DNA of 64,000 nucleotides from Thermofilum uzonense. Its GTDB lineage: Archaea; Thermoproteota; Thermoprotei; Thermofilales; Thermofilaceae. The stretch lies in contig NZ_CP009961.1 in NCBI RefSeq assembly GCF_000993805.1, positions 148,001 to 212,000 of the forward strand. Reading direction: 5' to 3'. This document shows, piece by piece, positions 1-64,000 of this stretch. Positions within the stretch are counted from its first letter, which is position 1. The number at the start of each line of letters is the position of its first letter. The notes under the pieces are model-generated. The model saw nothing but the letters and a program-made list of their open reading frames with translations, did no database searches and was not told the DNA's origin. The translations under genes and the position numbers were made by a program.

Positions 1-1
1 C

Positions 2-295
2 CCAGCCTCTGTCGTTATAAAGGCAAACTCTCGGGCTAGTTACTACCCGGGTGGCTCACCCATGACTGTTAAGCTGATAGCTGATAGGAACACGGGAAGA
101 CTTCTAGGAGCCCAAATTGTTGGTGGCGATGGAGTTCTAGCCCGAATAGACGCCTTGGCCGCTTTAATCGGTAAAGGAGGAAATGTTCGAGACCTCTTCT
201 TCAGCGACTTAGCTTACGCTCCTCCATTTGCTCCCGTCTGGGACCCCGTTATTGTTGCTGCTCGGGTTCTTCTTGGAAAAATTGAGAAGGAGTAG
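2..295 (+). CDS. FAD/NAD(P)-dependent disulfide oxidoreductase, C-terminal fragment
   Basis: This is the 3' end of a flavoprotein whose start lies left of the window; the frame is open from base 2. The visible part is the dimerisation domain of the pyridine nucleotide-disulfide oxidoreductase family. It shows the run Y-Y-P-G-G-S-P, then a strand with [11 protein letters not shown], then the R-I-D-xx-A helix. This arrangement is typical of CoA-disulfide reductases and NADH oxidases. The FAD and NAD binding parts and the redox cysteine are not in view, so the exact reaction cannot be told. Its last 47 bases overlap the end of the convergent membrane-protein gene. Confidence 0.8.
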
Positions 296-821
296 TCTCA
301 TCTCGATTTTTATATGCCACGTAGAGATAGCCGCCGAATAATAGAGAGACACCTCCAATTAGTGAAAGAAATGCTGAAATAATGCTTTCTAGGAGAACAA
401 GTTCCTCATTGTATTTCGCAAAATAAAAAGTTAAGAATACTGTAGAGCTACAGCTACTGCAGCTTCGATTAACTAGCAAGGCGGCCGGCTTATCTTCGAA
501 ATAAATAAATCCTGAAGTATTTTTCTGGGCATCTCTTATTATCAGCCTGCCAACCTCTGTGGAGTTAGAGTTCAAGAAGACTAGGCTGAGGTTCACATAG
601 CGATCACCATCATATGTAAGGTTATAGTAAGTCTTTAAGGAAAGACTCGAGGGGAGCTCAATTCTTGTTGAGTTTTTCAGTGGAAGCCTTATCATAACAG
701 GGATTTTCTCATGCATTGCAAGATGATAATTAACACTCCACGCCAAGGAAGAACCTATAGCCAGTAGGACAAAACCTAGGATTATCAACTTTATGGGAAA
801 ATCTTTTCTCTTCTCCTCCAA
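249..821 (-). CDS. Hypothetical bitopic membrane protein
   Basis: I do not recognise this 190-residue protein. It has a hydrophobic segment near residues 11-28 (probably an uncleaved signal anchor), a polar middle rich in N-x-S/T sites, a C-S-S-C-S-S motif near residue 120, and a second membrane helix near residues 145-168 followed by a charged, glutamine-rich tail. The central domain therefore probably faces outside, where the cysteines could form disulfides. The start is TTG at 821. It lies just downstream of ileS on the same strand (about 40 bases), so co-transcription is possible. Its 3' end overlaps the oxidoreductase gene by 47 bases. Confidence 0.6.
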
Positions 822-862
822 GGCTTGGTCGACGTGTTATAAGAGAAATTTACTGATAAATC

Positions 863-3800
863 TTACTGGTTCTTGAATCGTCTTATCCCAATCTTAATCT
901 TTATATCGCCTATCTCCCAATCAGCGACAAGATCCCCTTTGACGTCTTCTTCATGTGAAACCAGGAAGAGAGCCTTGGATCTGCTTTCAGTTCTCAAGTA
1001 ATCTTCATAGCCTTTAACGAGTTCAATGAACTCGCCAGGTATGTAGATTGTTGTCTCAATATACTCATCTATGGAAAGGCTGAGCTGCTTTCTCATGAAC
1101 TGTATTCTCCTGAGAGTATCTCGGGCGAGCCCCTCGGCAAGTTCTTTCTCGCTAATGTTGGTGTCAAGCACTATAGTCCCCCATGTAGTCGTATCTCCAT
1201 CGTAATGTTCCCTCCAAGACTCCAGGATCTCGAACATACTCTTCTCTAGGTGGAAGACTCTTCCCGCCACCTCTAGGTCGATTGAGCCTTTCTCAGCTAA
1301 ACTTCTTGCAACTTCCTCTTTTTTCTTATTTACCTCCTCGATGACCAGGCTAGTATACTCTCTCAACGTAGGTCCCAGGAGACGATAAACTGGTTCAACC
1401 TTGACTGATTTGTAGGATACGAGTTCCTCGGCTGGACGAACTTCAACCTTCTTTACGTTGACTTGTGAAGCTATTATACGATCCATCATCCGTACGCTCT
1501 CAGTTATCTTTGGATCACTTGTGAAAATATACAGAGCTGGGAGAGGCTGCCTTATCTTGATTCCATTTTTCATTCTTAATGCTAAGGCTTTTTCAACAAT
1601 CTCCCTGGCAAGGCTCATCTTCTTTTCTAACTCAGGGTCTAAGAAGTCGTCACGAGGCTCAGGCCAGGATAACATGTGGATGCTAGGAGGCGCTTCCTCA
1701 TACCTGAAGGATTCAAGATAGATTCGCTCTGTTGTAAAGGGTATTATAGGAGATGCTATCACGAGTAAGCGTTTCAAAACATAGCTTAACGTAGCGTATG
1801 CAGCTATTTTTTCATACGATGCTTCTTCGATCCAAACTCTGGGTCTTATAAGCCTGATGTACCAATGGCTAAGATCTTCAACCACGAAATCTCTTATGAG
1901 TTTTACAGCACGATGTATGTTCAATGTGTCAAATGCGTTTTTAACTTCACGAGCAACAGTCTCAAATCTGGACAATAACCACTTATCCTCTATTGACAGT
2001 TTGTCAAGGAGAGCGTCAACCGGATATTCCTCAGGGTTAAACTTGTCTAAGCTCATGTATAGGGTCGCAAAGTAATAGACGTTCCAAAAGATGTTCAAAT
2101 CAGAGTATACTTCCTCCAATCCTTTCCACGAGAACTTCATGTCCTCCCAGGTCGTAGTTCGCAGGACAAACCATCTGAAAACATCCCTGCTTCCATACTT
2201 ATACTCTAGGACTTGGCGGGGCTCTACATAGTTCCCCAGCGATTTGTGCATTTCTCTTCCTTGCTCATCCAGGGCGAAACCATGCATCAAGACTCGACGA
2301 TAGGGGGCTTCATCGAAGGTTATTATTCCACTACGCAGGAGTGAGAAAAACCAGCCCGCTATCTGGTCATGCCCTTCTATGATCAAATCTGCGGGGTAAA
2401 GTTCCTTGAATTTTTCACGGATTTGAGGATAGCCAAGACTGGCATAAAAAGCAACTCCGGAGTCTAACCACACGTCCAGCACGTCGGGCACCCTCTTCAT
2501 AATGCCACCACATTTGGGGCACCTAAGTGTGACCTTGTCTATCCAAGGACGGTGCAAGTCTGGGATTTCTAGTTTCCCTCCGGCAAGCTCCTCTAATTCC
2601 TTCTTGGAGCCAACTACAACCCTCTCCCCGCATTTCTCACACACCCAGATGGGGGCTGGAGTACCCCAATATCTCTGACGTGAGATTATCCAGTCTCTAA
2701 GACCGGCAAGCCAGTTCTTGAAGCGCGAGTACCCCGCCCATTCCGGAACCCATTCAACTTTCTCAGCCTCTTCTAATAACCTATTCTTTAGATGAGTTAC
2801 GCGAATAAACCACTGTTTAGTCCCTCTAAGAACAAGGGGAGTTTTACAGCGCCAGCATATGGGGTATCTGTGCCTGATGACTCCAGAGTGGAAGAGATAT
2901 CCTTTTCTTTTCAGGTCCTCGATAATCACTCCGTTTGCATCCCTAACGTTTAATCCAGAATACTTTCCGGCCTCCTTTGTGAGGCGCCCCTTCTCATCGA
3001 CAAGTACTACGATGGGTAGGGAGTACCTAAGACCCACTATGTAATCCTCTTCTCCATGTCCGGGAGCGCTATGAACCAGACCTGTCCCCTCTTGAGCCGA
3101 GACAAATTCCTCTGATAGGACAACCCTGTGTGCATCCGCCAGCCCTTTTTGGGCATCTACTTCGTCGGCGAGAGGGTGCAGATATCTTAGCCCCTCAAGC
3201 TCAACACCTTTTACCTCCTCCAAGACCTTATATTCCGTAATCCCGGCCTCCTTCAAAACAGCTTCTAACCTATCTTTAGCTATGAGAAGTATATCTCCCC
3301 TAACTTCAACCCATACGTATACAAGCTTAGGGTTAGCCATCACTGCTACGTTTGCAGGGAGGGTCCACGGAGTAGTAGTCCAAATTAGTATGTATCTATT
3401 CTTTTCATTAGCAACGGGGAACTTGACGTATATTGAGGGGTCTTCTAGCTCTGTGTACTCTGTAACCTCATAGTCTGCTAGCGTTGTTTCACATCTGGGG
3501 CACCAATGTACAACTTTCAATCCATAGTCAAGAAGCCTTTTCTCCTCAGCCTTCTTTACAAGCCACCATGCCCCCTCTATATATCTAGCGTCCATTGTCG
3601 TGTATGGTCTCTCCCAGTCCATGGAGACTCCGAACTCTTTGAAGTAGGAATTCAAGGACGAAATGTTCTGCTTGACAAACCCCTTGCACTCTTCGATGAA
3701 TCTATCGACTCCATAATCTTCTATATCCTTCTTTGACTTGAAGCCCAGCCTTCTCTCTATCTGAACCTCAATTGGGAGTCCATGACAATCATACCCCGGT

Positions 3801-4054
3801 TGGTCATTTACGCTATAGCCCAGAGCCCTATAATAACGGATAACAGCATCTTTGAGAACCTTATTCCATAATGTACCAACGTGTGGAACACCGCTTGAAG
3901 CATAGGGTGGACCGTCCAAGAAGTAAAACTTTGGTTTTCCCCTAGCCTTTTCCCGTATAAGGTCATATATTTTGTTCTCGTACCAGTAGTTTAAAATCTC
4001 GCCCTCGTATTTCTTGGGATTGAATTCTTGCGAGAGAGCTCTAACTATGCCCAT
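863..4054 (-). CDS. ileS: Isoleucyl-tRNA synthetase
   Basis: A full-length class I synthetase of about 1063 residues that charges tRNA-Ile in the cytoplasm. The HIGH-type signature is H-V-G-T near residue 58 after L-D-G-P-P-Y-A, and the KMSKS loop reads M-H-K-S-L-G-N near residue 600, a form common in archaeal and eukaryotic IleRS. Several CxxC pairs (C-P-R-C, C-W-R-C, C-E-K-C, C-P-K-C) mark zinc sites in the editing and catalytic regions. The frame is open from a GTG at 4063, but the ATG at 4054 is preceded by a GGTGG ribosome site with suitable spacing and gives the usual N-terminus, so I prefer it. No other synthetase gene lies nearby. Confidence 0.95.
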   Translation of the reverse strand: MGIVRALSQEFNPKKYEGEILNYWYENKIYDLIREKARGKPKFYFLDGPPYASSGVPHVGTLWNKVLKDAVIRYYRALGYSVNDQPGYDCHGLPIEVQIERRLGFKSKKDIEDYGVDRFIEECKGFVKQNISSLNSYFKEFGVSMDWERPYTTMDARYIEGAWWLVKKAEEKRLLDYGLKVVHWCPRCETTLADYEVTEYTELEDPSIYVKFPVANEKNRYILIWTTTPWTLPANVAVMANPKLVYVWVEVRGDILLIAKDRLEAVLKEAGITEYKVLEEVKGVELEGLRYLHPLADEVDAQKGLADAHRVVLSEEFVSAQEGTGLVHSAPGHGEEDYIVGLRYSLPIVVLVDEKGRLTKEAGKYSGLNVRDANGVIIEDLKRKGYLFHSGVIRHRYPICWRCKTPLVLRGTKQWFIRVTHLKNRLLEEAEKVEWVPEWAGYSRFKNWLAGLRDWIISRQRYWGTPAPIWVCEKCGERVVVGSKKELEELAGGKLEIPDLHRPWIDKVTLRCPKCGGIMKRVPDVLDVWLDSGVAFYASLGYPQIREKFKELYPADLIIEGHDQIAGWFFSLLRSGIITFDEAPYRRVLMHGFALDEQGREMHKSLGNYVEPRQVLEYKYGSRDVFRWFVLRTTTWEDMKFSWKGLEEVYSDLNIFWNVYYFATLYMSLDKFNPEEYPVDALLDKLSIEDKWLLSRFETVAREVKNAFDTLNIHRAVKLIRDFVVEDLSHWYIRLIRPRVWIEEASYEKIAAYATLSYVLKRLLVIASPIIPFTTERIYLESFRYEEAPPSIHMLSWPEPRDDFLDPELEKKMSLAREIVEKALALRMKNGIKIRQPLPALYIFTSDPKITESVRMMDRIIASQVNVKKVEVRPAEELVSYKSVKVEPVYRLLGPTLREYTSLVIEEVNKKKEEVARSLAEKGSIDLEVAGRVFHLEKSMFEILESWREHYDGDTTTWGTIVLDTNISEKELAEGLARDTLRRIQFMRKQLSLSIDEYIETTIYIPGEFIELVKGYEDYLRTESRSKALFLVSHEEDVKGDLVADWEIGDIKIKIGIRRFKNQ

Positions 4055-4325
4055 ACAAACCACCTGAAGTCACGAATAACATTAAAATCTAATGTTGGTC
4101 TACCATTGAGCAATAATAACGGGTGTAAAGCCGAAAAAACCTTAATTCTCAAATTTGGCGGTGCATTTCACCTACCCTTGAGTCTAAGAACATACCTATA
4201 TATTTATTTTTCCTTTGTATAAGTCTACCCTTTACACGGGATTGTAATTTATTTTATAACGTTTAACGCTCCACTTAAAAATAGTAACGAATGCCGCATT
4301 TCTTTCTAAGGAGAAGCAATGACAC

Positions 4326-5139
4326 TTAAACTAACTTTTGAGAGTTTTTCTTAATCAGTCTTATTGAAAGTAGATAGAGAACTATGAAGGGCAAACCTAT
4401 TGCCAACGCACTGGTCAGTGTTGGATCCGGCGTGATTACAACTAGAATTGACAGGGTCAGTAGAATCACATAGCGCCAATTCTTTTCCAATGTCTCGTGA
4501 TTTACAAGACCCACTTTATTTAGAGCGAGAATAACTAGCGGAAACGTGAAGAATAATCCTATCGCTACAGAACCTAAGAAAACATTCTGGTAGAAGTCAT
4601 GAATTGCAAAGTATGGAGAGGCTCCTCCAAGCTTTGCAATCCATAGAGCTACTAGAAAGGTTAGGGGAGTTACAATAAAGAAGCCGTACGCCACTCCCAT
4701 TATAAAGAGGAAGTTAACCGCGAATAGGTACTTTTTTTATAATCTTCTTCTCATGGGAATAAAGGCCGGGTTCCAAGAACCTGTAGATGTAATAAAGCGT
4801 GATCGGGGTTGATACAGTGACGGCAATGAGCCCGGACATTATAACAGCTGCCGTGAGACTATCAAACCACCCATGTGAAATAAGAATAACTTTGGAGTCG
4901 TTCAGTCCCAGTGTCAGAGACAATTGACGTGTTATGGGGTGTTCATCGTGAGAAAGCATCACTCTTTTAGTAAGGTTCATAAAATAAAAGGCCAAAGGAG
5001 TATAGCTAGGAAGAAGATGAGGAGCTGGGAGCACTAACAGGGAAGCGATAACTCCTACCCAAACAATGAGTATCTTACGCATTGTTTCCAGTAGCTCATA
5101 TACGTGTTCGAGTAAAGGTTTCTCAGGCAGCTCTGACAT
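4326..5139 (-). pseudogene. tatC: Twin-arginine translocase TatC, interrupted by a one-base frameshift
   Basis: TatC is the multi-span membrane receptor for folded twin-arginine substrates. Residues 1-141 (5139 to 4714) carry the N-terminal signature (P-L-L-E-H-x-x-E-L) and F-L-E-P-G-L-Y-x-x-E-K-K before transmembrane helix 3. The frame then breaks at a run of seven A (seven T on the + strand near 4732-4738). Reading with one A fewer continues K-Y-L-F-A-V-N-F-L-F-I-M-G directly into the remaining helices (ORF from 4700 to 4326). Both halves are otherwise intact and well conserved. The cause may be a sequencing error, a recent mutation, or slippage at the A run; the sequence alone cannot decide. 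No tatA-like gene is in the window. Confidence 0.85.
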
Positions 5140-5210
5140 AATCCTTTGTACAATGAAAGGTACAAGTTAAATTTATATTATTCCATACGTCTTAAACACG
5201 GTGAAAAAGG

Positions 5211-5450
5211 TTGGCAAAACTTAAGGTCATTATCGACAGGGATCAATGCATAAGCGACATGGCTTGTGTCAGCTTATGCCCTGAAGTTTTCGAGATGAGC
5301 GAGGAAGACGGAAAGAGCCAGATCGTTGCCAAGTACAGAGTTGGAGGTAACCCCGGTGAGGGTGAGGTACCCGTAGAGCTTGAAGAATGTGTGAAGAGTG
5401 CAGCCGAAGCTTGTCCAGTATCCATAATTCACGTCCAGAAAATCGAGTGA
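5211..5450 (+). CDS. Single-cluster ferredoxin (CxxDxxC type)
   Basis: A 79-residue electron carrier. The cluster motif is C-I-S-D-M-A-C-V-S-L-C-P near residues 13-24 with a fourth cysteine in E-A-C-P-V near residue 68. An aspartate takes the place of the second cysteine, as in Pyrococcus furiosus ferredoxin, where Asp is a ligand and the cluster can convert between [3Fe-4S] and [4Fe-4S]. The overall pattern (x-V-F-E-M after the motif, A-C-P-V-S-I-I at the end) matches that family over its whole length. The start is TTG at 5211. It could serve the aldehyde ferredoxin oxidoreductase encoded further right, but this is only an inference. Its 3' end overlaps the convergent peptidase gene by 22 bases. 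Confidence 0.9.
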   Translation: MAKLKVIIDRDQCISDMACVSLCPEVFEMSEEDGKSQIVAKYRVGGNPGEGEVPVELEECVKSAAEACPVSIIHVQKIE

Positions 5451-6985
5451 TTTTCTGCGTTTTTCTCAATTTTTTCAAAAACACTTTTGCTTCTCGCTAT
5501 ATCTATCTCCTTTTGAACCTTCTCATTTAGAAAGTAAGTTATCACTCCAATCGCGATGCCTATACCAAGCACGACTGTCTCGAAAGTCGTACTAGAACTA
5601 GGAGCAGAGGTCGTGTCTTTGCTTGTTGCTGGAGGGTTCCAGTCTTTTATATCCTTGAACCCCCAAGATCGGAATAGGGGTGCAAGGTTTTTACCTGCGG
5701 CAATACTTAGGACAGCTACAATGTCATTGGTTGTCTTGACCTTTCCGTAATCCCTTATGGCTTGAAAAAGGCTTTTTATAAACGCTTCGCCATTATAGGT
5801 TGCGCTTAGATTTTCAATTATATAGAAGCTAGCCAAGTATGCGTCTCCCACTAGTTCTGGAACAGTTGGCCAGTGTTGAATCAGGGATAGATTACCCTCG
5901 TAGTATTTGTAAAGTGTACGAGAGGCATTTATCATGTCGTTTCTGAGCTCGGCGACATTATATCCTAGGCCTTCAGCCACACTGATCGAAATGTACTGTG
6001 CTAGCCCCTCGTGGAACCATCGTGTTTCGTCATTTGCTTCGACGCCTGCCTTACCAAGAAAAGCGTGAACCATCTCGTGTATTATCGTAGTTTCAAGGTA
6101 ACCTGGAGCATACCTTATAAGCCCAAGGTTTAACATAATGGGGCCTCTTCCCCCCGCATTGATGTCTTCTCCCATTACGAATCCTAGAGTCGTTATACCT
6201 CCCAAGCTCTGTTTGGGTAGATAGAATCTGAATACAAGCTCCTGTAAGGATACTCCTGTCATGCTAGTTAGATTAGCGTAGGCCTTTGAGGCCACGGTTA
6301 GAACCCTTTGAGCTAAGGACTTGTAAAAAGGTGGCGACTGGACTCTAATTGTGGTGTCGCGTACACTCGTATTAAAATCAACTGTAGTGACGTTAGAGAG
6401 TGTCAGGTATTCTATTACGACCCTACCAGAGATCACGGTAGGAGTGCCGGGAGCGAGAACATATCTTCTATATCCATTTACATTGATCCCCGTTGAGATC
6501 GGGGACTCAAGGGTTATTTTGCCAACGTTTGGTATTTTGACATAAACCTCTATGTTGACAGGAGGTGTAGATACAAGCATAGGGCTCATAAACCAGCCTT
6601 GGTTGTCGGCAAGCAGGCTAGCATAGGGGAATTTATAGCATATGGAGAGAATTGCCGTACCGTTTTCTCCAGGATTAAGATTGATCGTAGAGTTATAGTA
6701 GAAATAAGCGGATGAGGGAGCGTTTACTATTTGTGGAGTACCGTAGCTCTCGCATATTGTGTAGTTTTCGAATCTTGGAAGAGTAAAAAGAATCTTTGTT
6801 TTACCCAGTGTCTTGAATGTGATCTTCACGGTGGCATTACCTGTGTCATCTACGTTTATAACGGCTTTGATTGTAGGTAAAGGCTCAGCTTTAAATACAT
6901 GGATATTATTGAGGATGAGAAATGACAGAATGATAAGTAGAATAATACCTGTCGATGTTTCTTTAATTTCGTGTCGTGATGGCAT
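5429..6985 (-). CDS. Membrane-anchored gluzincin-type metallopeptidase
   Basis: A 518-residue protein with an N-terminal hydrophobic segment (residues 13-31, signal-like), a long beta-rich region with many N-glycosylation sites, a zinc site H-E-M-V-H near residue 302, the third-ligand motif H-E-G-L-A-Q-Y about 20 residues later, and a C-terminal membrane helix near residues 475-495 ending in a charged cytoplasmic tail. The HExxH plus downstream E layout is that of gluzincins (M1/M61-like). It is therefore probably an outward-facing protease tethered to the membrane. Substrate unknown. It starts at an ATG and stands alone. Confidence 0.8.
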   Translation of the reverse strand: MPSRHEIKETSTGIILLIILSFLILNNIHVFKAEPLPTIKAVINVDDTGNATVKITFKTLGKTKILFTLPRFENYTICESYGTPQIVNAPSSAYFYYNSTINLNPGENGTAILSICYKFPYASLLADNQGWFMSPMLVSTPPVNIEVYVKIPNVGKITLESPISTGINVNGYRRYVLAPGTPTVISGRVVIEYLTLSNVTTVDFNTSVRDTTIRVQSPPFYKSLAQRVLTVASKAYANLTSMTGVSLQELVFRFYLPKQSLGGITTLGFVMGEDINAGGRGPIMLNLGLIRYAPGYLETTIIHEMVHAFLGKAGVEANDETRWFHEGLAQYISISVAEGLGYNVAELRNDMINASRTLYKYYEGNLSLIQHWPTVPELVGDAYLASFYIIENLSATYNGEAFIKSLFQAIRDYGKVKTTNDIVAVLSIAAGKNLAPLFRSWGFKDIKDWNPPATSKDTTSAPSSSTTFETVVLGIGIAIGVITYFLNEKVQKEIDIARSKSVFEKIEKNAENHSIFWT

Positions 6986-7067
6986 ATTATCTGTCGTTGA
7001 CTTGGAATGACACCTTAATTAGCTTATTGAGTCAAATGAGAAATTATTAACTCTCAAGTATGCTCTA

Positions 7068-7748
7068 ATGGGGGTTAAAAATTTGACCTCAACGATCAAT
7101 TGTGAGAAAACAGTATTTGTGTCTGACCTTCACTGTAGATCCGGGAGGATTTGCCACCAGTTGGCAATGATCATTAAAGTGTCTCATCTGTTGCAGGCAA
7201 GCTGTCTGGTGGTGGCGGGCGATCTGTTCGAGGATCTTCATTATAGAATCAGCACATACCAGCTGAAGTTTGAAATTTTAAAGCTCGGCCTCCCAACCGA
7301 GCTTCCACCCCTCATTATCTACACACCTAGTTTTTCCTCACATGACCCGATTGTCGATGAAGGCTCCATCAATCTGGGAAGATCTAGAATCTATATACGT
7401 AGAGTGGCCCATATACAATTGGGGGACGATGAAGTTGTGGTGACTCACGGTGATATCGGCATCGCAAACGGGGCTATCGCCCACTTAGTTGATAGAGTTG
7501 GCAGCCTGGTTGGAAGGAAGTTACTCGTGGAGGAAAAGGTCAAAGAGAAGTTAAACCTCAGGAATCAATGGCTTATCATGGGTCACACACATATCCCCGG
7601 ACTTGACACAACTCGTAGAATTGGGAATCCTGGTTCCTGGAAATCAGCCTGGGGAAAATGGCTTCCCTACTGGCGTAAACCCACATATAGCCTGATATTC
7701 TATGACGGTAAAAGTTTTAGGTTGGTTTATCCTCTAAAAACGATATGA
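7068..7748 (+). CDS. Calcineurin-like metallophosphoesterase
   Basis: This 226-residue protein carries the metal-site motifs of the metallophosphoesterase fold in order: S-D-L-H-C near residue 20, A-G-D-L-F near residue 50, V-T-H-G-D near residue 125 and G-H-T-H-I-P near residue 170. The usual G-N-H-[DE] motif is not evident: the matching region reads Y-T-P-S-F-S-S-H-D. So one ligand position may be altered. The ATG start follows an AT-rich leader. Its stop overlaps the start of the nucleoside phosphorylase gene by 4 bases (ATGA), so the two are translationally coupled and the enzyme may work on a nucleotide or nucleoside phosphate, but the substrate is not known. Confidence 0.8.
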   Translation: MGVKNLTSTINCEKTVFVSDLHCRSGRICHQLAMIIKVSHLLQASCLVVAGDLFEDLHYRISTYQLKFEILKLGLPTELPPLIIYTPSFSSHDPIVDEGSINLGRSRIYIRRVAHIQLGDDEVVVTHGDIGIANGAIAHLVDRVGSLVGRKLLVEEKVKEKLNLRNQWLIMGHTHIPGLDTTRRIGNPGSWKSAWGKWLPYWRKPTYSLIFYDGKSFRLVYPLKTI

Positions 7749-8485
7749 CATATTATCATCCTCTCTCGAAAAAACCTTACCATATATTGGCGAAGCCAGG
7801 TGATATTGCCGAACGAGTTGTGGTCTCAGGAGATCCCCAACGCGTCGAGAGGGCCTCAAAGCTGCTTGAAAATCCACGTGTGGTTAACACTCATAGAGGA
7901 TACCTTGTGGTTACCGGCAAATACAAGGGTACGGAGGTGACGCTGGCCACTCACGGCATAGGTGCTCCTTCGGCTGCCATTGTCTTTGAAGAATTAGTTA
8001 TGCTGGGCGCTAAGGTTATCATTAGGGCTGGTACCTGTGGGGCTATTAGGAAAGAGGCTGGATTGGGCACGCTGGCAATAATAGAGGCTTCAGCTTATAC
8101 TCCAGGGGGCACCTTAGGGATGTATTTCCCAGGTGTTTCATATCCAGCCTACGCGACGCCTGAAGTCGTCCTTGAACTAGAAAACGCGGCTAAGCGCCTT
8201 AACACACCATATTTCAGAGGCGTAGCGCTTTCGCATGATGCATTCCACATGGTTGAGCGAAAGGCCCATGAGTGGGCTCAGCTCGGGATCGATTTCCTAG
8301 AGATGGAATCTGCTATTCTCTATGCACTTGCAAGGCTACGAGGCTTTAAGGCTGGAGCCGTGGCACTAGTCGTGGACAACATGTCTACGGGACAAGAACT
8401 AACCGAAAACAAAACACAATTAGAGCTTTCAATGATAAAAACAGTCTTAGAGGCAATCACATCCTTTAAGATGGGAGGGTCTTGA
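7745..8485 (+). CDS. Purine-nucleoside phosphorylase family protein (PNP/UDP family)
   Basis: A 246-residue phosphorylase that would split nucleosides with phosphate for base salvage. Family marks are G-D-P-Q-R near residue 30 (phosphate site), the A-T-H-G-I-G-A-P-S-A-A-I-V-F-E-E-L stretch, R-A-G-T-C-G near residue 100, and the ribose-binding E-M-E-S near residue 182. A V-V-D-N segment near residue 207 supplies an aspartate where E. coli PNP has its catalytic Asp, which favours purine substrates. The gene lies in an operon with the phosphoesterase before it and taw3 after it. A second family member with Asn at this place is encoded at 62755-63465. Confidence 0.88.
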   Translation: MTYYHPLSKKPYHILAKPGDIAERVVVSGDPQRVERASKLLENPRVVNTHRGYLVVTGKYKGTEVTLATHGIGAPSAAIVFEELVMLGAKVIIRAGTCGAIRKEAGLGTLAIIEASAYTPGGTLGMYFPGVSYPAYATPEVVLELENAAKRLNTPYFRGVALSHDAFHMVERKAHEWAQLGIDFLEMESAILYALARLRGFKAGAVALVVDNMSTGQELTENKTQLELSMIKTVLEAITSFKMGGS

Positions 8486-9072
8486 GCACAAATAAGTGGA
8501 ATGAACTTAGGGATCTAGCATTAAAACAGCTAGAAGAACACAAGCTTCAAGGACGCGTCGACCAGGATATAGTGTGGTTACTAGATCTAATAAATTCCTC
8601 GCCTGATTACTACACAACTAGCAGTTGTAGCGGTAGAATCCAGGTGGCAGCGGGGGCACATCCAGGCGATAAGGGCAAACTTCGTGTAATTGCAAAGTGG
8701 CATCGCATTATCCAACCAGAGGAGCTAACCCTTGTATTGTCCTCCACGAATGAAGACAACGTTTGGTTTTCTGTTCATCCCCCGATCTTCCATGTAGTTG
8801 CAAGGGATCTGCGAGCAGCTAAACGTCTTCTCGTTGCGGCTAGAAACTCGGGATTCAAGCACAGTGGTATTCAAGGCTTAGGAAAGCGTATAATTGTCGA
8901 GATAATGTCTATGGAGAAGATTGAGACACCACTGAGATTACATGGCATACAGATAGTTGGCTATGACTCTTTAGTCTTACTAGTTGAGGCTGCTAATCAA
9001 GCTTTATTACGTGGTAAGAGAAGGCTTTCACGTCTGGCCGAAGTATTCTACAGTAGAGATAAAACATCATGA
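8482..9072 (+). CDS. taw3: tRNA wybutosine-synthesising protein Taw3 (TYW3 family)
   Basis: The 196-residue protein matches the TYW3 family, which methylates the tricyclic wyosine base at position 37 of tRNA-Phe. The conserved core is Y-Y-T-T-S-S-C-S-G-R-I near residues 43-53, followed by K-W-H after a short G-rich loop, and later S-G-I-Q near residue 134 and H-G-I-Q near residue 153. The start is TTG at 8482, whose bases overlap the TGA of the phosphorylase gene, so the order phosphoesterase-phosphorylase-taw3 forms one operon. The other wyosine enzymes (Taw1, Taw2, Trm5) are not in the window. The 3' end overlaps the convergent regulator gene by 6 bases. Confidence 0.9.
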   Translation: MSTNKWNELRDLALKQLEEHKLQGRVDQDIVWLLDLINSSPDYYTTSSCSGRIQVAAGAHPGDKGKLRVIAKWHRIIQPEELTLVLSSTNEDNVWFSVHPPIFHVVARDLRAAKRLLVAARNSGFKHSGIQGLGKRIIVEIMSMEKIETPLRLHGIQIVGYDSLVLLVEAANQALLRGKRRLSRLAEVFYSRDKTS

Positions 9073-9459
9073 GTGGCATGGAACAAATTTACAGGTCTTG
9101 CATCCACTTTTCTGTAGTCCATTCTCGAGCTCTAGGATTCTCTCGCTCTGGGCCCTCGTATAAATGACTTCAATGCATTTTCCCTCAGAGGAGTGTATGT
9201 GCAATCTGCTCAATATCATATCCTTGTTGTCTTCTAATGTGTGGTCTATCTTGTCACTCATTTGTGGTTCATAAGATAATATTAATACACCCTCACATGT
9301 ATGTGGTGTCATGAAGTGGAATTTTCCATTAAGGAATTCCCTTAAAGCCAAGTTTACTATATGAGACCTGTTTGTCTCAGTGGCCTGGACCAGCTTCTCA
9401 ATCTCTTGGGCCAGCCTCTCATCTATACTTACTCCAAACCTAGCCTTCGTACTCATCAC
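9067..9459 (-). CDS. NikR-like ribbon-helix-helix metal regulator
   Basis: A 130-residue repressor with an N-terminal ribbon-helix-helix (residues 5-45, A-R-F-G-V-S-I-D-E) and a C-terminal ACT-like domain as in nickel regulator NikR. The ligand block H-I-H-x6-C-I-E-V lines up with NikR His87, His89 and Cys95. The position of His76 appears to be Glu, with a His three residues earlier. The tail is unusual: C-K-T-C-x5-C-H at the very end. Its ATG overlaps the stop of the permease gene by 4 bases, so it is the last gene of the metal ABC operon and probably controls it. Which metal it senses (Ni, Zn, Mn or Co) is open. Confidence 0.85.
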   Translation of the reverse strand: MMSTKARFGVSIDERLAQEIEKLVQATETNRSHIVNLALREFLNGKFHFMTPHTCEGVLILSYEPQMSDKIDHTLEDNKDMILSRLHIHSSEGKCIEVIYTRAQSERILELENGLQKSGCKTCKFVPCHS

Positions 9460-10268
9460 TTCTCACCCTTGATAACGAGAAAAATCAGGTAAAGCGTGAA
9501 TAGTATTAACCCGAAAGCAGCAGAGGGAGCAATATTCAAGTAAATGGCTAGAAGAAGTCCCATGAATCCCGAAAAAGCCGAGGACAGCATGCTGATCAAC
9601 AAGACCTCTCGCGAGTTTCTTGCCGAAGTAGCAGCTATGGCTGCGGGCAGCAGCATAACTACATGCTCGATCACAAAACCGACTACTCTCAGCAATCCAA
9701 CGCTTGCAACAGTCAACAGGGTTATAACGAAGTAGTCGTGAAGCTTAGCATTTATTCCGTTAAGTATAGCGTAATCTCTGTCAACACCAATCAGTACTTC
9801 TTTCTCATAAAATGCCAGGGTCAACAAGATTAAAGCTATAGAGGTAACGGCAGCATTGACAGTATCCTCCCAAGAGGCTAAGAGGGGGTCGCCAAGAATA
9901 TATGACCACAGGCTAACTTTGGCAGGGAACATAGTTAAAATATAGTAGAGGGCTGCCACACTTGCAGATGTTGTAAAAGCCACAAATACAGAGGTTGCTG
10001 TATTCTCATTGACCCCTCTGTGGACAAGGTACATTTGAAGATATGATAGAGGAATACTGACAATCACCGCCCATAAGGTAGGATCCCCAGCAAGAAAAAT
10101 GGACATCATGTAGCCGAGAGCGATTGACAAAAGTGCAGCGTGAGGCAGGGAGGAGGCAAAGAAGTTAAGTCTCCTCGCGGATATTATGGGACTTAACGCA
10201 CTAAATGCTAGAGATGTTGACATAATGACAATAACCCAATTCAGATCGAGGTACATTTGTGCTTCCAC
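9456..10268 (-). CDS. Metal ABC transporter permease (ABC-3/ZnuB-TroC family)
   Basis: A very hydrophobic 270-residue protein with about eight to nine membrane helices and the hallmark segments of the ABC-3 permease family (S-P-I-I-S-A-R-R-L-N-F near residue 27, L-L-R-V-V-G-F-V-I near residue 197, L-L-P-A-A-I-A near residue 210). It forms the channel of a zinc/manganese-type uptake system together with the ATPase just upstream and the binding protein encoded divergently. The GTG start at 10268 is preceded by a strong AGGGGGTG ribosome site. It follows the ATPase gene by 9 bases. Confidence 0.88.
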   Translation of the reverse strand: MEAQMYLDLNWVIVIMSTSLAFSALSPIISARRLNFFASSLPHAALLSIALGYMMSIFLAGDPTLWAVIVSIPLSYLQMYLVHRGVNENTATSVFVAFTTSASVAALYYILTMFPAKVSLWSYILGDPLLASWEDTVNAAVTSIALILLTLAFYEKEVLIGVDRDYAILNGINAKLHDYFVITLLTVASVGLLRVVGFVIEHVVMLLPAAIAATSARNSREVLLISMLSSAFSGFMGLLLAIYLNIAPSAAFGLILFTLYLIFLVIKGEK

Positions 10269-10277
10269 CCCCTGAGC

Positions 10278-11030
10278 CTAGTGTATTATATGGAGACACT
10301 TCTCGATATACAATACATTCTCACCATAAGCCTTACGCAACAGGTCAAGCCTGAAGATCTCTGCAGGCGGGCCAGCGGCCTTAACGCCCCTGTTAAACAC
10401 TATTATTTTCTCGCTAAGGTTGACTGTTAAGACCGGGTCATGTGTTGTCAGTAGTATCATCTTGTTTTGCTTCACCTTCCTGATAAATGAAAGAATATCA
10501 TCCTTGCCTCTAGGATCTATTCCCGAGAAAGGCTCATCCAACAACAGTATCGGAGTTTCCATTGAGAGGGCTCTGGCAACTAATATTCTTTGAACTTGTC
10601 CACCACTTAGCGAACTCATTCTCTTATCCGCGAACTCCTGGGCACCCACCAAAGCCAAATAATCGTCTACGATCATCTTACAGTCTCTCTTTTTACAAGT
10701 GCCTCTAGCTCTCAAACCGGCCTCTATAAACTCTCGTCCAGTCATGGGATAATTGTAATCGATATTCGATAACTGTGGAACATAAGCCATGTATCTTCCA
10801 GCCTTAGAGGGGTTTCCTGTTATTTCTTCGCCGTTAACAAGAACCCTTCCCGATAATGGCTTCAAAAGACCTAGGATTACTTTGAAAAAAGTGGTTTTTC
10901 CAGCTCCATTGGGACCAAGAACCGTAAACAGCCCGAAGCCCTCCAGTCTTATGTTCTCGTTTTCCAGTATCTGCTCTGAGTTATAACTAAAGGTTAAGTC
11001 CCTGATTTCCAGTGATAAGGTCTCGTGCAT
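10278..11030 (-). CDS. Metal ABC transporter ATP-binding protein
   Basis: The ATPase of the metal uptake system. It shows Walker A G-P-N-G-A-G-K-T-T near residue 37, the signature L-S-G-G-Q-V-Q-R near residue 142, Walker B I-L-L-L-D-E-P-F near residue 162 and the switch histidine in T-T-H-D. A longer open frame extends to 11252, but that would run through the divergent binding-protein gene and its promoter. The ATG at 11030 gives the normal family N-terminus (L-E-I-R-D-L-T-F-S-Y) and sits behind an A/T-rich TATA-like box, so I use it. A C-K-K-R-D-C insertion near residue 115 is unusual. Confidence 0.92.
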   Translation of the reverse strand: MHETLSLEIRDLTFSYNSEQILENENIRLEGFGLFTVLGPNGAGKTTFFKVILGLLKPLSGRVLVNGEEITGNPSKAGRYMAYVPQLSNIDYNYPMTGREFIEAGLRARGTCKKRDCKMIVDDYLALVGAQEFADKRMSSLSGGQVQRILVARALSMETPILLLDEPFSGIDPRGKDDILSFIRKVKQNKMILLTTHDPVLTVNLSEKIIVFNRGVKAAGPPAEIFRLDLLRKAYGENVLYIEKCLHIIH

Positions 11031-11138
11031 AAACTTCCCGATAATTTTAAATAAATGTGCACAAATATATACTTTGTCCCAGTAATGGTTACAGTGGGTG
11101 CATAAAACTATGATTGATGCAAAAGGTAATGTGCACAT
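11025..11138. promoter_or_regulatory. Divergent promoter with two TGTGCAC palindromes
   Basis: The region between the divergent metal-transport genes holds an 8-bp palindrome TGTGCACA at 11056-11063 and a 10-bp one ATGTGCACAT at 11129-11138, the latter just inside the binding-protein gene. The string GTGCATAAA also appears twice, at 11025-11033 and 11098-11106, each overlapping a start codon. A TATA-like AAATATATA at 11063-11071 fits the rightward gene. These repeats are the best candidates for the NikR-like regulator's operators. The palindromes are seen; the role is inferred. Confidence 0.4.
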
Positions 11139-12027
11139 AAGCAGAGAAAGACTGGTGTTTATAATACTCGTAGCTTTGTTATTTCTTGTTTTCTCGGTGT
11201 ATCTTCTAACACAGGGTGAAAGGACATCTGAGACCAAGAGTGGTTTAAACATAGCGGTAACGTTTTACTCTCTAAAGCCCGATTTAGATCTACTCGTATG
11301 CGAGGGAGACAATGTTTTCTCAATAACACCTGCAGGCGTAGACCCCCATGAATATCAATTGTCTCCCGCGGATATTGAGAAGCTAAAACAAGCCGACCTC
11401 ATAGTATCAACCGCTCATACGCCTTTCGAGACACAAATACACGAGCTTGTAACACGCGGTGAATTAAAAGCAGTTCTTATAGAGATTCCCGGAATTCCAC
11501 AAATTAAGATTAGGAATAACCCGATGACTGGTCAGCCGAACTATCACTGGCCAATTTATGACCCGGACAATTACAAGGTATACCTTTCCTATGTCGAGAG
11601 TAAATTAGAGGGCCTAAGGCCAAACTGTAAGTCAACCTACAAGAGTCACTTAACGCTAATTTTGAACAACATAACAAGGATCCAGGACTCTCTCACGCCT
11701 ATATCGGTATGCGCGGTCGCTACCTCACCGCCTGTACAGTACGCGGTAGAGTGGACCGGCGTCAAAGTAAAGTACTTGCTTCAAAAAGAAGAAGACCTCC
11801 CAGCAACCCCACAGGACATAGCATCCATTGAACAGAGCCTTGCCAGCGGGGAGTGCAAGCTAATAGTGATTGTAGGTAGTACAAGTACTCCGCTTGCACA
11901 GAAAGCCCTCGAGCTCTCTGGAAAATACAAGGTAAAGTACATTGTTATACCCAGTCCCATCTCTCCTCAGAGCACACTGAGTAAGATAAATGAAGTCGTA
12001 AAGATTCTAAATTCTTTAAAATATTGA
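11098..12027 (+). CDS. Metal ABC transporter substrate-binding protein (ZnuA/TroA family)
   Basis: A 309-residue extracellular solute-binding protein. An uncleaved signal-anchor helix lies near residues 18-38. The cluster A-I family marks follow: G-V-D-P-H-E-Y-x4-P-x-D near residue 81 with the first metal His, then A-D-L-I-V-S. A second candidate His lies in N-Y-H-W-P near residue 148. The GTG at 11098 lies about 31 bases after the centre of a TATA-like box, which suits a leaderless message; an ATG at 11110 is the alternative. It is divergent from the ATPase/permease/NikR-like operon and completes the transporter. The sequence does not tell zinc from manganese or iron. Confidence 0.85.
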   Translation: MHKTMIDAKGNVHISRERLVFIILVALLFLVFSVYLLTQGERTSETKSGLNIAVTFYSLKPDLDLLVCEGDNVFSITPAGVDPHEYQLSPADIEKLKQADLIVSTAHTPFETQIHELVTRGELKAVLIEIPGIPQIKIRNNPMTGQPNYHWPIYDPDNYKVYLSYVESKLEGLRPNCKSTYKSHLTLILNNITRIQDSLTPISVCAVATSPPVQYAVEWTGVKVKYLLQKEEDLPATPQDIASIEQSLASGECKLIVIVGSTSTPLAQKALELSGKYKVKYIVIPSPISPQSTLSKINEVVKILNSLKY

Positions 12028-12058
12028 GGAAATGAGTAAAAGAAAAGTTTTTCTCATA

Positions 12059-12232
12059 CTATCTAAGTTTAATTCCGGATGAGGAGCGCTGGAACTGCTG
12101 AGGATTCTCTATGATGTAGGCTACAACACTCTGATACTTCTCAATCGCTTCTCCAAATTCATCTACACTTGCCCGCCATGCGTCACCGGGGCATGGCTTC
12201 CGGTTACCCTTCTTAGGGGTTATTCTCTGGCT
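12059..12232 (-). pseudogene. Open stretch without a start: possible tail of a lost gene
   Basis: On the minus strand a frame ends with TAG at 12061-12059 and codes a plausible helical tail (D-E-F-G-E-A-I-E-K-Y then V-V-A-Y-I-I-E-N-P-Q-Q-F). It has no ATG, GTG or TTG anywhere upstream before it runs into the tnpB remnant in another frame. I read it as the C-terminal leftover of a gene broken when mobile DNA arrived. I do not recognise the family. It could also be chance coding-like sequence. Confidence 0.3.
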
Positions 12233-12233
12233 C

Positions 12234-12420
12234 CTAATGGGCGTATCTTTTACTTCTTGTCTCTCTTCTCGGTGGGTGTGTAACTCCGCTGTGTGTTGGG
12301 ATTTAGGCTTCGATCTTGCTGGGTGTTGGCGGGCTGTACCCTGTCTTCTCAGCGATGTTTAGTGCAGCATTTATGTCGGCGTTTACTTCTAGGCCGCAGT
12401 TCTTGCACGTGCATAGCCTC
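12234..12420 (-). mobile_element. tnpB: Remnant of an IS200/IS605-type tnpB (zinc-ribbon tail)
   Basis: The minus strand from 12420 encodes the second half of the OrfB/TnpB zinc ribbon, C-T-C-K-N-C-G-L-E-V-N-A-D-I-N-A-A-L-N-I, followed by the typical tail ending P-S-K-I-E-A. A TAA stop then occurs at 12305-12303, but the same frame continues with a tail that also fits the family (I-P-T-H-S-G-V) to a TAG at 12236-12234. This suggests a nonsense mutation of a tyrosine codon in an already truncated gene. The nuclease domain is missing: beyond 12420 the sequence is unrelated. The element is therefore dead. No clear element ends were found. Confidence 0.75.
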
Positions 12421-12562
12421 GCTGAGGGCCTACGCTGACATCCTGCCAGACTACAGTAAGGCGCTTGACAGCATGGATGCAATGCTCAGGGAGCTCGAGG
12501 AGCAAAGGAGCATGCTTGAAGGCCTCCTCGAGGAACAGGAAGATCATCCCCCCACTCCCTAG
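12420..12562 (+). pseudogene. C-terminal fragment of an unknown coiled-coil protein
   Basis: On the plus strand, joined to the broken 5' side of the tnpB remnant, a short frame ends with TAG at 12560-12562 and codes a strongly helical heptad-like segment (S-K-A-L-D-S-M-D-A-M-L-R-E-L-E-E-Q then L-E-G-L-L-E-E). It lacks a sensible start, since its upstream frame crosses the tnpB remnant antisense. The sequence looks more GC-rich than the flanks. I take it as a gene fragment carried with the mobile DNA. The remaining interval to 12782 holds no gene that I can support. Confidence 0.3.
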
Positions 12563-12749
12563 CCTTGACTTGAGAAGCTATCACCTCACCCCTCAAACTG
12601 GCGTTCAACAATCATTCGAAAAAAACGAGAAGGTTAATAATGATTACTCTCTGAGTCTCGAAAGAGTGTTGGGGCATGGCCCAGGAAGTGTCTCCTCAGT
12701 TTAGAACTGTCATCCACTAGACTCAGAAAACTTCCGATCAAAGATGAGA

Positions 12750-12757
12750 TATAAAAG
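12750..12757 (+). promoter_or_regulatory. TATA box of speE
   Basis: TATAAAAG at 12750-12757 lies about 30 bases before the ATG at 12783. This is the spacing for a leaderless archaeal transcript and argues against the upstream in-frame ATGs at 12744 and 12768 as the translation start. Confidence 0.5.
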
Positions 12758-12782
12758 CCTGTATGGCATGAGTAAAAGCGAT

Positions 12783-13718
12783 ATGAACAATAGTAGTTCT
12801 GAGAAAATAGGAGTATTATGGTATACCGAGTGGCTTAGCCCACTAGAGGCTCATGTTCACGGAATCAAGGAGGTTATCTTTGACGGCTGGACTAAATATC
12901 AGCGGGTAACAATTGCGAAGACCGGGTCATTTGGAAAAGTACTCTTCCTAGACGGATATGCCCAAAGCTCCGAATATGACGAGTTCATTTATCATGAATC
13001 ATTAGTACATCCTGCGATGATTACTCATCCCACCCCGAGAAAAGTCCTCATTGTCGGAGGAGGCGAGGGGGCGACATTGCGGGAGGTATTAAAGCACGAC
13101 ACTGTGGAACACGTGGTTATGGTTGATATAGACCAGGAGCTGGTAGAGCTGGCTAAGAAATACCTCCCCGAATGGCATAAGGGCGCTTTCGATGATCCTC
13201 GTGTAGAGCTACTTTTTATGGATGGAAAAGAGTATATCGAAAAAACACGGGAAAAATTTGACGTAGTAATACTAGACTTGACAGACCCCATAAAGGATAC
13301 ACCCGGAGTCTTACTTTACACACGCGAGTTCTACGAAGCGGTCAAGAAGATTCTAAACAAGGAGGGCGTAATGGTTACTCAGGCTACCTCGACAAGATAT
13401 TATATAAATGCGTTTACAATAATTGGAAACACTCTACGGGAAGTTTTCCCATATGTGAGACTATACAAAGTATTCGTTCCCGCCTTTTATAGCGAGTGGG
13501 GATTCGCAATAGGCACGATTTCCAGGGATCCATTGTCCATCCCTCAGGAAGAGGTTAAAAGGCGTCTAAAAGCTATGGATCTTAAGTACTTAGATCCAGA
13601 AGCCTACGCGTTTCTATTCCACATTCCACGCTATATGCTGGAAAAAATGAAAAAATACACTCAAGTATCGACTCTAGAAAACCCCTTAGAGTTGGCCCCT
13701 TGGAATCATCAGACGTGA
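12783..13718 (+). CDS. speE: Spermidine synthase (polyamine aminopropyltransferase)
   Basis: About 311 residues with the SpeE layout: an N-terminal beta domain (W-Y-T-E-W), the core motif L-I-V-G-G-G-E-G-A-T-L-R-E-V that binds decarboxylated S-adenosylmethionine, acidic V-D-I-D-Q-E-L at the next strand, and the catalytic-loop D-L-T-D-P motif. The conserved L-F-L-D-G-x-x-Q-S-S-E-x-D-E-x-x-Y-H-E segment that forms the polyamine pocket is complete. Archaeal homologues often use several amine acceptors, so long-chain polyamines are likely products in a thermophile. It reads out from the IS remnant region and overlaps the convergent biotin carboxylase gene by 10 bases. Confidence 0.92.
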   Translation: MNNSSSEKIGVLWYTEWLSPLEAHVHGIKEVIFDGWTKYQRVTIAKTGSFGKVLFLDGYAQSSEYDEFIYHESLVHPAMITHPTPRKVLIVGGGEGATLREVLKHDTVEHVVMVDIDQELVELAKKYLPEWHKGAFDDPRVELLFMDGKEYIEKTREKFDVVILDLTDPIKDTPGVLLYTREFYEAVKKILNKEGVMVTQATSTRYYINAFTIIGNTLREVFPYVRLYKVFVPAFYSEWGFAIGTISRDPLSIPQEEVKRRLKAMDLKYLDPEAYAFLFHIPRYMLEKMKKYTQVSTLENPLELAPWNHQT

Positions 13719-15175
13719 GCTCTTGCAAGTAGTCTCCAATAACTGATAGACTTCGACGTCTGTTCCGCCTTCGTCTCAGCTCTTTCTTGGATCATTGTTG
13801 TAGTCACAGGCTCCTCCAGGTTTTTGAAGAGTTCTCTTTTTTCTAGAATTTGGGTGGTGTAGGAGCCTTTAACGAAATCCTCATCTTCCAGTATCCTAAT
13901 CAGAAATAAACGATTTGTTTTTAACCCTCTAATCTCAAGTTCGCCTAATGCACGTTTCAGCCTTCTTGTTGCTGACTCTCTATCATGGCCCCAAGCTATT
14001 ACCTTCATAAGGAGTGAATCATAAAACTCAGGCACTCTGAAGCCTTCATAGACGCCGCTATCTACTCTTATCCATGGTCCAGCAGGAAGGCTTAAACGTG
14101 TTATTGAGCCGGGTGAAGGAGCGAAATCCGATGCGGGATCCTCGGCGTAGATCCTGGCCTCAATAGCATGACCCCTGAAGGAGGGGTCGGAGAGAGATGA
14201 AGGTAAATGTTCCCCTGAAGCTATGGCTAGCTGTTGCTCAACGATATCCACACCAGTAATCATCTCAGTTACGGGATGTTCTACCTGTATCCGCGTGTTC
14301 ACCTCGAGTAAGTAAAATCTCCTTTCATTTAAATCGAAGAGGAACTCAAAGGTTCCCGCGTTCACATAATTGCAGCTCTGAGCAGCTTTAACAGCCAATG
14401 TAAGGAGCTTTTCTCTCTCCTCAGATGTTATCGAAGGGGAAGGCGCTTCCTCTATGACCTTCTGGAATCTTCTTTGCACACTGCACTCTCTCTCGAAAAG
14501 ATGAATTACTTTCCCGTGCATATCCCCGAGAATCTGAACCTCTATATGTTTAGCCCTGGGAAAATATTTCTCAAGGTAGACCTCGGTTCTCGCGAAGTAT
14601 GCTTTAGCTAGTCTAGAGGCTTTGGCGATTTTTTCTTTCAGTTCCTCGGGGCTGAAAGCCACAAACATGCCAATACCGCCGCCACCACCTGAAGGCTTCA
14701 CGACCACAGGATATCCAATTTCTTCTGCTTTAGCCTCTGCCTCCTCCAGACCAACCGGATCAAGTGTACCGGGAACAATAGGTATTCCAGCCTTGGCAAA
14801 AAATCTACGGGAGGAGATCTTGTCTCCAGCCAGCTTTAGAACGTCAGGTGTGGGGCCTATCCAAGTGAGACCGGCCTCCTTAACCTTTTCCGCAAAAACA
14901 GGATTTTGTGATAAGAATCCGTATCCAGGATGTATCGCTTCCGCCCCTGAAGATGATGCAGCACGAATAATTTTTTCCATGTTCAGGTAGCTCTCCCTAG
15001 GTTCGGAAGGCCCTATAAAGACTTTCTCATCAGCAAGCTTTACATGAAGGGAATTTTCATCTGCCTCGCTATACACAGCTACAGTTTTTATTCCAAGCTC
15101 CTTAGCAGTTCTTATTATGCGAACTGCTATTTCTCCCCTATTTGCTATTAGGATTTTGTCAAAGTATTCTCCCAT
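13709..15175 (-). CDS. Biotin carboxylase subunit of an acyl-CoA or pyruvate carboxylase
   Basis: A 488-residue ATP-grasp enzyme that carboxylates biotin on a carrier protein. It begins with I-L-I-A-N-R-G-E-I-A-V-R-I-I-R-T, and has H-P-G-Y-G-F-L-S near residue 82, the glycine-rich G-G-G-G-I-G-M lid near residue 165, and the active-site stretch L-E-V-N-T-R-I-Q-V-E-H-P-V-T-E near residue 290. The length matches the separate biotin carboxylase subunit; residues after about 450 are a short charged tail. No biotin carrier or carboxyltransferase gene lies in the window, so acetyl/propionyl-CoA and pyruvate remain possible substrates. The tatD-like gene follows upstream on the same strand, 10 bases apart. 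Confidence 0.92.
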   Translation of the reverse strand: MGEYFDKILIANRGEIAVRIIRTAKELGIKTVAVYSEADENSLHVKLADEKVFIGPSEPRESYLNMEKIIRAASSSGAEAIHPGYGFLSQNPVFAEKVKEAGLTWIGPTPDVLKLAGDKISSRRFFAKAGIPIVPGTLDPVGLEEAEAKAEEIGYPVVVKPSGGGGGIGMFVAFSPEELKEKIAKASRLAKAYFARTEVYLEKYFPRAKHIEVQILGDMHGKVIHLFERECSVQRRFQKVIEEAPSPSITSEEREKLLTLAVKAAQSCNYVNAGTFEFLFDLNERRFYLLEVNTRIQVEHPVTEMITGVDIVEQQLAIASGEHLPSSLSDPSFRGHAIEARIYAEDPASDFAPSPGSITRLSLPAGPWIRVDSGVYEGFRVPEFYDSLLMKVIAWGHDRESATRRLKRALGELEIRGLKTNRLFLIRILEDEDFVKGSYTTQILEKRELFKNLEEPVTTTMIQERAETKAEQTSKSISYWRLLARAHV

Positions 15176-15185
15176 TACACATCCC

Positions 15186-15968
15186 CTATCTTAACCCGTA
15201 GAATATTAGTGCGTTTTCAGTCGTTATTTTGTCTATCTCCTCAAAATTGATCTCTCTCAATCTGGCTATCTCTTCTATCACATATTGCACTCCGAGTGGA
15301 GTGTTTACGCCCCCATCGGGTCCAAGGAAAGGTGAGTCCGTCTCGGTAAGTATGTGTTCCAAGGGAAAGCCCTTAGCTATTTTACGCATGTTCTTAGTGT
15401 CTCGGACTTTTAAATTGACTGAGAAATAAAAGCCCATGTCGAGGGCTTTTCTAGCTGTGGTCATGTTGCCTGTGAAAGAGTGCATTAAGACCTTCTCGTC
15501 TAGTTTATAGCTAGAGAGAATCTCTACAGCCTCCTCCTCTGCTTTTCTACTATGAATGACCACGGGTTTTCCAATTTTCTCAGCAACCTCGAGCATCTCC
15601 AAGAAGACTCTTTCGGAGCGCCTGTATTCCTCCTCGTTTTTTATCCAGAACCTGTCGAGCCCTATTTCCCCTATAGCCACTATCCTATCTTTATTCTCGA
15701 AAATGAACTCCTTGTATTTCTGAATTTCTAGATCACTCATTTCAACCACTTGGGTTGGGTGTAAGCCGAGGCTGACGAAAACTCGCCCATTATATCTTTG
15801 AGTGAGTTCAAGAGCTATTCTGGCATCTATGAAATCCTCCTTTTTCTCACGGTCGAAAGGGAATGCTGAAGTCACTATTCCCGTTAGGACAGTTGCTGCC
15901 TCGGGAAGAACCCTATCCAAGATTTCCTTTAAACCCGGATACGTTAAATGGCAGTGCGCATCGAACAC
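15186..15968 (-). CDS. TatD-family metal-dependent hydrolase
   Basis: 260 residues with the TatD amidohydrolase signature: D-A-H-C-H-L at the N-terminus, G-E-I-G-L-D near residue 98, V-I-H-S-R-K near residue 135, H-S-F-T-G near residue 162 and T-E-T-D-S-P-F near residue 210. These residues build the two-metal site. Family members act as 3'-5' DNA/RNA exonucleases or on D-aminoacylated substrates; the precise role here is unknown. It is the first gene of a two-gene unit with biotin carboxylase, and is divergent from the polyprenyl synthase gene. Confidence 0.88.
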   Translation of the reverse strand: MFDAHCHLTYPGLKEILDRVLPEAATVLTGIVTSAFPFDREKKEDFIDARIALELTQRYNGRVFVSLGLHPTQVVEMSDLEIQKYKEFIFENKDRIVAIGEIGLDRFWIKNEEEYRRSERVFLEMLEVAEKIGKPVVIHSRKAEEEAVEILSSYKLDEKVLMHSFTGNMTTARKALDMGFYFSVNLKVRDTKNMRKIAKGFPLEHILTETDSPFLGPDGGVNTPLGVQYVIEEIARLREINFEEIDKITTENALIFYGLR

Positions 15969-16027
15969 AAATCGGTGTTTGTGGATAGCCTTATATTGCT
16001 TATGTAAAGTGATGAAAAAGGTATTTC

Positions 16028-16927
16028 ATGCTGAACGCTGTCACAGTGTACTCCCGGATGAGTGTGCTTCGAGAAATGCTTGAAGCATATATTCAGGATA
16101 CCCTCTCAAAAGAAATCCCTTACGAGGAGGTTTTCTATGCTCTTAAAGGAGGTAAAGCACTTAGGGGTACACTGGCTCTTTTTATGGCTGAGTGTCTTGG
16201 AGGTGATCCATCGATTGCTCTCCCGATTGCATTTGCCTTAGAACTCATGCATTCTGCCTCCCTGATACACGATGATATAATTGACAAGTCGGAAGTCAGA
16301 CGAGGGAGGGAAAGTTTCTGGAAAAAGTATGGTTTAGAGAAGTCTATAATATACCCACACGTCCTTATGGCCACCGCCATTAAATATGTTTCAAAAGCGG
16401 GGATAGAAGCGGTTCGGGAGAGCATGGATGCTTGGAGGAAGGCAGCTATTGGCCAGATTTGGGATATGGAAATCCTTAAAGGAGAAAGGGGCGTCGCCAG
16501 TTACATCGACATAGTAGCTTATAAAACGGGCGCTGTATTCGAGGCTTCCTCCGTTCTTCCACTCTACGCTTTAGGATTAGATGGAGGAATCATAAGTACA
16601 GCTAAAAAGTTCGGTCTATCTCTCGGTTCAGCGTACCAGATCTTGGATGATCTTTCCGATATCGAGAAGGGAGAAAAGAGCAGTGGAAGCGTTTTAAAAC
16701 TACTTGAAGAATCTGGTGGAGAGGTATATCCTTATGCTCTAAATCTGTTTAAAGAGGAACTAGATAAAATTCTAAAGAATGCAGCAGAGCTTTCAATCAA
16801 ACTAGCATATTATGCAAGATATTCTCTGGAAACATTTCTACAGGAGACTAGTGACGAGACTCACCAAAAAATCCTTGGGATTATAAATTCGAGGTGGACT
16901 TATTGGGGACTACCGGATTATCGGTAA
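16028..16927 (+). CDS. Polyprenyl diphosphate synthase (GGPP synthase-like)
   Basis: A 299-residue trans-prenyltransferase. The first aspartate-rich motif is D-D-I-I-D near residue 83 followed by R-R-G-R, and the second is D-D-L-S-D near residue 213; Y-K-T-G-A and G-Q-I-W-D lie between. These bind Mg-diphosphate and isopentenyl diphosphate. The usual G-D-x-L motif after the first Asp motif is replaced here (P-H-V-L-M-A-T-A), so the protein is somewhat divergent. The start ATG follows AAAAAGG by six bases. Archaeal membrane lipids need such an enzyme. The next gene (a methyltransferase) overlaps it by 34 bases. Confidence 0.85.
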   Translation: MLNAVTVYSRMSVLREMLEAYIQDTLSKEIPYEEVFYALKGGKALRGTLALFMAECLGGDPSIALPIAFALELMHSASLIHDDIIDKSEVRRGRESFWKKYGLEKSIIYPHVLMATAIKYVSKAGIEAVRESMDAWRKAAIGQIWDMEILKGERGVASYIDIVAYKTGAVFEASSVLPLYALGLDGGIISTAKKFGLSLGSAYQILDDLSDIEKGEKSSGSVLKLLEESGGEVYPYALNLFKEELDKILKNAAELSIKLAYYARYSLETFLQETSDETHQKILGIINSRWTYWGLPDYR

Positions 16928-17562
16928 AGCTTTGGCTTCAAGTTGAGGAGGTTTTAAGATATCTCTTTGATGAGGATATCTACGAGAGAGCTAACACTGC
17001 GATGAGCCTTGGTCTCCACAAGCTTTTAAGAGAATATGTTTTGAGTATGGTTACTAATACAATCTTAGACGTCGGATGCGGTAAGGGGGAGTATATACCT
17101 TATCTTGCAAAAAAATCCGACTTTCTCGTGTGCCTCGATCCAATCCTACCCAGGTTTAACTCGAAGCATCCAAAAATGGATAGGGCTGTAGGTGTTGCCG
17201 AGTACCTACCCTTCAGAGATGGGGCTTTCTACTTTGCTACTGCCATGTTTAGTTTTCGGGACTTTTTCGATAAAGCTAAGGGCATATACAATCTGAGGCG
17301 TGTCGTTAAAAGAGGCGCGCTAATCCTAGATCTTTTCTCGCCGTCCTACATCCTTCGTCCTCTCTTAGTGCTATATTTCGGTGTTGTTGCTCCTGCTATG
17401 GGTTGCCTGGCAACAGGGTGTAAGAAAGGACGGTGGGAGCTAATCTTACCCACCATCTTGCTAATGCCTAGGTCAACCTTTTTCGAAAGAATAGGAGGAA
17501 AGATCATGTTAAAAAAGGCATATGGTTTGGTTGCTATTGTGTACTTGCCTCCTTATTTTTGA
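16894..17562 (+). CDS. Class I SAM-dependent methyltransferase
   Basis: 222 residues. Motif I reads I-L-D-V-G-C-G-K-G-E-Y near residues 57-67, the acidic end of strand 2 is C-L-D-P near residue 79, and A-E-Y-L-P-F-R-D-G-A-F-Y near residue 107 is the pattern of the UbiE/type-11 methyltransferases. A hydrophobic patch near residues 155-175 suggests a membrane-bound or lipid-like substrate. The GTG start at 16894 lies inside the end of the prenyl synthase gene, so translation is coupled. A prenylated lipid or quinone is the natural guess for its substrate, but this is inferred only from position. Confidence 0.75.
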   Translation: MDLLGTTGLSVKLWLQVEEVLRYLFDEDIYERANTAMSLGLHKLLREYVLSMVTNTILDVGCGKGEYIPYLAKKSDFLVCLDPILPRFNSKHPKMDRAVGVAEYLPFRDGAFYFATAMFSFRDFFDKAKGIYNLRRVVKRGALILDLFSPSYILRPLLVLYFGVVAPAMGCLATGCKKGRWELILPTILLMPRSTFFERIGGKIMLKKAYGLVAIVYLPPYF

Positions 17563-17586
17563 GAAAAGGTGTCTAAGGATTCGTAC

Positions 17587-17630
17587 AATATTTCAATAAA
17601 TTTATATATATCCCAAACAAGAAATATTTC
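17587..17630 (+). promoter_or_regulatory. PadR-gene promoter with repeated AATATTTC elements
   Basis: A TATA-like run TTTATATATATCCC (17600-17613) is flanked by AATATTTC at 17587-17594 and by the perfect 10-bp palindrome GAAATATTTC at 17621-17630, the latter 8 bases before the regulator's ATG. The placement around the promoter is what an autoregulatory operator would look like. The repeats are visible; binding by the PadR protein is inferred. Confidence 0.4.
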
Positions 17631-17638
17631 AGGATCCT

Positions 17639-17989
17639 ATGTCTAGGAAACAATCTTCAAGCGATGTGGGGGCACTCCGAGTAAATACAACTATAAAACT
17701 TTACACCTTAATCCTCCTAGCAGAAGGGGAAAAACACGGATACGAGCTCATGCGAACCCTTGAGAAAATGATTGGAGCGCCTGTAGGTCCCTCACAAATA
17801 TATCCTTATTTAAGGAAGCTTGAAGAAGCAGGATTAGTCAAATCAAGAGAAGTGGGGTCACGGGATAAAAGATCTTACAAGCTTACCCGAGAAGGTGTGG
17901 AGTTCGTAAGAGATGTTTTGGAACGTTCTCTTTCGGTTATCCAGGCCGCTGTTAAGGTTATCGGGAGAGAAAAAGTGTGCTTACCTTAG
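17639..17989 (+). CDS. PadR-family transcriptional regulator
   Basis: A 116-residue winged-helix protein of the PadR type. The segment L-A-E-G-E-K-H-G-Y-E-L-M near residues 31-42, the P-S-Q-I-Y-P-Y-L-R-K-L-E-E-A-G-L-V recognition helix near residues 54-70, and the wing with D-K-R-S-Y-K-L-T are diagnostic. It has only a short C-terminal helix for dimerisation, so it belongs to the small PadR class. Targets are unknown: it sits between the prenyl synthase/methyltransferase pair and the geranylgeranyl reductase gene, all on the same strand, and may control them. Confidence 0.88.
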   Translation: MSRKQSSSDVGALRVNTTIKLYTLILLAEGEKHGYELMRTLEKMIGAPVGPSQIYPYLRKLEEAGLVKSREVGSRDKRSYKLTREGVEFVRDVLERSLSVIQAAVKVIGREKVCLP

Positions 17990-18044
17990 GAGCTGAAAAA
18001 TTCACAATCAATCCTTAAATAAATGATAGTCTCTAAGGGTGCTG

Positions 18045-19175
18045 ATGCTCAGGGTTGTAGTCATAGGCGTTGGACCAGCAGGCGCCGCTGCGTTAAGACG
18101 TCTAGAAGAACTTGGTGTGAAAGCCATAGGAATAGAGAGGAAAAAAAGTCTGGAAACACCAACTGTGTGCGGTGAGTTTCTACCTGAGCCAACTGCAATA
18201 TCTTTCATCTCTAACAAGCCGTCTGTTAAGAAAGCCTATCAGTATATCGCTCTTGCCCGTAAGCTAAACACCTTTAGGGAAGTTCACCTTGAGATAGAAG
18301 GAATAAAGACTTTCAAGATGAAGATTCCTGGCTTCACAGTAAACCGTAAGGAACTAGTCGAGAAACTAGCCGGCAACTCCGAGTTGATTCTTGGAGATGA
18401 CATCGTTTCCGTTTTAAAAACTCCCGATGGATATCTAATCAAGACGCGTAAAGGTGTATCTATAGAATCCGAGTACATAATAGCGGCAGATGGTTTTCCA
18501 TCTACGACTCGGAGAATCGTGAACTGTCCTGCCCGACTCAGCGAAGTGGATTTGGCTCTAGGCATTAACGTCAAAGCCGAAACCCCCAATATGGACAAAA
18601 AAATAGTTTACATGTATGCCTCGCCCAAAACACCCGGTGGTTATGCCTGGATAATACCATACAATGGGTCGGTTTCAAACGTAGGTGTAGGTATAAGGTA
18701 TAACTTTGTAAAAAAGGGTGAAAACATCTCATATTTACTCGAGGAGTTTATACGACTTAATCCGAAGGGCTTTCTCACCGATTATAGCCTACTTGAAGCG
18801 CCGCGTTCAAGATGGATTCCCGTTTCAGGGTTTTACGGGTCGCCTGTCTGTGGCCACGTCCTCTTTGCCGGTGATTCTTTAGGAGCCACTAATCCAATCA
18901 ACGGAGGTGGTATATTTACCTCTATGAGTCTAGGAATACTCGCCGCTGATGCAGTCTGGCTCGATAATCCAACTGTTTATGAACAGAGGGCCTGGAATGA
19001 AATAGGAAGCATCCTTGAAATCGGTAGAGCTTACCGAAAACTAGTTGACTGGTTTTTCGAAAACTGGAGTTACGCGAAAATTATCTCTTTGTTGCCGAAT
19101 ACATTAATCACAAGGATAATAAAAGGTGAAAAAACACTCCTTTATCCTCTACTTACTCTTGGAACAAGAAGCTAA
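18045..19175 (+). CDS. Geranylgeranyl reductase family FAD protein
   Basis: About 376 residues. The N-terminal dinucleotide fold reads V-I-G-V-G-P-A-G-A-A-A, the substrate-side motif T-V-C-G-E follows near residue 42, A-A-D-G marks the second flavin contact near residue 149, and F-A-G-D-S-x-G near residue 276 is the third. In archaea this family saturates the geranylgeranyl chains of membrane lipids. A TATA-like TTAAATAAAT (18015-18024) about 26 bases before the ATG at 18045 supports that start over a GTG six bases earlier. With the prenyl synthase it forms a lipid-related neighbourhood. The 3' end overlaps the convergent gene by 23 bases. Confidence 0.85.
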   Translation: MLRVVVIGVGPAGAAALRRLEELGVKAIGIERKKSLETPTVCGEFLPEPTAISFISNKPSVKKAYQYIALARKLNTFREVHLEIEGIKTFKMKIPGFTVNRKELVEKLAGNSELILGDDIVSVLKTPDGYLIKTRKGVSIESEYIIAADGFPSTTRRIVNCPARLSEVDLALGINVKAETPNMDKKIVYMYASPKTPGGYAWIIPYNGSVSNVGVGIRYNFVKKGENISYLLEEFIRLNPKGFLTDYSLLEAPRSRWIPVSGFYGSPVCGHVLFAGDSLGATNPINGGGIFTSMSLGILAADAVWLDNPTVYEQRAWNEIGSILEIGRAYRKLVDWFFENWSYAKIISLLPNTLITRIIKGEKTLLYPLLTLGTRS

Positions 19176-19914
19176 ACCTTTGATCGACCTCTGCGGGTTC
19201 GAGCTTCTCATAAGCTTCAGTAGTCCCTAAGTCGAACCAAAAGCTAGAAGTTATATAGCCTCCTACTCGTAAATTCCGTTGAAGGAACATTCCTATTAAG
19301 TCGCCCATAATGTCAATATCCTTTTTGTTCTCAGCTATCTCACTCAGATAGTCCAGCGCACGCCTCCTTACGACTAGCACTCCTATTGTTACCGGCTTGC
19401 CGAGGAATGGCTTTTCGACAAGTTTTGTCACTCTGTCTCCTTCGAGCTCGGCTACTCCGACAGCAACACGATAATTTGGAGACAATGCAAGCGTTGAAGT
19501 GAAGTTTTTCTCCTCATGGAACTTGATCATATCAGCGAGATTAATGTCCGAGAGAATATCTCCATAATATATTAGAACGTTCTCCGCGTTATCTAAGACG
19601 CCCTTCAAGTAAGCATTATAGAGGGCTCCACCGTTACCTCCATAGTTAGGGTCATCCCACACATAAGAAATGCTTACACCATATCTCTCTCCTTTATTGA
19701 AGTAATTGACTATTTGTTGACCTTTGTACCCCACAAGCATTACAATGTCTCTAATCCCATGATACTTCATCAAACGTACAATGTATTCTAAGAGCGGTTT
19801 TTGCTGCGTGCCTATAGGTATCATAGCTTTCTGAAAGTAATAGGTTAAAGGTCGCAGCCTTTTTCCCTCACCCCCGCAAAGAATGACACCAACGGTATTT
19901 CCTAGTTCGCCCAT
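19153..19914 (-). CDS. NDP-sugar nucleotidyltransferase
   Basis: A 253-residue pyrophosphorylase making nucleotide sugars. The signature is V-I-L-C-G-G-E-G-K-R-L-R-P-L-T near residues 10-24, K-P-L-L-E-Y then G-G-N-G-G-A-L near residue 93, Y-Y-G-D-I-L near residue 116 and V-E-K-P near residue 165. It resembles RfbA/RmlA-like glucose-1-phosphate thymidylyl- or uridylyltransferases; the sugar is not determined by the sequence. It lacks a left-handed beta-helix tail, unlike the enzyme at 41644. It is divergent from enolase. Confidence 0.85.
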   Translation of the reverse strand: MGELGNTVGVILCGGEGKRLRPLTYYFQKAMIPIGTQQKPLLEYIVRLMKYHGIRDIVMLVGYKGQQIVNYFNKGERYGVSISYVWDDPNYGGNGGALYNAYLKGVLDNAENVLIYYGDILSDINLADMIKFHEEKNFTSTLALSPNYRVAVGVAELEGDRVTKLVEKPFLGKPVTIGVLVVRRRALDYLSEIAENKKDIDIMGDLIGMFLQRNLRVGGYITSSFWFDLGTTEAYEKLEPAEVDQRFSFLFQE

Positions 19915-19931
19915 ACGGTTTTAGTGACGTC

Positions 19932-19978
19932 AACAAATTATTTGTTTTTATTGGTCACATCGTGATTTTACGAAATCA
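19932..19978. promoter_or_regulatory. Two perfect inverted repeats between divergent genes
   Basis: In the 123-bp gap between the nucleotidyltransferase and enolase genes, AACAAAT-T-ATTTGTT (19932-19946) is a perfect 15-bp inverted repeat that overlaps the likely TATA region of the leftward gene. TGATTT-TACG-AAATCA (19963-19978) is a second one nearer enolase. They could be operators or transcript hairpins. Nothing in the window says which regulator would use them. Confidence 0.4.
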
Positions 19979-20037
19979 ATGATTAATAATAAAGGTTAAG
20001 AAGGATAATTGTTAAAAAGGGGTTTCCTTAATACCAT

Positions 20038-21360
20038 GTGCAAAGCAAAAGTTACTTGTGGGAAGATGACTTTGATATAACAAAGATTAGATCCCGATGG
20101 GTTCTTGATTCACGCTCTAATCCTACCGTTGAAACAGAGGTTTATACGCTCGCAGGTGGTTTTGGAAGGGCTATAGTACCTTCAGGAGCATCTACAGGTT
20201 CCCACGAAGCACTAGAGTTGAGAGATGGATCCCGCGAATTTCACGGTCGGGGTGTTTTAAAAGCAGTCGAGAACGTGAATACGGTAATAGCGCGAGAGAT
20301 AATAGGAATGGATTCACGCCGCCAAGAAGACATTGATAAGAAAATGTTAGATATTGACGGGACACCAAACAAATCAAGACTAGGGGCTAACGCAATCCTA
20401 TCTGTTTCCCTAGCGGTAGCCCACGCAGCCTCAAGCACTTATGGTGTTCCTCTATACTTTTACCTAGGAGGAATGCAGGCCTATCTACTTCCAGTTCCCC
20501 TAATGAATATAATTAACGGCGGGAAGCACGCTGGTAACGAGCTGAAGATACAAGAATTCATGATAGTCCCGGTGGGCGCTAAAACTTTCCGTGAAGCCTT
20601 GAAAATGGGCAGCGAGACATATAATTCATTAAGAAAAATTTTGAAGGAAAAATACGGCAGCTCAGCCATAAATGTGGGCGACGAGGGAGGTTTTGCCCCT
20701 CCAATGAAAAACACACGTGAAGCGTTAGATGCCTTGATAGCAGCCATAAAGGACTCGGGTTATTCTCCCGGCAAAGACATCGCCCTTGCTCTCGATGCTG
20801 CAGCCTCAGAATTCTACGACGATAAGAGGAATGTTTATTATCTTGATGGCAAGGAATATTCTCGTGAGAACCTCATCAATTACTATAAAGAATTAGTGCA
20901 AGAGTATCCCATTGTTTCAATAGAGGATCCTCTCCACGAGGAAGACTTCGAAGGTTTCGCCATAGCGACGCAAGAGTTAAAGATACAAATCGTAGGGGAT
21001 GATCTCTTTGTCACTAATGTTAAGAGGATATCAAAGGGCATTGCCTCAAGGGCTGCAAATGCGCTTCTCTTGAAGGTGAACCAGATAGGAACACTGACGG
21101 AATCATTAAATGCTGCGAGGCTTGTAACTATGAACAACTACTCTCTTATAATAAGTCATAGGAGTGGTGAAAGCGAGGACGTAACAATCTCGCATATAGC
21201 AGTTGCTCTAAATGCTGGGCAGATAAAAACTGGGGCGCCCGCTAGGGGGGAGAGAACAGCTAAGTATAATGAGCTCTTAAGGATTGAGGAGGAGCTAGGC
21301 TCTCGAGCCACCTACCCGGGCATAGGTATATTCAAACACTATAAGCTAGGCTCGTTGTAA
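20038..21360 (+). CDS. eno: Enolase (phosphopyruvate hydratase)
   Basis: A complete 440-residue enolase, converting 2-phosphoglycerate to phosphoenolpyruvate. Key parts are the mobile loop [10 protein letters not shown] near residue 45, G-D-E-G-G-F-A-P near residue 219, the metal/catalytic stretch S-I-E-D-P-L near residue 302, L-L-K-V-N-Q-I-G-T near residue 345 (catalytic Lys) and S-H-R-S-G-E near residue 380. The normally invariant D-S-R-G-N-P reads D-S-R-S-N-P here. The start is GTG at 20038, with an ATG two bases earlier in another frame. An N-terminal extension of about ten residues precedes the usual start. Confidence 0.96.
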
Positions 21361-21404
21361 AGTGAAACTAAAAATTTATTTCTGATGTTAAGATAAGGCA
21401 TTCT

Positions 21405-22220
21405 GTGTCTTTGCCTTTGACACATGGTACTGTCGTATCTAAGAATATCCTTAGTAAATGGACGGAAGCAGACCCCTTTGTAAACCGACTGGTTTCTACT
21501 CTAGAAAGCGACGAGGAGGTAATAGCTCTGCTCGAAATGAGCAATATTAACGCAGTGAAACGTCTTGGATTCAATGATCACGGCCCGGTTCACGCTAGAA
21601 TAGTTGCAGGTGTGGCGCTAGAGATACTAAACTTATTGCTAAACAGAAATATTGGAATGAGTACTTTGCAGGATGGAACATCTAAAAGCATCGATGAGGT
21701 AAAAGCGATACTCGTCCTTGCAAGTTACCTTCATGATGTTGGTAATTCTATTCACCGCGAATACCATGAAATGGTTGGAAGCCTCCTAGCTAAAGATATA
21801 GTTGATAGGATACTTCAACAAATATTTCCGAAAATTGGCGGAAGGCGTTACATGTTGCGCCAAGAGATACTCTCGGCAATATTCAGCACTGAATATGATG
21901 TGCGAGCATTAACGATGGAGGCCAGTATAGTGAAGCTCGCAGATGGATTAGACATGTCTGAAGGAAGAGCCAGACTGCCCTACAAGATGGGTAAGATTGA
22001 CATGCATTCCCTATCGGCTCTTAACATTAAGCATGTTGAAATCTCTCCAGCAGAGGACGTTCCTATACTTGTATCAGTTTACATGGATGATCTGGCAGGT
22101 TTCTTTCAGGTGGAGCGCGTTCTCATGCCTAAGATTGAATCAACTAAGCTGAAAGGTCTAGTAAGGATAAACATCTATAACGCAAGAGGGGAGCTAGTAG
22201 CCTCTATAAAAACAGGCTAA
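21405..22220 (+). CDS. HD-domain metal-dependent phosphohydrolase
   Basis: A 271-residue HD superfamily protein. Histidine ligands occur in H-G-P-V-H-A-R near residue 57, the signature S-Y-L-H-D-V-G-N near residue 107 and E-Y-H-E near residue 119, with a final D in L-A-D-G-L-D near residue 185. Such proteins hydrolyse nucleotides or phosphoesters; the substrate here is unknown. It starts with GTG at 21405 after an AT-rich box and lies 44 bases after enolase. The DegT gene follows immediately. Confidence 0.82.
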   Translation: MSLPLTHGTVVSKNILSKWTEADPFVNRLVSTLESDEEVIALLEMSNINAVKRLGFNDHGPVHARIVAGVALEILNLLLNRNIGMSTLQDGTSKSIDEVKAILVLASYLHDVGNSIHREYHEMVGSLLAKDIVDRILQQIFPKIGGRRYMLRQEILSAIFSTEYDVRALTMEASIVKLADGLDMSEGRARLPYKMGKIDMHSLSALNIKHVEISPAEDVPILVSVYMDDLAGFFQVERVLMPKIESTKLKGLVRINIYNARGELVASIKTG

Positions 22221-22275
22221 ATTGCTCGAAAATACCCTTAATTACCTCGTACTCCATAAAGCTAAGCGACAAAGC

Positions 22276-23496
22276 ATGGAAGTACCAGCCATCGAAGGAG
22301 GCAAGCCGCTGCGTGAACATTTTAAAGAGTATTACCCCTCATTCACCGAATACGAAAAACAATTAGTTTTATCCGTATTGGAATCCGGAAGACTAGCCTC
22401 TGGTCTAGGCAAGTATGTAAGAGAGTTTGAGGAGTCTTTTGCTAGATTCATAGGGGTTAAGCATGCCCTCGCACTTATAAATGGAACAGCCGCGCTCCAC
22501 ACTGCCGTGGCAAGCTTAGGGATTGGTTCCGGAGATGAAGTTATAACTACGCCCTTCAGCTTTGTGGCAACTGCCACCTCCATCCTTCACAACAACGCGA
22601 TTCCGGTTTTCGGGGATATAGAGCTGGATACATTGAATCTTGACCCAGAAACGATACCTGACAAGATAACAAACAGAACTAAGGCGATACTCGTTGTCCA
22701 TCTGGCTGGGCACCCCGCCGAAATGGATGAAATAATGAAAATAGCCCGGGAGCACGATCTAGCCGTCATAGAGGACTGTGCACAGGCTATCGGAAGCGAG
22801 TATAAAGGAAGAAAGGTAGGATCCATAGGAAACATTGGAGGTTTTAGCTTCTATCAATCCAAAAATATGACGACAGGAGAGGGAGGAATGATTACGACGT
22901 CAGACGAACTCCTTTACCGACGTGCAAAGCTTTTCATCGAGCATGGTTCTGAGGAAAGATACTATCACACCATTCTCGGATGGAACTACCGAATGACTGA
23001 GTTACAGGCTGCACTGGGCCTTGGCCAGTTAAAGAGGATTGACGAGTTGAATCATGCAAGAGAGGAAATAGCTAAAATCTACACAGATGAGCTGGAATCA
23101 CTAGATGGGTACCTCTTACTACTGCCTAAACCTAAACCGCACGTAAAACATACGTGGCACATCTATCAGGTACTTTTAAAGCTGGAAAACCTGCGAGTAA
23201 ATCGTGACCGAATAGTTGAGGCCGTAAGAAAGGAAAACCTTCTCGCACTAGTAGCCTATCCTAGAACTATATACGAGAACCCGTTATTTCAGAACCTGAA
23301 TGCTTACGGTAATGGATGTCCATGGTCATGCCCGTTCTATGGAGCTAAGATCACATACAAGGCTGGCCTCTCTCCCAAAGCGGAGTTTGCCGCCCGAAGC
23401 GTCGTAACACTACCGACTCTAGCGGGTATGACAGCTGAAGATGCTATCGACACTGCAAAGGCATTAAAGAAAGTTTTAATATACTATAAAAAGTGA
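22276..23496 (+). CDS. DegT/DnrJ/EryC1/StrS-family sugar aminotransferase
   Basis: About 406 residues of the PLP-dependent family that aminates keto-sugars on nucleotide carriers. Recognisable marks are I-E-G-G-K-P-L-R at the N-terminus, N-G-T-A-A-L-H near residue 69, E-D-C-A-Q-A near residue 165, the internal aldimine lysine in F-Y-Q-S-K-N-M-T-T-G-E-G-G near residue 197, and G-W-N-Y-R-M-T near residue 236. The frame is open from a TTG at 22222, but the ATG at 22276 gives the usual family N-terminus. It may act with the nucleotidyltransferase at 19153 in making an amino sugar. Confidence 0.87.
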   Translation: MEVPAIEGGKPLREHFKEYYPSFTEYEKQLVLSVLESGRLASGLGKYVREFEESFARFIGVKHALALINGTAALHTAVASLGIGSGDEVITTPFSFVATATSILHNNAIPVFGDIELDTLNLDPETIPDKITNRTKAILVVHLAGHPAEMDEIMKIAREHDLAVIEDCAQAIGSEYKGRKVGSIGNIGGFSFYQSKNMTTGEGGMITTSDELLYRRAKLFIEHGSEERYYHTILGWNYRMTELQAALGLGQLKRIDELNHAREEIAKIYTDELESLDGYLLLLPKPKPHVKHTWHIYQVLLKLENLRVNRDRIVEAVRKENLLALVAYPRTIYENPLFQNLNAYGNGCPWSCPFYGAKITYKAGLSPKAEFAARSVVTLPTLAGMTAEDAIDTAKALKKVLIYYKK

Positions 23497-23503
23497 TATA
23501 CCT

Positions 23504-24196
23504 GTGAGTCATCCAATAATCGAGAAAGCGTTACAGGATAAAAGAACCCTTCTCTCCCTCTCTGAATCTCTCCAAATACTAGAGAGCTATGGATTACCCG
23601 TCGTAGACTATGTTTACATTAAATCCCCTGAGGAGGCTACCGCAATTAAAGGTCTCTCTTTCCCTGTAGTTCTTAAAATAGATAGTCCTGACATTGTTCA
23701 CAAGACTGAGGCGGGGGCAGTGAAGGTGGGTATAAGGGACGCAGATGAATTAAAGAAATCAATAGAGGATATGTTGTCCAGAATCCGCCGGAGCCATCCA
23801 GATGCTCGAATAAACGGATTTGTAATCCAGGAGATGGTCCGAGGGGCTCAAGAAGTAATAATAGGAGGATTAAAGGATGAACAGTTTGGTCCCGTGATAG
23901 CTTTTGGGATAGGCGGAATACTAGTAGAGGTTCTAAAAGATGTTGTGTTTGAGATAGCTCCCGTAACTCCTGAACAGGCCCTGGGGATGATTCGTAGGAT
24001 CAAAGGTTACCAGTTACTCGAGGGGTATAGGGGGTTGCCTAAAGCCAACGTAAATCTCTTAGCAGATATTATTAGCAAGGCATCCATAATGTTTACTCAG
24101 CTTTCCTCTTTTATCTCCGAAATGGATCTTAACCCGACCTTTGTCTCCTCTGATTGGGTCAAGATTGCCGATGCACGGTTCAAGCTAAACGTTTAG
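23504..24196 (+). CDS. acdB: ADP-forming acyl-CoA synthetase, beta subunit (ATP-grasp)
   Basis: 230 residues matching the small subunit of archaeal acetyl-CoA synthetase (ADP-forming), which makes ATP from acyl-CoA at the end of sugar or peptide fermentation. The ATP-grasp marks are F-P-V-V-L-K-I near residue 52, H-K-T-E-A-G-A-V near residue 65, Q-E-M-V-R-G-A-Q-E-V-I-I-G near residue 110 and F-G-I-G-G-I-L-V-E near residue 136. The closing N-P sits in the E-M-D-L-N-P-T segment. The alpha subunit gene is not next to it or anywhere in the window. The GTG start lies 8 bases after the DegT gene. Confidence 0.9.
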   Translation: MSHPIIEKALQDKRTLLSLSESLQILESYGLPVVDYVYIKSPEEATAIKGLSFPVVLKIDSPDIVHKTEAGAVKVGIRDADELKKSIEDMLSRIRRSHPDARINGFVIQEMVRGAQEVIIGGLKDEQFGPVIAFGIGGILVEVLKDVVFEIAPVTPEQALGMIRRIKGYQLLEGYRGLPKANVNLLADIISKASIMFTQLSSFISEMDLNPTFVSSDWVKIADARFKLNV

Positions 24197-24234
24197 ACAC
24201 GATCAGGGCTCACAGTTTTTTGTTTGAGTCTACA

Positions 24235-24283
24235 TCAGTCGCGAGAAGACTCGTCACTCGTCCTGTTACCGTCGCCTCATCAT
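24235..24283 (-). ncRNA. C/D box guide RNA (predicted)
   Basis: In a 171-base gap the minus strand shows, in order, box C ATGATGA (24283-24277), a 12-nt guide, a weak D' position (AGGA), a 3-nt spacer, box C' GTGACGA (24257-24251), a 12-nt guide (GTCTTCTCGCGA) and box D CTGA (24238-24235). The 12-nt spacing of both guides is exactly that of archaeal C/D RNAs that direct 2'-O-methylation with L7Ae, Nop5 and fibrillarin. The D guide is complementary to TCGCGAGAAGAC, which resembles, from memory, the peptidyl-transferase region of archaeal 23S rRNA. The D' box is degenerate, so only the D guide may be active. Confidence 0.65.
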
Positions 24284-24367
24284 CTAATGTTGAATACACA
24301 GTTCATTTATATATCGCTTACTTCTGGTTAGAAAAATAAAAATAGAAGTTTTACTAATATATTTGCG

Positions 24368-24706
24368 GTGACGGCCTTGACCCTTTCCTTTGGAACTCTT
24401 CTCGAGTTTCTCATTTCGTGGATAGTAAGTGCTGTGATAATATATATTGCATTGAAGATCTTTCCTGGTAAACAGCAACGAGAAAACATAACCGGGGCTC
24501 TAATTGCTGCTCTTATAGGCGAGATAATTTTCGCTTTCTTCAACCTTATAAGAATACCTTTCGGCAATCTACTAGCGATTATAGTGTGGTTGTATGCACT
24601 TAGAAAGCTCTTCGGGGTCGGTTGGCTGGGTGCTGCTGTAATTGCTATCCTGATATACATCTTGAGCTTAATAGTTTCACTTATAGGTCTACCTCACCTT
24701 CTGTAA
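24368..24706 (+). CDS. Small four-helix membrane protein
   Basis: 112 residues made almost wholly of hydrophobic segments (about residues 8-28, 42-60, 64-80 and 84-108) with a short charged link K-Q-Q-R-E-N near residue 38. It looks like one of the small phage-holin-like or DUF-type archaeal membrane proteins; I do not recognise a named family. The start is GTG at 24368 after a TATA-like TAATATATTT. An antisense frame of similar length exists but is far less protein-like. It stands between acdB and an unknown gene on the same strand. Confidence 0.6.
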   Translation: MTALTLSFGTLLEFLISWIVSAVIIYIALKIFPGKQQRENITGALIAALIGEIIFAFFNLIRIPFGNLLAIIVWLYALRKLFGVGWLGAAVIAILIYILSLIVSLIGLPHLL

Positions 24707-24763
24707 GATTACTTCGAGAATAGAATATCTTTTTTAGGAACCTTTGCGTAAGGAGTTGCAGGT

Positions 24764-25441
24764 GTGTGTAATATCATGGAGGGGAGGATGTCGTATTCTA
24801 CGCTGAAGTCCATTATATCTCATTATCTCTTAAATGTTTTCTCAGAGCTTTCACAACAAGAGGCAGATTTTATGAGCGATGTAGCTGCACAAGACTTCAT
24901 CAATTATATTTCGGTAATGAATGACTTCTTACACGATAGTGACTTCTCTATTAAAGCTTTGAACTATATTTCGCGTTTGGCTGATCAAAATCCCTTGGAA
25001 ATAGATAAAATTCTAAGGGATTGGATTGAAGTATGGGTTCTCAAGTGGAAACAAAGGGTAAAATTAGTCATGGGTGATGATGAGGCGAACAATAAAGCTT
25101 ACCAGGAATTAGAAGACAAAGTCTCTCCTTTACTCAGCACGCTTGGAGGAGACCTTATTACTTTCAGGAAGTTTGCGATAGGTTCACTTATAAGTTCTGG
25201 GGAAGTATGTTTCACAAATCTAATGGCCGACATGATCATAAAGGAAGTTCTTTTTAAAGTCGCTTCGAGTCAAAATAGCGAAGAGGTACTGCGATTCGTG
25301 AAATCCAACCCTATTTTCATAGTAAACGAAATTATCAAGAAGGTTAAGGAGCTTAGCAGGTTTAAAGGGAACCTTGTTGTTGTAAGGATTAATCCAGCAT
25401 TTTTCCAGGAGATGCAAGGTGAGGCAATTGAGTGGTGGTGA
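24764..25441 (+). CDS. Hypothetical helical protein
   Basis: I do not recognise this 225-residue protein. It is predicted mostly alpha-helical, soluble and acidic (many D/E, few glycines) with no clear catalytic motif. The GTG at 24764 is preceded by AAGGAG at 8 bases spacing, so it is the likely start; ATGs at 24776 and 24788 are alternatives. Its end overlaps the start of the bifunctional-nuclease gene by 23 bases, and xerA follows, so these three form an operon. This may hint at a role in DNA or nucleotide processes, but nothing more can be said. Confidence 0.65.
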   Translation: MCNIMEGRMSYSTLKSIISHYLLNVFSELSQQEADFMSDVAAQDFINYISVMNDFLHDSDFSIKALNYISRLADQNPLEIDKILRDWIEVWVLKWKQRVKLVMGDDEANNKAYQELEDKVSPLLSTLGGDLITFRKFAIGSLISSGEVCFTNLMADMIIKEVLFKVASSQNSEEVLRFVKSNPIFIVNEIIKKVKELSRFKGNLVVVRINPAFFQEMQGEAIEWW

Positions 25442-25895
25442 AGCCGAACGTTATTTGAAGGCTGAAGTTGTAGGGGTTTACCCTGTAGTTATCGAGTCAT
25501 CAGGAGCAGCATTCGTGATGCTACTCGAAGCAGCTGAGTGGAAAGGTAAAATGCTGCCCATATACATCGGTGTCAGTGAAGGATTATCGATACAAAATGC
25601 TCTATCTGGAGTCAAGATGGAGAGGCCTCTAACGCATGATCTTCTAATAAATATTCTTGAAGCACTGGGAGTTACGATTGAAAAGGTGACAATAGATGCC
25701 TTGCTTAACAACACGGTATATACTGCAACCTTAGTACTGAGAAAAGGAGAAGAGGGAAACTCTGAGAGGATCTTCATAGACGCCAGGCCTAGTGATAGCG
25801 TTGCACTGGCTTTAAGAGCCGGCGCCCCTATATATGTAGCCGCCCATCTTGAAGCATATGCCCGGAGTCCTGAAGAACTGGGGTTGAAGGAATAA
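25419..25895 (+). CDS. Bifunctional nuclease domain protein (DUF151/BFN family)
   Basis: 158 residues matching the BFN (DUF151) family. The typical pattern is an N-terminal strand then L-P-I-Y-I-G-x-S-E near residues 45-53, R-P-L-T-H-D-L near residue 69, and D-A-R-P-S-D-S-V-A-L-A-L-R near residue 125. Family members have been reported to have DNase/RNase activity, and the fold is found as a stand-alone protein in many archaea; the cellular role is uncertain. The start is GTG at 25419 (TTG at 25428 is possible), inside the end of the previous gene. xerA begins 1 base after its stop. Confidence 0.85.
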   Translation: MRQLSGGEAERYLKAEVVGVYPVVIESSGAAFVMLLEAAEWKGKMLPIYIGVSEGLSIQNALSGVKMERPLTHDLLINILEALGVTIEKVTIDALLNNTVYTATLVLRKGEEGNSERIFIDARPSDSVALALRAGAPIYVAAHLEAYARSPEELGLKE

Positions 25896-25896
25896 A

Positions 25897-26766
25897 ATGA
25901 GCGGTGCAAATCAAGCAACAGGTCTTTCTAATGATGAACTGGTGAGACTTTACATATCTCATTTGATTGCTAGGAACAGGTCTGAGAGGACTATAAAGTC
26001 GTTCCGCAGTATTCTTGAAAGATTTATCGGTTTTCTCGGAAGTAAAAGTGTAATGGAAGTAAGCGTCTACGACATAGATCTCTTTCTAGCTCATCTGCGC
26101 CAAAGAGGTTGGAAGCCAGATAGCTTGTACACGGCTGCCGTTGCAATTAAAAGGTTCCTCGAATTTATAGGGAAGAAAGATGTTTTGAAAGACTTCGAAC
26201 TCCCAAGACGCGAGAAGAAACTCCCTAGATACTTAGAACCCGAGGAAGTTAAAAAAATGCTCGAAGTAGCGGAAGACTCCAAGGAGAAGCTAATCGTGCT
26301 CCTCTTGTATACGACAGGCTTGAGAGTTGCCGAACTTGTAAACATTAAAAAATCAGATATAGATCTCGAGAAAAACACTATAAGAGTCAAGGGCAAAGGC
26401 TCCAAGGAACGTTACGTGTACTTTCCACCCGGCGTCACTCGACTCCTAGCGCAGGAGCTAAGCCGTAACAGCTCTGAGTGGCTTTTCCCATCTTCAAAGA
26501 ATCCCAATCATCACATACATTACACTACAGTCGAGAGAATACTGAGAAATCTAGGTAAGAAGGCAGGCCTAGGAAAACGTGTCACACCGCACGTTTTGCG
26601 CCACACATTTGCAACCATAAGCCTTGCAAGTGGTCTGGACATCCGCGAGATACAGGAACTTCTCGGCCATTCTAATCTGAATACAACCCAGGTCTACGCT
26701 CATGTATCTCGTGAAAGATTAAAGAGAGACTATGAGAAGGTTTGGGGAGCTTTTTCAGGACTTTAA
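25897..26766 (+). CDS. xerA: Tyrosine recombinase XerA
   Basis: A 289-residue tyrosine recombinase with the full catalytic set: Arg in T-G-L-R-V-A-E-L (about residue 143), Lys in K-G-K-G-S-K-E-R (about 170), H-x-x-R-H in H-V-L-R-H-T-F-A-T (about 232-236), His in L-L-G-H-S (about 257) and the nucleophile Tyr in T-Q-V-Y-A-H (about 267). The N-terminal SAM-like core-binding domain covers residues 10-95. The size and gene context (housekeeping, no integrase features or att repeats seen nearby) fit the chromosome-dimer resolvase XerA rather than a viral integrase. No dif-like site was recognised in the flanks. Confidence 0.92.
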   Translation: MSGANQATGLSNDELVRLYISHLIARNRSERTIKSFRSILERFIGFLGSKSVMEVSVYDIDLFLAHLRQRGWKPDSLYTAAVAIKRFLEFIGKKDVLKDFELPRREKKLPRYLEPEEVKKMLEVAEDSKEKLIVLLLYTTGLRVAELVNIKKSDIDLEKNTIRVKGKGSKERYVYFPPGVTRLLAQELSRNSSEWLFPSSKNPNHHIHYTTVERILRNLGKKAGLGKRVTPHVLRHTFATISLASGLDIREIQELLGHSNLNTTQVYAHVSRERLKRDYEKVWGAFSGL

Positions 26767-27341
26767 ACGATTTCAACCTGATTTGCCCGTAGTTCAACCT
26801 CAAGCCGTTTAAGCAGAGTATCTAGTCCAACAAGCTCCGCTCCCGCGAAGTTTTGCATATACTGCAGGCCAACCTTATGCCATTCATCGCTAGCTGCGGC
26901 CACACACTCTAAAGGTACGATGACCCTGTAGCCCCTGTAGAAAGCACCCATGACTGTTTGCTGCACGCATATGTGAGTGTGTATACCTGCTACTATCAGC
27001 GTGTCAACTCCTAGTTCTCGTAACAGAAGGTCAAGGTCCGTGTACTCGAAAGCGTCGTATCTTCTCTTTGGAATAACAAAGTCTCCAGGAGATGGGGTTA
27101 ACTCACTAACGATGCGGCTTTCACTAGAGCCTTTCAAGGCATGGGGCCCCCATAATCTTTCCTCAAAATCTATGTTCTGATAGTGCTGATCTATCACGTG
27201 TATAACAGGGATGTTCTTACTATGTGCATAATCAAGCAATCTCTTTATGTGAGGGATTATCTGTTCGGCTTTCTCTGCCCGTAGACGACCCCGGACAAAT
27301 TCTTCGAGCATATCAATAATTAAAACAGCATGTTTGGGCAT
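26763..27341 (-). CDS. Isochorismatase-family cysteine hydrolase (nicotinamidase-like)
   Basis: 192 residues with the isochorismatase-like triad: Asp in L-I-I-D-M near residue 10, Lys in I-P-K-R-R-Y-D-A-F near residue 92, and the nucleophile Cys in T-H-I-C-V-Q-Q-T near residue 126. H-V-I-D-Q-H-Y near residue 50 may hold metal ligands. The family includes nicotinamidases, ureidoacrylate and carbamoyl hydrolases; the sequence does not fix the substrate. It is convergent with xerA (4 bases overlap). Nicotinamide salvage is a fair guess in an archaeon. Confidence 0.82.
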   Translation of the reverse strand: MPKHAVLIIDMLEEFVRGRLRAEKAEQIIPHIKRLLDYAHSKNIPVIHVIDQHYQNIDFEERLWGPHALKGSSESRIVSELTPSPGDFVIPKRRYDAFEYTDLDLLLRELGVDTLIVAGIHTHICVQQTVMGAFYRGYRVIVPLECVAAASDEWHKVGLQYMQNFAGAELVGLDTLLKRLEVELRANQVEIV

Positions 27342-27377
27342 TGTGTGAAGAATCGGAATCAGAGTTTAAATTGTTTT

Positions 27378-27737
27378 TCATTCAGGCTTGAGTACAACGA
27401 CCTTGGGTTTGAGCTCTTCATCTAACTGTTTTAAAAGCGTTGCAATTCTGTGCCCCTTTTCTGTGAGACGTAAAATCCTGTTACCCGGAGCTCCTTTCCT
27501 ATCTTCCTCTACAAGGTTATATTGTAGGAGCTTCTTGATGTTATTATAGATGGAGGTTGTTGAGAGGCCCGTGGATGGCCTTAAATCGGTAATCTTCTTT
27601 TCACCTTCAAGCAGAGCGAGAAGAATAAGATCACTTTCAGTGAATATGATCTTTCTATCTATTTCTTCACCCAATTCAAGCCCCCTATTTTCAAGAGTAT
27701 ATCCGAAATAAAAATTAACCTCTATTTCAAGAACCAT
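27378..27737 (-). CDS. Winged-helix transcriptional regulator
   Basis: About 119 residues with a winged helix near residues 35-95: L-I-L-L-A-L-L-E-G-E-K-K-I-T-D-L, then S-T-G-L-S-T-T-S-I-Y-N-N-I-K-K-L as recognition helix and L-V-E-E-D as wing, L-T-E-K-G-H-R at the end. The frame is open to 27752, but that would overlap the start of the divergent gene; the ATG at 27737 is more likely. This leaves only 5 bases between the two divergent starts, so each promoter must lie inside the other's coding region. Targets unknown. Confidence 0.7.
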   Translation of the reverse strand: MVLEIEVNFYFGYTLENRGLELGEEIDRKIIFTESDLILLALLEGEKKITDLRPSTGLSTTSIYNNIKKLLQYNLVEEDRKGAPGNRILRLTEKGHRIATLLKQLDEELKPKVVVLKPE

Positions 27738-27742
27738 ATGGT

Positions 27743-28069
27743 ATGTCAACAATCAAACTATCTGATTTCCAGAAGCTCGATATACGTGTTGGTCGCATTC
27801 TTGAAGCCCAAGCTATACAGAAAAGTGATAAGCTTATTCTCTTAAAAGTGGATATTGGAAGCGAGGTCAGGCAGCTAGTAGCAGGTCTACGTCCATACTA
27901 CAAGCCAGAAGAGCTTGTTGGCAAGCAAATAATTGTTCTTGCAAACCTCGAGCCTAAATCGCTAATGGGCTATACGTCTCAAGGGATGTTACTAGCAGCC
28001 ATAGACGACGGAAAACCAGTTCTGCTGGTACCGGAAAAAGAAGTAAAGATCGGCTCAAAAATAGGATAA
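27743..28069 (+). CDS. tRNA-binding OB-fold protein (MetRS beta-like)
   Basis: A 108-residue stand-alone EMAP/Trbp111-type domain. It matches the C-terminal beta domain of methionyl-tRNA synthetase: F-Q-K-L-D-I-R-V-G-R-I near the N-terminus, S-D-K-L-I-L-L-K-V-D-I-G near residue 28, Q-L-V-A-G-L near residue 44 and L-M-G-Y-x-S-Q-G-M-L-L-A near residue 74. In many archaea this domain is encoded apart from MetRS and acts in trans to bind tRNA. A TATA-like AAATAAAAATTAA at 27704-27716 fits a leaderless start at 27743. Confidence 0.88.
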   Translation: MSTIKLSDFQKLDIRVGRILEAQAIQKSDKLILLKVDIGSEVRQLVAGLRPYYKPEELVGKQIIVLANLEPKSLMGYTSQGMLLAAIDDGKPVLLVPEKEVKIGSKIG

Positions 28070-28078
28070 AAATTATTT

Positions 28079-28327
28079 TTAACGGATACCTAAGTGAAGT
28101 CCTCGATCGAATCTAGCAGTGTCCATCTCCCTGTAACTGCTAAGGAGTTTTCTGATTGCCTCTCGAATCGCATCACTTCTATTCTGAAAGTATCCCTTCT
28201 CGATAAGCTGGTCCAATGCATCAATGAGACCTGTAGGAAGTTTAACTGAGATAACTTTTGTGATCGAAGTATAGTCACCCCTATTTGTCACGTAATAACT
28301 GCTTGTAAGATCGTTGCGTGTTGTCAT
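28079..28327 (-). CDS. Ribbon-helix-helix DNA-binding protein
   Basis: 82 residues with one ribbon-helix-helix fold at about residues 22-68: T-K-V-I-S-V-K-L-P as the strand, G-L-I-D-A-L-D-Q-L-I-E-K as helix A, and F-Q-N-R-S-D-A-I-R-E-A-I-R-K-L-L as helix B. It resembles the CopG/ParD/NikR N-terminal class without a ligand domain. No toxin-like partner gene lies beside it, so it is more likely a small autonomous repressor than an antitoxin. The function is not known. The 168 bases upstream hold its promoter and no gene. Confidence 0.8.
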   Translation of the reverse strand: MTTRNDLTSSYYVTNRGDYTSITKVISVKLPTGLIDALDQLIEKGYFQNRSDAIREAIRKLLSSYREMDTARFDRGLHLGIR

Positions 28328-28495
28328 CGAGCATTATATACACGTGCTTAGTATATAGAATCCTCGCATTAAACCGATCGCATAGTTGTAGGACAAATTG
28401 ATGATCCTAGAATCGCGGAGCCTTAATTACCTTAGAAACTAAGTTCTGGCATCAGAAACGTTAATTTATGAAGGTTCGCTCTAACCTTGAGTTTT

Positions 28496-29230
28496 ATGGC
28501 AGAACGGCGTCCTAACTACCAGAAAGAAAAGGAGAATATTCGGAGGGAAACATGGCTTACCCTCGAAAAATATGAAGTAGTCACTACCCCGAGACCTTGT
28601 TATGGAAAAATACCAGGCTTCATTGGAAGCTCCGGCGTGCAAACTAAACTCGTAAAACTAGAACATTTCAGAACATCATCGGTGATCTACACCACTCCTG
28701 ACGTCCCAATGAGAGTTGTACGCGAGGAATCACTCAGGAGGGGGAAGCAGGTAATCCTCTCCCTTCCCGGGTTAAAAGGCTATGTTTTACTGGATTCTGA
28801 TAAAATACCCCCTCACCGACTAGGATATGCATCGACACTAAGAGGAGCCCTTGCCATGGGCGAGAAGATTAAATGGCCTGAGAATATGAAAATAGATATT
28901 GTGTTCATAGGTAGCGTGGCTGTAAATACTAACGGTGCAAGACTTGGAAGAGGCGACGGGCTCTACGACTTAGAATATGGAATACTCCGCGAACTTCACG
29001 TTATCTCCGAACGAACGCCCATAGTAACCATTGTCCACGACCTTCAGGTTATCGAGAAGAAGATCCCAATGCTGCCTCATGACGTCCCAGCAGATTTTAT
29101 AATAACTCCTACGCGTGTATTGATTACATCCACACCCTTTCCACGACCTCCAGGAGTTATATGGGAATCCCTCTCTATCGAGTTCATCAAATCAACTCCT
29201 ATACTCCGGGCTTTGTTTGGAATTTCATAG
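28496..29230 (+). CDS. 5-formyltetrahydrofolate cyclo-ligase family protein
   Basis: A protein of 244 residues from the preferred ATG resembling the MTHFS/5-FCL family. Family marks are K-E-N-I-R-R-E-T-W near residue 14, V-I-Y-T-T-P-D-V-P near residue 62, and G-S-V-A-V-N-x-N-G-A-R-L-G-R-G-D-G-Y/L-x-D-L-E near residues 142-162, which is the nucleotide/phosphate loop. The archaeal members form a separate branch whose substrate may be a modified folate or unrelated. The frame opens at TTG 28487, but TTAATTTATG at 28460-28469 lies about 30 bases before the ATG at 28496, which favours that start. Confidence 0.78.
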   Translation: MAERRPNYQKEKENIRRETWLTLEKYEVVTTPRPCYGKIPGFIGSSGVQTKLVKLEHFRTSSVIYTTPDVPMRVVREESLRRGKQVILSLPGLKGYVLLDSDKIPPHRLGYASTLRGALAMGEKIKWPENMKIDIVFIGSVAVNTNGARLGRGDGLYDLEYGILRELHVISERTPIVTIVHDLQVIEKKIPMLPHDVPADFIITPTRVLITSTPFPRPPGVIWESLSIEFIKSTPILRALFGIS

Positions 29231-29232
29231 AA

Positions 29233-29793
29233 TTATCTTGCTCTAAGCAATCCAGGCGCCTCTAAGTTAAGCCTGATCTGACATTGCGCACAAAAAGTCG
29301 CGGGCTTGCTATCTACATCATACACCGAGTTACTAAAACGCATAACACAGTTCCGCGAGCAGTGAGGCAGACCAAAGCTATGTCCGAGCTCGTGTAGGCT
29401 TTCCTTTAACAATCTTGCACGAAACAGTTGAACAGAGTTTGTAGAACCGTAAAGATCTGGCTTAAGCCTTTCTGTAAATACTATTCCCCCCCAATTCGGT
29501 TTAGCTATTCCGAAAACAAAATTCAATCCCTCGACGAATCCATCTCCATCAATCACTACCAGCACCCTTTGGTGGGGTAAAACGCCTATTTTCTCGGAGA
29601 GGTAATCTAAAAGTTTATCAGCCTGAAGCTGTTCTCGCTCCTCTGAATAAACCCCTATCAGCGAGCCTAAAGTAATCGTTTTCGAATCTGTGACGATCGA
29701 AGCATTGAAAATAAGTCTCAGCATGTTTTCTAGCCACTCAATATGTTCAATTGGTATTCCTACAGATAATATCTTTATAGCGTATTCAGCCAT
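29233..29793 (-). CDS. amzA: Archaemetzincin zinc metalloprotease
   Basis: About 186 residues with the exact archaemetzincin signature: H-E-L-G-H-S-F-G-L-P-H-C near residues 133-144, then four residues to C-V-M, and a C-A-Q-C pair about 20 residues later. The three histidines and the structural four-cysteine zinc site are complete. The family is widespread in archaea, but its physiological substrate is not established. The open frame begins at 29820; the ATG at 29793 starts the usual N-terminal strand (I-K-I-L-S-V-G). It ends 2 bases from the stop of the convergent folate-family gene. Confidence 0.92.
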   Translation of the reverse strand: MAEYAIKILSVGIPIEHIEWLENMLRLIFNASIVTDSKTITLGSLIGVYSEEREQLQADKLLDYLSEKIGVLPHQRVLVVIDGDGFVEGLNFVFGIAKPNWGGIVFTERLKPDLYGSTNSVQLFRARLLKESLHELGHSFGLPHCSRNCVMRFSNSVYDVDSKPATFCAQCQIRLNLEAPGLLRAR

Positions 29794-29877
29794 AATACGA
29801 CAGTATGTTAAACATACCAAGACATTAAATAAAGTGTTACTGTTATTCCATGGATTGGGACCTTACTAGGATAGGTT

Positions 29878-30264
29878 ATGTACTACAGGCTAGATGATAT
29901 ACTTGACGAGGCTATAGCTGTATCAGAGGAGAGCATCCGGGTACTTCTGATCACAATTATTGGAGCGACAATTATTTCTCTATTGTTTAATTCTCCGAAT
30001 GTCTTCTTATTCCCGCCGCTAATAGCATCTTCCTACTTTTTTGTTTCATTTTTACGAAGAATTTATGAGTTTTACCGGAAGGAAGGAAGCAGAGGGCTAG
30101 GGTTGCTGTTTGTAGCGCCATCATACGTAACGTTGGTAACAGGTTTTTTAGCTTTCTCGGGTTTTCTATCAACGCTAGCCTACACAATTATATTGATTGG
30201 CTTCCTCCTAATGATTGTTTTTAAAATCATTGAGGGTAAACGTGACTTCATCGTTTTAACTTAG
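29878..30264 (+). CDS. Small membrane protein
   Basis: 128 residues with hydrophobic segments near residues 22-38, 40-58, 76-94 and 98-118, plus a charged link (Y-R-K-E-G-S-R-G) between the second and third. I recognise no family. It starts at an ATG and is followed by ribK on the same strand after 74 bases. No function can be assigned. Confidence 0.55.
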   Translation: MYYRLDDILDEAIAVSEESIRVLLITIIGATIISLLFNSPNVFLFPPLIASSYFFVSFLRRIYEFYRKEGSRGLGLLFVAPSYVTLVTGFLAFSGFLSTLAYTIILIGFLLMIVFKIIEGKRDFIVLT

Positions 30265-30338
30265 CGTTTTCTTTTCAAAAGTTTCATGTTGTACTTAGGA
30301 AAAGTTACAGATAAAAACCAGGGGGGTATAATCAAGTC

Positions 30339-31025
30339 GTGTCTAATCTCACTAAATACGAGATTTTCCCATTGCTCCTAGAACTAGCTAAGAGGAACTG
30401 TCTCAACTTTCCTGAAAGGATAAGTCGGACAGAAATAATAAAATCTTTAGATATCTCTGCATGGCGATTTCGGAAGATTCTAAAATATGCTGAGGATGAG
30501 GGGTATATTGAGCGTGTGCCTCTAGGGCGTTTTATCGCTTTCAAGATAACGCCTCGAGGGAGAGAGTTACTAGAGAGCATCTATGGGGATTTAAAGAGGA
30601 TACTTGACTCAGGCTTAACCGTTGAGCTCAGAGGTAAAGTTGTTCCTGGTTTGGGCGAGGGTGCGTACTATCTTAGCATTCCACAGTATGTTGAAGCTTT
30701 CAAGGAAGCTCTAGGCTTTGAACCCTTCCCTGGAACGCTTAATGTGAGGCTCGATGAGGACTCAGTGAAGAAGAGAGTTTTCGTAAGGAATTCAGGAAAA
30801 GGAATATACATTCCGGGTTCTACTTTGAATGGTAAAAGTTTCTGTGGAGTCACAGTCTATAAGGCTGTGATTAGTGCCAATGGAGTATCTGTATTCGGCG
30901 CAGTCCTAGATATTGAAAAAACCAAGCATGGAGATGAAATTCTAGAAGTGATATCTCAGGTGAGATTACGTTCAGAGTTAAAGCTGAGAGATGGAGATCC
31001 CGTCGAAATAAGGGTTATGCTTTAG
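30339..31025 (+). CDS. ribK: CTP-dependent riboflavin kinase with HTH domain
   Basis: 228 residues in the two-domain form of archaeal RibK. An N-terminal winged helix (about residues 10-85; I-S-R-T-E-I-I-K-S-L-D-I-S-A-W) is fused to a cradle-loop barrel kinase: G-L-G-E-G-A-Y-Y-L near residue 105, F-E-P-F-P-G-T-L-N-V-R-L near residue 131 and the CTP/Mg-binding N and T residues there. It makes FMN from riboflavin using CTP. The fused DNA-binding part suggests it may also act as a riboflavin-linked regulator. GTG start at 30339. It overlaps the convergent gene by 11 bases. Confidence 0.92.
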   Translation: MSNLTKYEIFPLLLELAKRNCLNFPERISRTEIIKSLDISAWRFRKILKYAEDEGYIERVPLGRFIAFKITPRGRELLESIYGDLKRILDSGLTVELRGKVVPGLGEGAYYLSIPQYVEAFKEALGFEPFPGTLNVRLDEDSVKKRVFVRNSGKGIYIPGSTLNGKSFCGVTVYKAVISANGVSVFGAVLDIEKTKHGDEILEVISQVRLRSELKLRDGDPVEIRVML

Positions 31026-31413
31026 GCTCCTCTACTTCTTTCAATTCAAAAATACAAAATCCCTCTTTGAACTCGACAAGTTTCTCACTAATTGCATAAA
31101 CTCTTCTGCCCGTGAGCGTACGGATACCGGCTGCCACATAGAAGGGAAGAGGACAGTACTCTCTCAATTGACAATCTGTTCCCTGTACCTTCACTTTAAT
31201 GCTCTCTCCCTCAATCTCAACATAGCCTTTAAGTTGTACCTTATCGAGTACAATGCCGATCGCCTCATCAATGGAAGACGCTTTCATGTCCTTGAAGACT
31301 TCACGGGCAAAGAGCTCTGATGCTACTGCGACCTGGCCCCTTGTAAGGCTGAGCTTTTCAACCAGCTTTCTAATGACTGCAAGCCATAAGTTACAGCAGT
31401 GAGCGTCTTGCAT
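31015..31413 (-). CDS. Hypothetical cysteine-containing protein of the AOR operon
   Basis: I do not recognise this 132-residue protein. It has a C-C pair at residues 6-7, a helical middle, and the segment C-Q-L-R-E-Y-C-P-L-P-F near residue 78 with another Cys in E-G-F-C-I-F near residue 119. The spacing recalls metal or redox sites in small ligand-binding domains, but no named family fits with confidence. It is the third gene after AOR and the MoaD-like gene on the same strand (36 bases from the latter), so it may help in cofactor insertion or electron transfer for AOR. Confidence 0.65.
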   Translation of the reverse strand: MQDAHCCNLWLAVIRKLVEKLSLTRGQVAVASELFAREVFKDMKASSIDEAIGIVLDKVQLKGYVEIEGESIKVKVQGTDCQLREYCPLPFYVAAGIRTLTGRRVYAISEKLVEFKEGFCIFELKEVEEPKA

Positions 31414-31449
31414 CTTGTAAGTATCTATCCAGTGATGTATAAGGTTATT

Positions 31450-31686
31450 CTAACCTCCTCCGATATGGGGAAGTACCTTGACTTCATCCCCCACCCTTAT
31501 AGGATGCTCTAGCTCTGCAGGCCTATCATTTACCAGGAAAAAGATTCTACCGAGATGCGGAAGAAGTATAGGGTTTAGGATACTTTTTAGGGTGTAAGTC
31601 TTTTCTTCACTTACATCCAATTCTTCAAAGGTTTTGCCGACTAGCTCCGTTACGAAGCCATAATAAAGTATCTTGATTTTTCCCAT
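31450..31686 (-). CDS. MoaD/ThiS-like sulfur carrier protein
   Basis: A 78-residue beta-grasp protein ending in G-G-G, the C-terminal glycine tail that is adenylated and turned to thiocarboxylate. Conserved spots are V-N-D-R-P-A near residue 52, the D-E-V-K-V-L-P-H-I-G-G-G end and the N-terminal strand I-K-I-L-Y-Y-G. It lies 6 bases after AOR and most likely donates sulfur for the pterin dithiolene of AOR's tungsten cofactor. AOR genes are often followed by such a moaD-like gene. An extra role as a ubiquitin-like modifier (SAMP) is possible in archaea. Confidence 0.88.
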   Translation of the reverse strand: MGKIKILYYGFVTELVGKTFEELDVSEEKTYTLKSILNPILLPHLGRIFFLVNDRPAELEHPIRVGDEVKVLPHIGGG

Positions 31687-31692
31687 ACCCCC

Positions 31693-33549
31693 TCAGTAAG
31701 TTAGCTGTATAAAACTTTCTAAATCCTTGCATACGTCCGTTAATCCTAGCCTTTCAAGCGTGGACGCTCTAGGAATGCCTCTGTGATCCCACCCAACATA
31801 CGAGTAGTAGGCACCCAGCATTTCGTCGTATCTATCTATGTCCAGTCTTGCTCCCTTGAATGGCCCTTTTGTTAGCGGACGTGTAAACCATTTCTTAGGT
31901 GGATAGTCCCTGCCTCTATGCCAACCTTTACCTTCAGCTTGGAACTCTCTCACCCAGAAAGCTCGGATTAAAGTTAATACTCTCTCAGCAGCTATCAGAA
32001 AATCGTCCCAAGTCCAGGATAGCCCCGTAGCGAGGTTAAACAGCCTTACATACCAGTCCAACTCTAGACTTACCTCAACCCAGGGCAACCTACATGATAC
32101 CAGCATTTCAAAAACCCCACCTCTTATTCTTTGAAGCTCGAATACCCTGAACGCTTTTTGACGTGTATACTCGAACCTTCCGTGTGCTACTTCCCATGAT
32201 ATAACCCATGCGTCTTTATGATGGGCTCCCACTGTGCTTACACCATATGATAGTGCCATGGCCGGTGCGGCGTGGCAGTCATAAGCAGAAACACTAAGTC
32301 CCTTAACGTGGACAGCAATTTCATCCCCTCCAAGCTTGAGTGAGGCGTGCTCTAAGCCCTCTGCAAGCAGGTCGCCCAGGCCCCGCCGATAAACGATATC
32401 CTCGGATAATTCAAGCATCGAGTTAAAGTCTCCGAAATCAATCTTCTCCTCTATGATTTTGCTTTGAGAGGCCTCCGCTGCAAAACCCAGAGCGGCACCA
32501 AGGCCAATAGTATCAATTCCCCACATGTCGGCAAGCCTGTTAAGCCTTGCGATCTTGGCCAGGTCATTAAGACCTATGTTGGAACCGAGCATGGCTACAT
32601 TCTCGTAGTCAAGTTCAGAGATCTCTCCAGTATCATCTAGAATATAATTTCCGCAGGGCATGTTGCAGTTAGGGCATCCTCGCTGCCCTTTCTTCATCCG
32701 CTCCATTGCATTCCCGTCGATATTCTCGCTAAACTCGAAGACACCCTCACTGAAATTATAGGTTGGTAGTACGCCGTTAGCCTGCGACCATTGTATTGTT
32801 GACATGGTTCCCTGTCTCATCCAGAAAGAATAAGCCGGCTTCTTCTTAATCTCTGCATATGCCTCGGCTGCTAGCTTTTTATACTCCTCTGGATCGTGGA
32901 GCTCAGGAAGTCTATCTCCTGAAAACACTATAGCTTTCAAGTTTTTGCTACCCATAACCGCTCCTATGCCTGGCCTACCACCGCTCCTACCCTCCTGTGA
33001 CATAACCGTAGCGAGCTTTACCTTATTTTCGCCAGCCGGCCCAATGAGAAGTATACCTGTGTTTCTCCCATGTTTCTTTCGGAGTATCCTCTCGCTGGTA
33101 AATGTATCTCTGCCCCAGAGGTCTTCAGCCGGACTAAACTCGACTTTCCCATCGTAAATGTGTAAGTAGACAGGTTTCTCGGATTTCCCTGTTACCACTA
33201 GAGCATCGTAACCAGCGTATCTCATATAAACGGCTCCCAAGCTCCCAATATTTCCGTCTCCGTAACCGTGTGTGAGTGGACTCTTAGCTGCAACGACGAG
33301 TTTTCCAGTGCTTGGGCCGGGAAGACCTGTTATAGGCCCTGTTGCTATCACAAGCAAGTTGTGTGGTGAGAAAGGATCTAGTCCTGGGGGAAGGTAATCC
33401 CACAATATACGTGCAGCAAATCCTCTCCCACCTATGTATTTTTGGGCGAATGAGCCATCGTATTCATGTATCTTGATCTTCCTATTGGATAAGTCAATCC
33501 ATAATATCCTCCCATTCCATCCTTTCAGCATCATTTTTATTTCCTGCAC
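31693..33549 (-). CDS. aor: Tungsten-dependent aldehyde ferredoxin oxidoreductase
   Basis: 618 residues of the AOR family, oxidising aldehydes to acids while reducing ferredoxin. The N-terminal domain has G-G-R-G-F-A-A near residue 39 and A-T-G-P-I-T-G-L-P-G-P-S-T-G-K near residue 69 (pterin site). The cluster ligands begin with C-P-N-C-N-M-P-C near residue 291, and the last Cys lies in V-S-C-R-L near residue 484. C-terminal motifs for the second pterin (Y-D-C-H-A-A-P-A near residue 424) are present. The start is GTG at 33549; ATGs a few codons in are alternatives. A TATA-like TTTATATATTTATC lies about 25 bases before it. It leads an operon with moaD. Confidence 0.93.
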   Translation of the reverse strand: MQEIKMMLKGWNGRILWIDLSNRKIKIHEYDGSFAQKYIGGRGFAARILWDYLPPGLDPFSPHNLLVIATGPITGLPGPSTGKLVVAAKSPLTHGYGDGNIGSLGAVYMRYAGYDALVVTGKSEKPVYLHIYDGKVEFSPAEDLWGRDTFTSERILRKKHGRNTGILLIGPAGENKVKLATVMSQEGRSGGRPGIGAVMGSKNLKAIVFSGDRLPELHDPEEYKKLAAEAYAEIKKKPAYSFWMRQGTMSTIQWSQANGVLPTYNFSEGVFEFSENIDGNAMERMKKGQRGCPNCNMPCGNYILDDTGEISELDYENVAMLGSNIGLNDLAKIARLNRLADMWGIDTIGLGAALGFAAEASQSKIIEEKIDFGDFNSMLELSEDIVYRRGLGDLLAEGLEHASLKLGGDEIAVHVKGLSVSAYDCHAAPAMALSYGVSTVGAHHKDAWVISWEVAHGRFEYTRQKAFRVFELQRIRGGVFEMLVSCRLPWVEVSLELDWYVRLFNLATGLSWTWDDFLIAAERVLTLIRAFWVREFQAEGKGWHRGRDYPPKKWFTRPLTKGPFKGARLDIDRYDEMLGAYYSYVGWDHRGIPRASTLERLGLTDVCKDLESFIQLTY

Positions 33550-33626
33550 AGTACTAGTTAAAACTTATTTCGATAAATATATAAATAAGAATGGGGATAA
33601 AATGAACCCTCATCGGTGATGAGCAT

Positions 33627-35159
33627 ATGGAGCTCAGAACTAAACTGCTACCTTATGAGAGTATTCATCACACGGTGGTGCTTGACCAGTCTTTAGCAAG
33701 AAAACTCGATCTTAAACCAAACGATAGGGTTCGTGTCCAATCCAAAACTAAAAGTATCATTGCGGCGGTCAACATTGCAAAGGAATTTCCAAACGACTCG
33801 GTAGGACTTTACTTAAACGTAGCTAAGACCCTTGGGGTAAATGAGGGAGATCTTGTTGAGGTCGAGCCTACGGAACCTCCCAAGTCTCTGAATACTCTCC
33901 GTAAAAAGCTTTCAAGAGGTAAAATAACTTTCGATGAAGCTTTACAGCTTATGCGTGATGTAGTCGAGGGAGTTTTGAGCGAAGTAGAGCTTGCCGCACT
34001 GGTAACGGCTATTCATTTCCAAGGTCTTTCAATAGATGAAGCCTACAATCTAACAGTAGCCATGGTTGAAACCGGGAAGAGATTATCCTTGAACAGACAA
34101 ACAATTCTTGATAAACATAGCCTGGGGGGAGTCCCTGGAGATAAGACAAGTCTCATAGTAGTTCCCATAATAGCGTCGCTGGGATTCACAATACCAAAGA
34201 CATCCTCCAGAGCAATAACGTCACCAGCCGGGACAGCAGACAGGATGGAAGCCCTAGCCCCCGTGAACCTCTCAATAGAAGAAATGACCCGTGTAATCGA
34301 GAAGACTAACGGCTGCATAGTTTGGGGTGGGGCATTAAACCTGGCTCCTGCAGACGACATAATTATTCGTGTCGAATACCCCTTAGGGATAGACCCCTTC
34401 TTTGTGCCGTCCATCCTGGCTAAGAAGCTTGCAGTGGGTTCTACCCACGTAGTGCTCGATATACCCACAGGCAGGGGGACTAAAGCTCGCACCATTGAGG
34501 AGGCCCGCAGGATTTCATATGATTTCATAGAGCTTGGATCCATGCTTGGCCTTAAGCTTCAGGCTGTAGCAACCTATGCCGAGGAGCCCTTAGGTTATGC
34601 TGTTGGTCCGAGCTTAGAGGCAAGGGAAGCGCTTCTAGCCTTATCTACGCTTAAACCTATGGATCTTGTAGATAAGGCGGTCACCCTAGCAGGTACACTG
34701 CTTGAGATGGTGGGGATTCAAAACGGTTATGAGGTGGCGTATGAGGCTCTACGCTCCGGAAAGGCTGAAAAGAAACTTCGACAAATAATAGAGGCACAGG
34801 GAGGGAACCCTGAGATAAAGCCCGAGGAGTTGCCCGTCGGAGATAAAACTTACACATATTATGCTGAAGAAGAAGGTTTTGTATACTATATCGATAATCC
34901 TTTGGTTGCACTTATAGGTAAGATGGCCGGCGCTCCACTTGACAAGGGAGCTGGGGTTCTACTCCACGTAAAAATAGGTGATAAAGTTAAACCCGGGGAT
35001 CCGCTGTTTACAGTATATTCCTCCAGTTCAGTGAAGATACAGAGTGTTGAAAAGATGCTAGCATCATCCAAAGTTATTGGTATCGGCAAGATAGCTGGCA
35101 GAAAAATGCTACTCGAGAGAATAAGTTTCACTCCAACGAGACCCACCTTTGAAAGATAA
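33627..35159 (+). CDS. deoA: AMP phosphorylase
   Basis: A 510-residue archaeal AMP phosphorylase, which releases the base from AMP, CMP or UMP to give ribose 1,5-bisphosphate. It has the archaeal N-terminal extra domain (residues 1-85), the thymidine-phosphorylase-like core with K-H-S-L-G-G-V-P-G-D-K near residue 168, S-S-R-A-I-T-S-P-A-G-T-A-D near residue 193 and a C-terminal biotinyl-like domain. The pathway goes on to R15P isomerase and a type III RuBisCO; neither gene is in the window. A GGTGATGAG ribosome site precedes the ATG. The two nucleoside phosphorylases in the window would feed the same nucleotide catabolism. Confidence 0.94.
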   Translation: MELRTKLLPYESIHHTVVLDQSLARKLDLKPNDRVRVQSKTKSIIAAVNIAKEFPNDSVGLYLNVAKTLGVNEGDLVEVEPTEPPKSLNTLRKKLSRGKITFDEALQLMRDVVEGVLSEVELAALVTAIHFQGLSIDEAYNLTVAMVETGKRLSLNRQTILDKHSLGGVPGDKTSLIVVPIIASLGFTIPKTSSRAITSPAGTADRMEALAPVNLSIEEMTRVIEKTNGCIVWGGALNLAPADDIIIRVEYPLGIDPFFVPSILAKKLAVGSTHVVLDIPTGRGTKARTIEEARRISYDFIELGSMLGLKLQAVATYAEEPLGYAVGPSLEAREALLALSTLKPMDLVDKAVTLAGTLLEMVGIQNGYEVAYEALRSGKAEKKLRQIIEAQGGNPEIKPEELPVGDKTYTYYAEEEGFVYYIDNPLVALIGKMAGAPLDKGAGVLLHVKIGDKVKPGDPLFTVYSSSSVKIQSVEKMLASSKVIGIGKIAGRKMLLERISFTPTRPTFER

Positions 35160-35210
35160 TGTCAAGTTTTAGCACAGCAAGTTTTTTAGACACTATTACT
35201 AGTTGAACGC

Positions 35211-35630
35211 GTGGATAACGTGGGTGAGTTTATAAAGCTGTTCGCAAGCAACCTAACTAACTGGGTACAAGCTCAGAAGACATTCCTGGACTCTGCGCGC
35301 TCAATAGAGACTGACCTTGTCAATGCGGATCGACTGGAGTTGATACTGGCTACTCGTGCGGCATTCACCCACATGGTTAAAACAATAGAGGCTTTTGACA
35401 AGTGGTTGCAGGATCCCTTTATAGTAGGTCATATGCCTAGAGAGATGCTCTTAGACATACAGAGAAATGTTTGGGAGATTTTAAAGAAACTTCTTGAACT
35501 CGATATAAAACATACCTCAGAGTTCAGAGACATGTTATTGAAATTAGCTGAGGAAGGCAAGTTAAATCCTCTCCTCTTTGCACCTAGAGAGGAGTCTAGA
35601 AGGGAGGATAGATTTCATATAAGCTATTGA
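35211..35630 (+). CDS. Hypothetical helical protein (DUF2153-like)
   Basis: 139 residues, almost all alpha-helical, with heptad-like leucines and a tryptophan pair (W-V-Q near residue 18, K-W-L-Q near residue 65). I think it resembles the small crenarchaeal family called DUF2153, but from memory only. No catalytic motif is visible. The GTG start at 35211 lies 51 bases after deoA, and the UbiD-family gene follows after 29 bases, so the three may be co-transcribed. Confidence 0.6.
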   Translation: MDNVGEFIKLFASNLTNWVQAQKTFLDSARSIETDLVNADRLELILATRAAFTHMVKTIEAFDKWLQDPFIVGHMPREMLLDIQRNVWEILKKLLELDIKHTSEFRDMLLKLAEEGKLNPLLFAPREESRREDRFHISY

Positions 35631-35659
35631 CAGAATGAAAGATTCTCAGGTGCTGAGAG

Positions 35660-37069
35660 GTGAGCATAGGGGACCTTGTGGAGACTTTGAGGAACGGTAA
35701 GCATTTGATTGAAATCGAGGAGAGCGTTTTAGCCGACTACGAACTTCCTTGGTTTACCGTCAACCTAGCTCGTAAAACGTCGAAAGCATTACTTTTTAAA
35801 GATGTAGTGGATAAGGAGTACCCAGTTACGACGAATATCTATTTGGGCAAGATAGATATATCTTTTCACAACAGTACATCACTAATAGTTGAAAATTTTA
35901 AGAGGCTTATCTCGATCCTTCTTAACGTATCATTAGACCCTTCCTCTAAGATAAGCGTTTTAGCCTCATTTGCCTGGATCTCCGACGTATACCCGAGAGT
36001 CGTAGGAAGCCAGGGATTCCTAAGACGCTCGGCACTTGAATTTGACCTCACAGGTCTGCCAGCAGTAAGACATACAGCCCGAGAAGAGCACCCGGTTATC
36101 AAAAACCCAGTTATTCTACTCTCGGATCCGAAGACTGGCCAAACAATATTATTCTCAGAACCAGTCCAGGTTATAGATGAGAAGACCCTACTCGTTCACA
36201 TACCCAGATCATCGAAAGCTTTTATGTTTCTAGAGGAGTCTACAAAACATAGTGAGGCGATTAACGCCGCGATAATAATCGGTGTTTCGCCTTACCTTCA
36301 ACTCGTCTCGAAAATGGATTGGCTTCCTTGGTTTAACAAATATCTGCTCGCAGGTGGTTTATCAGGAGGACCGGTCAACCTAATGAGGGTAGATGGAAAT
36401 CTCTACGTACCTTTTGATGCCGAGACGATTATCTTAGGAGAGCTTGTGCCGGGCGATGTTAGGCCTGAAGGAAAAATGCTCTATGAAGACATGAGATATT
36501 ATGGAGGTTTTCCAATGCCTTTAGTACGTGCGAAAGCCCTGATGCACAAGCCTGAACCCGTATTTTATACGTCGATAACGCATCCATACCTTAGTGACGA
36601 GTATGCTCTTAACAATCTGCGAGAACAACTAATGACGGAGTATGTAAGGCTTCTCGCTCCCGATGTTTCCTATCTAAGCTTTCTAAGCTTCGACGCGTAT
36701 AGAACAGTAGTCGTCGGCTTAAAAAATGCGAACTCAAGGCGTGCTTACGAGATAGGTGTTCTTCTATTTTCTCTAAAGCTCACTCCTTATCTTGACACTG
36801 TAGTGGTAGTATCGGCCGAAAACAAAGTTGAGAAGGTTGAGAATCTTGCCTCAATGCTTTTGACCTCACTTGCCTCAAATAGAATCCTATACTTTGAAAA
36901 TCCTCAAGAAGAGGAGTTATTGAGAGATGCACGTCGCGAGAAAGTAATAGTTGATGCTACCTCTCTACGCTTAGATTATATTTCAGAAAGAGATGTTTTA
37001 ACTAGCGACGAATTCAAAGATTCCCGTGAAAAATACGAGAAGATTCTGCAAGAACTTCGGGGTGAGTAG
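35660..37069 (+). CDS. UbiD-family (de)carboxylase, divergent
   Basis: 469 residues. The family is shown best by V-P-F-D-A-E-T-I-I-L-G-E-L-V-P-G-D near residue 251, followed by P-E-G-K-M-x-x-E-D-M-R-Y-Y-G-G, which corresponds to the prFMN-dependent enzymes' P-x-D-A-E-x-V-x-E-G and (P)EG(P) stretch. The N-terminal L-x-x-L-R-N-G-x-x-L-I-E-I-E-E pattern also fits. Much of the middle is diverged. In archaea one UbiD branch is anhydromevalonate phosphate decarboxylase of the modified mevalonate route, a plausible role here but not proven. The UbiX partner is not in the window. Its last 56 bases overlap the convergent regulator gene. Confidence 0.75.
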   Translation: MSIGDLVETLRNGKHLIEIEESVLADYELPWFTVNLARKTSKALLFKDVVDKEYPVTTNIYLGKIDISFHNSTSLIVENFKRLISILLNVSLDPSSKISVLASFAWISDVYPRVVGSQGFLRRSALEFDLTGLPAVRHTAREEHPVIKNPVILLSDPKTGQTILFSEPVQVIDEKTLLVHIPRSSKAFMFLEESTKHSEAINAAIIIGVSPYLQLVSKMDWLPWFNKYLLAGGLSGGPVNLMRVDGNLYVPFDAETIILGELVPGDVRPEGKMLYEDMRYYGGFPMPLVRAKALMHKPEPVFYTSITHPYLSDEYALNNLREQLMTEYVRLLAPDVSYLSFLSFDAYRTVVVGLKNANSRRAYEIGVLLFSLKLTPYLDTVVVVSAENKVEKVENLASMLLTSLASNRILYFENPQEEELLRDARREKVIVDATSLRLDYISERDVLTSDEFKDSREKYEKILQELRGE

Positions 37070-37358
37070 CTCTTATGTATCTACATATTTCACATAATAT
37101 CTCTTCTCGATTGATTTTCTTGTCGATAAGCAGCTTTGTTACCTCTTGTATTTTTTCCTCAAGATCTTTAGAAGCTGACATTGCTGTCCACTTTCCACGT
37201 TGCTGATTAATGTATCTGCTAATGCTTGACTGGCTGACGCCGAGCAACCTCGCGATCTGAATTTGTGTCAAGCCCAGTTCTTCATACATGTATCTTACAA
37301 TGATCCCCCTTATGCTTGGTAGTACTTTTTTCCCTATTATTTCACAGGGCGCTTGCAT
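37014..37358 (-). CDS. HTH transcriptional regulator (XRE-like)
   Basis: 114 residues. It starts M-Q-A-P-C-E-I-I, as in a common archaeal group of HTH proteins, and has a helix-turn-helix at about residues 27-50: E-E-L-G-L-T-Q-I-Q-I-A-R-L-L-G-V-S-Q-S-S-I-S-R-Y-I. A helical C-terminal part contains two cysteines (C-E-I-C near residue 88). The ThiR protein at 56923 has a related HTH joined to a ligand domain, so this could be a ligand-free relative. Targets are unknown. A perfect stem lies 58 bases upstream. Confidence 0.8.
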   Translation of the reverse strand: MQAPCEIIGKKVLPSIRGIIVRYMYEELGLTQIQIARLLGVSQSSISRYINQQRGKWTAMSASKDLEEKIQEVTKLLIDKKINREEILCEICRYIRATHPEVLAESSRIFHGNL

Positions 37359-37415
37359 CTAAAATCACTCCTAGTTAATATGTATGACACCGTCAATAAA
37401 TGTGTTGTTGTAGGG

Positions 37416-37431
37416 GAGTCTTAGCAGACTC
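37416..37431. promoter_or_regulatory. Perfect 6-bp inverted repeat upstream of the HTH gene
   Basis: GAGTCT-TAGC-AGACTC at 37416-37431 sits in the 231-bp divergent gap between the HTH regulator and the zinc microprotein gene, followed by TATAAAATT. It may be an operator of the regulator or a small hairpin. No other gene is seen in this gap apart from the TATA box GATATATACC at 37549-37558 for the rightward gene. Confidence 0.35.
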
Positions 37432-37589
37432 TATAAAATTTCTGTTTAAAATAAGCTACGAATACCTTTTGAAGAAATAAATCTCTTTTTAAAAATAACG
37501 AAATAAATACTACCGTTATACAAAAGAAGAGAATTTTGAGACGCAAAGGATATATACCTCCAATAGGAAATTAGTCTTGGTGAAAACCA

Positions 37590-37751
37590 ATGCCCGAAAA
37601 AATCATGGCATACTGCGTTAAGTGCCGCAAACAGGTCGAAATGAAGAACCCTCAGCAGGTAACTCTTAAGAACGGCAGGCTTGCTTACAAGGGCACATGC
37701 CCTCACTGTGGCACTACTGTCTACAGATTCATTGGCAGGGTAAAACAATAA
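37590..37751 (+). CDS. Small zinc-ribbon protein (DUF5679-like)
   Basis: A 53-residue protein with two Cys pairs, C-V-K-C near residues 9-12 and C-P-H-C near residues 38-41, forming a zinc ribbon. The order Y-C-V-K-C-R-K-x-V-E-M, then K-N-G-R-x-A-x-K-G-x-C-P-x-C-G-T-x-V-Y-R-F-I-G fits the conserved archaeal family DUF5679. A longer antisense frame (37446-37748) is its shadow. A TATA box (GATATATACC, 37549-37558) about 36 bases upstream and an AT-rich stretch after the stop suggest a strongly expressed single gene. The role is unknown; ribosome or nucleic-acid binding is common for such proteins. Confidence 0.82.
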   Translation: MPEKIMAYCVKCRKQVEMKNPQQVTLKNGRLAYKGTCPHCGTTVYRFIGRVKQ

Positions 37752-37822
37752 AGCAGCTAGGAACCTAATAGGAATACATCAAAAATATATTTGCTTTTTC
37801 TCATTTTCTGTTGATGGTTTAG

Positions 37823-38320
37823 ATGAGTAAAGATACTACTCTACTCGAGAAGCTGGAGTTAATGGTTCCAGGTTTCCGAGGATACAAGCAAAAGGAGCTT
37901 ATCCGCGAGGACGATGCCCTTGTAAGGCGCAAGATCGCCTCTATACTGGATGATGCTAGGATTAGAGTAGAGCGTTTGATCTCGGCTGTAAAAAAGAAAA
38001 ATATTTCAGCAGCTCTAAGGCTCGACGACTTGAGACTCGAACTCATGAAAGCTTCTCAGATGATAAAGCATGCAAGTTATGGATACTCCGGCCTCTTCGA
38101 CCGCGTGAAAATTCGCGAGAAGGAACTTCAAACACTCCTCGAACTAGACTACAAACTCTTAACTCAAGCATCAAAAGTAATGGAGAAAGTTCTCGAACTC
38201 TCTACTGTTACGGATCAAGAACTAATGGAGAAAATAAATAACGCCATAGATATCGTGAGGCAAATGGAGGACGACATAAATCAACGTGAAAACCTCTTTA
38301 AGACAGTGGTGAGCGAGTAG
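37823..38320 (+). CDS. Coiled-coil protein paired with an SPFH protein
   Basis: 165 residues, nearly all predicted helix with long amphipathic stretches from about residue 20 to 160 and no glycine-rich or catalytic motif. The helical pattern and basic N-terminal part (G-F-R-G-Y-K-Q-K-E) recall membrane-remodelling helical proteins (PspA/ESCRT-III-like), but I cannot show homology. Its stop shares one base with the GTG of the SPFH-domain gene, so both are coupled. In bacteria, PspA-like proteins work with SPFH proteins, which gives this guess some weight. Confidence 0.7.
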   Translation: MSKDTTLLEKLELMVPGFRGYKQKELIREDDALVRRKIASILDDARIRVERLISAVKKKNISAALRLDDLRLELMKASQMIKHASYGYSGLFDRVKIREKELQTLLELDYKLLTQASKVMEKVLELSTVTDQELMEKINNAIDIVRQMEDDINQRENLFKTVVSE

Positions 38321-39312
38321 TGTCTAAAGGTTCACTTCCTGTGATAAGATGGGTAAACCCTTCACCGGACGATATCGTATGGAGGTATCCAAATGAGGAT
38401 TTAAAGCTAGGCTCGGTCGTCATAGTCGAAGAGTACCAGGCGGCAGTGTTCTTTCGAGATGGAAAAGCATATGACGTTTTGGGTCCTGGGCGTCACGTAT
38501 TATCCACTCTTAATATTCCTTTACTTGCAGAAGCTTACAAGATAGTTTATTCGGAGACTCCATTCAAGGCTACTATCATATTTGTTAATCTTAAACAATT
38601 TCAAGGAAAGTTTGGAGGACAGACCCAAACGCAGGATCTGGCGCCTTTGAAATTCTATGGGAGCTTCTGGTTTAGAGTCGCTGATCCCAAACTTTTTGTG
38701 GTAGAGGTTGTTGGCGCTCAGAGAGCCTACGACACAGAGTCTGTAAACAGGTTTCTAAGAGGATATTTTCTAGAAAATGCCATGGCCTCGCTCAGCAAAT
38801 ACAAACTCGCTGAGGTTTTCTCTAATATTGACAAGGTTACAGCTGAGCTGAAATTCGACCTATTAGAACCCTTCAGGCGTATAGGCTTAGAGCTCATCGA
38901 CATAAAAATGGAGGGACTGGACACGACACCCGAGTACCGCGACAGGATTTTCTGGATTACTCAGACAGGGACAGCTACAGAGGTTATGCGTATGGACACG
39001 ATAAAAAGCGTAGCTCAAGAGCTGGGTAAATCACCTGGAGCCTCGATTGGGACAGGCATGGTAGTGATTCCTCCGCTCTTATACCCTCAGCCTGCCCCCC
39101 AGCAGCCTCCTGCACCAGCTGTAGCTCAACAGCAGCCGCAACAACCACAACAGACCGGCATACAGTGTCCCAAGTGCGGGACCATAAACCCGCCCGGAGC
39201 AAGATTTTGCTACAATTGTGGTACACCCCTGACTAAGAAATGTCCTAAGTGTGGAAACGACGTCCCATTGAACGCAAAATTCTGTCCCTACTGTGGTAAT
39301 CCCCTTACCTAG
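38320..39312 (+). CDS. SPFH/Band 7 domain protein with two C-terminal zinc ribbons
   Basis: 330 residues. The N-terminal two thirds are an SPFH (stomatin/flotillin-like) domain of the 'virion core protein'/YdjI type: V-I-V-E-E-Y-Q-A-A-V-F-F-R-D-G near residue 31, G-P-G-R-H-V-L near residue 54, and a helical segment near residues 135-200. A proline/glutamine linker follows (about 250-283), then two double-Cys zinc ribbons (C-P-K-C-G...C-Y-N-C-G near residue 285 and C-P-K-C-G...C-P-Y-C-G near 309). Such proteins assemble into rings at membranes. It lacks its own strong membrane helix. A small membrane protein gene follows after 8 bases. Confidence 0.88.
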   Translation: MSKGSLPVIRWVNPSPDDIVWRYPNEDLKLGSVVIVEEYQAAVFFRDGKAYDVLGPGRHVLSTLNIPLLAEAYKIVYSETPFKATIIFVNLKQFQGKFGGQTQTQDLAPLKFYGSFWFRVADPKLFVVEVVGAQRAYDTESVNRFLRGYFLENAMASLSKYKLAEVFSNIDKVTAELKFDLLEPFRRIGLELIDIKMEGLDTTPEYRDRIFWITQTGTATEVMRMDTIKSVAQELGKSPGASIGTGMVVIPPLLYPQPAPQQPPAPAVAQQQPQQPQQTGIQCPKCGTINPPGARFCYNCGTPLTKKCPKCGNDVPLNAKFCPYCGNPLT

Positions 39313-39320
39313 GTGAGCAG

Positions 39321-39650
39321 ATGAATTTAGCAACATTGCTCATACTGATTTCATGGGGACTCGCTTTCGTCATTATAGGACTTGGGTTAATCACGGGCTA
39401 CGAAGTCTTCCCGCTGGTAATAACAGTTTCCGGGCTATCCCTACTGTTCAGGGCGTTTGGGGTAAAGTGCCGAGCAGATAAATGCAGGGACAGGGGCTTT
39501 TTGCTTCTATGGTCTGTTTTTCTCCTAGAATCTGGGCCTTTGATAGAGCTTTATAAATATTATCCTTCACCAGCTCTTATCATTGGTATCTTCTTAATAG
39601 TGCTGGCAGTTTCAGCCTACATAATAGATAAAAAATATTCTATAATTTGA
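39321..39650 (+). CDS. Small membrane protein of the SPFH operon
   Basis: 109 residues with hydrophobic stretches near residues 3-25, 28-45, 58-72 and 84-104, and a hydrophilic C-R-A-D-K-C-R-D-R loop near residue 50. Family unknown. It lies 8 bases after the SPFH gene and probably anchors that complex in the membrane, by position only. Its 3' end overlaps the convergent CinA-like gene by 11 bases. Confidence 0.6.
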   Translation: MNLATLLILISWGLAFVIIGLGLITGYEVFPLVITVSGLSLLFRAFGVKCRADKCRDRGFLLLWSVFLLESGPLIELYKYYPSPALIIGIFLIVLAVSAYIIDKKYSII

Positions 39651-40449
39651 CGCCCGGCTCCTTTAAAACAATTATTTCCCCGCCCAGCTTCTTAGCACTC
39701 ATGAGTATGTACTCAAAGCATGATCGAAGCTGTGACATGTTCTCGATACCAAAAGTGATAAGATGTATTTCGAGAACAGGAGAACCTAGCTCCACGCCCT
39801 TAGGATGACTCTTTACATATACTGACTTATACCTCTCGGCAGCGTCCTTTACGAAAGGGGCAAACTCAGACTCAGGAATACCTTTGATCGTTAAAAGTGC
39901 TTCATAAAAATCAATTCTCTGAAACTCCCTCTCAATAATCGGCTGTACACTCGTCTTAAAAACGGCCTCAACTTCGCGAGGTGGTCCCGGGAGAACAAAG
40001 AAGTGAACTCCACGGTATTTGAGGTAAACTCCCGGTGCGGTACCAGCCGGGTTATCCAACGGTTTAGATCCCAAGGGAAGATACGCCATTTTAATTCTTT
40101 CTGGTGTTAGAGGCAAACCCCTCGAAGAATACTTCTCCCTTACAAGGGCGAGCGCCTCAGCGTTCAACACTAGCGGTAGGCTGAAAGCTCGAGCTAACCC
40201 TTCAACTGTTTTATCGTCGAAAGTAGGTCCAAGGCCCCCTGTAGAGATGACCAGCTGGACTTTTCTCTCAATTGCTGAAAGAAATGCCGATGCGATTTCA
40301 GACACATCATCTTTAACAATAACGATAGAATCTACAATGAACCCCATTTTTGTAAGCTCTCCTGAAAGCCAGTGGGCATTCGTGTTCAAAACTTTCCCTA
40401 TGAGAAGCTCGTTTCCAATACTTAGGATCATTGCCTTGTTAAATTGCAT
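39640..40449 (-). CDS. CinA-like molybdopterin-binding domain protein
   Basis: About 269 residues. The MoCF-type fold is shown by L-S-I-G-N-E-L-L-I-G-K-V-L-N-T-N at the N-terminus, S-T-G-G-L-G-P-T-x-D-D-K near residue 70, and P-G-P-P-R-E-V near residue 155. The family covers the CinA N-terminal domain, linked to nucleotide (ADP-ribose) pyrophosphatase activity, without the C-terminal NMN deamidase domain. The open frame goes up to 40509, but its first 20 codons are fully explained by a C/D box RNA, and the ATG at 40449 gives the usual family start. A second candidate ATG is at 40431. Confidence 0.85.
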   Translation of the reverse strand: MQFNKAMILSIGNELLIGKVLNTNAHWLSGELTKMGFIVDSIVIVKDDVSEIASAFLSAIERKVQLVISTGGLGPTFDDKTVEGLARAFSLPLVLNAEALALVREKYSSRGLPLTPERIKMAYLPLGSKPLDNPAGTAPGVYLKYRGVHFFVLPGPPREVEAVFKTSVQPIIEREFQRIDFYEALLTIKGIPESEFAPFVKDAAERYKSVYVKSHPKGVELGSPVLEIHLITFGIENMSQLRSCFEYILMSAKKLGGEIIVLKEPGVKL

Positions 40450-40459
40450 AGGAGGATGC

Positions 40460-40509
40460 TCAGCCTCTAGTTTATTCGTCACGCTATCAGCCGTCTCTTC
40501 CATCATCAC
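40460..40509 (-). ncRNA. C/D box guide RNA (predicted), upstream of the CinA-like gene
   Basis: The minus strand reads box C GTGATGA (40509-40503), 12-nt guide TGGAAGAGACGG, box D' CTGA (40490-40487), 4-nt spacer, box C' GTGACGA (40482-40476), 12-nt guide ATAAACTAGAGG, box D CTGA (40463-40460). All four boxes and both 12-nt guide lengths fit the archaeal C/D RNA architecture, so a chance match is unlikely. The 10 bases that follow lead to the CinA-like ATG. The targets would carry CCGTCTCTTCCA and CCTCTAGTTTAT (as RNA); I do not recognise them. Confidence 0.8.
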
Positions 40510-40534
40510 CGAATTACAGTAAGAGAGTTTAAAC

Positions 40535-41647
40535 TTAAATTTTCCAGTCTCGAGTATCCACTTTTTTCAAGATAAAAGTTCTAAGAAAGCTTGCCATCAT
40601 TATAGATGACCAGATCGGTGAATAGAAGAAGAAATACAAAGTGAGCCACAATGGTTTTACCTCATATCCTATCCTTCGACCGAACGCGTAAACGATGGTG
40701 GAATAAGCGAGAAAGTATGGAATGGTGAAATATATCTGAGGAGGTAGAAATGCTAAAACAGCATCTGCCAAGTAAACTATCGGTAGAAGTGGGGCAAAGA
40801 AACCAAGACCCAAGTGCCATAAGGTAACGAGGAAACCGGATATTGCTGGGAAAAATAAAAGAATCTCCGCCATGAAAATAAATATCCAAGGAAACATTAC
40901 CACTAGGGCTGAGAGAGATTCAAGCGGGTACGATAGGCTACCTTTGTATAAGAGTGGAAAGTACTCCTTTAACCATAACCATGCCCCCTGGGACCATCTT
41001 AGTCTTTGATTTATCCATTCACGTACACTTGATGGAGGATCTACTACAACATAGGAAGAATAAAAGTACCTGTATCGTAAGTTAAGATAAAAGCTCCTAA
41101 ACCCTATATCCATGTCCTCTAGAAGACAGTTCTTAAATCCTCCAAGCTCCTTCAAAGCATTTCTTCTGAAGGCAAAGGCTGCGCCGTTGAGTCCAGCACA
41201 ACGCTTTACCCTTCTATCGAAGATGTAACTTGCAATTCCGAAGGAAAGGTAGTCGTAATAGATGAGTTTTCCGATCAGCCCTTTATTCTTAGAAATCTTC
41301 TTTATTTCCATAACGTCATATTTTTCGATTTCCTTAAGTAGTGCGTCTAGGAATGCTGAATCCCTTATGGTGACATCACTATCCAAGAAAATAAGGACCT
41401 CGCCTCTAGCGAGCGATAAGGCATCATTAAGCGCCGCGACCTTTCCCCTCCTAACATCACTTACTGAAAGAACTATCTTTTCCCGATACATAGACAATAT
41501 CTCTTTCAACTTTTCACTAGGCTCGTCGACGCTTGCTATAACTTCGATCGTATCGCCTAAAGAGTTTTGCAGGAAAAACTCTAGTAGTTGTTGGATGTTC
41601 TCGGGTTCACGGTAAGCTGTAAGAATTACTGTAATCTTTGGTCTCAT
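40535..41647 (-). CDS. Family 2 glycosyltransferase, membrane-bound (processive type)
   Basis: 370 residues. The GT2 catalytic domain (about 1-230) has V-I-L-T-A-Y-R-E-P near residue 7, R-R-G-K-V-A-A-L-N-D-A near residue 66, F-L-D-S-D near residue 91, the acid E-D-M-D near residue 176 and Q-R-L-R-W near residue 214. This last motif is typical of processive beta-glycosyltransferases such as hyaluronan, chitin or poly-GlcNAc synthases. Four to five membrane helices follow (residues 240-365). It is the last gene of the glmS operon (ATG overlap of 4 bases), so UDP-GlcNAc is a likely donor and a surface glycan the likely product. Confidence 0.87.
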   Translation of the reverse strand: MRPKITVILTAYREPENIQQLLEFFLQNSLGDTIEVIASVDEPSEKLKEILSMYREKIVLSVSDVRRGKVAALNDALSLARGEVLIFLDSDVTIRDSAFLDALLKEIEKYDVMEIKKISKNKGLIGKLIYYDYLSFGIASYIFDRRVKRCAGLNGAAFAFRRNALKELGGFKNCLLEDMDIGFRSFYLNLRYRYFYSSYVVVDPPSSVREWINQRLRWSQGAWLWLKEYFPLLYKGSLSYPLESLSALVVMFPWIFIFMAEILLFFPAISGFLVTLWHLGLGFFAPLLPIVYLADAVLAFLPPQIYFTIPYFLAYSTIVYAFGRRIGYEVKPLWLTLYFFFYSPIWSSIMMASFLRTFILKKVDTRDWKI

Positions 41648-42825
41648 TGCACGCCCTCAATATGCCCATCCCTGTGAACTTTAACAGCAGGTCCCAATAC
41701 AGTTCCAGACTTAATGCGTGCGTATGGAGATACAAAGGCTCCTAGTTTCTTCTTCTTACCGACAATACCTTGTAATGGAAGTTCGCGTACTGCGGTAAAG
41801 TTCTCAGGTAGCATGCTGATAACCGTTGTACGGGGTTCAGCCACGCTCCCATACCCCAAAACGCTATCGGTGATCAGCGAAAAGCTACCCACTGTAGAGA
41901 AAGGTTGTAGAACGCTACGCTTTATCTCAGAGTAAGCCCCGACAACAACGTTCTCCTCGATCGAAGTATATTCCCTAATGAAAGCTCCCATACCTATAAA
42001 GGAGTTCCTTCCAATGTACACAGGACCCTTTATAACTGCATAGTGATCCACAGTAGCTCCTTCATCTATTATTACGCATCCTTCAAGGATGGCTGTAGGA
42101 GAAACCTTGGCACTCGGTGCTATTATTTTCCCGCACTTCTTATCTATCAGGCTGTATAAGGCGTTTATAAGATCCCAGGGATAGTCGACAGCTATCCAGT
42201 CCCCCGTCCAGAAGGCTGCATACACGCCAGTCTTCTCGATTAGCTGATTAAGAGCTTCAAAGAACGACGAGTCATTTTTTAAAAGTGAAAAGAACTCTGA
42301 AGGTAGAATGAAAATCCCTCCCACCACATAGCTCGTCTCATCGCTATATCCTCCTGGAAGGAACCTTGTGATCATGTTCTCGCGTACTATAGCAGATCCA
42401 AAAGATTGGATGTTCGAGCTGGGGATAAGTAGTGCTGAAGGTCTACCACTCCCTGCGTGAACATCAAGAACAAGTCTAAACGCCTCCTCATTGACTATTA
42501 CGTCACCGTAAGCAAGCATGAACCATTCTTCTCCCTCGGTAAACTCTCTAGAGGCTAAAAGTGCTCCCTCAATGCCAGGTTCCTGCTGGGTCTTAACAGA
42601 TACATGAGCGGATAATCCTGTTGCCTGGAGATGTCTGATTATCTCGCCAAGAGGTGTATCGGATGAGGTTACTACCAAGCCCTTGCCAGCTACAACCTTT
42701 AAAGCCGTCTGAAGTGGATACATGAAGAGAGGTTTTCCCATTATGTTAAGCAGAGCACGGGAGTAACCCTCTGTTAAGGGTAGCATCCTTTTTGTCTGTC
42801 CTCCCGTCAATACGACTACACGCAT
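41644..42825 (-). CDS. Sugar nucleotidyltransferase with left-handed beta-helix (GlmU-like)
   Basis: About 393 residues. The N-terminal domain has the divergent loop V-V-L-T-G-G-Q-T-K-R-M-L-P-L-T followed by K-P-L, and Y-G-D-V near residue 107; the C-terminal part (about 235-390) is a hexapeptide-repeat helix (V-S-P-T-A-I, V-Y-I-G-R-N-S-F-I-G-M-G and similar). This is the layout of the archaeal bifunctional GlcN-1-P acetyl-/GlcNAc-1-P uridylyltransferases and of glucose-1-P versions. An upstream in-frame start (42897) would lie inside glmS; the ATG at 42825 fits and begins just beyond the glmS stop. With glmS it should supply UDP-GlcNAc. Confidence 0.85.
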   Translation of the reverse strand: MRVVVLTGGQTKRMLPLTEGYSRALLNIMGKPLFMYPLQTALKVVAGKGLVVTSSDTPLGEIIRHLQATGLSAHVSVKTQQEPGIEGALLASREFTEGEEWFMLAYGDVIVNEEAFRLVLDVHAGSGRPSALLIPSSNIQSFGSAIVRENMITRFLPGGYSDETSYVVGGIFILPSEFFSLLKNDSSFFEALNQLIEKTGVYAAFWTGDWIAVDYPWDLINALYSLIDKKCGKIIAPSAKVSPTAILEGCVIIDEGATVDHYAVIKGPVYIGRNSFIGMGAFIREYTSIEENVVVGAYSEIKRSVLQPFSTVGSFSLITDSVLGYGSVAEPRTTVISMLPENFTAVRELPLQGIVGKKKKLGAFVSPYARIKSGTVLGPAVKVHRDGHIEGVQ

Positions 42826-42826
42826 T

Positions 42827-44644
42827 CTACTCCACCGTAACTGTCTTGGCCAAGTTTCTAGGCTTATCAGGGTCATAACCTTTAGCCACGGCTGCATAAT
42901 AGGCTAAGAGTTGCAACGGAATAGTCTCTAGGACTGGTAGTAACAGTTCATCACTTGAGGGTACTATAATTCTTTCATCAACTCTGCTTACGAGTTCAGA
43001 CTGTTCTCCAAAAATACCGATGGTAAATGCTCCTCTAGCCTTCATCTCCTCAATGTTTCCAACAAGCTTTCTTTCAAGATTCTTCTCTATTGACACAAAC
43101 ACAACTGGGAATCCTGGCTCGACAAGAGCAATGGGACCATGTTTGCTTTCTCCTGCGGGATACCCCTCAGCGTGGACATATGCTATTTCTTTGAGTTTCA
43201 GAGCTCCCTCGAGAGCTATAGGAAGCCCTAGACCTCTCCCCAGGTAATAAACACTATGCCTACTCGAGATAACCTGACTTAGACGTCTAGCCCAACCCTC
43301 GCTTCGACTAATAGTTCTAGTAGCCAGATCGGGTAGTTTCATTATTCTTCCTTTTATCTCAGATAACTCGTCTCTCCCAATTTTACCTGTGTAGAAGGAC
43401 ACAAGTGAGGATAGCCAGGTAAGGGCTGTTAGCTGTGTAGTAAACGTTTTTGTTGCAGCAACACCTATTTCTGGACCAGCCTTCATGTAGACTGGAAGAT
43501 GGCTCTCCCGTGATATCACACTTCCTATAACGTTTGTTAAAGATATTATTTTGCATCCTCTTTCTTTGAAGGATCTCAAAGCCATTAGAGTGTCTATTGT
43601 CTCTCCACTCTGTGAGACAGCCACCAGGACATCTTCCTTGTTCGCCAAATTAGCATAGGACTCGTACTCGCTGGATATAAACGGTATAACCTTCTTTCCA
43701 GCCAATCTAGCTGTCAAAAGCGAGAAATATAGGGACGCATGAAAACTCGTGCCAGCAGCTGTTATAAAGATGTTTCCGCTAGATGCAAGAGTGCTCGCAG
43801 CCGCTTCATAATCTTTGCTGAACCCAAAGATGGTATCCCCGATCACACGTGGCTGTTCGTGAATCTCCTTTAGCATGAAATGCGGGTATCCCTCTTTTCT
43901 CGCAGATTCTGGGGACCAATCCACTTCAAGAATTCTACTTGGAATATCTACTACTCTGCCACTCATATCTTCAATATGAATTGTTTTAGATGAGACATAT
44001 CCAATCTCGCCGTCATTTAGAGGTATAACTTTACGCGTGTATTCTAGGAAAGCGGGGATATCCGAGGCTAGAAAAACAATATCCACACCTACCCCAATTA
44101 TAAGTGGCGAGTATCGCCTTGCAAAGTAGATCCTATCTGGTGTGTCTATTATTAGGACGGCCAACGCGTAACTTCCTCTAAGCCTTTCAACCGCTTTTTT
44201 AAAAGCCTCATAGGGCTCTAATCCTTGATAAAGGTAATCCTCAATAAGGTGCGCTATTACTTCTGTGTCCGTTTGACTCTTAAATTCATGCGACTTTCTC
44301 ATAAGTTCTTCCTTTAATTCGAGATAATTTTCAATGATTCCGTTATGTACCACGGCTACCCTATCTTTGCAGTCAATATGCGGATGTGCATTATTATCTG
44401 TAGGTGGTCCATGAGTAGCCCATCTAGTGTGGCCTATTCCGATATTACCTCTTAGACATTGCAGGCAAAGCCTAAGGTCGACCTCGTCTATCTTTCCCGC
44501 ACCTTTAGCAACTGTGATTTTGCCATCATTTATAGTAGCGATACCTACGCTATCATATCCTCTGTACTCTAATTTTCTTAAGCATTCTCTTAGAAGATAC
44601 CCAGCGCTAATATTTTCGCCGGCGACCCCGACTATCCCGCACAC
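42827..44644 (-). CDS. glmS: Glutamine-fructose-6-phosphate aminotransferase
   Basis: A complete 605-residue GlmS making glucosamine-6-phosphate. The N-terminal nucleophile Cys is residue 2 (M-C-G-I-V-G). The class II amidotransferase domain has R-G-Y-D-S near residue 33, G-I-G-H-T-R-W-A-T-H-G near residue 69 and H-N-G-I-I-E-N near residue 97. Two SIS sugar-isomerase domains follow (T-A-A-G-T-S near residue 293, S-Q-S-G-E-T near residue 342) and the C-terminus ends K-T-V-T-V-E. It is the first gene of a three-gene operon with the nucleotidyltransferase and the GT2 enzyme, which points to extracellular glycan or N-glycan precursor synthesis. Confidence 0.96.
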   Translation of the reverse strand: MCGIVGVAGENISAGYLLRECLRKLEYRGYDSVGIATINDGKITVAKGAGKIDEVDLRLCLQCLRGNIGIGHTRWATHGPPTDNNAHPHIDCKDRVAVVHNGIIENYLELKEELMRKSHEFKSQTDTEVIAHLIEDYLYQGLEPYEAFKKAVERLRGSYALAVLIIDTPDRIYFARRYSPLIIGVGVDIVFLASDIPAFLEYTRKVIPLNDGEIGYVSSKTIHIEDMSGRVVDIPSRILEVDWSPESARKEGYPHFMLKEIHEQPRVIGDTIFGFSKDYEAAASTLASSGNIFITAAGTSFHASLYFSLLTARLAGKKVIPFISSEYESYANLANKEDVLVAVSQSGETIDTLMALRSFKERGCKIISLTNVIGSVISRESHLPVYMKAGPEIGVAATKTFTTQLTALTWLSSLVSFYTGKIGRDELSEIKGRIMKLPDLATRTISRSEGWARRLSQVISSRHSVYYLGRGLGLPIALEGALKLKEIAYVHAEGYPAGESKHGPIALVEPGFPVVFVSIEKNLERKLVGNIEEMKARGAFTIGIFGEQSELVSRVDERIIVPSSDELLLPVLETIPLQLLAYYAAVAKGYDPDKPRNLAKTVTVE

Positions 44645-44768
44645 AGGTGGTGGACTCCCTTCAGGTTAATAAATAATGCGTATAATATTGGTAATATGTT
44701 CTTATGCTCGTATATTTTGAAAGAAAGCCTACAAGATGTGATGAGGTGCCTATTTGTTAGGGAAAAAC

Positions 44769-44903
44769 ATGGAAGAACTAACACTCGAGGATTTTCTGAA
44801 AAAACTTGCAGGCAAAAGCTTACGTGTCAAACAGGTCATAGCGCCTCCACCAGCCATAATCATTGAGTCCATGGGGAGTACATATAGGGTTAGGGTAAAG
44901 TAG
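44769..44903 (+). CDS. Possible 44-residue microprotein
   Basis: A short frame from ATG 44769 to TAG 44903 codes a basic protein with an acidic N-terminal helix (E-E-L-T-L-E-D-F-L-K-K-L) and a strand-rich end (A-P-P-P-A-I-I-I-E-S, Y-R-V-R-V-K). It could also begin at TTG 44754. Its composition looks protein-like and it precedes another small gene on the same strand. I know no family. Expression or conservation would be needed to be sure. Confidence 0.45.
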   Translation: MEELTLEDFLKKLAGKSLRVKQVIAPPPAIIIESMGSTYRVRVK

Positions 44904-44951
44904 TCCCGACTAAATGAAAACGAATTTATTTTTCTTCATCTTCATGCTAGC

Positions 44952-45251
44952 GTGCGTTTTGGCAGGGACATTGTTTATTTAACCAGAAAAATCCTGCTCA
45001 ACCGCAACATATACTTCTCTAACGATCAGATGAACAGCGAGGGGAGAAAGATTTTCGAGGAACTTTCAAGGATGATTATAGACGAACATCCATACCTAAA
45101 AAACCAAGTTAAGAAAACCAGGAAAAGGGGTGATCTCTTGTCCTTTATAAAATTATCCGAGATTATCTTGGGAGAAATGGAGGTCCAAGAGATACTCTAC
45201 GCTACCACACACCCACCTTATGTTTTCAAGGATACCGATCCGCCTTACTAG
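44952..45251 (+). CDS. Hypothetical small basic protein
   Basis: 99 residues from GTG 44952, rich in Lys/Arg in the middle (K-K-T-R-K-R-G) and with a predicted helical fold. The C-terminus is P-P-Y-V-F-K-D-T-D-P-P-Y. I recognise no domain. It ends 10 bases from the convergent gene at 45262. No function is offered. Confidence 0.5.
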   Translation: MRFGRDIVYLTRKILLNRNIYFSNDQMNSEGRKIFEELSRMIIDEHPYLKNQVKKTRKRGDLLSFIKLSEIILGEMEVQEILYATTHPPYVFKDTDPPY

Positions 45252-45261
45252 GAACGGCTCT

Positions 45262-45732
45262 TTACTTTGTTAGATCTAACTTTATTATGTCCTCTAGTTC
45301 AAAGTAGAAGATCCGCGCGCTCTTAAAAGATATATACTTTGACTTGGAATCGGAAACGATAGTATAGGTTAGAACAATCTTGCATGGGGCCTCAATTATC
45401 CCCCTCTTCCTCGTCTCTTCTATCAGAACTCCAGCAACTCTTCTCCACTCCTCTAGGCTTCTATTCCGGTCAACACCTTGTTCCCGCGCCAGCCTCGTTA
45501 ACGTTGCATAGAAGGCCTTCCTCAAATTGAACATTGCCCCCCTAGAGCTTGGACTTATTGGGGACTGAATGGTATTCTCCTGAACGCTAATCTCGGCAAC
45601 GTCAAGGAATAACCTCATGTTTCTCTCAAGTTGCTCAACATAAGTTCTCATAGCCTCAGGTATCTTTTTCTCATTGATGCTCTGATCGATCATTTTCAGG
45701 ATTTGGTCTATGCTTTTAACAAGCTCCTCCAT
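45262..45732 (-). CDS. Hypothetical protein, helical with a beta C-terminus
   Basis: 156 residues. The first 120 are helical (heptad-like N-terminus, R-S-L-E-E-W-R-R-V-A-G near residue 92); the last 40 form strands (C-K-I-V-L-T-Y-T-I-V). I recognise no family. It starts with an ATG behind an AT-rich promoter shared with the divergent aminotransferase gene (145 bases, no other gene seen there). Confidence 0.55.
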   Translation of the reverse strand: MEELVKSIDQILKMIDQSINEKKIPEAMRTYVEQLERNMRLFLDVAEISVQENTIQSPISPSSRGAMFNLRKAFYATLTRLAREQGVDRNRSLEEWRRVAGVLIEETRKRGIIEAPCKIVLTYTIVSDSKSKYISFKSARIFYFELEDIIKLDLTK

Positions 45733-45877
45733 GGTTGATCATTTTAATTTTTCCCAAACTCTTTATTAAGTTTTTTAGTGCAATGGCGTGAAAAATTTCT
45801 TTTAAGAATCTTTTTCCACATACCGTTTTAGTTTTTAAGAATGTAAAGCTTAAATTCCTCTGAAACTCAGATATCAC

Positions 45878-47071
45878 GTGTCCAAGCCGATTTTAAAAAC
45901 AAGCCACATTTCGAGTAAGCTTGGAGCCGAGGAGTCCTTTGTATATCTTGCTCGCAGCCTCGAGCTTAAGAAAAAAGGTGTAGATGTCATATCTTTCGGG
46001 ATTGGTCAACCTGACTTTCAGCCCCCACCCCATGTTATAGAATACGCGAAGCAGGCTATGGATTCAGGATTTAACGGTTATGGTCCAAGTTTGGGTATGC
46101 CAGAGCTGCGAGAAGCTGTCTCAGATTTCATAAACGAGGAATACGGAGTGGACGTTAAACCGGAGGAAGTGGCCATAACAGCTGGAGCAAAAGCCGCGAT
46201 TTTCATAGGGATGCTTGCACTCCTAGAACCTGGAGATGAGGTGATTATTCCAGATCCCGCTTATCCCTTATATGAATCCGTTGCGAGATTTATTGGAGCC
46301 AATATAATTTTCCTTAGGCTTCACCGCGGAAACAACTACAAAATAAGATACGAGGATATAGAGAGACTGGTCACAAATAGAACCCGAATGATAGTGCTAA
46401 ACTATCCCGAGAACCCTGTTGGATCTACAATGGATCAGCGCGATGTTGAGGCACTCGTGGACCTCGCATATAAGAAAAACTTCGTCATTGTTTCTGATGA
46501 GATTTATGACCACTTCGTTTACGAGGGTAAACACTTTTCAACACTCCAGACCCCGTACTGGAGGGACGTCGTTTACTATGTTAACGGTTTCTCAAAGACA
46601 TTCGGGATGACCGGCTGGAGGCTGGGATACGTTGTTGCTAACAGGGATCTGATATCTAAGCTTTCCGTGATAGCAAACAACATGTACTCGTGTCCAGTGA
46701 CTTTTGCGCAGATAGCGGCGGCGAAAGCTTTACAGGACGGCTTAGAATGGTTTAAACCCATATTAAACCAGTATAGGAAGAGACGTGACCTGATCCACCG
46801 GCATCTAGGCAGTATAAAAGGTGTTCACGTCTTCAAGCCTGAAGGAGCATTCTACATATTCCCAGACTTTACAGAGATTATAAAAGCAAAGGGACTTAAA
46901 GATGAAAGAGAACTCGCAGATCGATTATTAGAAGAGAAAGGAGTAGTAGTACTACCGGGAACAGCGTTTTCAAAGGATGCGGGCAAGGGACATCTTAGGT
47001 TTGCTTTTGCCGTAAGGGAGGAGGATATTGAGAAAGGAATTGAGCGCATAAAGTCATGGCTTGAAAGCTAG
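45878..47071 (+). CDS. Class I/II PLP-dependent aminotransferase (AspC-like)
   Basis: 397 residues of aminotransferase subgroup I-gamma, as in thermophilic archaeal aspartate aminotransferases. Motifs: I-S-F-G-I-G-Q-P-D-F near residue 37, T-A-G-A-K-A-A near residue 103, N-Y-P-E-N-P-V-G near residue 175, S-D-E-I-Y-D near residue 206, the PLP lysine in G-F-S-K-T-F-G-M-T-G-W-R-L-G-Y near residue 237, and R-F-A near residue 371. The start is GTG at 45878. It stands alone and its amino donor/acceptor range is unknown. Confidence 0.9.
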   Translation: MSKPILKTSHISSKLGAEESFVYLARSLELKKKGVDVISFGIGQPDFQPPPHVIEYAKQAMDSGFNGYGPSLGMPELREAVSDFINEEYGVDVKPEEVAITAGAKAAIFIGMLALLEPGDEVIIPDPAYPLYESVARFIGANIIFLRLHRGNNYKIRYEDIERLVTNRTRMIVLNYPENPVGSTMDQRDVEALVDLAYKKNFVIVSDEIYDHFVYEGKHFSTLQTPYWRDVVYYVNGFSKTFGMTGWRLGYVVANRDLISKLSVIANNMYSCPVTFAQIAAAKALQDGLEWFKPILNQYRKRRDLIHRHLGSIKGVHVFKPEGAFYIFPDFTEIIKAKGLKDERELADRLLEEKGVVVLPGTAFSKDAGKGHLRFAFAVREEDIEKGIERIKSWLES

Positions 47072-47150
47072 AAATAAACAAAAATAAGAAATACTGTTTT
47101 CTAAGGGTCAAAAATATAAATTATTCAAAAATGATGGGTGTTGAGGCATA

Positions 47151-47693
47151 GTGTCGACAAGTGTAATAAAACTGTCGCTATGTGGTCCTGGTGGAGTGGG
47201 TAAAACCAGTCTAGCAAGAGTTTTTACTGGTGGCTCATTCAATGAGTCAGAAAGGATAACGGTAGGTATTCAGCACTTCTTTAAAAAACTAAGATGGGTA
47301 AATGGGACAGAAGTTACTATCTCTATATGGGATCTTGGCGGCGAACACAGGTTTTTTTTCCTTGCCCCAGCATTTCTAAGAGGGGCAAGGGGCGTCGTAT
47401 ATGTCTTCGATATTACACGGGAGGAAACATTTATAGAGATTGAGAACTGGCGTAGAGTTGTAGAGGACACCCTGGGCCCTATCCCAGCAGTTCTAGTAGG
47501 TAACAAAAAGGATCTTGAATCGCTTAGAATGGTCCCCCGTGAGACAGCTTTGGAGTATGCTCGTGCACATAACCTTTTAGGATATTTTGAGGTATCCGCG
47601 AAGCAATTAATTGAAGTTGAGGATCCATTTTTATTTTTGATAAAATATATTTTAGATAAAAGGCGAGAATATGAGCAGGGCTCAAGTCATTAG
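47151..47693 (+). CDS. Ras-like small GTPase
   Basis: A 180-residue GTPase with all five G boxes: G1 G-P-G-G-V-G-K-T (12-19), a switch-I Thr in I-T-V-G near residue 36, G3 W-D-L-G-G-E-H (59-65), G4 N-K-K-D (about 118) and G5 S-A-K (about 148). The Glu-His pair after D-L-G-G differs from the Q61 of Ras. There is no C-terminal lipid-attachment cysteine. It is closest in look to archaeal Rab/Arf-like GTPases. It opens a four-gene operon: its end overlaps the next gene by 23 bases, and the following genes are coupled or nearly so. Confidence 0.9.
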   Translation: MSTSVIKLSLCGPGGVGKTSLARVFTGGSFNESERITVGIQHFFKKLRWVNGTEVTISIWDLGGEHRFFFLAPAFLRGARGVVYVFDITREETFIEIENWRRVVEDTLGPIPAVLVGNKKDLESLRMVPRETALEYARAHNLLGYFEVSAKQLIEVEDPFLFLIKYILDKRREYEQGSSH

Positions 47694-48477
47694 GACTGTT
47701 AAGGTGCGCTGCCCACGGTGCGGAGCGGAAATCCCTTTAGAATTAACACCTAATATTATAGAAGAAGCCAAGGCTAATCCTTTAGGGCTAGCAGGAGTAG
47801 CCTATCCCCATCTTGACCACGTTTTAATAGCATATTTTGACAGGAACGGGGAAGAAAGAGGGGTAAGAGTATTTTTAACATTACAGGCTCCTGAAAAAGG
47901 CTTATATGAAATACTCCTTGCGAAAGACGATTTGAAGGGTTTGAGGAATATTTCTGGTTTTCGCGTAGAGTCAAGAAAGCTCAACATTAGAATAAGTTCA
48001 TTTACCACGGCTACAACTGCGGCACTTAAGATTTCAGGTAGGGATACTATCGTGGAGGTGGACTTCCAACGAGACTTTAGTTATCAAATACTCCGCGGAT
48101 GGCTTGAAATTCTCTTAGACGTTCTAGAGAATTCGTATTCATCGGCTCCATTAGACTATGTCAACACCTTTAGAATTCTAGATATAATGTTGGAGGAAAA
48201 GCCTTTCGCCTATGCTAAGCAGGTTTTCTGGCTCGTAGCTAACGGCTCAACTATCACGATAAGACCGCGACTACCTGAGGCTTTGCTCTTCAAGAAGTAT
48301 AGACCAACTCTTGTCTACGAGAAATATAGTGGAGCATTCATCTCGAAGGTTATTGAAAAAAACGAGATGAAGGTCAGTGAGGCTTTAGGACAAGATAATC
48401 CTCAAGTATTGTTTGTCAATGCTGAGGCTCTCCTCTCGCTATACAGGAGAGGAGTGCTGGATCTGGTGATAGAGTAA
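47671..48477 (+). CDS. GTPase-operon protein 2, zinc-knuckle N-terminus
   Basis: 268 residues, not recognised. One C-P-R-C pair at residues 14-17 begins a half zinc ribbon, followed by a globular part of strands and helices with no known motif. No membrane segment is seen. A D-x-E-V-D-F-Q-R-D-F-S-Y block near residue 130 and the C-terminal L-L-S-L-Y-R-R-G-V-L-D-L are striking. The ATG lies inside the GTPase gene, so equal production with the GTPase is likely and this may be its direct partner or effector. Overlap by 1 base with the next gene. Confidence 0.7.
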   Translation: MSRAQVIRTVKVRCPRCGAEIPLELTPNIIEEAKANPLGLAGVAYPHLDHVLIAYFDRNGEERGVRVFLTLQAPEKGLYEILLAKDDLKGLRNISGFRVESRKLNIRISSFTTATTAALKISGRDTIVEVDFQRDFSYQILRGWLEILLDVLENSYSSAPLDYVNTFRILDIMLEEKPFAYAKQVFWLVANGSTITIRPRLPEALLFKKYRPTLVYEKYSGAFISKVIEKNEMKVSEALGQDNPQVLFVNAEALLSLYRRGVLDLVIE

Positions 48478-49307
48478 TGTCTGAAAGCATAATTTATGAT
48501 GTTGCTCTAAGGATAATGTTTGATACGTATAGAACTCTAGAGGAACTAAAACATCCCAAGGCTCGCATATTCGAGACTATCAAGAAGGATTTTCCCATGT
48601 TGATTAACAGTGCTACGGAAAGATTGAGAAATGTTTCACTAGACGCGGAAGTTCAACAGTTACAAGATTTTCTTAGATATGCTTCAACGACACTAACGAG
48701 GGTTTATCTAAGTGGAGATTGGAGACCCCATGTTTTCTTGAGTGAGATCTTCTATGAGGTTCTACCTCTCAAAAGGCTTCATGAGTGGGTTATAGATATG
48801 TCGAAACTACCTTCCTCCCCACAGATTGCAGAGATCAACAGCATCATCCCCCTCACATCAGCAAAGATATCTTCTAGGCTTGGAGGTAAGCAGATACTCC
48901 TTTTTGAGGCGAACCTGATCGAAAACACTTTATTCCGTGAAATACTCGACGAGTACTCTCGACGCTACGCGATGAACGACGAGAGACTCCTCCTAAGTAA
49001 CGTTGACGAGATAAACAGGCTGAAAGAGTCCTTAGACTTTTTATATGTGGGCTCCTTGGATGCTTGGAGACTGGGATGGCCCAACATATTGTCGCTCGCC
49101 TCTCAACTCTTAAAGCGTAAAGGGAACTTGTCCCTTATTTTACCCATTAACCAGCGAGAGGGTTTGAAAACCTTTCTCAAACTTTTCGATGTACCAGAGT
49201 ATCCTGAGCCTGAGAAAATAATTGAGGATCTTCAGAGGCAACGCTTTACTAATATATACACAAGCAAGGGACCTGGATTTTTAGCCTTAGTGGCGGCTAG
49301 GAGATAG
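48477..49307 (+). CDS. GTPase-operon protein 3
   Basis: 276 residues, not recognised. The N-terminal half is helical (R-T-L-E-E-L-K-H-P-K-A-R, L-Q-D-F-L-R-Y-A). The C-terminal half, with G-K-Q-I-L-L-F-E-A-N near residue 137, D-F-L-Y-V-G-S-L-D-A-W near residue 182 and a closing G-F-L-A-L-V-A-A-R, resembles a degenerate Rossmann or methyltransferase-like fold that has lost the SAM-binding glycines. This is a weak structural guess. It starts one base before the end of gene 2 and ends 5 bases before gene 4. Confidence 0.65.
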   Translation: MSESIIYDVALRIMFDTYRTLEELKHPKARIFETIKKDFPMLINSATERLRNVSLDAEVQQLQDFLRYASTTLTRVYLSGDWRPHVFLSEIFYEVLPLKRLHEWVIDMSKLPSSPQIAEINSIIPLTSAKISSRLGGKQILLFEANLIENTLFREILDEYSRRYAMNDERLLLSNVDEINRLKESLDFLYVGSLDAWRLGWPNILSLASQLLKRKGNLSLILPINQREGLKTFLKLFDVPEYPEPEKIIEDLQRQRFTNIYTSKGPGFLALVAARR

Positions 49308-49312
49308 GGATA

Positions 49313-50383
49313 ATGGTCATGAGAGTGATCTATCTTCCCGAACCATTTTTCTCGCCAGTAACGCCTTTACTTATAAGTGAGGAGGAGCCAACTACGATAT
49401 ACCTCGACGAGAAATTACAACCTGTGAAGTGCTATTCGCAAGATTGGTTTCCCGTCGAGTGTCCTAAAAGTTTAGATTTCCAGGAAGGCGAATATTATGT
49501 CGTTGGAGGGGCATCGGCAGAGGTTTTGGCTTCTTACCTCAATCTTCCCTTTGTTGACGAAAAGCGAGTAAAGATGCAGGAGGAGTATGATTCTCGAGAT
49601 AGTTTGTCGCTTGTTAAGTGCTTAAAGCTAGCTGCTGGGAAGCCAGAGGAGGAGCCTTTAATAAAGAATACTATTCTTGCCATCCTTCCGGGAAGTATTG
49701 TAAAAAAGAAGACTTGGGGTGTTGCCTATGTAGCGCGCATTGATGGAGATGAGCCAGAGGTTAAGGCCGAGATCCACTTTGATCAAAATTTTAGGACGGT
49801 TGAAGAGAGAATCTCTGAACTCGATGAAATATACAAGTTCGAGTATTGGTGGCAGCCGCCTTGGGAATACATATTTGCTTATGGTAAAAATTTCAGGAGG
49901 CTTGTTGAGATCATTAGCGAGAGACCCGTTGAAAAGATACCTCCCGAGATATTGAGAAAACACGTACATCTTTCCGTAGAAGACATTATCCGAGATCTCT
50001 ACCTGAGTATTCGCAGATCAAGTGCCGAGTCCGTGTCGCGTAGAAGCCTCAAAAAAGCTGTGATTTACATTGATGACAACCTTGTAAAGCCCTCGAAGAC
50101 CTATACGGCTGTCCTAGTTACGAAGAATCAGCAGCGAAAAATTTTTGCGAGATGGTATTTCGACGAGAAATTGAATCTTAGGGGGTTCGATAATGTTCCA
50201 CCAGAGGCAGTCACTGGGATCGATGCCGAGATAGCTGTTGGTAGAGTACCCCGTGAGACGCAAGCCAGTCTCTCTGAGGCCCATTCATCCTTTCTGGTAA
50301 AGAAGGCAATTTATTCCCCAGTTAGGATTATTGACTACCTCGCAATAAAAGTTCACAGGTGGTACGAGGTAGCACTCATCTAG
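49313..50383 (+). CDS. GTPase-operon protein 4
   Basis: 356 residues, not recognised. Visible features are an N-terminal strand domain (V-I-Y-L-P-E-P-F-F, Y-Y-V-V-G-G-A-S-A-E-V near residue 62), a middle part rich in aromatic residues (Y-W-W-Q-P-P-W-E-Y near residue 178), and a C-terminal domain with R-x-S-x5-S-R-R-S-L-K-K. There is no membrane segment, zinc site or known catalytic motif. Last gene of the operon; its stop overlaps the convergent dehydrogenase gene by 4 bases. Confidence 0.65.
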   Translation: MVMRVIYLPEPFFSPVTPLLISEEEPTTIYLDEKLQPVKCYSQDWFPVECPKSLDFQEGEYYVVGGASAEVLASYLNLPFVDEKRVKMQEEYDSRDSLSLVKCLKLAAGKPEEEPLIKNTILAILPGSIVKKKTWGVAYVARIDGDEPEVKAEIHFDQNFRTVEERISELDEIYKFEYWWQPPWEYIFAYGKNFRRLVEIISERPVEKIPPEILRKHVHLSVEDIIRDLYLSIRRSSAESVSRRSLKKAVIYIDDNLVKPSKTYTAVLVTKNQQRKIFARWYFDEKLNLRGFDNVPPEAVTGIDAEIAVGRVPRETQASLSEAHSSFLVKKAIYSPVRIIDYLAIKVHRWYEVALI

Positions 50384-51174
50384 ACGAGCCCCTTTAGGAA
50401 CTTGTAAACACGCGTATAGTCCTCCTCTGATATAGCCTTTCGCATAGAAGCGCTTAAAAGCAGCTGAGCCATGGATGAGATATGAGGTAAAGATATTCCT
50501 TTTTCAGATCCAGCAACTATTAATCTCGAACCATATCTCTCAATAATGCTTTTTATCCATAGATCCTGTCCTATCTCGAAAAATTTTTCAGGGCTCACCC
50601 CCCAGCCCTCAGCTAAGACTAGCGCCTCTGCGAGCCCAATCATTGCAGAGAAATAAACGCTATTAATAGCGAGCTTTACAGCCGAGGCCTCCTCAGGACT
50701 GCCCACAACGTGAACTTTCCTGAACAACGCATCAATGTAGTCTTTGTGGGTCACGAGTTTATCATAGTCTCCTCCGGCGATTCCAACAAGGTCGCCGCTC
50801 ATAGCTTCCTTCGGGCCACCCATTATAGGTAGAGCAATATATGGACAATTTTTCCTTGTACTCATCTCATATGCCCTTCTAGAATGCAAGGGTGTTACGG
50901 TTGAATGATTTACTACTACCAGATCATTTCCGAGGTTATTCAATATGTTTTCCAAGACGTAGAGAGATGCGTTGTCATCTGAAACATTTATTGAAGCTAT
51001 CTCAGCCCCTTCAAGGGCCTCCCGTATGCTTTTCGTTACCCTCGCTCCGAATTGGCCGAGAGAGGCTGCCTTCTCGTAACTACGGTTCCAGACAGAAACT
51101 CTAAATCCCCTCTCTAGGAGTCTCCTAGCTATGTTCGAGCCTATAAGTCCTGTTCCAAAAACTGCGACTGACAT
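50380..51174 (-). CDS. 3-hydroxyisobutyrate dehydrogenase-like NAD(P) oxidoreductase
   Basis: 264 residues of the beta-hydroxyacid dehydrogenase family. The nucleotide fold is V-F-G-T-G-L-I-G near residues 5-12, the substrate loop is P-I-M-G-G-P-K-E-A near residues 116-124, and the catalytic lysine lies in A-V-K-L-A-I-N near residue 163. Conserved H-S-T-V-T stands near residue 92. Substrates in this family include hydroxyisobutyrate, tartronate semialdehyde and glyoxylate; imine reduction is also known. It starts at an ATG, divergent from a small gene. Confidence 0.85.
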   Translation of the reverse strand: MSVAVFGTGLIGSNIARRLLERGFRVSVWNRSYEKAASLGQFGARVTKSIREALEGAEIASINVSDDNASLYVLENILNNLGNDLVVVNHSTVTPLHSRRAYEMSTRKNCPYIALPIMGGPKEAMSGDLVGIAGGDYDKLVTHKDYIDALFRKVHVVGSPEEASAVKLAINSVYFSAMIGLAEALVLAEGWGVSPEKFFEIGQDLWIKSIIERYGSRLIVAGSEKGISLPHISSMAQLLLSASMRKAISEEDYTRVYKFLKGLV

Positions 51175-51240
51175 ACATCTTCTCGAAATGAGGACAAATA
51201 TTTAAGCATGTGTAAAATTTTTTACTTATTGGGGGTGAGG

Positions 51241-51504
51241 ATGGAACCTTTAAAGGCTCTCGAGATCGTTGAGCAGACACTTCAACAAAGAGGCTACCAT
51301 ACCAAGAGATCAGTGGAAGAGGGCGACTATGTTTTAGAAGTCTCTAGTTTTAATAAAAAAGCAAGAATTCGATTTCACCAACAGAAGGGCGAACTCATTG
51401 AACTTAGATTGAAGTATGAGGGTACAGCCGGTCTAACGATCCTTAAATGCGAGCAATACGAGAAGTCACTCTCTTGTATAGAAGATCTATTAAATCGGTT
51501 TTAA
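51241..51504 (+). CDS. Hypothetical small soluble protein
   Basis: About 87 residues starting from the ATG at 51241, which directly follows the strong ribosome site GGGGGTGAGG; the open frame from 51208 is thus only a leader. The protein is alpha/beta (A-L-E-I-V-E-Q-T-L-Q-Q, Y-V-L-E-V-S-S-F) with two Cys near the end (L-K-C-E-Q and S-C-I-E). I recognise no family. It begins a group of same-strand genes leading to the radical SAM enzymes and could be a partner or substrate of them, but this is speculative. Confidence 0.6.
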   Translation: MEPLKALEIVEQTLQQRGYHTKRSVEEGDYVLEVSSFNKKARIRFHQQKGELIELRLKYEGTAGLTILKCEQYEKSLSCIEDLLNRF

Positions 51505-51549
51505 AAACCAAAAATCTATTTTAACGACGAAGCAATAATATCTTAACAA

Positions 51550-52278
51550 ATGAAGCTAAAGCATATTGCTTCAGTCTTCCTGTTAATATTCATAATCTAT
51601 GAGCTAATGGAATTTTACGTAATTTACTCCGTTGAACCAGTATTCATAGAGGTTAGCAGGGTGTATGGAGAAACCGAGGAAAACACACTCTTGGGAATCC
51701 GAATATACTTCCCTAACCCCTACTTTCTCTCGGTCAGGGTTTATAGCTTCAAGCTCAAGCTCAATTGCCCAGGTTTATCTGGAGGCGAAGGCCAGGCGTT
51801 TAATCTGACACTCACGCCCAGGTTCACAAACATTTTCTCTTTAAATGCTAGTGTGTCTGGTGGACTGGGCTCCAAATGTGAGGTGATTTACTCATGGGTT
51901 CCAGATCCCTTCATCTTATATCTTCTAAATCTTCATCCGTTAAATTTCACTCGAAGAACGGATTTAGTCATGCCGGGCAAATCACCTTTTCTGTGGGCTG
52001 GATGGAATGAAACAGAGACCAGCATCGGTGAATGTGTGTCCCTTCAAGTCTATACTTATCCTTCCTCAGTCTTCAACGTTAGAGTTTTCGCAGATTATCT
52101 CTCAATGCCACCCGTAGCGGTCTTCGAAAAATCGGGTGTTGGTGGAGGAACTTTTATTTTTTGTCCGAAAGAACCCTCCTCTCTCAGACTTAAGGGGTAT
52201 TTCCTAGAAGTAGTTTCTGGAGATGCTCGATGGGTTCAGGCTGACAGCTATCCTCCTCGGCTTAAAGTCTCGCCGTGA
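51550..52278 (+). CDS. Hypothetical exported or membrane-anchored beta-rich protein
   Basis: 242 residues. A hydrophobic segment near residues 6-24 serves as signal anchor; the rest is rich in strands, N-x-S/T sites and paired cysteines (C near 73, C near 118, C-V-S near 162, C-P-K near 202), as expected for an outside domain with disulfides. The repeat-like I-Y-F-P-N-P-Y-F-L-S-V-R-V-Y pattern resembles LEA-2/immunoglobulin-like archaeal surface domains, but I cannot name a family. It lies 50 bases before the radical SAM gene on the same strand. Confidence 0.65.
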   Translation: MKLKHIASVFLLIFIIYELMEFYVIYSVEPVFIEVSRVYGETEENTLLGIRIYFPNPYFLSVRVYSFKLKLNCPGLSGGEGQAFNLTLTPRFTNIFSLNASVSGGLGSKCEVIYSWVPDPFILYLLNLHPLNFTRRTDLVMPGKSPFLWAGWNETETSIGECVSLQVYTYPSSVFNVRVFADYLSMPPVAVFEKSGVGGGTFIFCPKEPSSLRLKGYFLEVVSGDARWVQADSYPPRLKVSP

Positions 52279-52328
52279 AATTTTCAGCCTCGAGATAAAT
52301 TTATACGGTTACAGGAAGAGCTACCTCT

Positions 52329-53396
52329 GTGCTCTACATCGTGTTTACAACGGGCCAGTGCAACCTAAAATGTGATTATTGTGGAGGTAGTTTTCCCAGG
52401 GAGAAAGTTCCTTGGGAAATAGAGTATGATTTGGCGAACCTAAAGAGGCTAATTGAGAAAGATGACGAGGCAGTGGTTGCGTTTTATGGTGGGGAACCCC
52501 TGCTAAATTACAAGAAGGTAATCTGGATATTGGATAATATTAAGGCTAAGCATTTTGTGATACAAACGAATGGATTACTGTACCACATGCTCCCGAACGA
52601 GTATTGGCGTAGATTTGATACAGTGTTACTATCCATTGATGGGAGGCGAGAGATTACAAACAAGCATAGGGGTGCTGGTGTCTATGAGAAGGTCTTGGAA
52701 GCGGCAAAGCATCTTAGAAAAATAGGATTTCAAGGCGACGTCATAGCAAGGATGACTGTGACACAAGATACAGACATATACGAGGATGTATCGCATCTAT
52801 TGTCTCTTAATTTATTCAACCATATTCACTGGCAACTAGACGTAGTCTGGAGCGATAGGTGGAGAAACTTCACAGAATGGAGAGATAACAGCTATAAACC
52901 CGGTTTAAGGAGACTGATGAGCTTATGGATTACCCGGATAAAGAAGGGAAAGGTTCTGGGAATCGCGCCTTTCAAAGCCATTGCCTCACAAGCCATCTTT
53001 GGAAACGTCTATAACGCTCCGCCCTGCGGCTCCGGAGTTAATTCAGTGTCAATACTAACGAATGGAAAAATAACGGCATGTCCAATAGCAGTCTCTGAGA
53101 ACTGGGCTTTACTGGGCGACGTTAAAACAGGCTTTAAACTAATGCAAAGACCGATCTTGGAGCCATGTATAAGTTGCCCCTATTTCAATTACTGTGGGGG
53201 AAGGTGTCTTTACGCATATAGAGAAAGATATTGGGGGGACTCAGGATTTAGGGAAGTATGTGAAGCTACAAAGACGCTTATAAAACTCGTTCTTGCCTCG
53301 GTTCCAGCAATAATTGAGAGCATTGACAGCGGGGTTATTTCCCCTGAAGATCTCCTCTACCCTCCATTCAATAACACGGTGGAAATAATCCCTTAA
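52329..53396 (+). CDS. Radical SAM enzyme with SPASM domain (AF1577-like)
   Basis: 355 residues. The radical SAM cluster site is C-N-L-K-C-D-Y-C at residues 11-18, right at the N-terminus, then Y-G-G-E-P-L-L-N near residue 53 and Q-T-N-G near residue 79. The C-terminal SPASM part has Cys in P-P-C-G-S-G (about 232), A-C-P (about 251) and C-x2-C-x5-C-x3-C (about 279-292) for extra [4Fe-4S] clusters. SPASM enzymes modify peptides or proteins; this one matches, from memory, the archaeal 'AF1577 family' of putative peptide-modifying enzymes whose substrates are not known. GTG start at 52329. A LysE-type exporter follows. Confidence 0.88.
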   Translation: MLYIVFTTGQCNLKCDYCGGSFPREKVPWEIEYDLANLKRLIEKDDEAVVAFYGGEPLLNYKKVIWILDNIKAKHFVIQTNGLLYHMLPNEYWRRFDTVLLSIDGRREITNKHRGAGVYEKVLEAAKHLRKIGFQGDVIARMTVTQDTDIYEDVSHLLSLNLFNHIHWQLDVVWSDRWRNFTEWRDNSYKPGLRRLMSLWITRIKKGKVLGIAPFKAIASQAIFGNVYNAPPCGSGVNSVSILTNGKITACPIAVSENWALLGDVKTGFKLMQRPILEPCISCPYFNYCGGRCLYAYRERYWGDSGFREVCEATKTLIKLVLASVPAIIESIDSGVISPEDLLYPPFNNTVEIIP

Positions 53397-53459
53397 GAAA
53401 TAATTTCGGAAAATACATGAGAAAACTAAAATAGTCCTAGAAATCAGTTTGCAGCGAAC

Positions 53460-54092
53460 ATGATCGATCCATCGCTAGCCGTGGAGGTTGTAGCACTAAC
53501 TGCTGGTGGTGTGGTTTCGCCAGGTCCTCTGTCCTCCTCAGCTATAATAGGAGGTAGTATTCATGGATGGAAGTATGGTTTTAAAGCGGCCTTGGGTCAC
53601 ATGTTCTTTGAACTACCCTTGTTTGTCCTCTTAGGCGTAGGGACCTATAATTTCCTTCTTAACCCAACGACTCGTAGATTATTATCCATTGCGGGAGGAT
53701 TCATAATTCTGTTTTTTGCCGTAATGTTTCTACGAGACTTACTCGCAGGTGAGCACGCGGAGGGAAAAACTGTGAAGACTATGGGAATGGCGGTAAACCC
53801 CATTTTGTTAGGGCTCATGCTTACAGCATTTAACCCCTATTTCCTAGTATGGTGGGGAACTGTAGGTGTAAAAATAATAGCGGATATCAACCTTTATTCC
53901 CCAGGTCTCTCCGGAATGCTCGAGTATTATGCAGTGCACGTATGGATGGACTATGCATGGCTTTCTTTACTGGCTTATATGGCTAGCAAGGGTCTAAGAG
54001 CAAACAAGAAAATCCTAGAACTCATACAGCTTGTTCTCATTACAGCAATGATATATTATGCTCTGAGATTCTTAATTGATGCTTTTACATAA
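53460..54092 (+). CDS. LysE/RhtB-family exporter
   Basis: 210 residues with six membrane helices. The family signature near the N-terminus, T-A-G-G-V-V-S-P-G-P-L-S-S-S-A-I-I-G-G, is clear (residues 14-32); A-F-N-P-Y-F-L-V-W-W near residue 125 is the second conserved half. LysE-type proteins export amino acids or small solutes; archaeal members are little studied. It lies between two radical SAM genes (63 and 41 bases away), so it may export a product of theirs or simply be a neighbour. Confidence 0.85.
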   Translation: MIDPSLAVEVVALTAGGVVSPGPLSSSAIIGGSIHGWKYGFKAALGHMFFELPLFVLLGVGTYNFLLNPTTRRLLSIAGGFIILFFAVMFLRDLLAGEHAEGKTVKTMGMAVNPILLGLMLTAFNPYFLVWWGTVGVKIIADINLYSPGLSGMLEYYAVHVWMDYAWLSLLAYMASKGLRANKKILELIQLVLITAMIYYALRFLIDAFT

Positions 54093-54133
54093 TTAAAAAA
54101 TATATGTTTTGATTTTGATTTCTACTGGGCTTC

Positions 54134-55795
54134 ATGACGCGTAGCTATGATCTTGTCCTAATACATCCTCCAAGTGTTTACGACTTTCGTGATTTAAAAC
54201 GCGTCCATTATGGTCCTATAAGTGATGTCATTCCATCCAAGCCCATCTTTGATATGTATCCTGCAGGCTTCTTCTATCTAGCCTCCTACCTCGAGAAAAG
54301 GGGGGTAAGAGTCGGTCTATACAATGTAGCTGCAAGAATGGTTAACGAGCCTGACCTGGATGTTCCACACCTCCTTAAGACCATCAAATCATCTGTTTAT
54401 GGTTTTGACATTCACTGGCTTGTCCACTCTCATGGTGCAATCGAATTAGCAAGGCTTGTAAAGGAGCTTCATCAAGCTCCGATCATTATAGGTGGTTTAT
54501 CAGCAACCTATTACTGGCGCGAAATAATTGAAAAATACCCATTTGTCGACGTCGTTGTTCTAGGCGACACTACTGAGCCCATCGTTTTCGAGCTTGTACA
54601 AGCTTTGGAGAAGGGTGAAATGGCCCGTCTTCAAAACATCCCTAATCTTGCTTTCAGGCAAGAGGGCAAGTTGAAATTTACAGGCCTTAAATATGTTCCC
54701 GTTGAGCTGGATGACCTGAAACCAGACTACAAGATAATCTCTAAGGTTATGATAAAGAGCGGCTTAAAAAACTCTTTACCTTGGAGCAGTTTCCTAAAGC
54801 ACCCTGTTACAGCTGTAATCACATACAAGGGATGTTCATTAAACTGCCTAGCTTGCGGTGGAAGCAATTTTACTTACCATGTGATATTCCGTAGAAAGAT
54901 GCTTGGAGTTAAAAGCCCGAGGACTTTGTTTGAGGAGTACAAAGAGATCACAGAGAGGCTGAGGGCTCCAATATTTTTCGTTAATGATCTCCAACTCCTC
55001 GGAAGAAAGTTCATAGAGGAGTTCACGAGTTTGCTTGCACAAGAAAAAACTGATATAGAGCTTTTCTTCGAGTTCTTCACACCTCCTTCTCGTGATATTT
55101 TGAATCTTTATAGGAAAACCGGAGACAAAGTGTATCTTCAAATTTCACCTGAGTCTCATGATGAGAGGGTAAGGAAAGCTTATGGGAGACCTTACGGAAA
55201 CGCTAGCCTCAAGGAGTTTGTACGGAATGCTCGGGAGCTTGGCTTTACAAGGGTAGATATGTACTTCATGGTGGGGCTACCTATGCAAACACCCTTAAAC
55301 GTCCAAGCACTAGGCGACTTCTATCTTGAGCTCTTTAAAATAGGAGGAAGATCCGTAGACGCATTTGTAGCGCCTTTGGCGCCTTTCGTAGACCCTGGTA
55401 GTATTGCTTTCCATATGCCGCGAAAATTCGGTTACCGTATATTGAAACACACCTTAGAAGAGCACCGTGAGTTGCTTACAGCACCTAACTGGTACTTGAT
55501 GCTTAATTATGAAACTGAATGGATGACACGTGTACAAATAGCTGAGGCGACTTACAACGCGGTGGAAAGCCTGACACGTGCAAAGTACGAGGCTGGTGTG
55601 ATTAGTAAGGATTACATGGAGGACGTCCTTGACTCCATTCGTCGTATCCGGAGTGGACAACCGAGGCTTGGATTAGACTCAAAGGAAACGCTTAGGGAAG
55701 AAGAGCTCTACCCAGCCAGAAAACTATGGATCACCTATTTAACTCCACGTTCCCTAGCCGAACTTATGTTGTATTCTATATTGTATTCGATATGA
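54134..55795 (+). CDS. B12-binding domain radical SAM enzyme
   Basis: 553 residues. A cobalamin-binding-like Rossmann domain (about 1-190; L-I-H-P-P-S-V-Y-D near residue 9, I-I-I-G-G-L-S-A near residue 116, V-V-L-G-D near residue 141) is followed by the radical SAM barrel with C-S-L-N-C-L-A-C near residues 234-241, S-P-E-S-H near residue 338 and Y-F-M-V-G-L-P near residue 377. From memory it fits the archaeal B12/radical SAM group often called the Ta0216 family, of unknown reaction. Such enzymes do methylations and other difficult C-H chemistry. Start ATG at 54134; it ends 6 bases from the convergent TrmB gene. Confidence 0.87.
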   Translation: MTRSYDLVLIHPPSVYDFRDLKRVHYGPISDVIPSKPIFDMYPAGFFYLASYLEKRGVRVGLYNVAARMVNEPDLDVPHLLKTIKSSVYGFDIHWLVHSHGAIELARLVKELHQAPIIIGGLSATYYWREIIEKYPFVDVVVLGDTTEPIVFELVQALEKGEMARLQNIPNLAFRQEGKLKFTGLKYVPVELDDLKPDYKIISKVMIKSGLKNSLPWSSFLKHPVTAVITYKGCSLNCLACGGSNFTYHVIFRRKMLGVKSPRTLFEEYKEITERLRAPIFFVNDLQLLGRKFIEEFTSLLAQEKTDIELFFEFFTPPSRDILNLYRKTGDKVYLQISPESHDERVRKAYGRPYGNASLKEFVRNARELGFTRVDMYFMVGLPMQTPLNVQALGDFYLELFKIGGRSVDAFVAPLAPFVDPGSIAFHMPRKFGYRILKHTLEEHRELLTAPNWYLMLNYETEWMTRVQIAEATYNAVESLTRAKYEAGVISKDYMEDVLDSIRRIRSGQPRLGLDSKETLREEELYPARKLWITYLTPRSLAELMLYSILYSI

Positions 55796-55801
55796 TTGTC
55801 C

Positions 55802-56869
55802 TCAGCCCGTCTCTTCGTGTATTTCAAAGTATTCTCCAGCAACCTCTTCAGCTATAGCGTCTAGTCCTCCAACCCGTATTATGCTTGTTCCTGTATCGAC
55901 TTTAAAGTGAGCATAACCGGCCGGCAAGTCTAGGACAGCGTCTACAATACGTCCCTCCACCTTCACTTTAGCACCAGTATCTACCTCATATCCTTCGGAA
56001 ATCAGTCGGAGTTTCTTGTTTTCGAGAAGTAGCTTCCTAGTTTCATACAAAGCCATGCGATGAAAAGTGAACCTTAAAGGAAAGTTAAATTTATCATCTA
56101 CAACGACCTTAGAGCTTACCCATCTATTGACGTAGTCGTGAGACAGATAATCAACCAGTGTTCTCTCTTCTAGAAGAAAGCCATGTTTGAGTGGTAGAGT
56201 CGGTCTAGCCTTTAGGACGCCACCTAGGGAAGAATCAACAACTACCACTATGTCCCCTGAGATAGCTACACGTAGCTTTTTAAGGAACGGCATATCTTCA
56301 ACGATAAATTTAGCTCCCCGCTCCCCCAGAGCATAGCTAAGGACATATACGCTTACACCCCGTTTAATTGCCGCCTCGATCTTGTCGCTCAGAAGATGTA
56401 TGAACTTGATATCCCCCATCACGAGAGCATCAATCTTAGCCTCGTCTAGCATTTGGGATATCCTACTCTTCGCTACTTCGGGTTCCCGAATAATCCAGAC
56501 TCCGAATTTTTCCTCGAAAGAAGGTTTAGAAATACTCTTCATGTATTCAAGAGCCTTCGTCGTTAAAGCGTTAAACTCCCGCATGAACATACTAGTTAGT
56601 AATTGAGGGTCAACAGCCCGATACTTTTTTGGACGGCCCCCCAGCTCCTCTATATAACCTTTAGAGGAGAGGCGTGTAAGAGCGACATGAATCTGAGGAC
56701 GATGCCTAACAAGATAATCCGAGATCTCGGGAGCGCTAAGGGGTCCTTTCTCCAGGAGAATCAAATATAGTTCGGCCTCCAGGCCTGTAAGACCCAGCAT
56801 CCTGAGTAGTTGAATGGCGTTCTCACGAGGAGAACCCACGGAGAGGTCCCCTAAAGATCCTTCCCCCAT
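55802..56869 (-). CDS. TrmB-family transcriptional regulator
   Basis: 355 residues. The N-terminal winged helix (about 15-85) has the TrmB pattern L-G-L-T-G-L-E-A-E-L-Y-L-I-L-L-E-K-G-P-L, S-A-P-E-I-S and H-V-A-L-T-R-L-S-S-K-G-Y-I; the C-terminal part has the sugar-sensing TrmB domain (about 120-350; V-W-I-I-R-E-P, V-Y-V-L-S-Y, G-F-L-L-E-E-R-T-L-V). In other archaea TrmB proteins respond to maltose, trehalose or other sugars. No sugar transporter lies next to it, so the effector and targets are unknown here. Confidence 0.88.
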   Translation of the reverse strand: MGEGSLGDLSVGSPRENAIQLLRMLGLTGLEAELYLILLEKGPLSAPEISDYLVRHRPQIHVALTRLSSKGYIEELGGRPKKYRAVDPQLLTSMFMREFNALTTKALEYMKSISKPSFEEKFGVWIIREPEVAKSRISQMLDEAKIDALVMGDIKFIHLLSDKIEAAIKRGVSVYVLSYALGERGAKFIVEDMPFLKKLRVAISGDIVVVVDSSLGGVLKARPTLPLKHGFLLEERTLVDYLSHDYVNRWVSSKVVVDDKFNFPLRFTFHRMALYETRKLLLENKKLRLISEGYEVDTGAKVKVEGRIVDAVLDLPAGYAHFKVDTGTSIIRVGGLDAIAEEVAGEYFEIHEETG

Positions 56870-56922
56870 TCTTAGTCAAAAGAAAGTAGTTTAAAGGGTT
56901 ATTAATATTTATTCACGCTTAA

Positions 56923-57885
56923 CTATTGCGATAGAAGAGAGTATTGTAGATTATGTTTTCTAAGAATAGTTACATAGATTTCAGCTAGTGATACCGCTAT
57001 ATTAGCAACTTCTACGGCACGTCTCCCAAAAATGTACACGTTTGGCTCAATATAGTCCGCTCCATTATCCACAAGTATCTGACAGTCAGGGCATTCATCG
57101 AAAAGTACGGGTGCTGCTGCGGCTACAGGGTTAGCCGCAGGATACTCACTACTACTGAACTCCTTAAACTTCAAGTCCATCGTCACGAGCGCTTCTTCTA
57201 CAAATCGATCATACTTTATATTCATCACTGCCCTATATTTCCCATCGATGGACAAGAGAACACCTCCTAAATGCCGGCTAGCCCCAAACTCTGGCTTCCT
57301 GTACAGAATACCACCCCTTTTATCAGGTGAGATTCTACCAGGAATCGCGACGACATCGAACAGACCCTTAGCACCAGGAATAGCCAGTGCAAGATTCGAT
57401 AAAACCTCTGGGATTAAAAAAGGGAACTCATTTGAGGAAGACAAGATCATGAGAGCTCTTTCAATATCAGCCATAGCTAGACCCTTACTCACATCAAGGT
57501 CTGGATAAACCATTTTTGTACAGATATAGCACTCACTTCTTCTCCAACCATACTTTTCATGAGCTTTGCAAGCATCTCCTCCTGCCAGAATCAAAAGCCA
57601 ATACCTGTTAGCCAACATCCCGGCAGTGTTTATTTCACCCTTGGCGACGTAATCAGCGATCTTTCTAGCTATCAACTCTATCTCGGATATCTGCACATTC
57701 AATAATTCCATGTCTCTTATGATAGAGTTCCTATTGTTTCTCATCATCTTGCTAACAGCTGCCTGGGTAACCCCGAGCGCTCTTGCAATCTCGGTCTGCG
57801 AAAGACCTCTTTTTCTCAGTTCATTTACTAGGATCTTGCGAAAACCCGGGACGAATATATTGAAGGCTATTCCCTCCGGGAACAT
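56923..57885 (-). CDS. thiR: ThiR-type thiamine regulator (HTH-ThiN fusion)
   Basis: About 320 residues from the ATG at 57885. The helix-turn-helix lies near residues 25-50 (L-S-Q-T-E-I-A-R-A-L-G-V-T-Q-A-A-V-S-K), then C-K-A-H-E-K-Y-G-W-x5-C-Y-I-C near residues 105-120, and a C-terminal ThiN-like ligand domain (about 140-315; N-L-A-L-A-I-P-G-A, V-A-I-P-G-R-I, F-G-A-S-R-H-L-G). In archaea, HTH-ThiN fusions sense thiamine phosphate and control thiamine genes. The open frame up to 58017 would cross the promoter; the chosen start fits the family. The divergent YkoE-ECF transporter genes are clear targets. Confidence 0.88.
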   Translation of the reverse strand: MFPEGIAFNIFVPGFRKILVNELRKRGLSQTEIARALGVTQAAVSKMMRNNRNSIIRDMELLNVQISEIELIARKIADYVAKGEINTAGMLANRYWLLILAGGDACKAHEKYGWRRSECYICTKMVYPDLDVSKGLAMADIERALMILSSSNEFPFLIPEVLSNLALAIPGAKGLFDVVAIPGRISPDKRGGILYRKPEFGASRHLGGVLLSIDGKYRAVMNIKYDRFVEEALVTMDLKFKEFSSSEYPAANPVAAAAPVLFDECPDCQILVDNGADYIEPNVYIFGRRAVEVANIAVSLAEIYVTILRKHNLQYSLLSQ

Positions 57886-57907
57886 CGATATACATAGTCT
57901 CTCATAT

Positions 57908-58048
57908 AAAACTAGGTTATAAATCTTCGCTTGAAAGAAAATATACGTAAAATATAACACTTGCATATATCCCATCTTCCTCATAACTAGGTTATAGAAA
58001 ATAACATTAAATTTCACATTTTATGAGAAAACTTTATAACCAGATTAT
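57908..58048. promoter_or_regulatory. Three inverted repeats (ATAAC-N3-GTTAT) between thiR and the ECF operon
   Basis: The divergent gap contains a 13-bp inverted repeat three times: AAAAC-TAG-GTTAT at 57908-57920 (one mismatch), ATAAC-TAG-GTTAT at 57983-57995 (perfect arms) and ATAAC-CAG-ATTAT at 58036-58048 (one mismatch). The first overlaps the TATA-like box of thiR, and the third the TATAA of the YkoE gene (58035-58039, about 30 bases before its ATG). A regulator bound there would block both promoters. They are the natural ThiR operator candidates. Confidence 0.6.
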
Positions 58049-58069
58049 AGATTTTAATCAGCGGTTGAA

Positions 58070-58693
58070 ATGAAAACACGGTTAACAGTAGTTGAACTTG
58101 TTTTCACAGCAGCGATATCCACGGTAATAGGGGCTATCTTTCTTGTATGGTCGAACATCGTGTGGGATGCCACAAAGCTAATCCTAGGTTTACTCTTCCT
58201 CCCGATTATATATGGAATGTGGTTTATAGGAGCAACCATCCCCGCATACATAATAAGAAAGCCAGGAGTGGCTCTGCTAGGCGAGGTTCTAGCATCCATA
58301 ATGGAAATGGCATACGGGTCCCAGTTTTCCTCGACAGTTCTCCTCTATGGATTCATGCAAGGTCTACTCTCTGAGCTAACCTTCATGGCTACACGGTACA
58401 AAAGGTGGGGGTGGGTCACGATGACATTGGCTGGTGCCATGCCTGCTCTCTGGGCGGCACCTGCTGACACTATCCTATACGGGATAGCTGAGCCCTTAAC
58501 CCCCGAGCAGAGAGTAGTCTTCTGGTCTCTGTATTTCGTCAGTGGAGGAATATTCGCGGGGATACTCGTTAAAGCGGTAATCGACGCTGTGGCTAGATCA
58601 ACTCCTATCCTTGACCCCTTTGAGGTGGCTAAATCGGTGAAGTCACTTGGAGACAGTCTCAGTCGATTTCCTCAGCGTCTCATTAGGGTTTAA
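58070..58693 (+). CDS. ykoE: ECF transporter S component, YkoE family (thiamine precursor)
   Basis: A 207-residue membrane protein with five to six helices. The N-terminal L-T-V-V-E-L-V-F-T-A-A-I-S-T-V-I-G-A-I-F-L-V-W motif, the G-x2-P-A-Y-I-I-R-K-P-G-V-A near residue 60 and the L-L-G-E-V-L-A-S-I-M-E segment near residue 70 fit the YkoE family, the substrate-binding part of hydroxymethylpyrimidine/thiamine uptake. The ThiR gene and operator repeats support a thiamine link. It starts with an ATG for a probably leaderless mRNA. The next gene begins inside its last 47 bases. Confidence 0.87.
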   Translation: MKTRLTVVELVFTAAISTVIGAIFLVWSNIVWDATKLILGLLFLPIIYGMWFIGATIPAYIIRKPGVALLGEVLASIMEMAYGSQFSSTVLLYGFMQGLLSELTFMATRYKRWGWVTMTLAGAMPALWAAPADTILYGIAEPLTPEQRVVFWSLYFVSGGIFAGILVKAVIDAVARSTPILDPFEVAKSVKSLGDSLSRFPQRLIRV

Positions 58694-60245
58694 AGAATTC
58701 CCAGTAATAAGGGATGTTTCCTTCACACTGAGGAGTGGGGAAACTCTCTTAGTTTTAGGTCCCACAGGCTCAGGAAAGTCTACCCTTTTACTCGCTTTAT
58801 CCGGTGTTATTCCCGAACTTATAGTAGGGAAAGTTGAGGGAGACATACGTATAGTCGGGCACGATCCAGCCTCCGAGGGCTTGAGGGGAATAGCTGGGGA
58901 CGTTGGTATCGTTTTTCAGGATCCAGAGGCGCAGATAATAATGGACTCCGTATTTGAAGAAGTTGCTTTTCCACTCGAAAACTTCCTGTATCCGAAGGAG
59001 TCCATATTTGAAAGGGTGGAGAAATGCCTTGAGGACACCTACCTCGCACCATACAAAAACGAGCAGACAGATACCCTTTCAACTGGTTTGAAGCAAAGGC
59101 TTGCCCTGGCTAGCGTTCTATGCTTCAAGCCTAAAGTTCTCTTATTGGATGAGCCTACAGCCCACATAGACCCAAAGTCATCACTTGCAATATATCAGAT
59201 ATTAAGGAGGTATAAGAGTGAGGGTGGTACGATAATTCTAGTCGAGCATCGCCTCGACTACCTGGAGGGACTTATCGATAAAATACTTTTTCTAAATAAT
59301 GGGAGAGGCATACTAGCAAGCAATTTTAACGAGCTCCTTGAGAAGATACCCTTTGAAAGTCTTACTCAGGCCGGTATCTGGTTGCCTTTTTCTACCCTTA
59401 AAAATAGATCGGAATTATCTAAACCAGTAGTAGATTTTTCAAGAGCTAATACCACTCGAGAGGACTCTGTGGTAATGGCTGAAAAACTCAGCGTGATTAT
59501 TGATCAGAAGGCCGTATTGAAGAATGTATCCTTTAAAGTCAGCAGAGGAGAGCTTTTAATCATTGTGGGCCCCAACGGTAGCGGAAAAACTACTCTTTTG
59601 CGGGTAATTGCCGGGCTTATAAAGAGATACTCAGGAAGTGTAATTGTCCTGGGTAGGAGACCAGCACTTTCGCAGGTTGCCTATGTCTCACAGATACCTG
59701 AACACCAGTTTACAGAACGCAAGGTGATCGAAGAGGTTGTGTCTGGCCTAATCGCAGGAGGACTCTCAAGGGAAAAGGCCTTAAAGGTCGCTATGAAGAC
59801 ACTCGAGGACAGAGGTTTAAGCCATCTGGCTGAAAGCGGTGTGTACGAGATTAGTCAGGGTGAGAAGAGATTGATCTCTCTTATCGAGATGGAGCTTCTT
59901 GACAGGCCAATTCTTCTACTCGATGAACCCACATTTGGCTTGGATCTAAGGCACACCGTTTCTGTCCTAAAGTGGATTGAAAGCATGCTTGATAAGCGAA
60001 AAACAGTGATAATGGTTACACACGATACATGGGTTCTTCCCCTCCTCAATGCTAGACTTATAGGCCTTTCAGAAGGCAAGATTATTTTTCAAGGATTTTT
60101 TAGCGATCTACTTAAGCAGCAAAGGGTCTGGGAGGGTCTTAACTTCTCCCCGCCACCCGTTTTTCGAGAAGCTTTTAGCTCTGAGCAGATAGAAATCGCT
60201 ATGCGAGAAATGCGAAACGCGGTGTTCTCAACATATGACAGGTAA
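58647..60245 (+). CDS. ecfA: ECF transporter ATPase, two fused ABC domains
   Basis: 532 residues made of two ABC ATPase units. Unit 1: Walker A G-P-T-G-S-G-K-S-T near residue 37, signature L-S-T-G-L-K-Q near residue 143, Walker B V-L-L-L-D-E-P-T near residue 165. Unit 2: Walker A G-P-N-G-S-G-K-T-T near residue 308, signature I-S-Q-G-E-K-R near residue 404 (S-Q-G in place of S-G-G), Walker B I-L-L-L-D-E-P-T near residue 425. This is the fused EcfA1-A2 form. It powers the YkoE transporter with EcfT, and could serve other S components too. TTG start at 58647. Confidence 0.92.
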   Translation: METVSVDFLSVSLGFKEFPVIRDVSFTLRSGETLLVLGPTGSGKSTLLLALSGVIPELIVGKVEGDIRIVGHDPASEGLRGIAGDVGIVFQDPEAQIIMDSVFEEVAFPLENFLYPKESIFERVEKCLEDTYLAPYKNEQTDTLSTGLKQRLALASVLCFKPKVLLLDEPTAHIDPKSSLAIYQILRRYKSEGGTIILVEHRLDYLEGLIDKILFLNNGRGILASNFNELLEKIPFESLTQAGIWLPFSTLKNRSELSKPVVDFSRANTTREDSVVMAEKLSVIIDQKAVLKNVSFKVSRGELLIIVGPNGSGKTTLLRVIAGLIKRYSGSVIVLGRRPALSQVAYVSQIPEHQFTERKVIEEVVSGLIAGGLSREKALKVAMKTLEDRGLSHLAESGVYEISQGEKRLISLIEMELLDRPILLLDEPTFGLDLRHTVSVLKWIESMLDKRKTVIMVTHDTWVLPLLNARLIGLSEGKIIFQGFFSDLLKQQRVWEGLNFSPPPVFREAFSSEQIEIAMREMRNAVFSTYDR

Positions 60246-60978
60246 GAGTACGGAATTGCTTAGAAAAATCAACCCGGTCGTGAAACTCTTCGCGGTAACG
60301 GTAGCAGTTTTTACAGTAGCATTATTTCAGAATATCATTACAACTATCGTAAACCTTGCTGTTTCACTCCTACTGGTTTTTCTCTCAAGACCAAAAATAC
60401 ATAAGTTTATTCTTACGGGGGTAGCTTCTACACTCATCGGCTATACATGGGTAACTTATGTTCTGTTCACTTTAAACATTGGGCTTGAACCCTCTCTGGC
60501 GCTGTATAAGACGCTTCTACTGTCAGCTCGAATACTCATAATTATCCTTTACTCCATGTTCTTTGTCGCGACAACAGGACCCCAAGAGCTTGCCTCAGCT
60601 CTGACGCTGCAACTAAAAGTGCCCTATATATACTCCTACATGACTTTTGTCACACTTAGAATGTTTCCACTGGTAAGGAGAGATCTAGAGAACATGGTAG
60701 CCTTCAGGAAAATGAAAGGCTACTTGAAGCTTTCAAGGCCCTGGCAGCTAATAATCTCTGTGGCAGCCCCTCTTCTCTATTTAGTCGTTAGGAGATCTGT
60801 TATGCTTGGCATTGCGATGGAATCCAGGGGCTTTGGCAGGTACCCTTCAAGGACATTTATTGAAGAAACTACAATAACAATTCTAGATGTTTTATTCCTT
60901 TTAGCGGTGATTCTACTACTCATTCTCTCCATATCTGCATCTTTTATCTTTAAAGTGCCTCTCGAATTATCGCTCTAG
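60235..60978 (+). CDS. ecfT: ECF transporter transmembrane component EcfT
   Basis: 247 residues. Membrane helices cover about 17-75, 85-120 and 215-240; the coupling region in the middle has the two signature motifs, A-F-R-K-M-K-G near residue 154 and A-M-E-S-R-G-F-G near residue 191, which resemble the A-R-G-x-x-x motifs that touch the EcfA ATPases. Starts with ATG inside the last bases of ecfA (11-base overlap) and ends overlapping the convergent gene by 12 bases. It completes a YkoE-EcfA-EcfT operon. Confidence 0.9.
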   Translation: MTGKSTELLRKINPVVKLFAVTVAVFTVALFQNIITTIVNLAVSLLLVFLSRPKIHKFILTGVASTLIGYTWVTYVLFTLNIGLEPSLALYKTLLLSARILIIILYSMFFVATTGPQELASALTLQLKVPYIYSYMTFVTLRMFPLVRRDLENMVAFRKMKGYLKLSRPWQLIISVAAPLLYLVVRRSVMLGIAMESRGFGRYPSRTFIEETTITILDVLFLLAVILLLILSISASFIFKVPLELSL

Positions 60979-61728
60979 AATAGCCCTCTTCACGTCGTTA
61001 TAATTTCTCACTCCAAAAATACAATTCCAGGGTCTGGGCTCTACACCCACAACTCTCTTACCACCTCCAACCAGGACTCCCACCCCTCTTTTTTCAACTG
61101 AGACTCCACTAAGGCTGAATGTGTCTCCAAGTCCTATCTGGCTCTGGGTAACAGGTAATATGTGAGCGTAGCCAAAAAGGTGTCCGAGAAATGGTACTAT
61201 GACTACAACATCGCTAACAAAATCTTTTCTAACGACTCTTTCCCATTTATTTACGAAGCCGCCTTTTATCACAATTGTGTCCGGGAAGACGTAATAAGTG
61301 AAGCTTCTCCGGTATAGATCTACACCTAGGACTCCAATCAAAGAATAAGCTAAGAATAGGAGGATGAGGGTGTTAAAATCCCCGGGTACTATGCTAAGCC
61401 TCCTGGTAGCCTCTACTACAACGAAGCCTCCCAGAGTGAAGACAAGTGGCTTAATGTCTACCCGTACTATCCAGTTTAACACGCCTAAAGCGGTGGAGAT
61501 TAGAAAAGCTGAAACATAAATAAGGCTGGAGGGGAAGTGTAGCATTGTAATCCATAGCAATATCGGAGATAGTGTTTGGAGCTGCGTCTTAAACTCTGCA
61601 GGCAAACCCAGCCATAAAAGATGAGCAAGTACTAAGCTTAGGAGGGGCAGGGAGTAAAGTAAATAAACTCCAAGAAACGAAAAGACGGTCGGCTTGTCCT
61701 TCCAAACCGCTTCATCGTGCCTGCTCAT
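60967..61728 (-). CDS. Membrane protein with a bacterial PH-like domain
   Basis: 253 residues. About four membrane helices in the first 140 residues, then a soluble part from about 150 that resembles the bPH2 (YdbT/YdbS) domain: R-R-S-F-T-Y-Y-V-F-P-D-T-I-V-I-K-G-G-F-V-N-K-W-E-R. The role of such archaeal proteins is unknown. It is the last gene of a leftward group that includes the second ECF S component (33 bases away). Confidence 0.65.
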   Translation of the reverse strand: MSRHDEAVWKDKPTVFSFLGVYLLYSLPLLSLVLAHLLWLGLPAEFKTQLQTLSPILLWITMLHFPSSLIYVSAFLISTALGVLNWIVRVDIKPLVFTLGGFVVVEATRRLSIVPGDFNTLILLFLAYSLIGVLGVDLYRRSFTYYVFPDTIVIKGGFVNKWERVVRKDFVSDVVVIVPFLGHLFGYAHILPVTQSQIGLGDTFSLSGVSVEKRGVGVLVGGGKRVVGVEPRPWNCIFGVRNYNDVKRAILER

Positions 61729-61761
61729 ACATGCTGCTGTTAATTTCAGGTTGAAAGCAGG

Positions 61762-62268
61762 TTAAATCATTTGTGAGACCTTCCTAATGACTGAATTATT
61801 CTCGAGAGGTCTAACAAGTAAAGCCGAAAGAAGTACGGAGACAAGTGTCTGCCCCAATATATCTCGAATAAGAGATGTCAGGGCCGGGATTAAGCCTTTG
61901 ACGTATACATTCACAACAAAGTATGTAAAGCTCATAACCAGACCAGCTGTTATCATGAGCATAACCTTTGTCCGAAAACTCTTGCCTTTAGCAAACCCTG
62001 CAATGTAACCTTGTAGACCATGAGCCACTAGGGTTACGTACCATCTTGGATACCCGACTATTATGTCAGCAATCACTGGTCCGATTAGACCAACAGCAGC
62101 CCCGACTTGACTGCCAAAGAGTAAAGCGGCTAGATAAATGACCGTGTCACCTATATGCGTATAACCCGTGGGACTCGGAACAGAAACAATAGCAGTTATA
62201 GCTGCACAGAGTGCAGAAAAAACTGCGACGATAGCCACAAATACGCTCCACTTTCTCTGTTGTGCCAC
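61762..62268 (-). CDS. ECF transporter S component, unknown substrate
   Basis: 168 residues, five to six helices. The N-terminal stretch P-S-P-T-G-Y-T-H-I-G-D-T-V-I-Y-L-A-A-L near residues 31-49, and G-A-A-V-G-L-I-G-P-V-I-A-D-I-I near residue 57 followed by H-G-L-Q-G-Y-I-A-G, are typical of the ECF-type riboflavin/precursor S components (PF07155-like). The ligand is not determined. It is encoded close to the only EcfA/EcfT in the window and may share them. It is also next to nucleoside-phosphorylase genes on its own strand, so a base or nucleoside is another idea. Confidence 0.8.
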   Translation of the reverse strand: MAQQRKWSVFVAIVAVFSALCAAITAIVSVPSPTGYTHIGDTVIYLAALLFGSQVGAAVGLIGPVIADIIVGYPRWYVTLVAHGLQGYIAGFAKGKSFRTKVMLMITAGLVMSFTYFVVNVYVKGLIPALTSLIRDILGQTLVSVLLSALLVRPLENNSVIRKVSQMI

Positions 62269-62307
62269 AGAATCATTTTAACGTTTGAACGCTATATCTT
62301 TTTCTTT

Positions 62308-62751
62308 TCATAAGTTCTTTTTCATAAGCCTCTCAACCCTAGAGAGATATCTCGCGGTTTTAACAGCTTGATTACTCACCTCAATAGGCGAACCTTCCTC
62401 TATGACTACATGCCTTATCATGACGTCTTTACCAGACACCTTAGCAGCTTCTTCAACAGCATGATGCAACCCTACACAATGGGGAGACCCGTCTACCGTC
62501 AGAACAACCACCTCCTCGAGGTTCACACGTGCAAACATGGAGGCCACCTTTAGAGCCACAACGTTAAAGTGTTCTGACTCTAGACACACAGCCAGCGGCG
62601 TTCTTCCCTGCGAAAAGCTCTCGTATATTTCGGGGTATTCGTCCCTTACACACGCTCCGTATATTAGAACGCGGCGAGTCTCACGCATGAGTTTTGAGGC
62701 TACATTAGTCTCAGTAAGGCGCTTGTAAGCGTGAAAGTGCTCGCAAGTCAA
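62308..62751 (-). CDS. Hypothetical protein coupled to nucleoside phosphorylase
   Basis: 147 residues. Visible: Cys at 3, G-A-C-V-R-D near residue 32, A-V-C-L-E near residue 54 and S-P-H-C-V-G-L-H-H near residue 88. The fold seems alpha/beta with a V-V-V-L-T-V-D-G strand. The Cys and His could bind a metal or cluster. I recognise no named family. It begins 3 bases after the phosphorylase stop, so the two are co-translated. Confidence 0.65.
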   Translation of the reverse strand: MTCEHFHAYKRLTETNVASKLMRETRRVLIYGACVRDEYPEIYESFSQGRTPLAVCLESEHFNVVALKVASMFARVNLEEVVVLTVDGSPHCVGLHHAVEEAAKVSGKDVMIRHVVIEEGSPIEVSNQAVKTARYLSRVERLMKKNL

Positions 62752-62754
62752 GCC

Positions 62755-63465
62755 TCACACCTTAATAGAGACAAGTGTATCCAGTGCAAGGGTACCCGCC
62801 ATCCTAGTTCTTTCAAGCATTTCCTCCTCGGAAACGATCCTCTTGTCTTCTTCAAGCAAGTGCCCGTTGACTACAAGTACTGCAGCTGCCTTAATGCCTC
62901 TCAACATGGCTATAGTGAACAGTGTTGCGCACTCCATCTCAACCGACAATGCTCCAAGGCTTGCCCACCTTTCAGCTATGGCCTTATCCTCTGCATAGAA
63001 GGCGTCGCTACTTACAACGGGTCCAGCGTGGACAGGAAAACCTCTTTGTTGGGCTTTGGAAAACAGGAACCATGCAAGCTCGAGATCCGGGGCTGCTGAT
63101 ACACTCAAGTCTCCAAAATACTGCCTAAAAAGACCCCCATGGTAATAATGAGCAGCTGTGGGAACAACGAGATCACCGACAGAGACCCTACTACTAAGGC
63201 CTCCAGTGGTACCTAGGCGTACTATGGCTTTAGCCCCACTCTGAATTAATTCTTCAAAAACAATCGCAGCACCCGCTCCTCCCATTCCATGCGTGGCTAT
63301 CGCAACTTCAACCCCCCTCCATCCTCCTGTATATACGAGTAAACCCCTGTTCTCGTTGACCAGGACAGCGTTTGATATCGTGTGGGAAAGAAGCTTTGCA
63401 CGACCGGGGTCTCCAACCACGAGAACCCTGGGAGGAACCCTATCAACCTTTATATGAAAAGGCAT
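62755..63465 (-). CDS. Nucleoside phosphorylase (PNP/uridine phosphorylase family)
   Basis: 236 residues. Phosphate site G-D-P-G-R near residue 18, A-T-H-G-M-G-G-A-G-A-A-I-V-F-E-E-L near residue 56, R-L-G-T-T-G near residue 81 and E-M-E-C near residue 172. Where E. coli PNP and the paralogue at 7745 have a catalytic Asp, this one reads V-V-N-G-H near residue 197, so it may prefer another base (for instance uridine, or 6-oxopurines). It starts with an ATG after an AT-rich gap and leads a leftward operon with an unknown gene and an ECF S component. Confidence 0.86.
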   Translation of the reverse strand: MPFHIKVDRVPPRVLVVGDPGRAKLLSHTISNAVLVNENRGLLVYTGGWRGVEVAIATHGMGGAGAAIVFEELIQSGAKAIVRLGTTGGLSSRVSVGDLVVPTAAHYYHGGLFRQYFGDLSVSAAPDLELAWFLFSKAQQRGFPVHAGPVVSSDAFYAEDKAIAERWASLGALSVEMECATLFTIAMLRGIKAAAVLVVNGHLLEEDKRIVSEEEMLERTRMAGTLALDTLVSIKV

Positions 63466-63497
63466 AGAAAAATCTTATAATAATCCATATTTTAGGC

Positions 63498-64000
63498 TTA
63501 CCGTCTGCTCAACGCGTAAAGGAAGCTTTGATGCGGCGTCTCCCCGTCATTTACAACGATTAACCGGTACCTCTCCTCTAGGACCTTGCCGAGCCGCTTT
63601 AATGAAGAGTAACCCTCATGAATCTCTACAACTATCTTCTCAACGTCAAACTCCTCAAGCGCTCTGGTAGACTCCTCTAAAACATCCCCCTCAGAGCCCT
63701 CGACATCTAACTTTAAGAGATCTATTTTCTTAAATCCAGACATCTTTAGGGCATCCATCAAGGTCAGTTTAAAGACTCTTAACCTGCCTACAACCCTTGA
63801 AAAATCCTCTACATAGCCTTTAATAAGAGAAGAGTTCACCAAACTTTCTCCCAGGTAAAACCAGCCCCATCCTCGTCTCTTACCAACAGCCACGCAGAGA
63901 ACTTTTGCTCTTTCATCAACCTTGTTAAGTTTAAGATTCCAGTAAATGTATTTGCAAAGAGCTGGGTTCGCCTCCACAACAGTTACCTTAACTTTTTTTC
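63498..64000 (-). CDS. FkbM-family methyltransferase, 5'-truncated by the window edge
   Basis: The frame is open to the right edge, so the start is outside. The visible 167 residues begin in motif I's neighbourhood (V-T-V-V-E-A-N-P, the FkbM 'E-P-N-P' strand) and continue with N-L-K-L-N, the D-L-L-K-L-D-V-E-G-S-E-G-D-V-L motif near the middle, and I-V-V-E-I-H at the end. This is the FkbM family of SAM methyltransferases, usually O-methylating sugars or secondary metabolites. Its gene lies 32 bases before the phosphorylase gene on the same strand. Confidence 0.85.
   Translation of the reverse strand, partial: KKVKVTVVEANPALCKYIYWNLKLNKVDERAKVLCVAVGKRRGWGWFYLGESLVNSSLIKGYVEDFSRVVGRLRVFKLTLMDALKMSGFKKIDLLKLDVEGSEGDVLEESTRALEEFDVEKIVVEIHEGYSSLKRLGKVLEERYRLIVVNDGETPHQSFLYALSRR

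Follow-up and report, generated by a model that had tools for sequence, protein, structure and literature searches.

What do three adjoining genes of the archaeon Thermofilum uzonense do, and is the helical protein encoded by the first of them a relative of PspA? An earlier sequence-only reading of the stretch of DNA analysed here (64,000 nucleotides, hereafter the window) had proposed an operon encoding a coiled-coil or long-helix protein, an SPFH protein ending in two zinc ribbons and a small membrane protein, and had likened it to the PspA and SPFH proteins that team up in bacteria. Such teaming is on record for B. subtilis, where, as described in PMC8581546, YdjI is the SPFH partner of PspA and brings it to the membrane, membrane foci of YdjI require YdjG/H, and PspA requires YdjI.

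The genome of T. uzonense is a single contig of 1.61 Mb with an estimated completeness of 99.9%. We found the three open reading frames where they had been placed, all on the + strand. The one-base overlap between the first two is also real: the stop codon of the first (TAG, 38318-38320) ends on the base at which the GTG of the second begins (38320). A gap of 8 bases separates the second from the third. We refer to the product of the first gene as CC. The features of the locus are as follows.

37781-37792, + strand: TATA-like stretch, AAAAATATATTT, ~30-40 bases 5' of the CC start, picked out from sequence alone
37823-38320, + strand: CC, helical, 165 aa, with the motif E-x6-PGF(R)GYK-x-KE-x2-RExD
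37847-37897, + strand: N-terminal conserved motif of CC, residues 9-25
38320-39312, + strand: SPFH-zinc-ribbon protein, 330 aa, GTG start
38377-38940, + strand: SPFH/Band_7_1 domain, residues 20-207
39073-39159, + strand: P/Q-rich low-complexity linker, approximately residues 252-280
39166-39219, + strand: zinc ribbon 1, CPKC-x10-CYNC
39241-39294, + strand: zinc ribbon 2, CPKC-x10-CPYC
39321-39650, + strand: membrane protein, 109 aa, three TM-like stretches

The TATA-like stretch is a candidate promoter for the operon, and its position would fit a nearly leaderless transcript from the CC start. Just 5' of the operon, on the same strand, lies a gene for a 53-aa zinc-ribbon protein (DUF5679; 37590-37751). 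A UbiD-family decarboxylase gene is also nearby (35660-37069), preceded by a DUF2153 gene (35211-35630).

We found that the SPFH protein is laid out like YdjI. Its SPFH domain matched Band_7_1 (PF13421) with an E-value of 9.3e-24 (84.7 bits, cut-off 24). The two C-terminal zinc ribbons came out as the earlier reading had them (DZR, E 6.8e-16; CPKC..CYNC at residue 283 and CPKC..CPYC at residue 308), and they follow the P/Q-rich linker. A scan of the sequence found no TM-like stretch. When the protein was searched by sequence against solved structures, PknG was the sole match, over the zinc-ribbon part (E 0.005). The PF13421 model also matches in B. subtilis, and we take the protein that it matches there to be YdjI. 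YdjI is described as having no hydrophobic anchor, a low-complexity region and a zinc finger near the C-terminus (PMC8581546). All of these are present in the SPFH protein from the window: a PF13421 domain, no TM anchor, a low-complexity region and a C-terminal zinc finger. No pspA accompanies it, either at the locus or elsewhere, as no match to PspA_IM30 was found in the T. uzonense genome. The same genome encodes a second SPFH protein, with a weak PF13421 match, apart from the CC-SPFH operon (L179:2995-5120); 5' of its gene is one for a membrane protein that is ClpP/NfeD-like by eye. PF13421 also matches in Sulfolobus acidocaldarius, a tractable archaeon.

The pairing of CC with an SPFH gene is conserved. 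A first-round search of 101 genomes, that of T. uzonense included, gave CC matches in 62. Among 30 of the first-round loci (L003-L032, the window's included), each spanning ~1.5 kb on either side of CC, 26 contained a same-family SPFH gene (upstream of CC in L023 and L028), and in 4 none was found; the SPFH match in L018 is split across short ORFs. A scan of named genomes yielded 240 confirmed CC relatives, from which the best 80 were retained, a set biased to close relatives and with some record titles possibly wrong (many Thermococcus sp. MAGs, one 'bacterium'). In 78 of these best 80 of 240 the SPFH gene followed CC on the strand that carries CC, and in 74 it directly adjoined CC. In four loci (L081, L082, L092, L093) ~1.2-1.3 kb separates the two genes. 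The SPFH gene of L106 is on the opposite strand, and in L083 the contig continues for 743 bases after CC, with no SPFH match. In L101, from a record titled Candidatus Bathyarchaeota, the SPFH protein adjoining CC is longer (529 aa; 5517-7109).

In a sample of 24 more distant genomes, chosen mainly for weaker CC matches and viewed over the same ~1.5 kb on each side, an SPFH gene was in the locus in 20 and on the same strand in 19. It was not found in the other 4, two of which are probably chance CC matches. The linkage between CC and SPFH is far beyond chance, and on this point, which the sequence-only reading had offered as a way to refute itself, the reading holds.

CC also occurs in bacteria. 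One of the named loci (L098) comes from an Anaerolineae bacterium, whose phylum is presumably Chloroflexota. We found CC in 32 of 201 genomes of that phylum, and an SPFH gene beside it in 16 of 30 loci examined. No SPFH match was found in the remaining 14 loci; in 12 of these (L124-L126, L129, L130, L132, L135, L137, L138 and L140-L142), CC is followed by a gene for a protein of 440-495 aa without TM stretches. The one that was typed, in L125, is a fused FAD-binding/2Fe-2S subunit of the molybdopterin-dehydrogenase type. By eye its counterpart in L126 resembles it and that in L144, a thirteenth locus, does not. Because an SPFH-less CC gene lies beside such a subunit, CC may have other roles. 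In Chloroflexota loci that do contain both genes, further neighbours are a TM protein ending in a CxxC pair and a protein matching DUF2207_C (L122:2041-3387 and L139:11-1472). The former has two TM stretches; its CxxC pair was recognised by eye, and zinc-ribbon models match it below cut-off.

Is CC a PspA or ESCRT-III protein? Profile comparisons do not support this part of the earlier reading. The window's CC matched no Pfam family above cut-off. Across 77 CC sequences (alignment A2, from which the near-duplicates L082, L105, L107 and L108 among the 80 were excluded), eleven residues are invariant: E9, P16, G17, G20, Y21, K22, R28, R35, G87, D109 and R155. None of the 77 matched PspA_IM30 or Snf7 (Pfam, E 0.01). 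At that threshold 18 Pfam families were matched, each by at most 4 members. These include the ALIX V domain (E 0.0066, weak) and EzrA (E 3.6e-4), each matched by a single member and each a match of coiled-coil type. Comparison of the CC family with seven archaeal PspA proteins by hhalign, done without a positive control, gave a probability of 0.9% over 38 columns; no relation of CC to PspA was detectable.

A relation to a different family was apparent. The NCBIfam model NF047596 (LIMLP_15305, uncharacterised) was matched by 73 of the 77 CC proteins, with a best E-value of 9.7e-21. The window's CC matched it with E 2.9e-10 and 40.3 bits, below the curated equivalog cut-off of 210. This suggests that CC is homologous to the LIMLP_15305 family below the equivalog level. 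Diverged CC paralogues, changed in sequence after the PGFRGY motif, occur in two genomes from the genus of T. uzonense (G003 and G004), which have two CC copies each; no SPFH match was found in the loci of these paralogues (L009 and L011).

The predicted structure of CC is helical, with helices shorter than the term long-helix had implied. An AlphaFold2 monomer model built from the 77 sequences (pLDDT 84.0, pTM 0.80) has helices at residues 3-14, 24-56, 61-82, 99-126 and 131-157; the last four are 33, 22, 28 and 27 residues long, so that the helical character of the protein stands and its long helix was overstated. The long helical hairpin (alpha1-3) of PspA does not appear in the monomer model of CC. 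A helical hairpin is common to the PspA/ESCRT-III superfamily according to the title of PMC12636044. The N-terminal helix (residues 3-14) is weakly amphipathic, with a moment of 0.17.

Searches against solved structures gave helical matches of a general kind. The CC profile matched helical or coiled-coil chains weakly (46 sequences up to E 10, the best at 0.024), and the best Foldseek E-value for the model among the matches listed was 4.4e-3. With VIA-align, the top match among those listed, and the nearest solved fold, was the soluble domain of Chlamydia IncA (6e6a, 6e7e; Z 13.6, rmsd 2.9 A over 140 residues), followed by a match with Z 11.2. IncA differs from CC in its biology and is only 14-15% identical, and the resemblance may reflect a common helical arrangement only. 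These helical-bundle matches suggest that CC would itself fold as a helical bundle. No PspA, Vipp1 or ESCRT-III chain was among the best 50 Foldseek or VIA-align matches listed, an absence that excludes nothing. As far as a monomer prediction goes, the fold of CC is unlike that of PspA/ESCRT-III. CC is thus not identified as a PspA/ESCRT-III protein, and probably is not one.

The third gene encodes a small membrane protein, as had been proposed, with three hydrophobic stretches of 19 residues; it matched no family in either Pfam or NCBIfam. Relatives of it, small proteins with 3-4 TM stretches, occur in at least 22 of the 80 named loci, a lower bound because CC dropped out of the gene table for five loci (L040, L048, L089, L096 and L098). 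The gene follows SPFH at a distance of no more than 260 bases in 12 loci, lies just before CC in 7, and is farther away in 3. The family was defined by single linkage at E 0.01, which joined 23 of 34 candidates (the window's protein included) and left out 11; such links can be inflated by hydrophobic composition. The window's protein is linked directly to two relatives, with E-values of 1e-29 and 8e-6.

A further recurring component is a family of zinc-ribbon proteins, most of which have one or two TM-like stretches. They are encoded in 37 of the 80 named loci, in 30 of which two or more occur together; some members of the family, of ~250 aa, have no TM stretches. In one Thermofilaceae locus (L091) CC, SPFH, the small TM protein and a zinc-ribbon/TM pair (6880-8756) stand in one row. 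The corresponding pair in T. uzonense consists of overlapping genes away from the operon (C1:923258-925149; L178:5259-7150). A model of the L091 zinc-ribbon/TM protein (pLDDT 93.7, pTM 0.86) contains a confident beta domain with strands of up to 33 residues. Searches with this whole-protein model gave no clear solved match, either by Foldseek (best E 0.023, TM-scores near 0.1) or by VIA (best Z 4.2, for 4exr over 64 residues at 2.7 A). The five zinc-ribbon/TM proteins that were typed matched no Pfam family over cut-off. As a lead only, they resemble YdjG, which is described as combining zinc ribbons with a YpeB-related domain (PMC11237479).

We compared the distributions of CC and PspA within Thermoproteota. 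CC matches, weak ones included, were found in 207 of 398 genomes, at least 2 of which look like chance (G534, E 2.7e-4, within an ORF of 541 aa, and G387, E 5.4e-4, within one of 684 aa). PspA_IM30 matched over cut-off in 8 of the 398; at E 0.001 there were 52 such genomes, 44 of them below cut-off. Only one genome (G480) had both CC and PspA. PF13421 was over cut-off in two of the eight PspA genomes. In G480 a strong PF13421 match adjoins CC, and PspA is on another contig. In G606 a marginal match (27.8 bits, cut-off 24) lies ~660 kb from PspA. On these small numbers, the YdjI-type SPFH protein accompanies CC, and not PspA, within Thermoproteota. The low overlap (1 of 8) is suggestive of mutual exclusion (p ~0.03, uncorrected), which we do not claim because the eight PspA genomes come from two families.

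What might the three genes do together? We give about an even chance to the reading that they are a PspA-free variant of a YdjI-type membrane module, which would probably act by sensing or organising membrane regions that are stressed or fluid. We infer a physical complex in which the three gene products would form one module at the membrane, on its cytosolic side. The anchorless SPFH-zinc-ribbon protein would oligomerise there, as SPFH proteins do. By analogy, its anchors may be the small TM protein together with the zinc-ribbon/TM pair, a proposal against which the position of that pair outside the operon in T. uzonense counts. CC, whose gene stands where pspA does in pspA-ydjGHI, would be the dedicated partner that the SPFH protein recruits or that caps it. 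Of the membrane module proposed earlier, the linkage and the YdjI-like SPFH protein stand, and the PspA/ESCRT-III-like nature of the first protein does not. As far as sequence goes, the module could serve to protect the membrane, to assemble complexes or to carry out quality control.

The gene position that CC shares with PspA, beside a YdjI-type SPFH protein, would also fit if CC were a PspA/ESCRT-III protein diverged past recognition, polymerising on the membrane and recruited by the SPFH protein. Its almost wholly helical nature, a possible hairpin at residues 24-82 of the model and the single weak ALIX V and EzrA matches among the 77 point the same way, but the profile and hhalign results, the lengths of the model helices and an N-terminal helix that is not strongly amphipathic make such an origin very unlikely. 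Another reading is that the module helps to remodel membranes, for instance when cells divide or shed vesicles, in a lineage where no ESCRT-III is recognisable. The lack of a Snf7 match in the T. uzonense genome would be consistent with it, but the Snf7 model is insensitive and falls below cut-off even in Sulfolobus. PMC10936438 links ESCRT-III with SPFH proteins in other archaea and calls the division system of Thermoproteales uncharacterised, in a statement that does not name Thermofilum. CC is spread over many families of Thermoproteota and also present in Chloroflexota, and so is not tied to the absence of another division system; we consider remodelling very unlikely.

Acting as a scaffold for proteases or for respiratory complexes is common among SPFH proteins. 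The SPFH protein could likewise be a scaffold for the quality control or assembly of membrane complexes (compare HflK/C and the prohibitins), with CC as adaptor or chaperone and stress or repair secondary. We consider this possible, though less likely than not. Zinc ribbons are suited to protein binding, and one Chloroflexota CC gene (in L125) adjoins a CO-dehydrogenase-type subunit. For the band-7 partners of PspA, Ravi et al. argue that their roles are chaperone-like (PMC11237479). Against a scaffold, no constant enzyme partner was found at the 80 loci, where most neighbours are known by length and TM count, so that a protease or client gene may be among them.

The YdjI-type module with a partner other than PspA offers named genes for the study of membrane guarding in archaea that lack Psp proteins; Popp et al. 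found no Psp domain of any kind in over 50% of 915 genomes of archaea (PMC9239133). A broader proposal, which we regard as rather doubtful, is that a counterpart of the phage-shock system, free of PspA, is present in about half of the Thermoproteota sampled. It would be an SPFH-zinc-ribbon assembly with CC as a hitherto undescribed helical effector and, as anchor, the zinc-ribbon protein whose beta domain is large, ancient, shared with Chloroflexota, and protecting ether-lipid membranes without ESCRT-III chemistry.

How does the locus compare with known systems? No description of a CC-SPFH operon was found in the literature searched, as judged from search listings, and none is given in the available part of the classification of prokaryotic SPFH proteins by Hinderhofer et al. 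(PMC2636767). Some archaea have been described as having ESCRT loci that include an SPFH protein with a zinc ribbon (PMC10936438); in those of the Meth_adaptin clade this protein is encoded with membrane-associated helical proteins, as here, but these are Vps4/ESCRT-III systems, and no Snf7 match was found in the genome of T. uzonense. Operons of PspA, band-7 and zinc-ribbon proteins have been described in Firmicutes (PMC11237479). The pspA-ydjGHI operon of B. subtilis shares with the locus an anchorless SPFH protein with a low-complexity region and a C-terminal zinc finger, and an operon that joins a helical partner to membrane proteins, of which one carries zinc ribbons. It differs in that the partner here, CC, is not recognisable as PspA, and in that the places of YdjG and YdjH would be taken here by small 3-4 TM proteins and zinc-ribbon/TM proteins.

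Follow-up and report, generated by a model that had tools for sequence, protein, structure and literature searches.

Can one stretch of 50 nucleotides be a guide RNA and the N-terminus of a protein at the same time? The question is raised by positions 40460..40509 (minus strand) of the window, the 64-kb stretch of DNA from the heat-loving archaeon Thermofilum uzonense analysed here. At this site a C/D box sRNA body, from the C box to the D box, coincides with the beginning of an ORF for a CinA-like protein (39640..40509, minus strand; 289 aa from the GTG of the C box; MoCF_biosynth in Pfam). The body is supported by the sequence itself, by sub-threshold C/D matches in Rfam and by orthologues. 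The original prediction placed a textbook C-12-D'-4-C'-12-D guide RNA in the first 20 codons and regarded the N-terminus of the protein as false. Our main reading, with a probability of roughly 0.9, is that the locus encodes a functional C/D double-guide sRNA for two sites in 23S rRNA, which in this clade would also serve as the 5' end of the mRNA for the CinA-like protein. The host genome, a single contig of 1.61 Mb, is labelled G000 in the comparisons below.

The layout C-12-D'-4-C'-12-D is exact on the minus strand, and its total span of 50 nt corresponds to 16.7 codons, not 20. The C box GTGATGA (40503..40509) agrees with RUGAUGA. It is unchanged in the four copies linked to cinA, and holds both a GTG and an ATG start of the cinA frame. 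It is followed by the D' guide TGGAAGAGACGG (40491..40502), the D' box CTGA (40487..40490), the D'-C' spacer TAGC (40483..40486), the C' box GTGACGA (40476..40482), the D guide ATAAACTAGAGG (40464..40475) and the D box CTGA (40460..40463), all on the minus strand. Both CTGA boxes agree with CUGA and are invariant across the copies. The C' box shows one change from the consensus and includes an in-frame GTG. Each guide is 12 nt long and adjoins its box, as is usual for C/D sRNAs (~12 nt). The ends of the mature sRNA, estimated from the sequence, are probably at ~40513-40456 (minus strand).

A pattern scan of the 64-kb window finds this C/D motif only once. The pattern is absent from 150 second-order Markov shuffles of the window, with either strict or loosened boxes. 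Genome-wide, the C-D'-C' pattern has three matches and a reversed control pattern has none. Apart from Thermofilum sp. NZ13, a collection-wide pattern scan returns matches in bacteria only, and these are unrelated. Rfam gives no family match over the window at the gathering threshold. In a permissive Rfam search, the top matches are archaeal C/D families, which are aligned end to end over 40458-40513: sR14 with 27.4 bits (gathering 38; E 8e-6) and sR1 with 20.7 bits (gathering 45; E 0.0016). The k-turns of C/D sRNAs require protein to fold, and minimum-free-energy folding of the stretch (z -0.9) is therefore uninformative, as expected. The models behind the sigma-70 and terminator scans carry no information for an archaeal host. 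The sRNP machinery is represented in the host by a fibrillarin gene (PF01269, E 2.5e-100).

A second likely C/D sRNA in this genome is located between tRNA genes (G000:C1:11266-11214, minus strand; L001 ~1501-1553) and reads ATGATGA-12-CTGA ... CTGA. Its D' guide is complementary to 16S rRNA at local position 1158 over 11 positions, one of them G:U. A further C/D-like candidate, ATGATGA-14-CTGA-GTGAGGA-CTGA, is seen at G000:C1:779842 (plus strand; L003 ~1501-1550). For its D' guide, no rRNA site made a convincing target.

The guides at the cinA locus were compared with the rRNAs of the host genome itself. The target of the D' guide is TCGTCTCTTCCC (local 23S 2659-2670); the guide pairs with TCGTCTCTTCC over the 11 positions immediately next to the D' box. 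The target of the D guide is CCTCTAGTTTAC (local 23S 2834-2845); this guide pairs with CCTCTAGTTTA over the 11 positions immediately next to the D box. Guides of this class are expected to show at least ~9 bp adjacent to the box with a paired fifth position, and both guides are Watson-Crick at the fifth. Random 12-mers from the window reach such pairing at a frequency of 0.0052 with up to one G:U, and of 0.0004 with no G:U. The joint chance for both guides is ~2 in a million, if they are treated as independent. The weak points in the pairing are the outermost guide base, which is mispaired in several genomes, and a G:U adjoining the D' box. The original prediction had pointed to rRNA and tRNA as places to look for targets. 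The target strings that it gave are found in the 23S rRNA, as TCGTCTCTTCCC and CCTCTAGTTTAC. For tRNA, with 30 of 40 loci compared, the nearest match of the D guide falls in flanking sequence. In 16S rRNA a convincing site is absent, with best scores of 5.5 or less.

The methylated base is located by the fifth-nucleotide rule of C/D sRNAs, which predicts 2'-O-methylation at C2663 and U2838 of the local 23S rRNA. These nucleotides align to positions 2511 and 2685 of E. coli rrlA. Since the numbering of this rrlA copy is shifted by one in the region of the peptidyl transferase centre, they correspond to C2510 and U2684 in the standard numbering. Archaeal 23S helices 90-93 are a hotspot of methylation (PMC4644070). 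The distance of 175 nt between the two targets counts against the assignment, as the targets of double guides are typically within 100 nt of each other (PMC4644070).

The same part of the 23S rRNA has peculiarities of its own. The peptidyl transferase centre reads GACGTCGTCTC (L004 4154-4170) in the host and in most family members checked. E. coli and the relative G017 have GATGTCGGCTC there, so that GACGTCGTCTC has C for U2504 and U for G2509. The 23S gene of G017 is split by ~680 bp within domain V (L123/L124; G017:C130:63418-64466), and the interruption is probably an rRNA intron.

The CinA-like protein is traced in 53 of 61 related genomes. In three genomes of the same genus (G001, G005 and G006), the sRNA is found at the same place with identical boxes (the C' box being RTGACGA) and nearly identical guides. 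The part that varies among the linked copies is the D'-C' spacer. Another relative, G003, has a full sRNA without cinA (E 2e-10). This copy is directly downstream of the orthologue (51% identity) of a nucleotidyltransferase that is encoded two genes upstream of cinA in the window; the glycosyltransferase and cinA are both absent from the G003 site. This synteny indicates that it is the same locus and that the RNA has persisted where the gene has not. The D' half is present with different partners or boxes in four further Thermofilales (G004, G012, G016 and G022), and the D half is present in G017. Matches to the D' half in two Pyrobaculum-group genomes have 2 mismatches and resemble coding sequence, and were left out of the counts.

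In G008, which belongs to another genus, the synteny of glycosyltransferase and cinA is kept together with an sRNA remnant, GATGGCGACAGAAGAGACGGCTGA. The C box of this remnant is altered, apparently by three extra bases. The sRNA copy upstream of cinA in G008 (L040 1113-1210, minus strand) is apparently decayed and partly duplicated (ATGGCGACAGAAGAGACGGCTGACCC and ATGGCGACTACCGAACCGGCCGACCC), and the ORF start comes from the second sRNA copy.

The D guide covaries with its target. The ninth base of the target is U in G000 and G005, C in G001, G006 and G017, and G in G003. The opposing guide base is A, G and C, respectively, which makes A-U, G-C and C-G pairs, Watson-Crick in all six genomes. 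Each guide fits the rRNA of its own genome at least as well as that of any other genome. Such a fit is given by 12 of the 720 dealings of the six target letters, although this figure is descriptive as the genomes are not independent. The covariation concerns one position with at least 2–3 changes, and the 23S targets were taken from chosen genomes. G002 and G004 have G in the D target, and a D guide was not found in either of them with one mismatch allowed. Conservation and covariation are thus both seen, as expected of a C/D sRNA. The covariation, with three pair types and including an unlinked copy, is strong comparative evidence that the RNA functions.

Constraint of the same kind is visible in the codons. 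Across the sRNA, which takes up 17 codons, a single third-position difference separates G000 from G005; the other 17-codon windows of the gene show at least 8, with a mean of 11.3. Codons for the same amino acid are identical between the two genomes in 14 of 14 cases in the sRNA, versus 62 of 171 elsewhere in the gene. The amino acid changes affect the outer end of the guide, the spacer and the covarying base, which changes K13 to R13 among the cinA-linked genomes. The frozen third positions are a constraint of the RNA type.

The reading frame is kept as well. In the 12-4-12 layout, the frame that starts at the C box is the sole frame free of UGA. The spacer, although its sequence varies freely, is 4 nt long in every cinA-linked copy, versus 3 nt in the free G003 copy, where UGA would come into frame. 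Past the D box, the length of the linker differs by exactly 3 nt (one codon), and the frame is kept. In G001 and G006, the stretch from the D box to the conserved core lacks any in-frame ATG, GTG or TTG. In these two genomes the start would therefore be within the sRNA, barring a non-standard start. A start inside the sRNA is forced there by the lack of another standard one, and is optional in G000 and G005. G005 has one ATG after the D box. G000 has an ATG at 40447..40449 (minus strand; MQFNKAM), which is present in the window genome only, and another at 40429..40431 (minus strand; MILSIGNE). Starts at 40449 or 40431 are possible in the window genome, and with downstream ATGs available, the N-terminus could be dispensable in this genome and in G005. 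MoCF_biosynth begins at residue 28 of the ORF, so the earlier statement that the protein family starts right after the RNA is about right.

A BRE/TATA-like element, GGAAAATTTAAG (40534..40545, minus strand), is located upstream. This is the single occurrence of its motif GGAAA[AC]TTTAA in the window, and the motif is kept in three relatives. The first T of TTTAAG is 30 nt upstream of the C box in G000. Across the four cinA-linked copies, TTTAA starts 30 nt (G000) or 34 nt before the C box, and the free G003 copy has TTTAAA 29 nt upstream. The TATA shares sequence with the stop codon (40537-40535) of the glycosyltransferase gene upstream. From the position of the TATA and the usual spacing between TATA and start in archaea, the 5' end of the transcript is expected at the C box or ~4 nt before it. 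Such an end would fit a mature sRNA end as well as a near-leaderless mRNA. The sRNA and the cinA mRNA probably share promoter and 5' end, and the promoter position thus favors the proposal that the RNA shares the leader of the cinA transcript.

It can be asked whether the sRNA is real and the annotated N-terminus nevertheless false, with the sRNA in a 5' untranslated leader and the start of cinA after the D box. The conserved domain does start after the sRNA, the window genome offers ATGs at 40449 and 40431 and G005 offers one, and the cinA proteins of other relatives begin near the core. This is a possible arrangement but an unlikely one. G001 and G006 offer no standard start after the D box, the linker length differs by exactly one codon, all linked spacers have 4 nt, which of 3 or 4 is the sole UGA-free length, and the promoter puts the 5' end almost at the GTG/ATG. 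On the evidence of the missing starts, the linker and the spacers, the false N-terminus of the original prediction is probably wrong, or at least unproven. Dual coding, in which the C box GUGAUGA gives a GUG or AUG start, appears likelier than a false N-terminus.

The remaining explanations concern the RNA itself. If the locus were protein-coding only and its C/D look a coincidence of codons, the open frame kept in four genomes would be accounted for. Neither the frozen third positions nor the restriction of nonsynonymous change to the spacer, the guide ends and the covarying base would be expected. The complementarity of both guides to rRNA, with covariation, and the free copy without cinA, whose frame would be closed by a stop, also argue against this explanation, and it is almost certainly wrong. 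Loss of the methylation role is conceivable too, with an L7Ae-binding k-turn left to regulate cinA translation in the manner of an L7Ae leader switch. L7Ae binds and represses mRNAs with k-turns (PMC5539422), and the C box spans the putative start codon. However, a pure switch needs no two conserved 12-nt guides covarying with 23S rRNA, and the free copy of G003 has no cinA to regulate, which makes this explanation very improbable. The guide RNA as such, the core of the original prediction, is borne out by targets for both guides, orthologues, covariation, frozen third positions and the promoter distance.

The boxes, geometry, targets, conservation, covariation, promoter motif and missing starts in two relatives are read from the sequence, and from them we infer the start of transcription, the processing, the methylation, the use of the C-box start and a competition of two fates. 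A single BRE/TATA promoter would place the transcription start at the C box or a few nucleotides ahead of it. A transcript bound by L7Ae, Nop5 and fibrillarin would be trimmed to the sRNA, which would guide fibrillarin-catalysed 2'-O-methylation at the equivalents of E. coli C2510, which is close to the peptidyl transferase centre, and of U2684. A transcript that meets a ribosome first might become a near-leaderless mRNA read from the GUG or AUG inside the C box, and the guide would thereby also encode the N-terminus of the protein. It can be tentatively speculated, at somewhat less than even odds, that the transcript is bifunctional, becoming either sRNA or cinA mRNA, that L7Ae competes with the ribosome for one set of bases, and that the N-terminal residues of CinA follow the rRNA. 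The competition of sRNP and translation is plausible, since L7Ae represses mRNAs with k-turns (PMC5539422). Reporter work as summarised in a review (PMC7994747), in which a gene is transcribed less when its 5' end overlaps the sRNA, counts against our main reading.

The locus thus holds an unannotated guide RNA whose rRNA targets near the peptidyl transferase centre are backed by covariation. It offers a clear and conserved example of a single sequence that is constrained both as a guide RNA and as a reading frame. Natural controls exist in a relative with the RNA but without cinA and in another with cinA and a broken RNA. The use of the C box as a start codon, and guide sRNP assembly versus translation, become testable. 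The case warns that an ORF caller may hide a guide RNA within an N-terminus, and equally that an N-terminus of this sort is not necessarily false.

No paper on C/D sRNAs of this archaeal order was found in the literature searched. Compared with archaeal C/D sRNAs such as sR14 and sR1 (PMC7994747, PMC4644070), the sRNA has the same boxes, 12-nt guides and compactness of 50–60 nt, and likewise is a double guide targeting 23S rRNA near the peptidyl transferase centre. It differs in that no Rfam gathering score is reached, and no named family is matched to its guides and sites. Archaeal C/D sRNAs that overlap the 5' end of an ORF have been described before and are rare. In the account of Tripp et al. 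2017 given in PMC7994747, such overlap concerns ~7% of genes, and the start mostly falls within a guide or beyond the D box. The present locus resembles the cases outlined there in the overlap of the ORF start and in a common transcript, the latter being likely here from the promoter position. Compared with the same outline, it differs in that the full C-to-D body is in frame, with a candidate start in the C box, and is kept in four species. As in L7Ae-mRNA k-turn regulation (PMC5539422), a k-turn at the 5' end of an mRNA could allow L7Ae to block translation; in the present case the element is an entire guide sRNA that has targets in rRNA, and regulation would be an additional, putative role. 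Full in-frame embedding with a C-box start, kept in four species, can be considered at most an uncommon variant of the known overlap.
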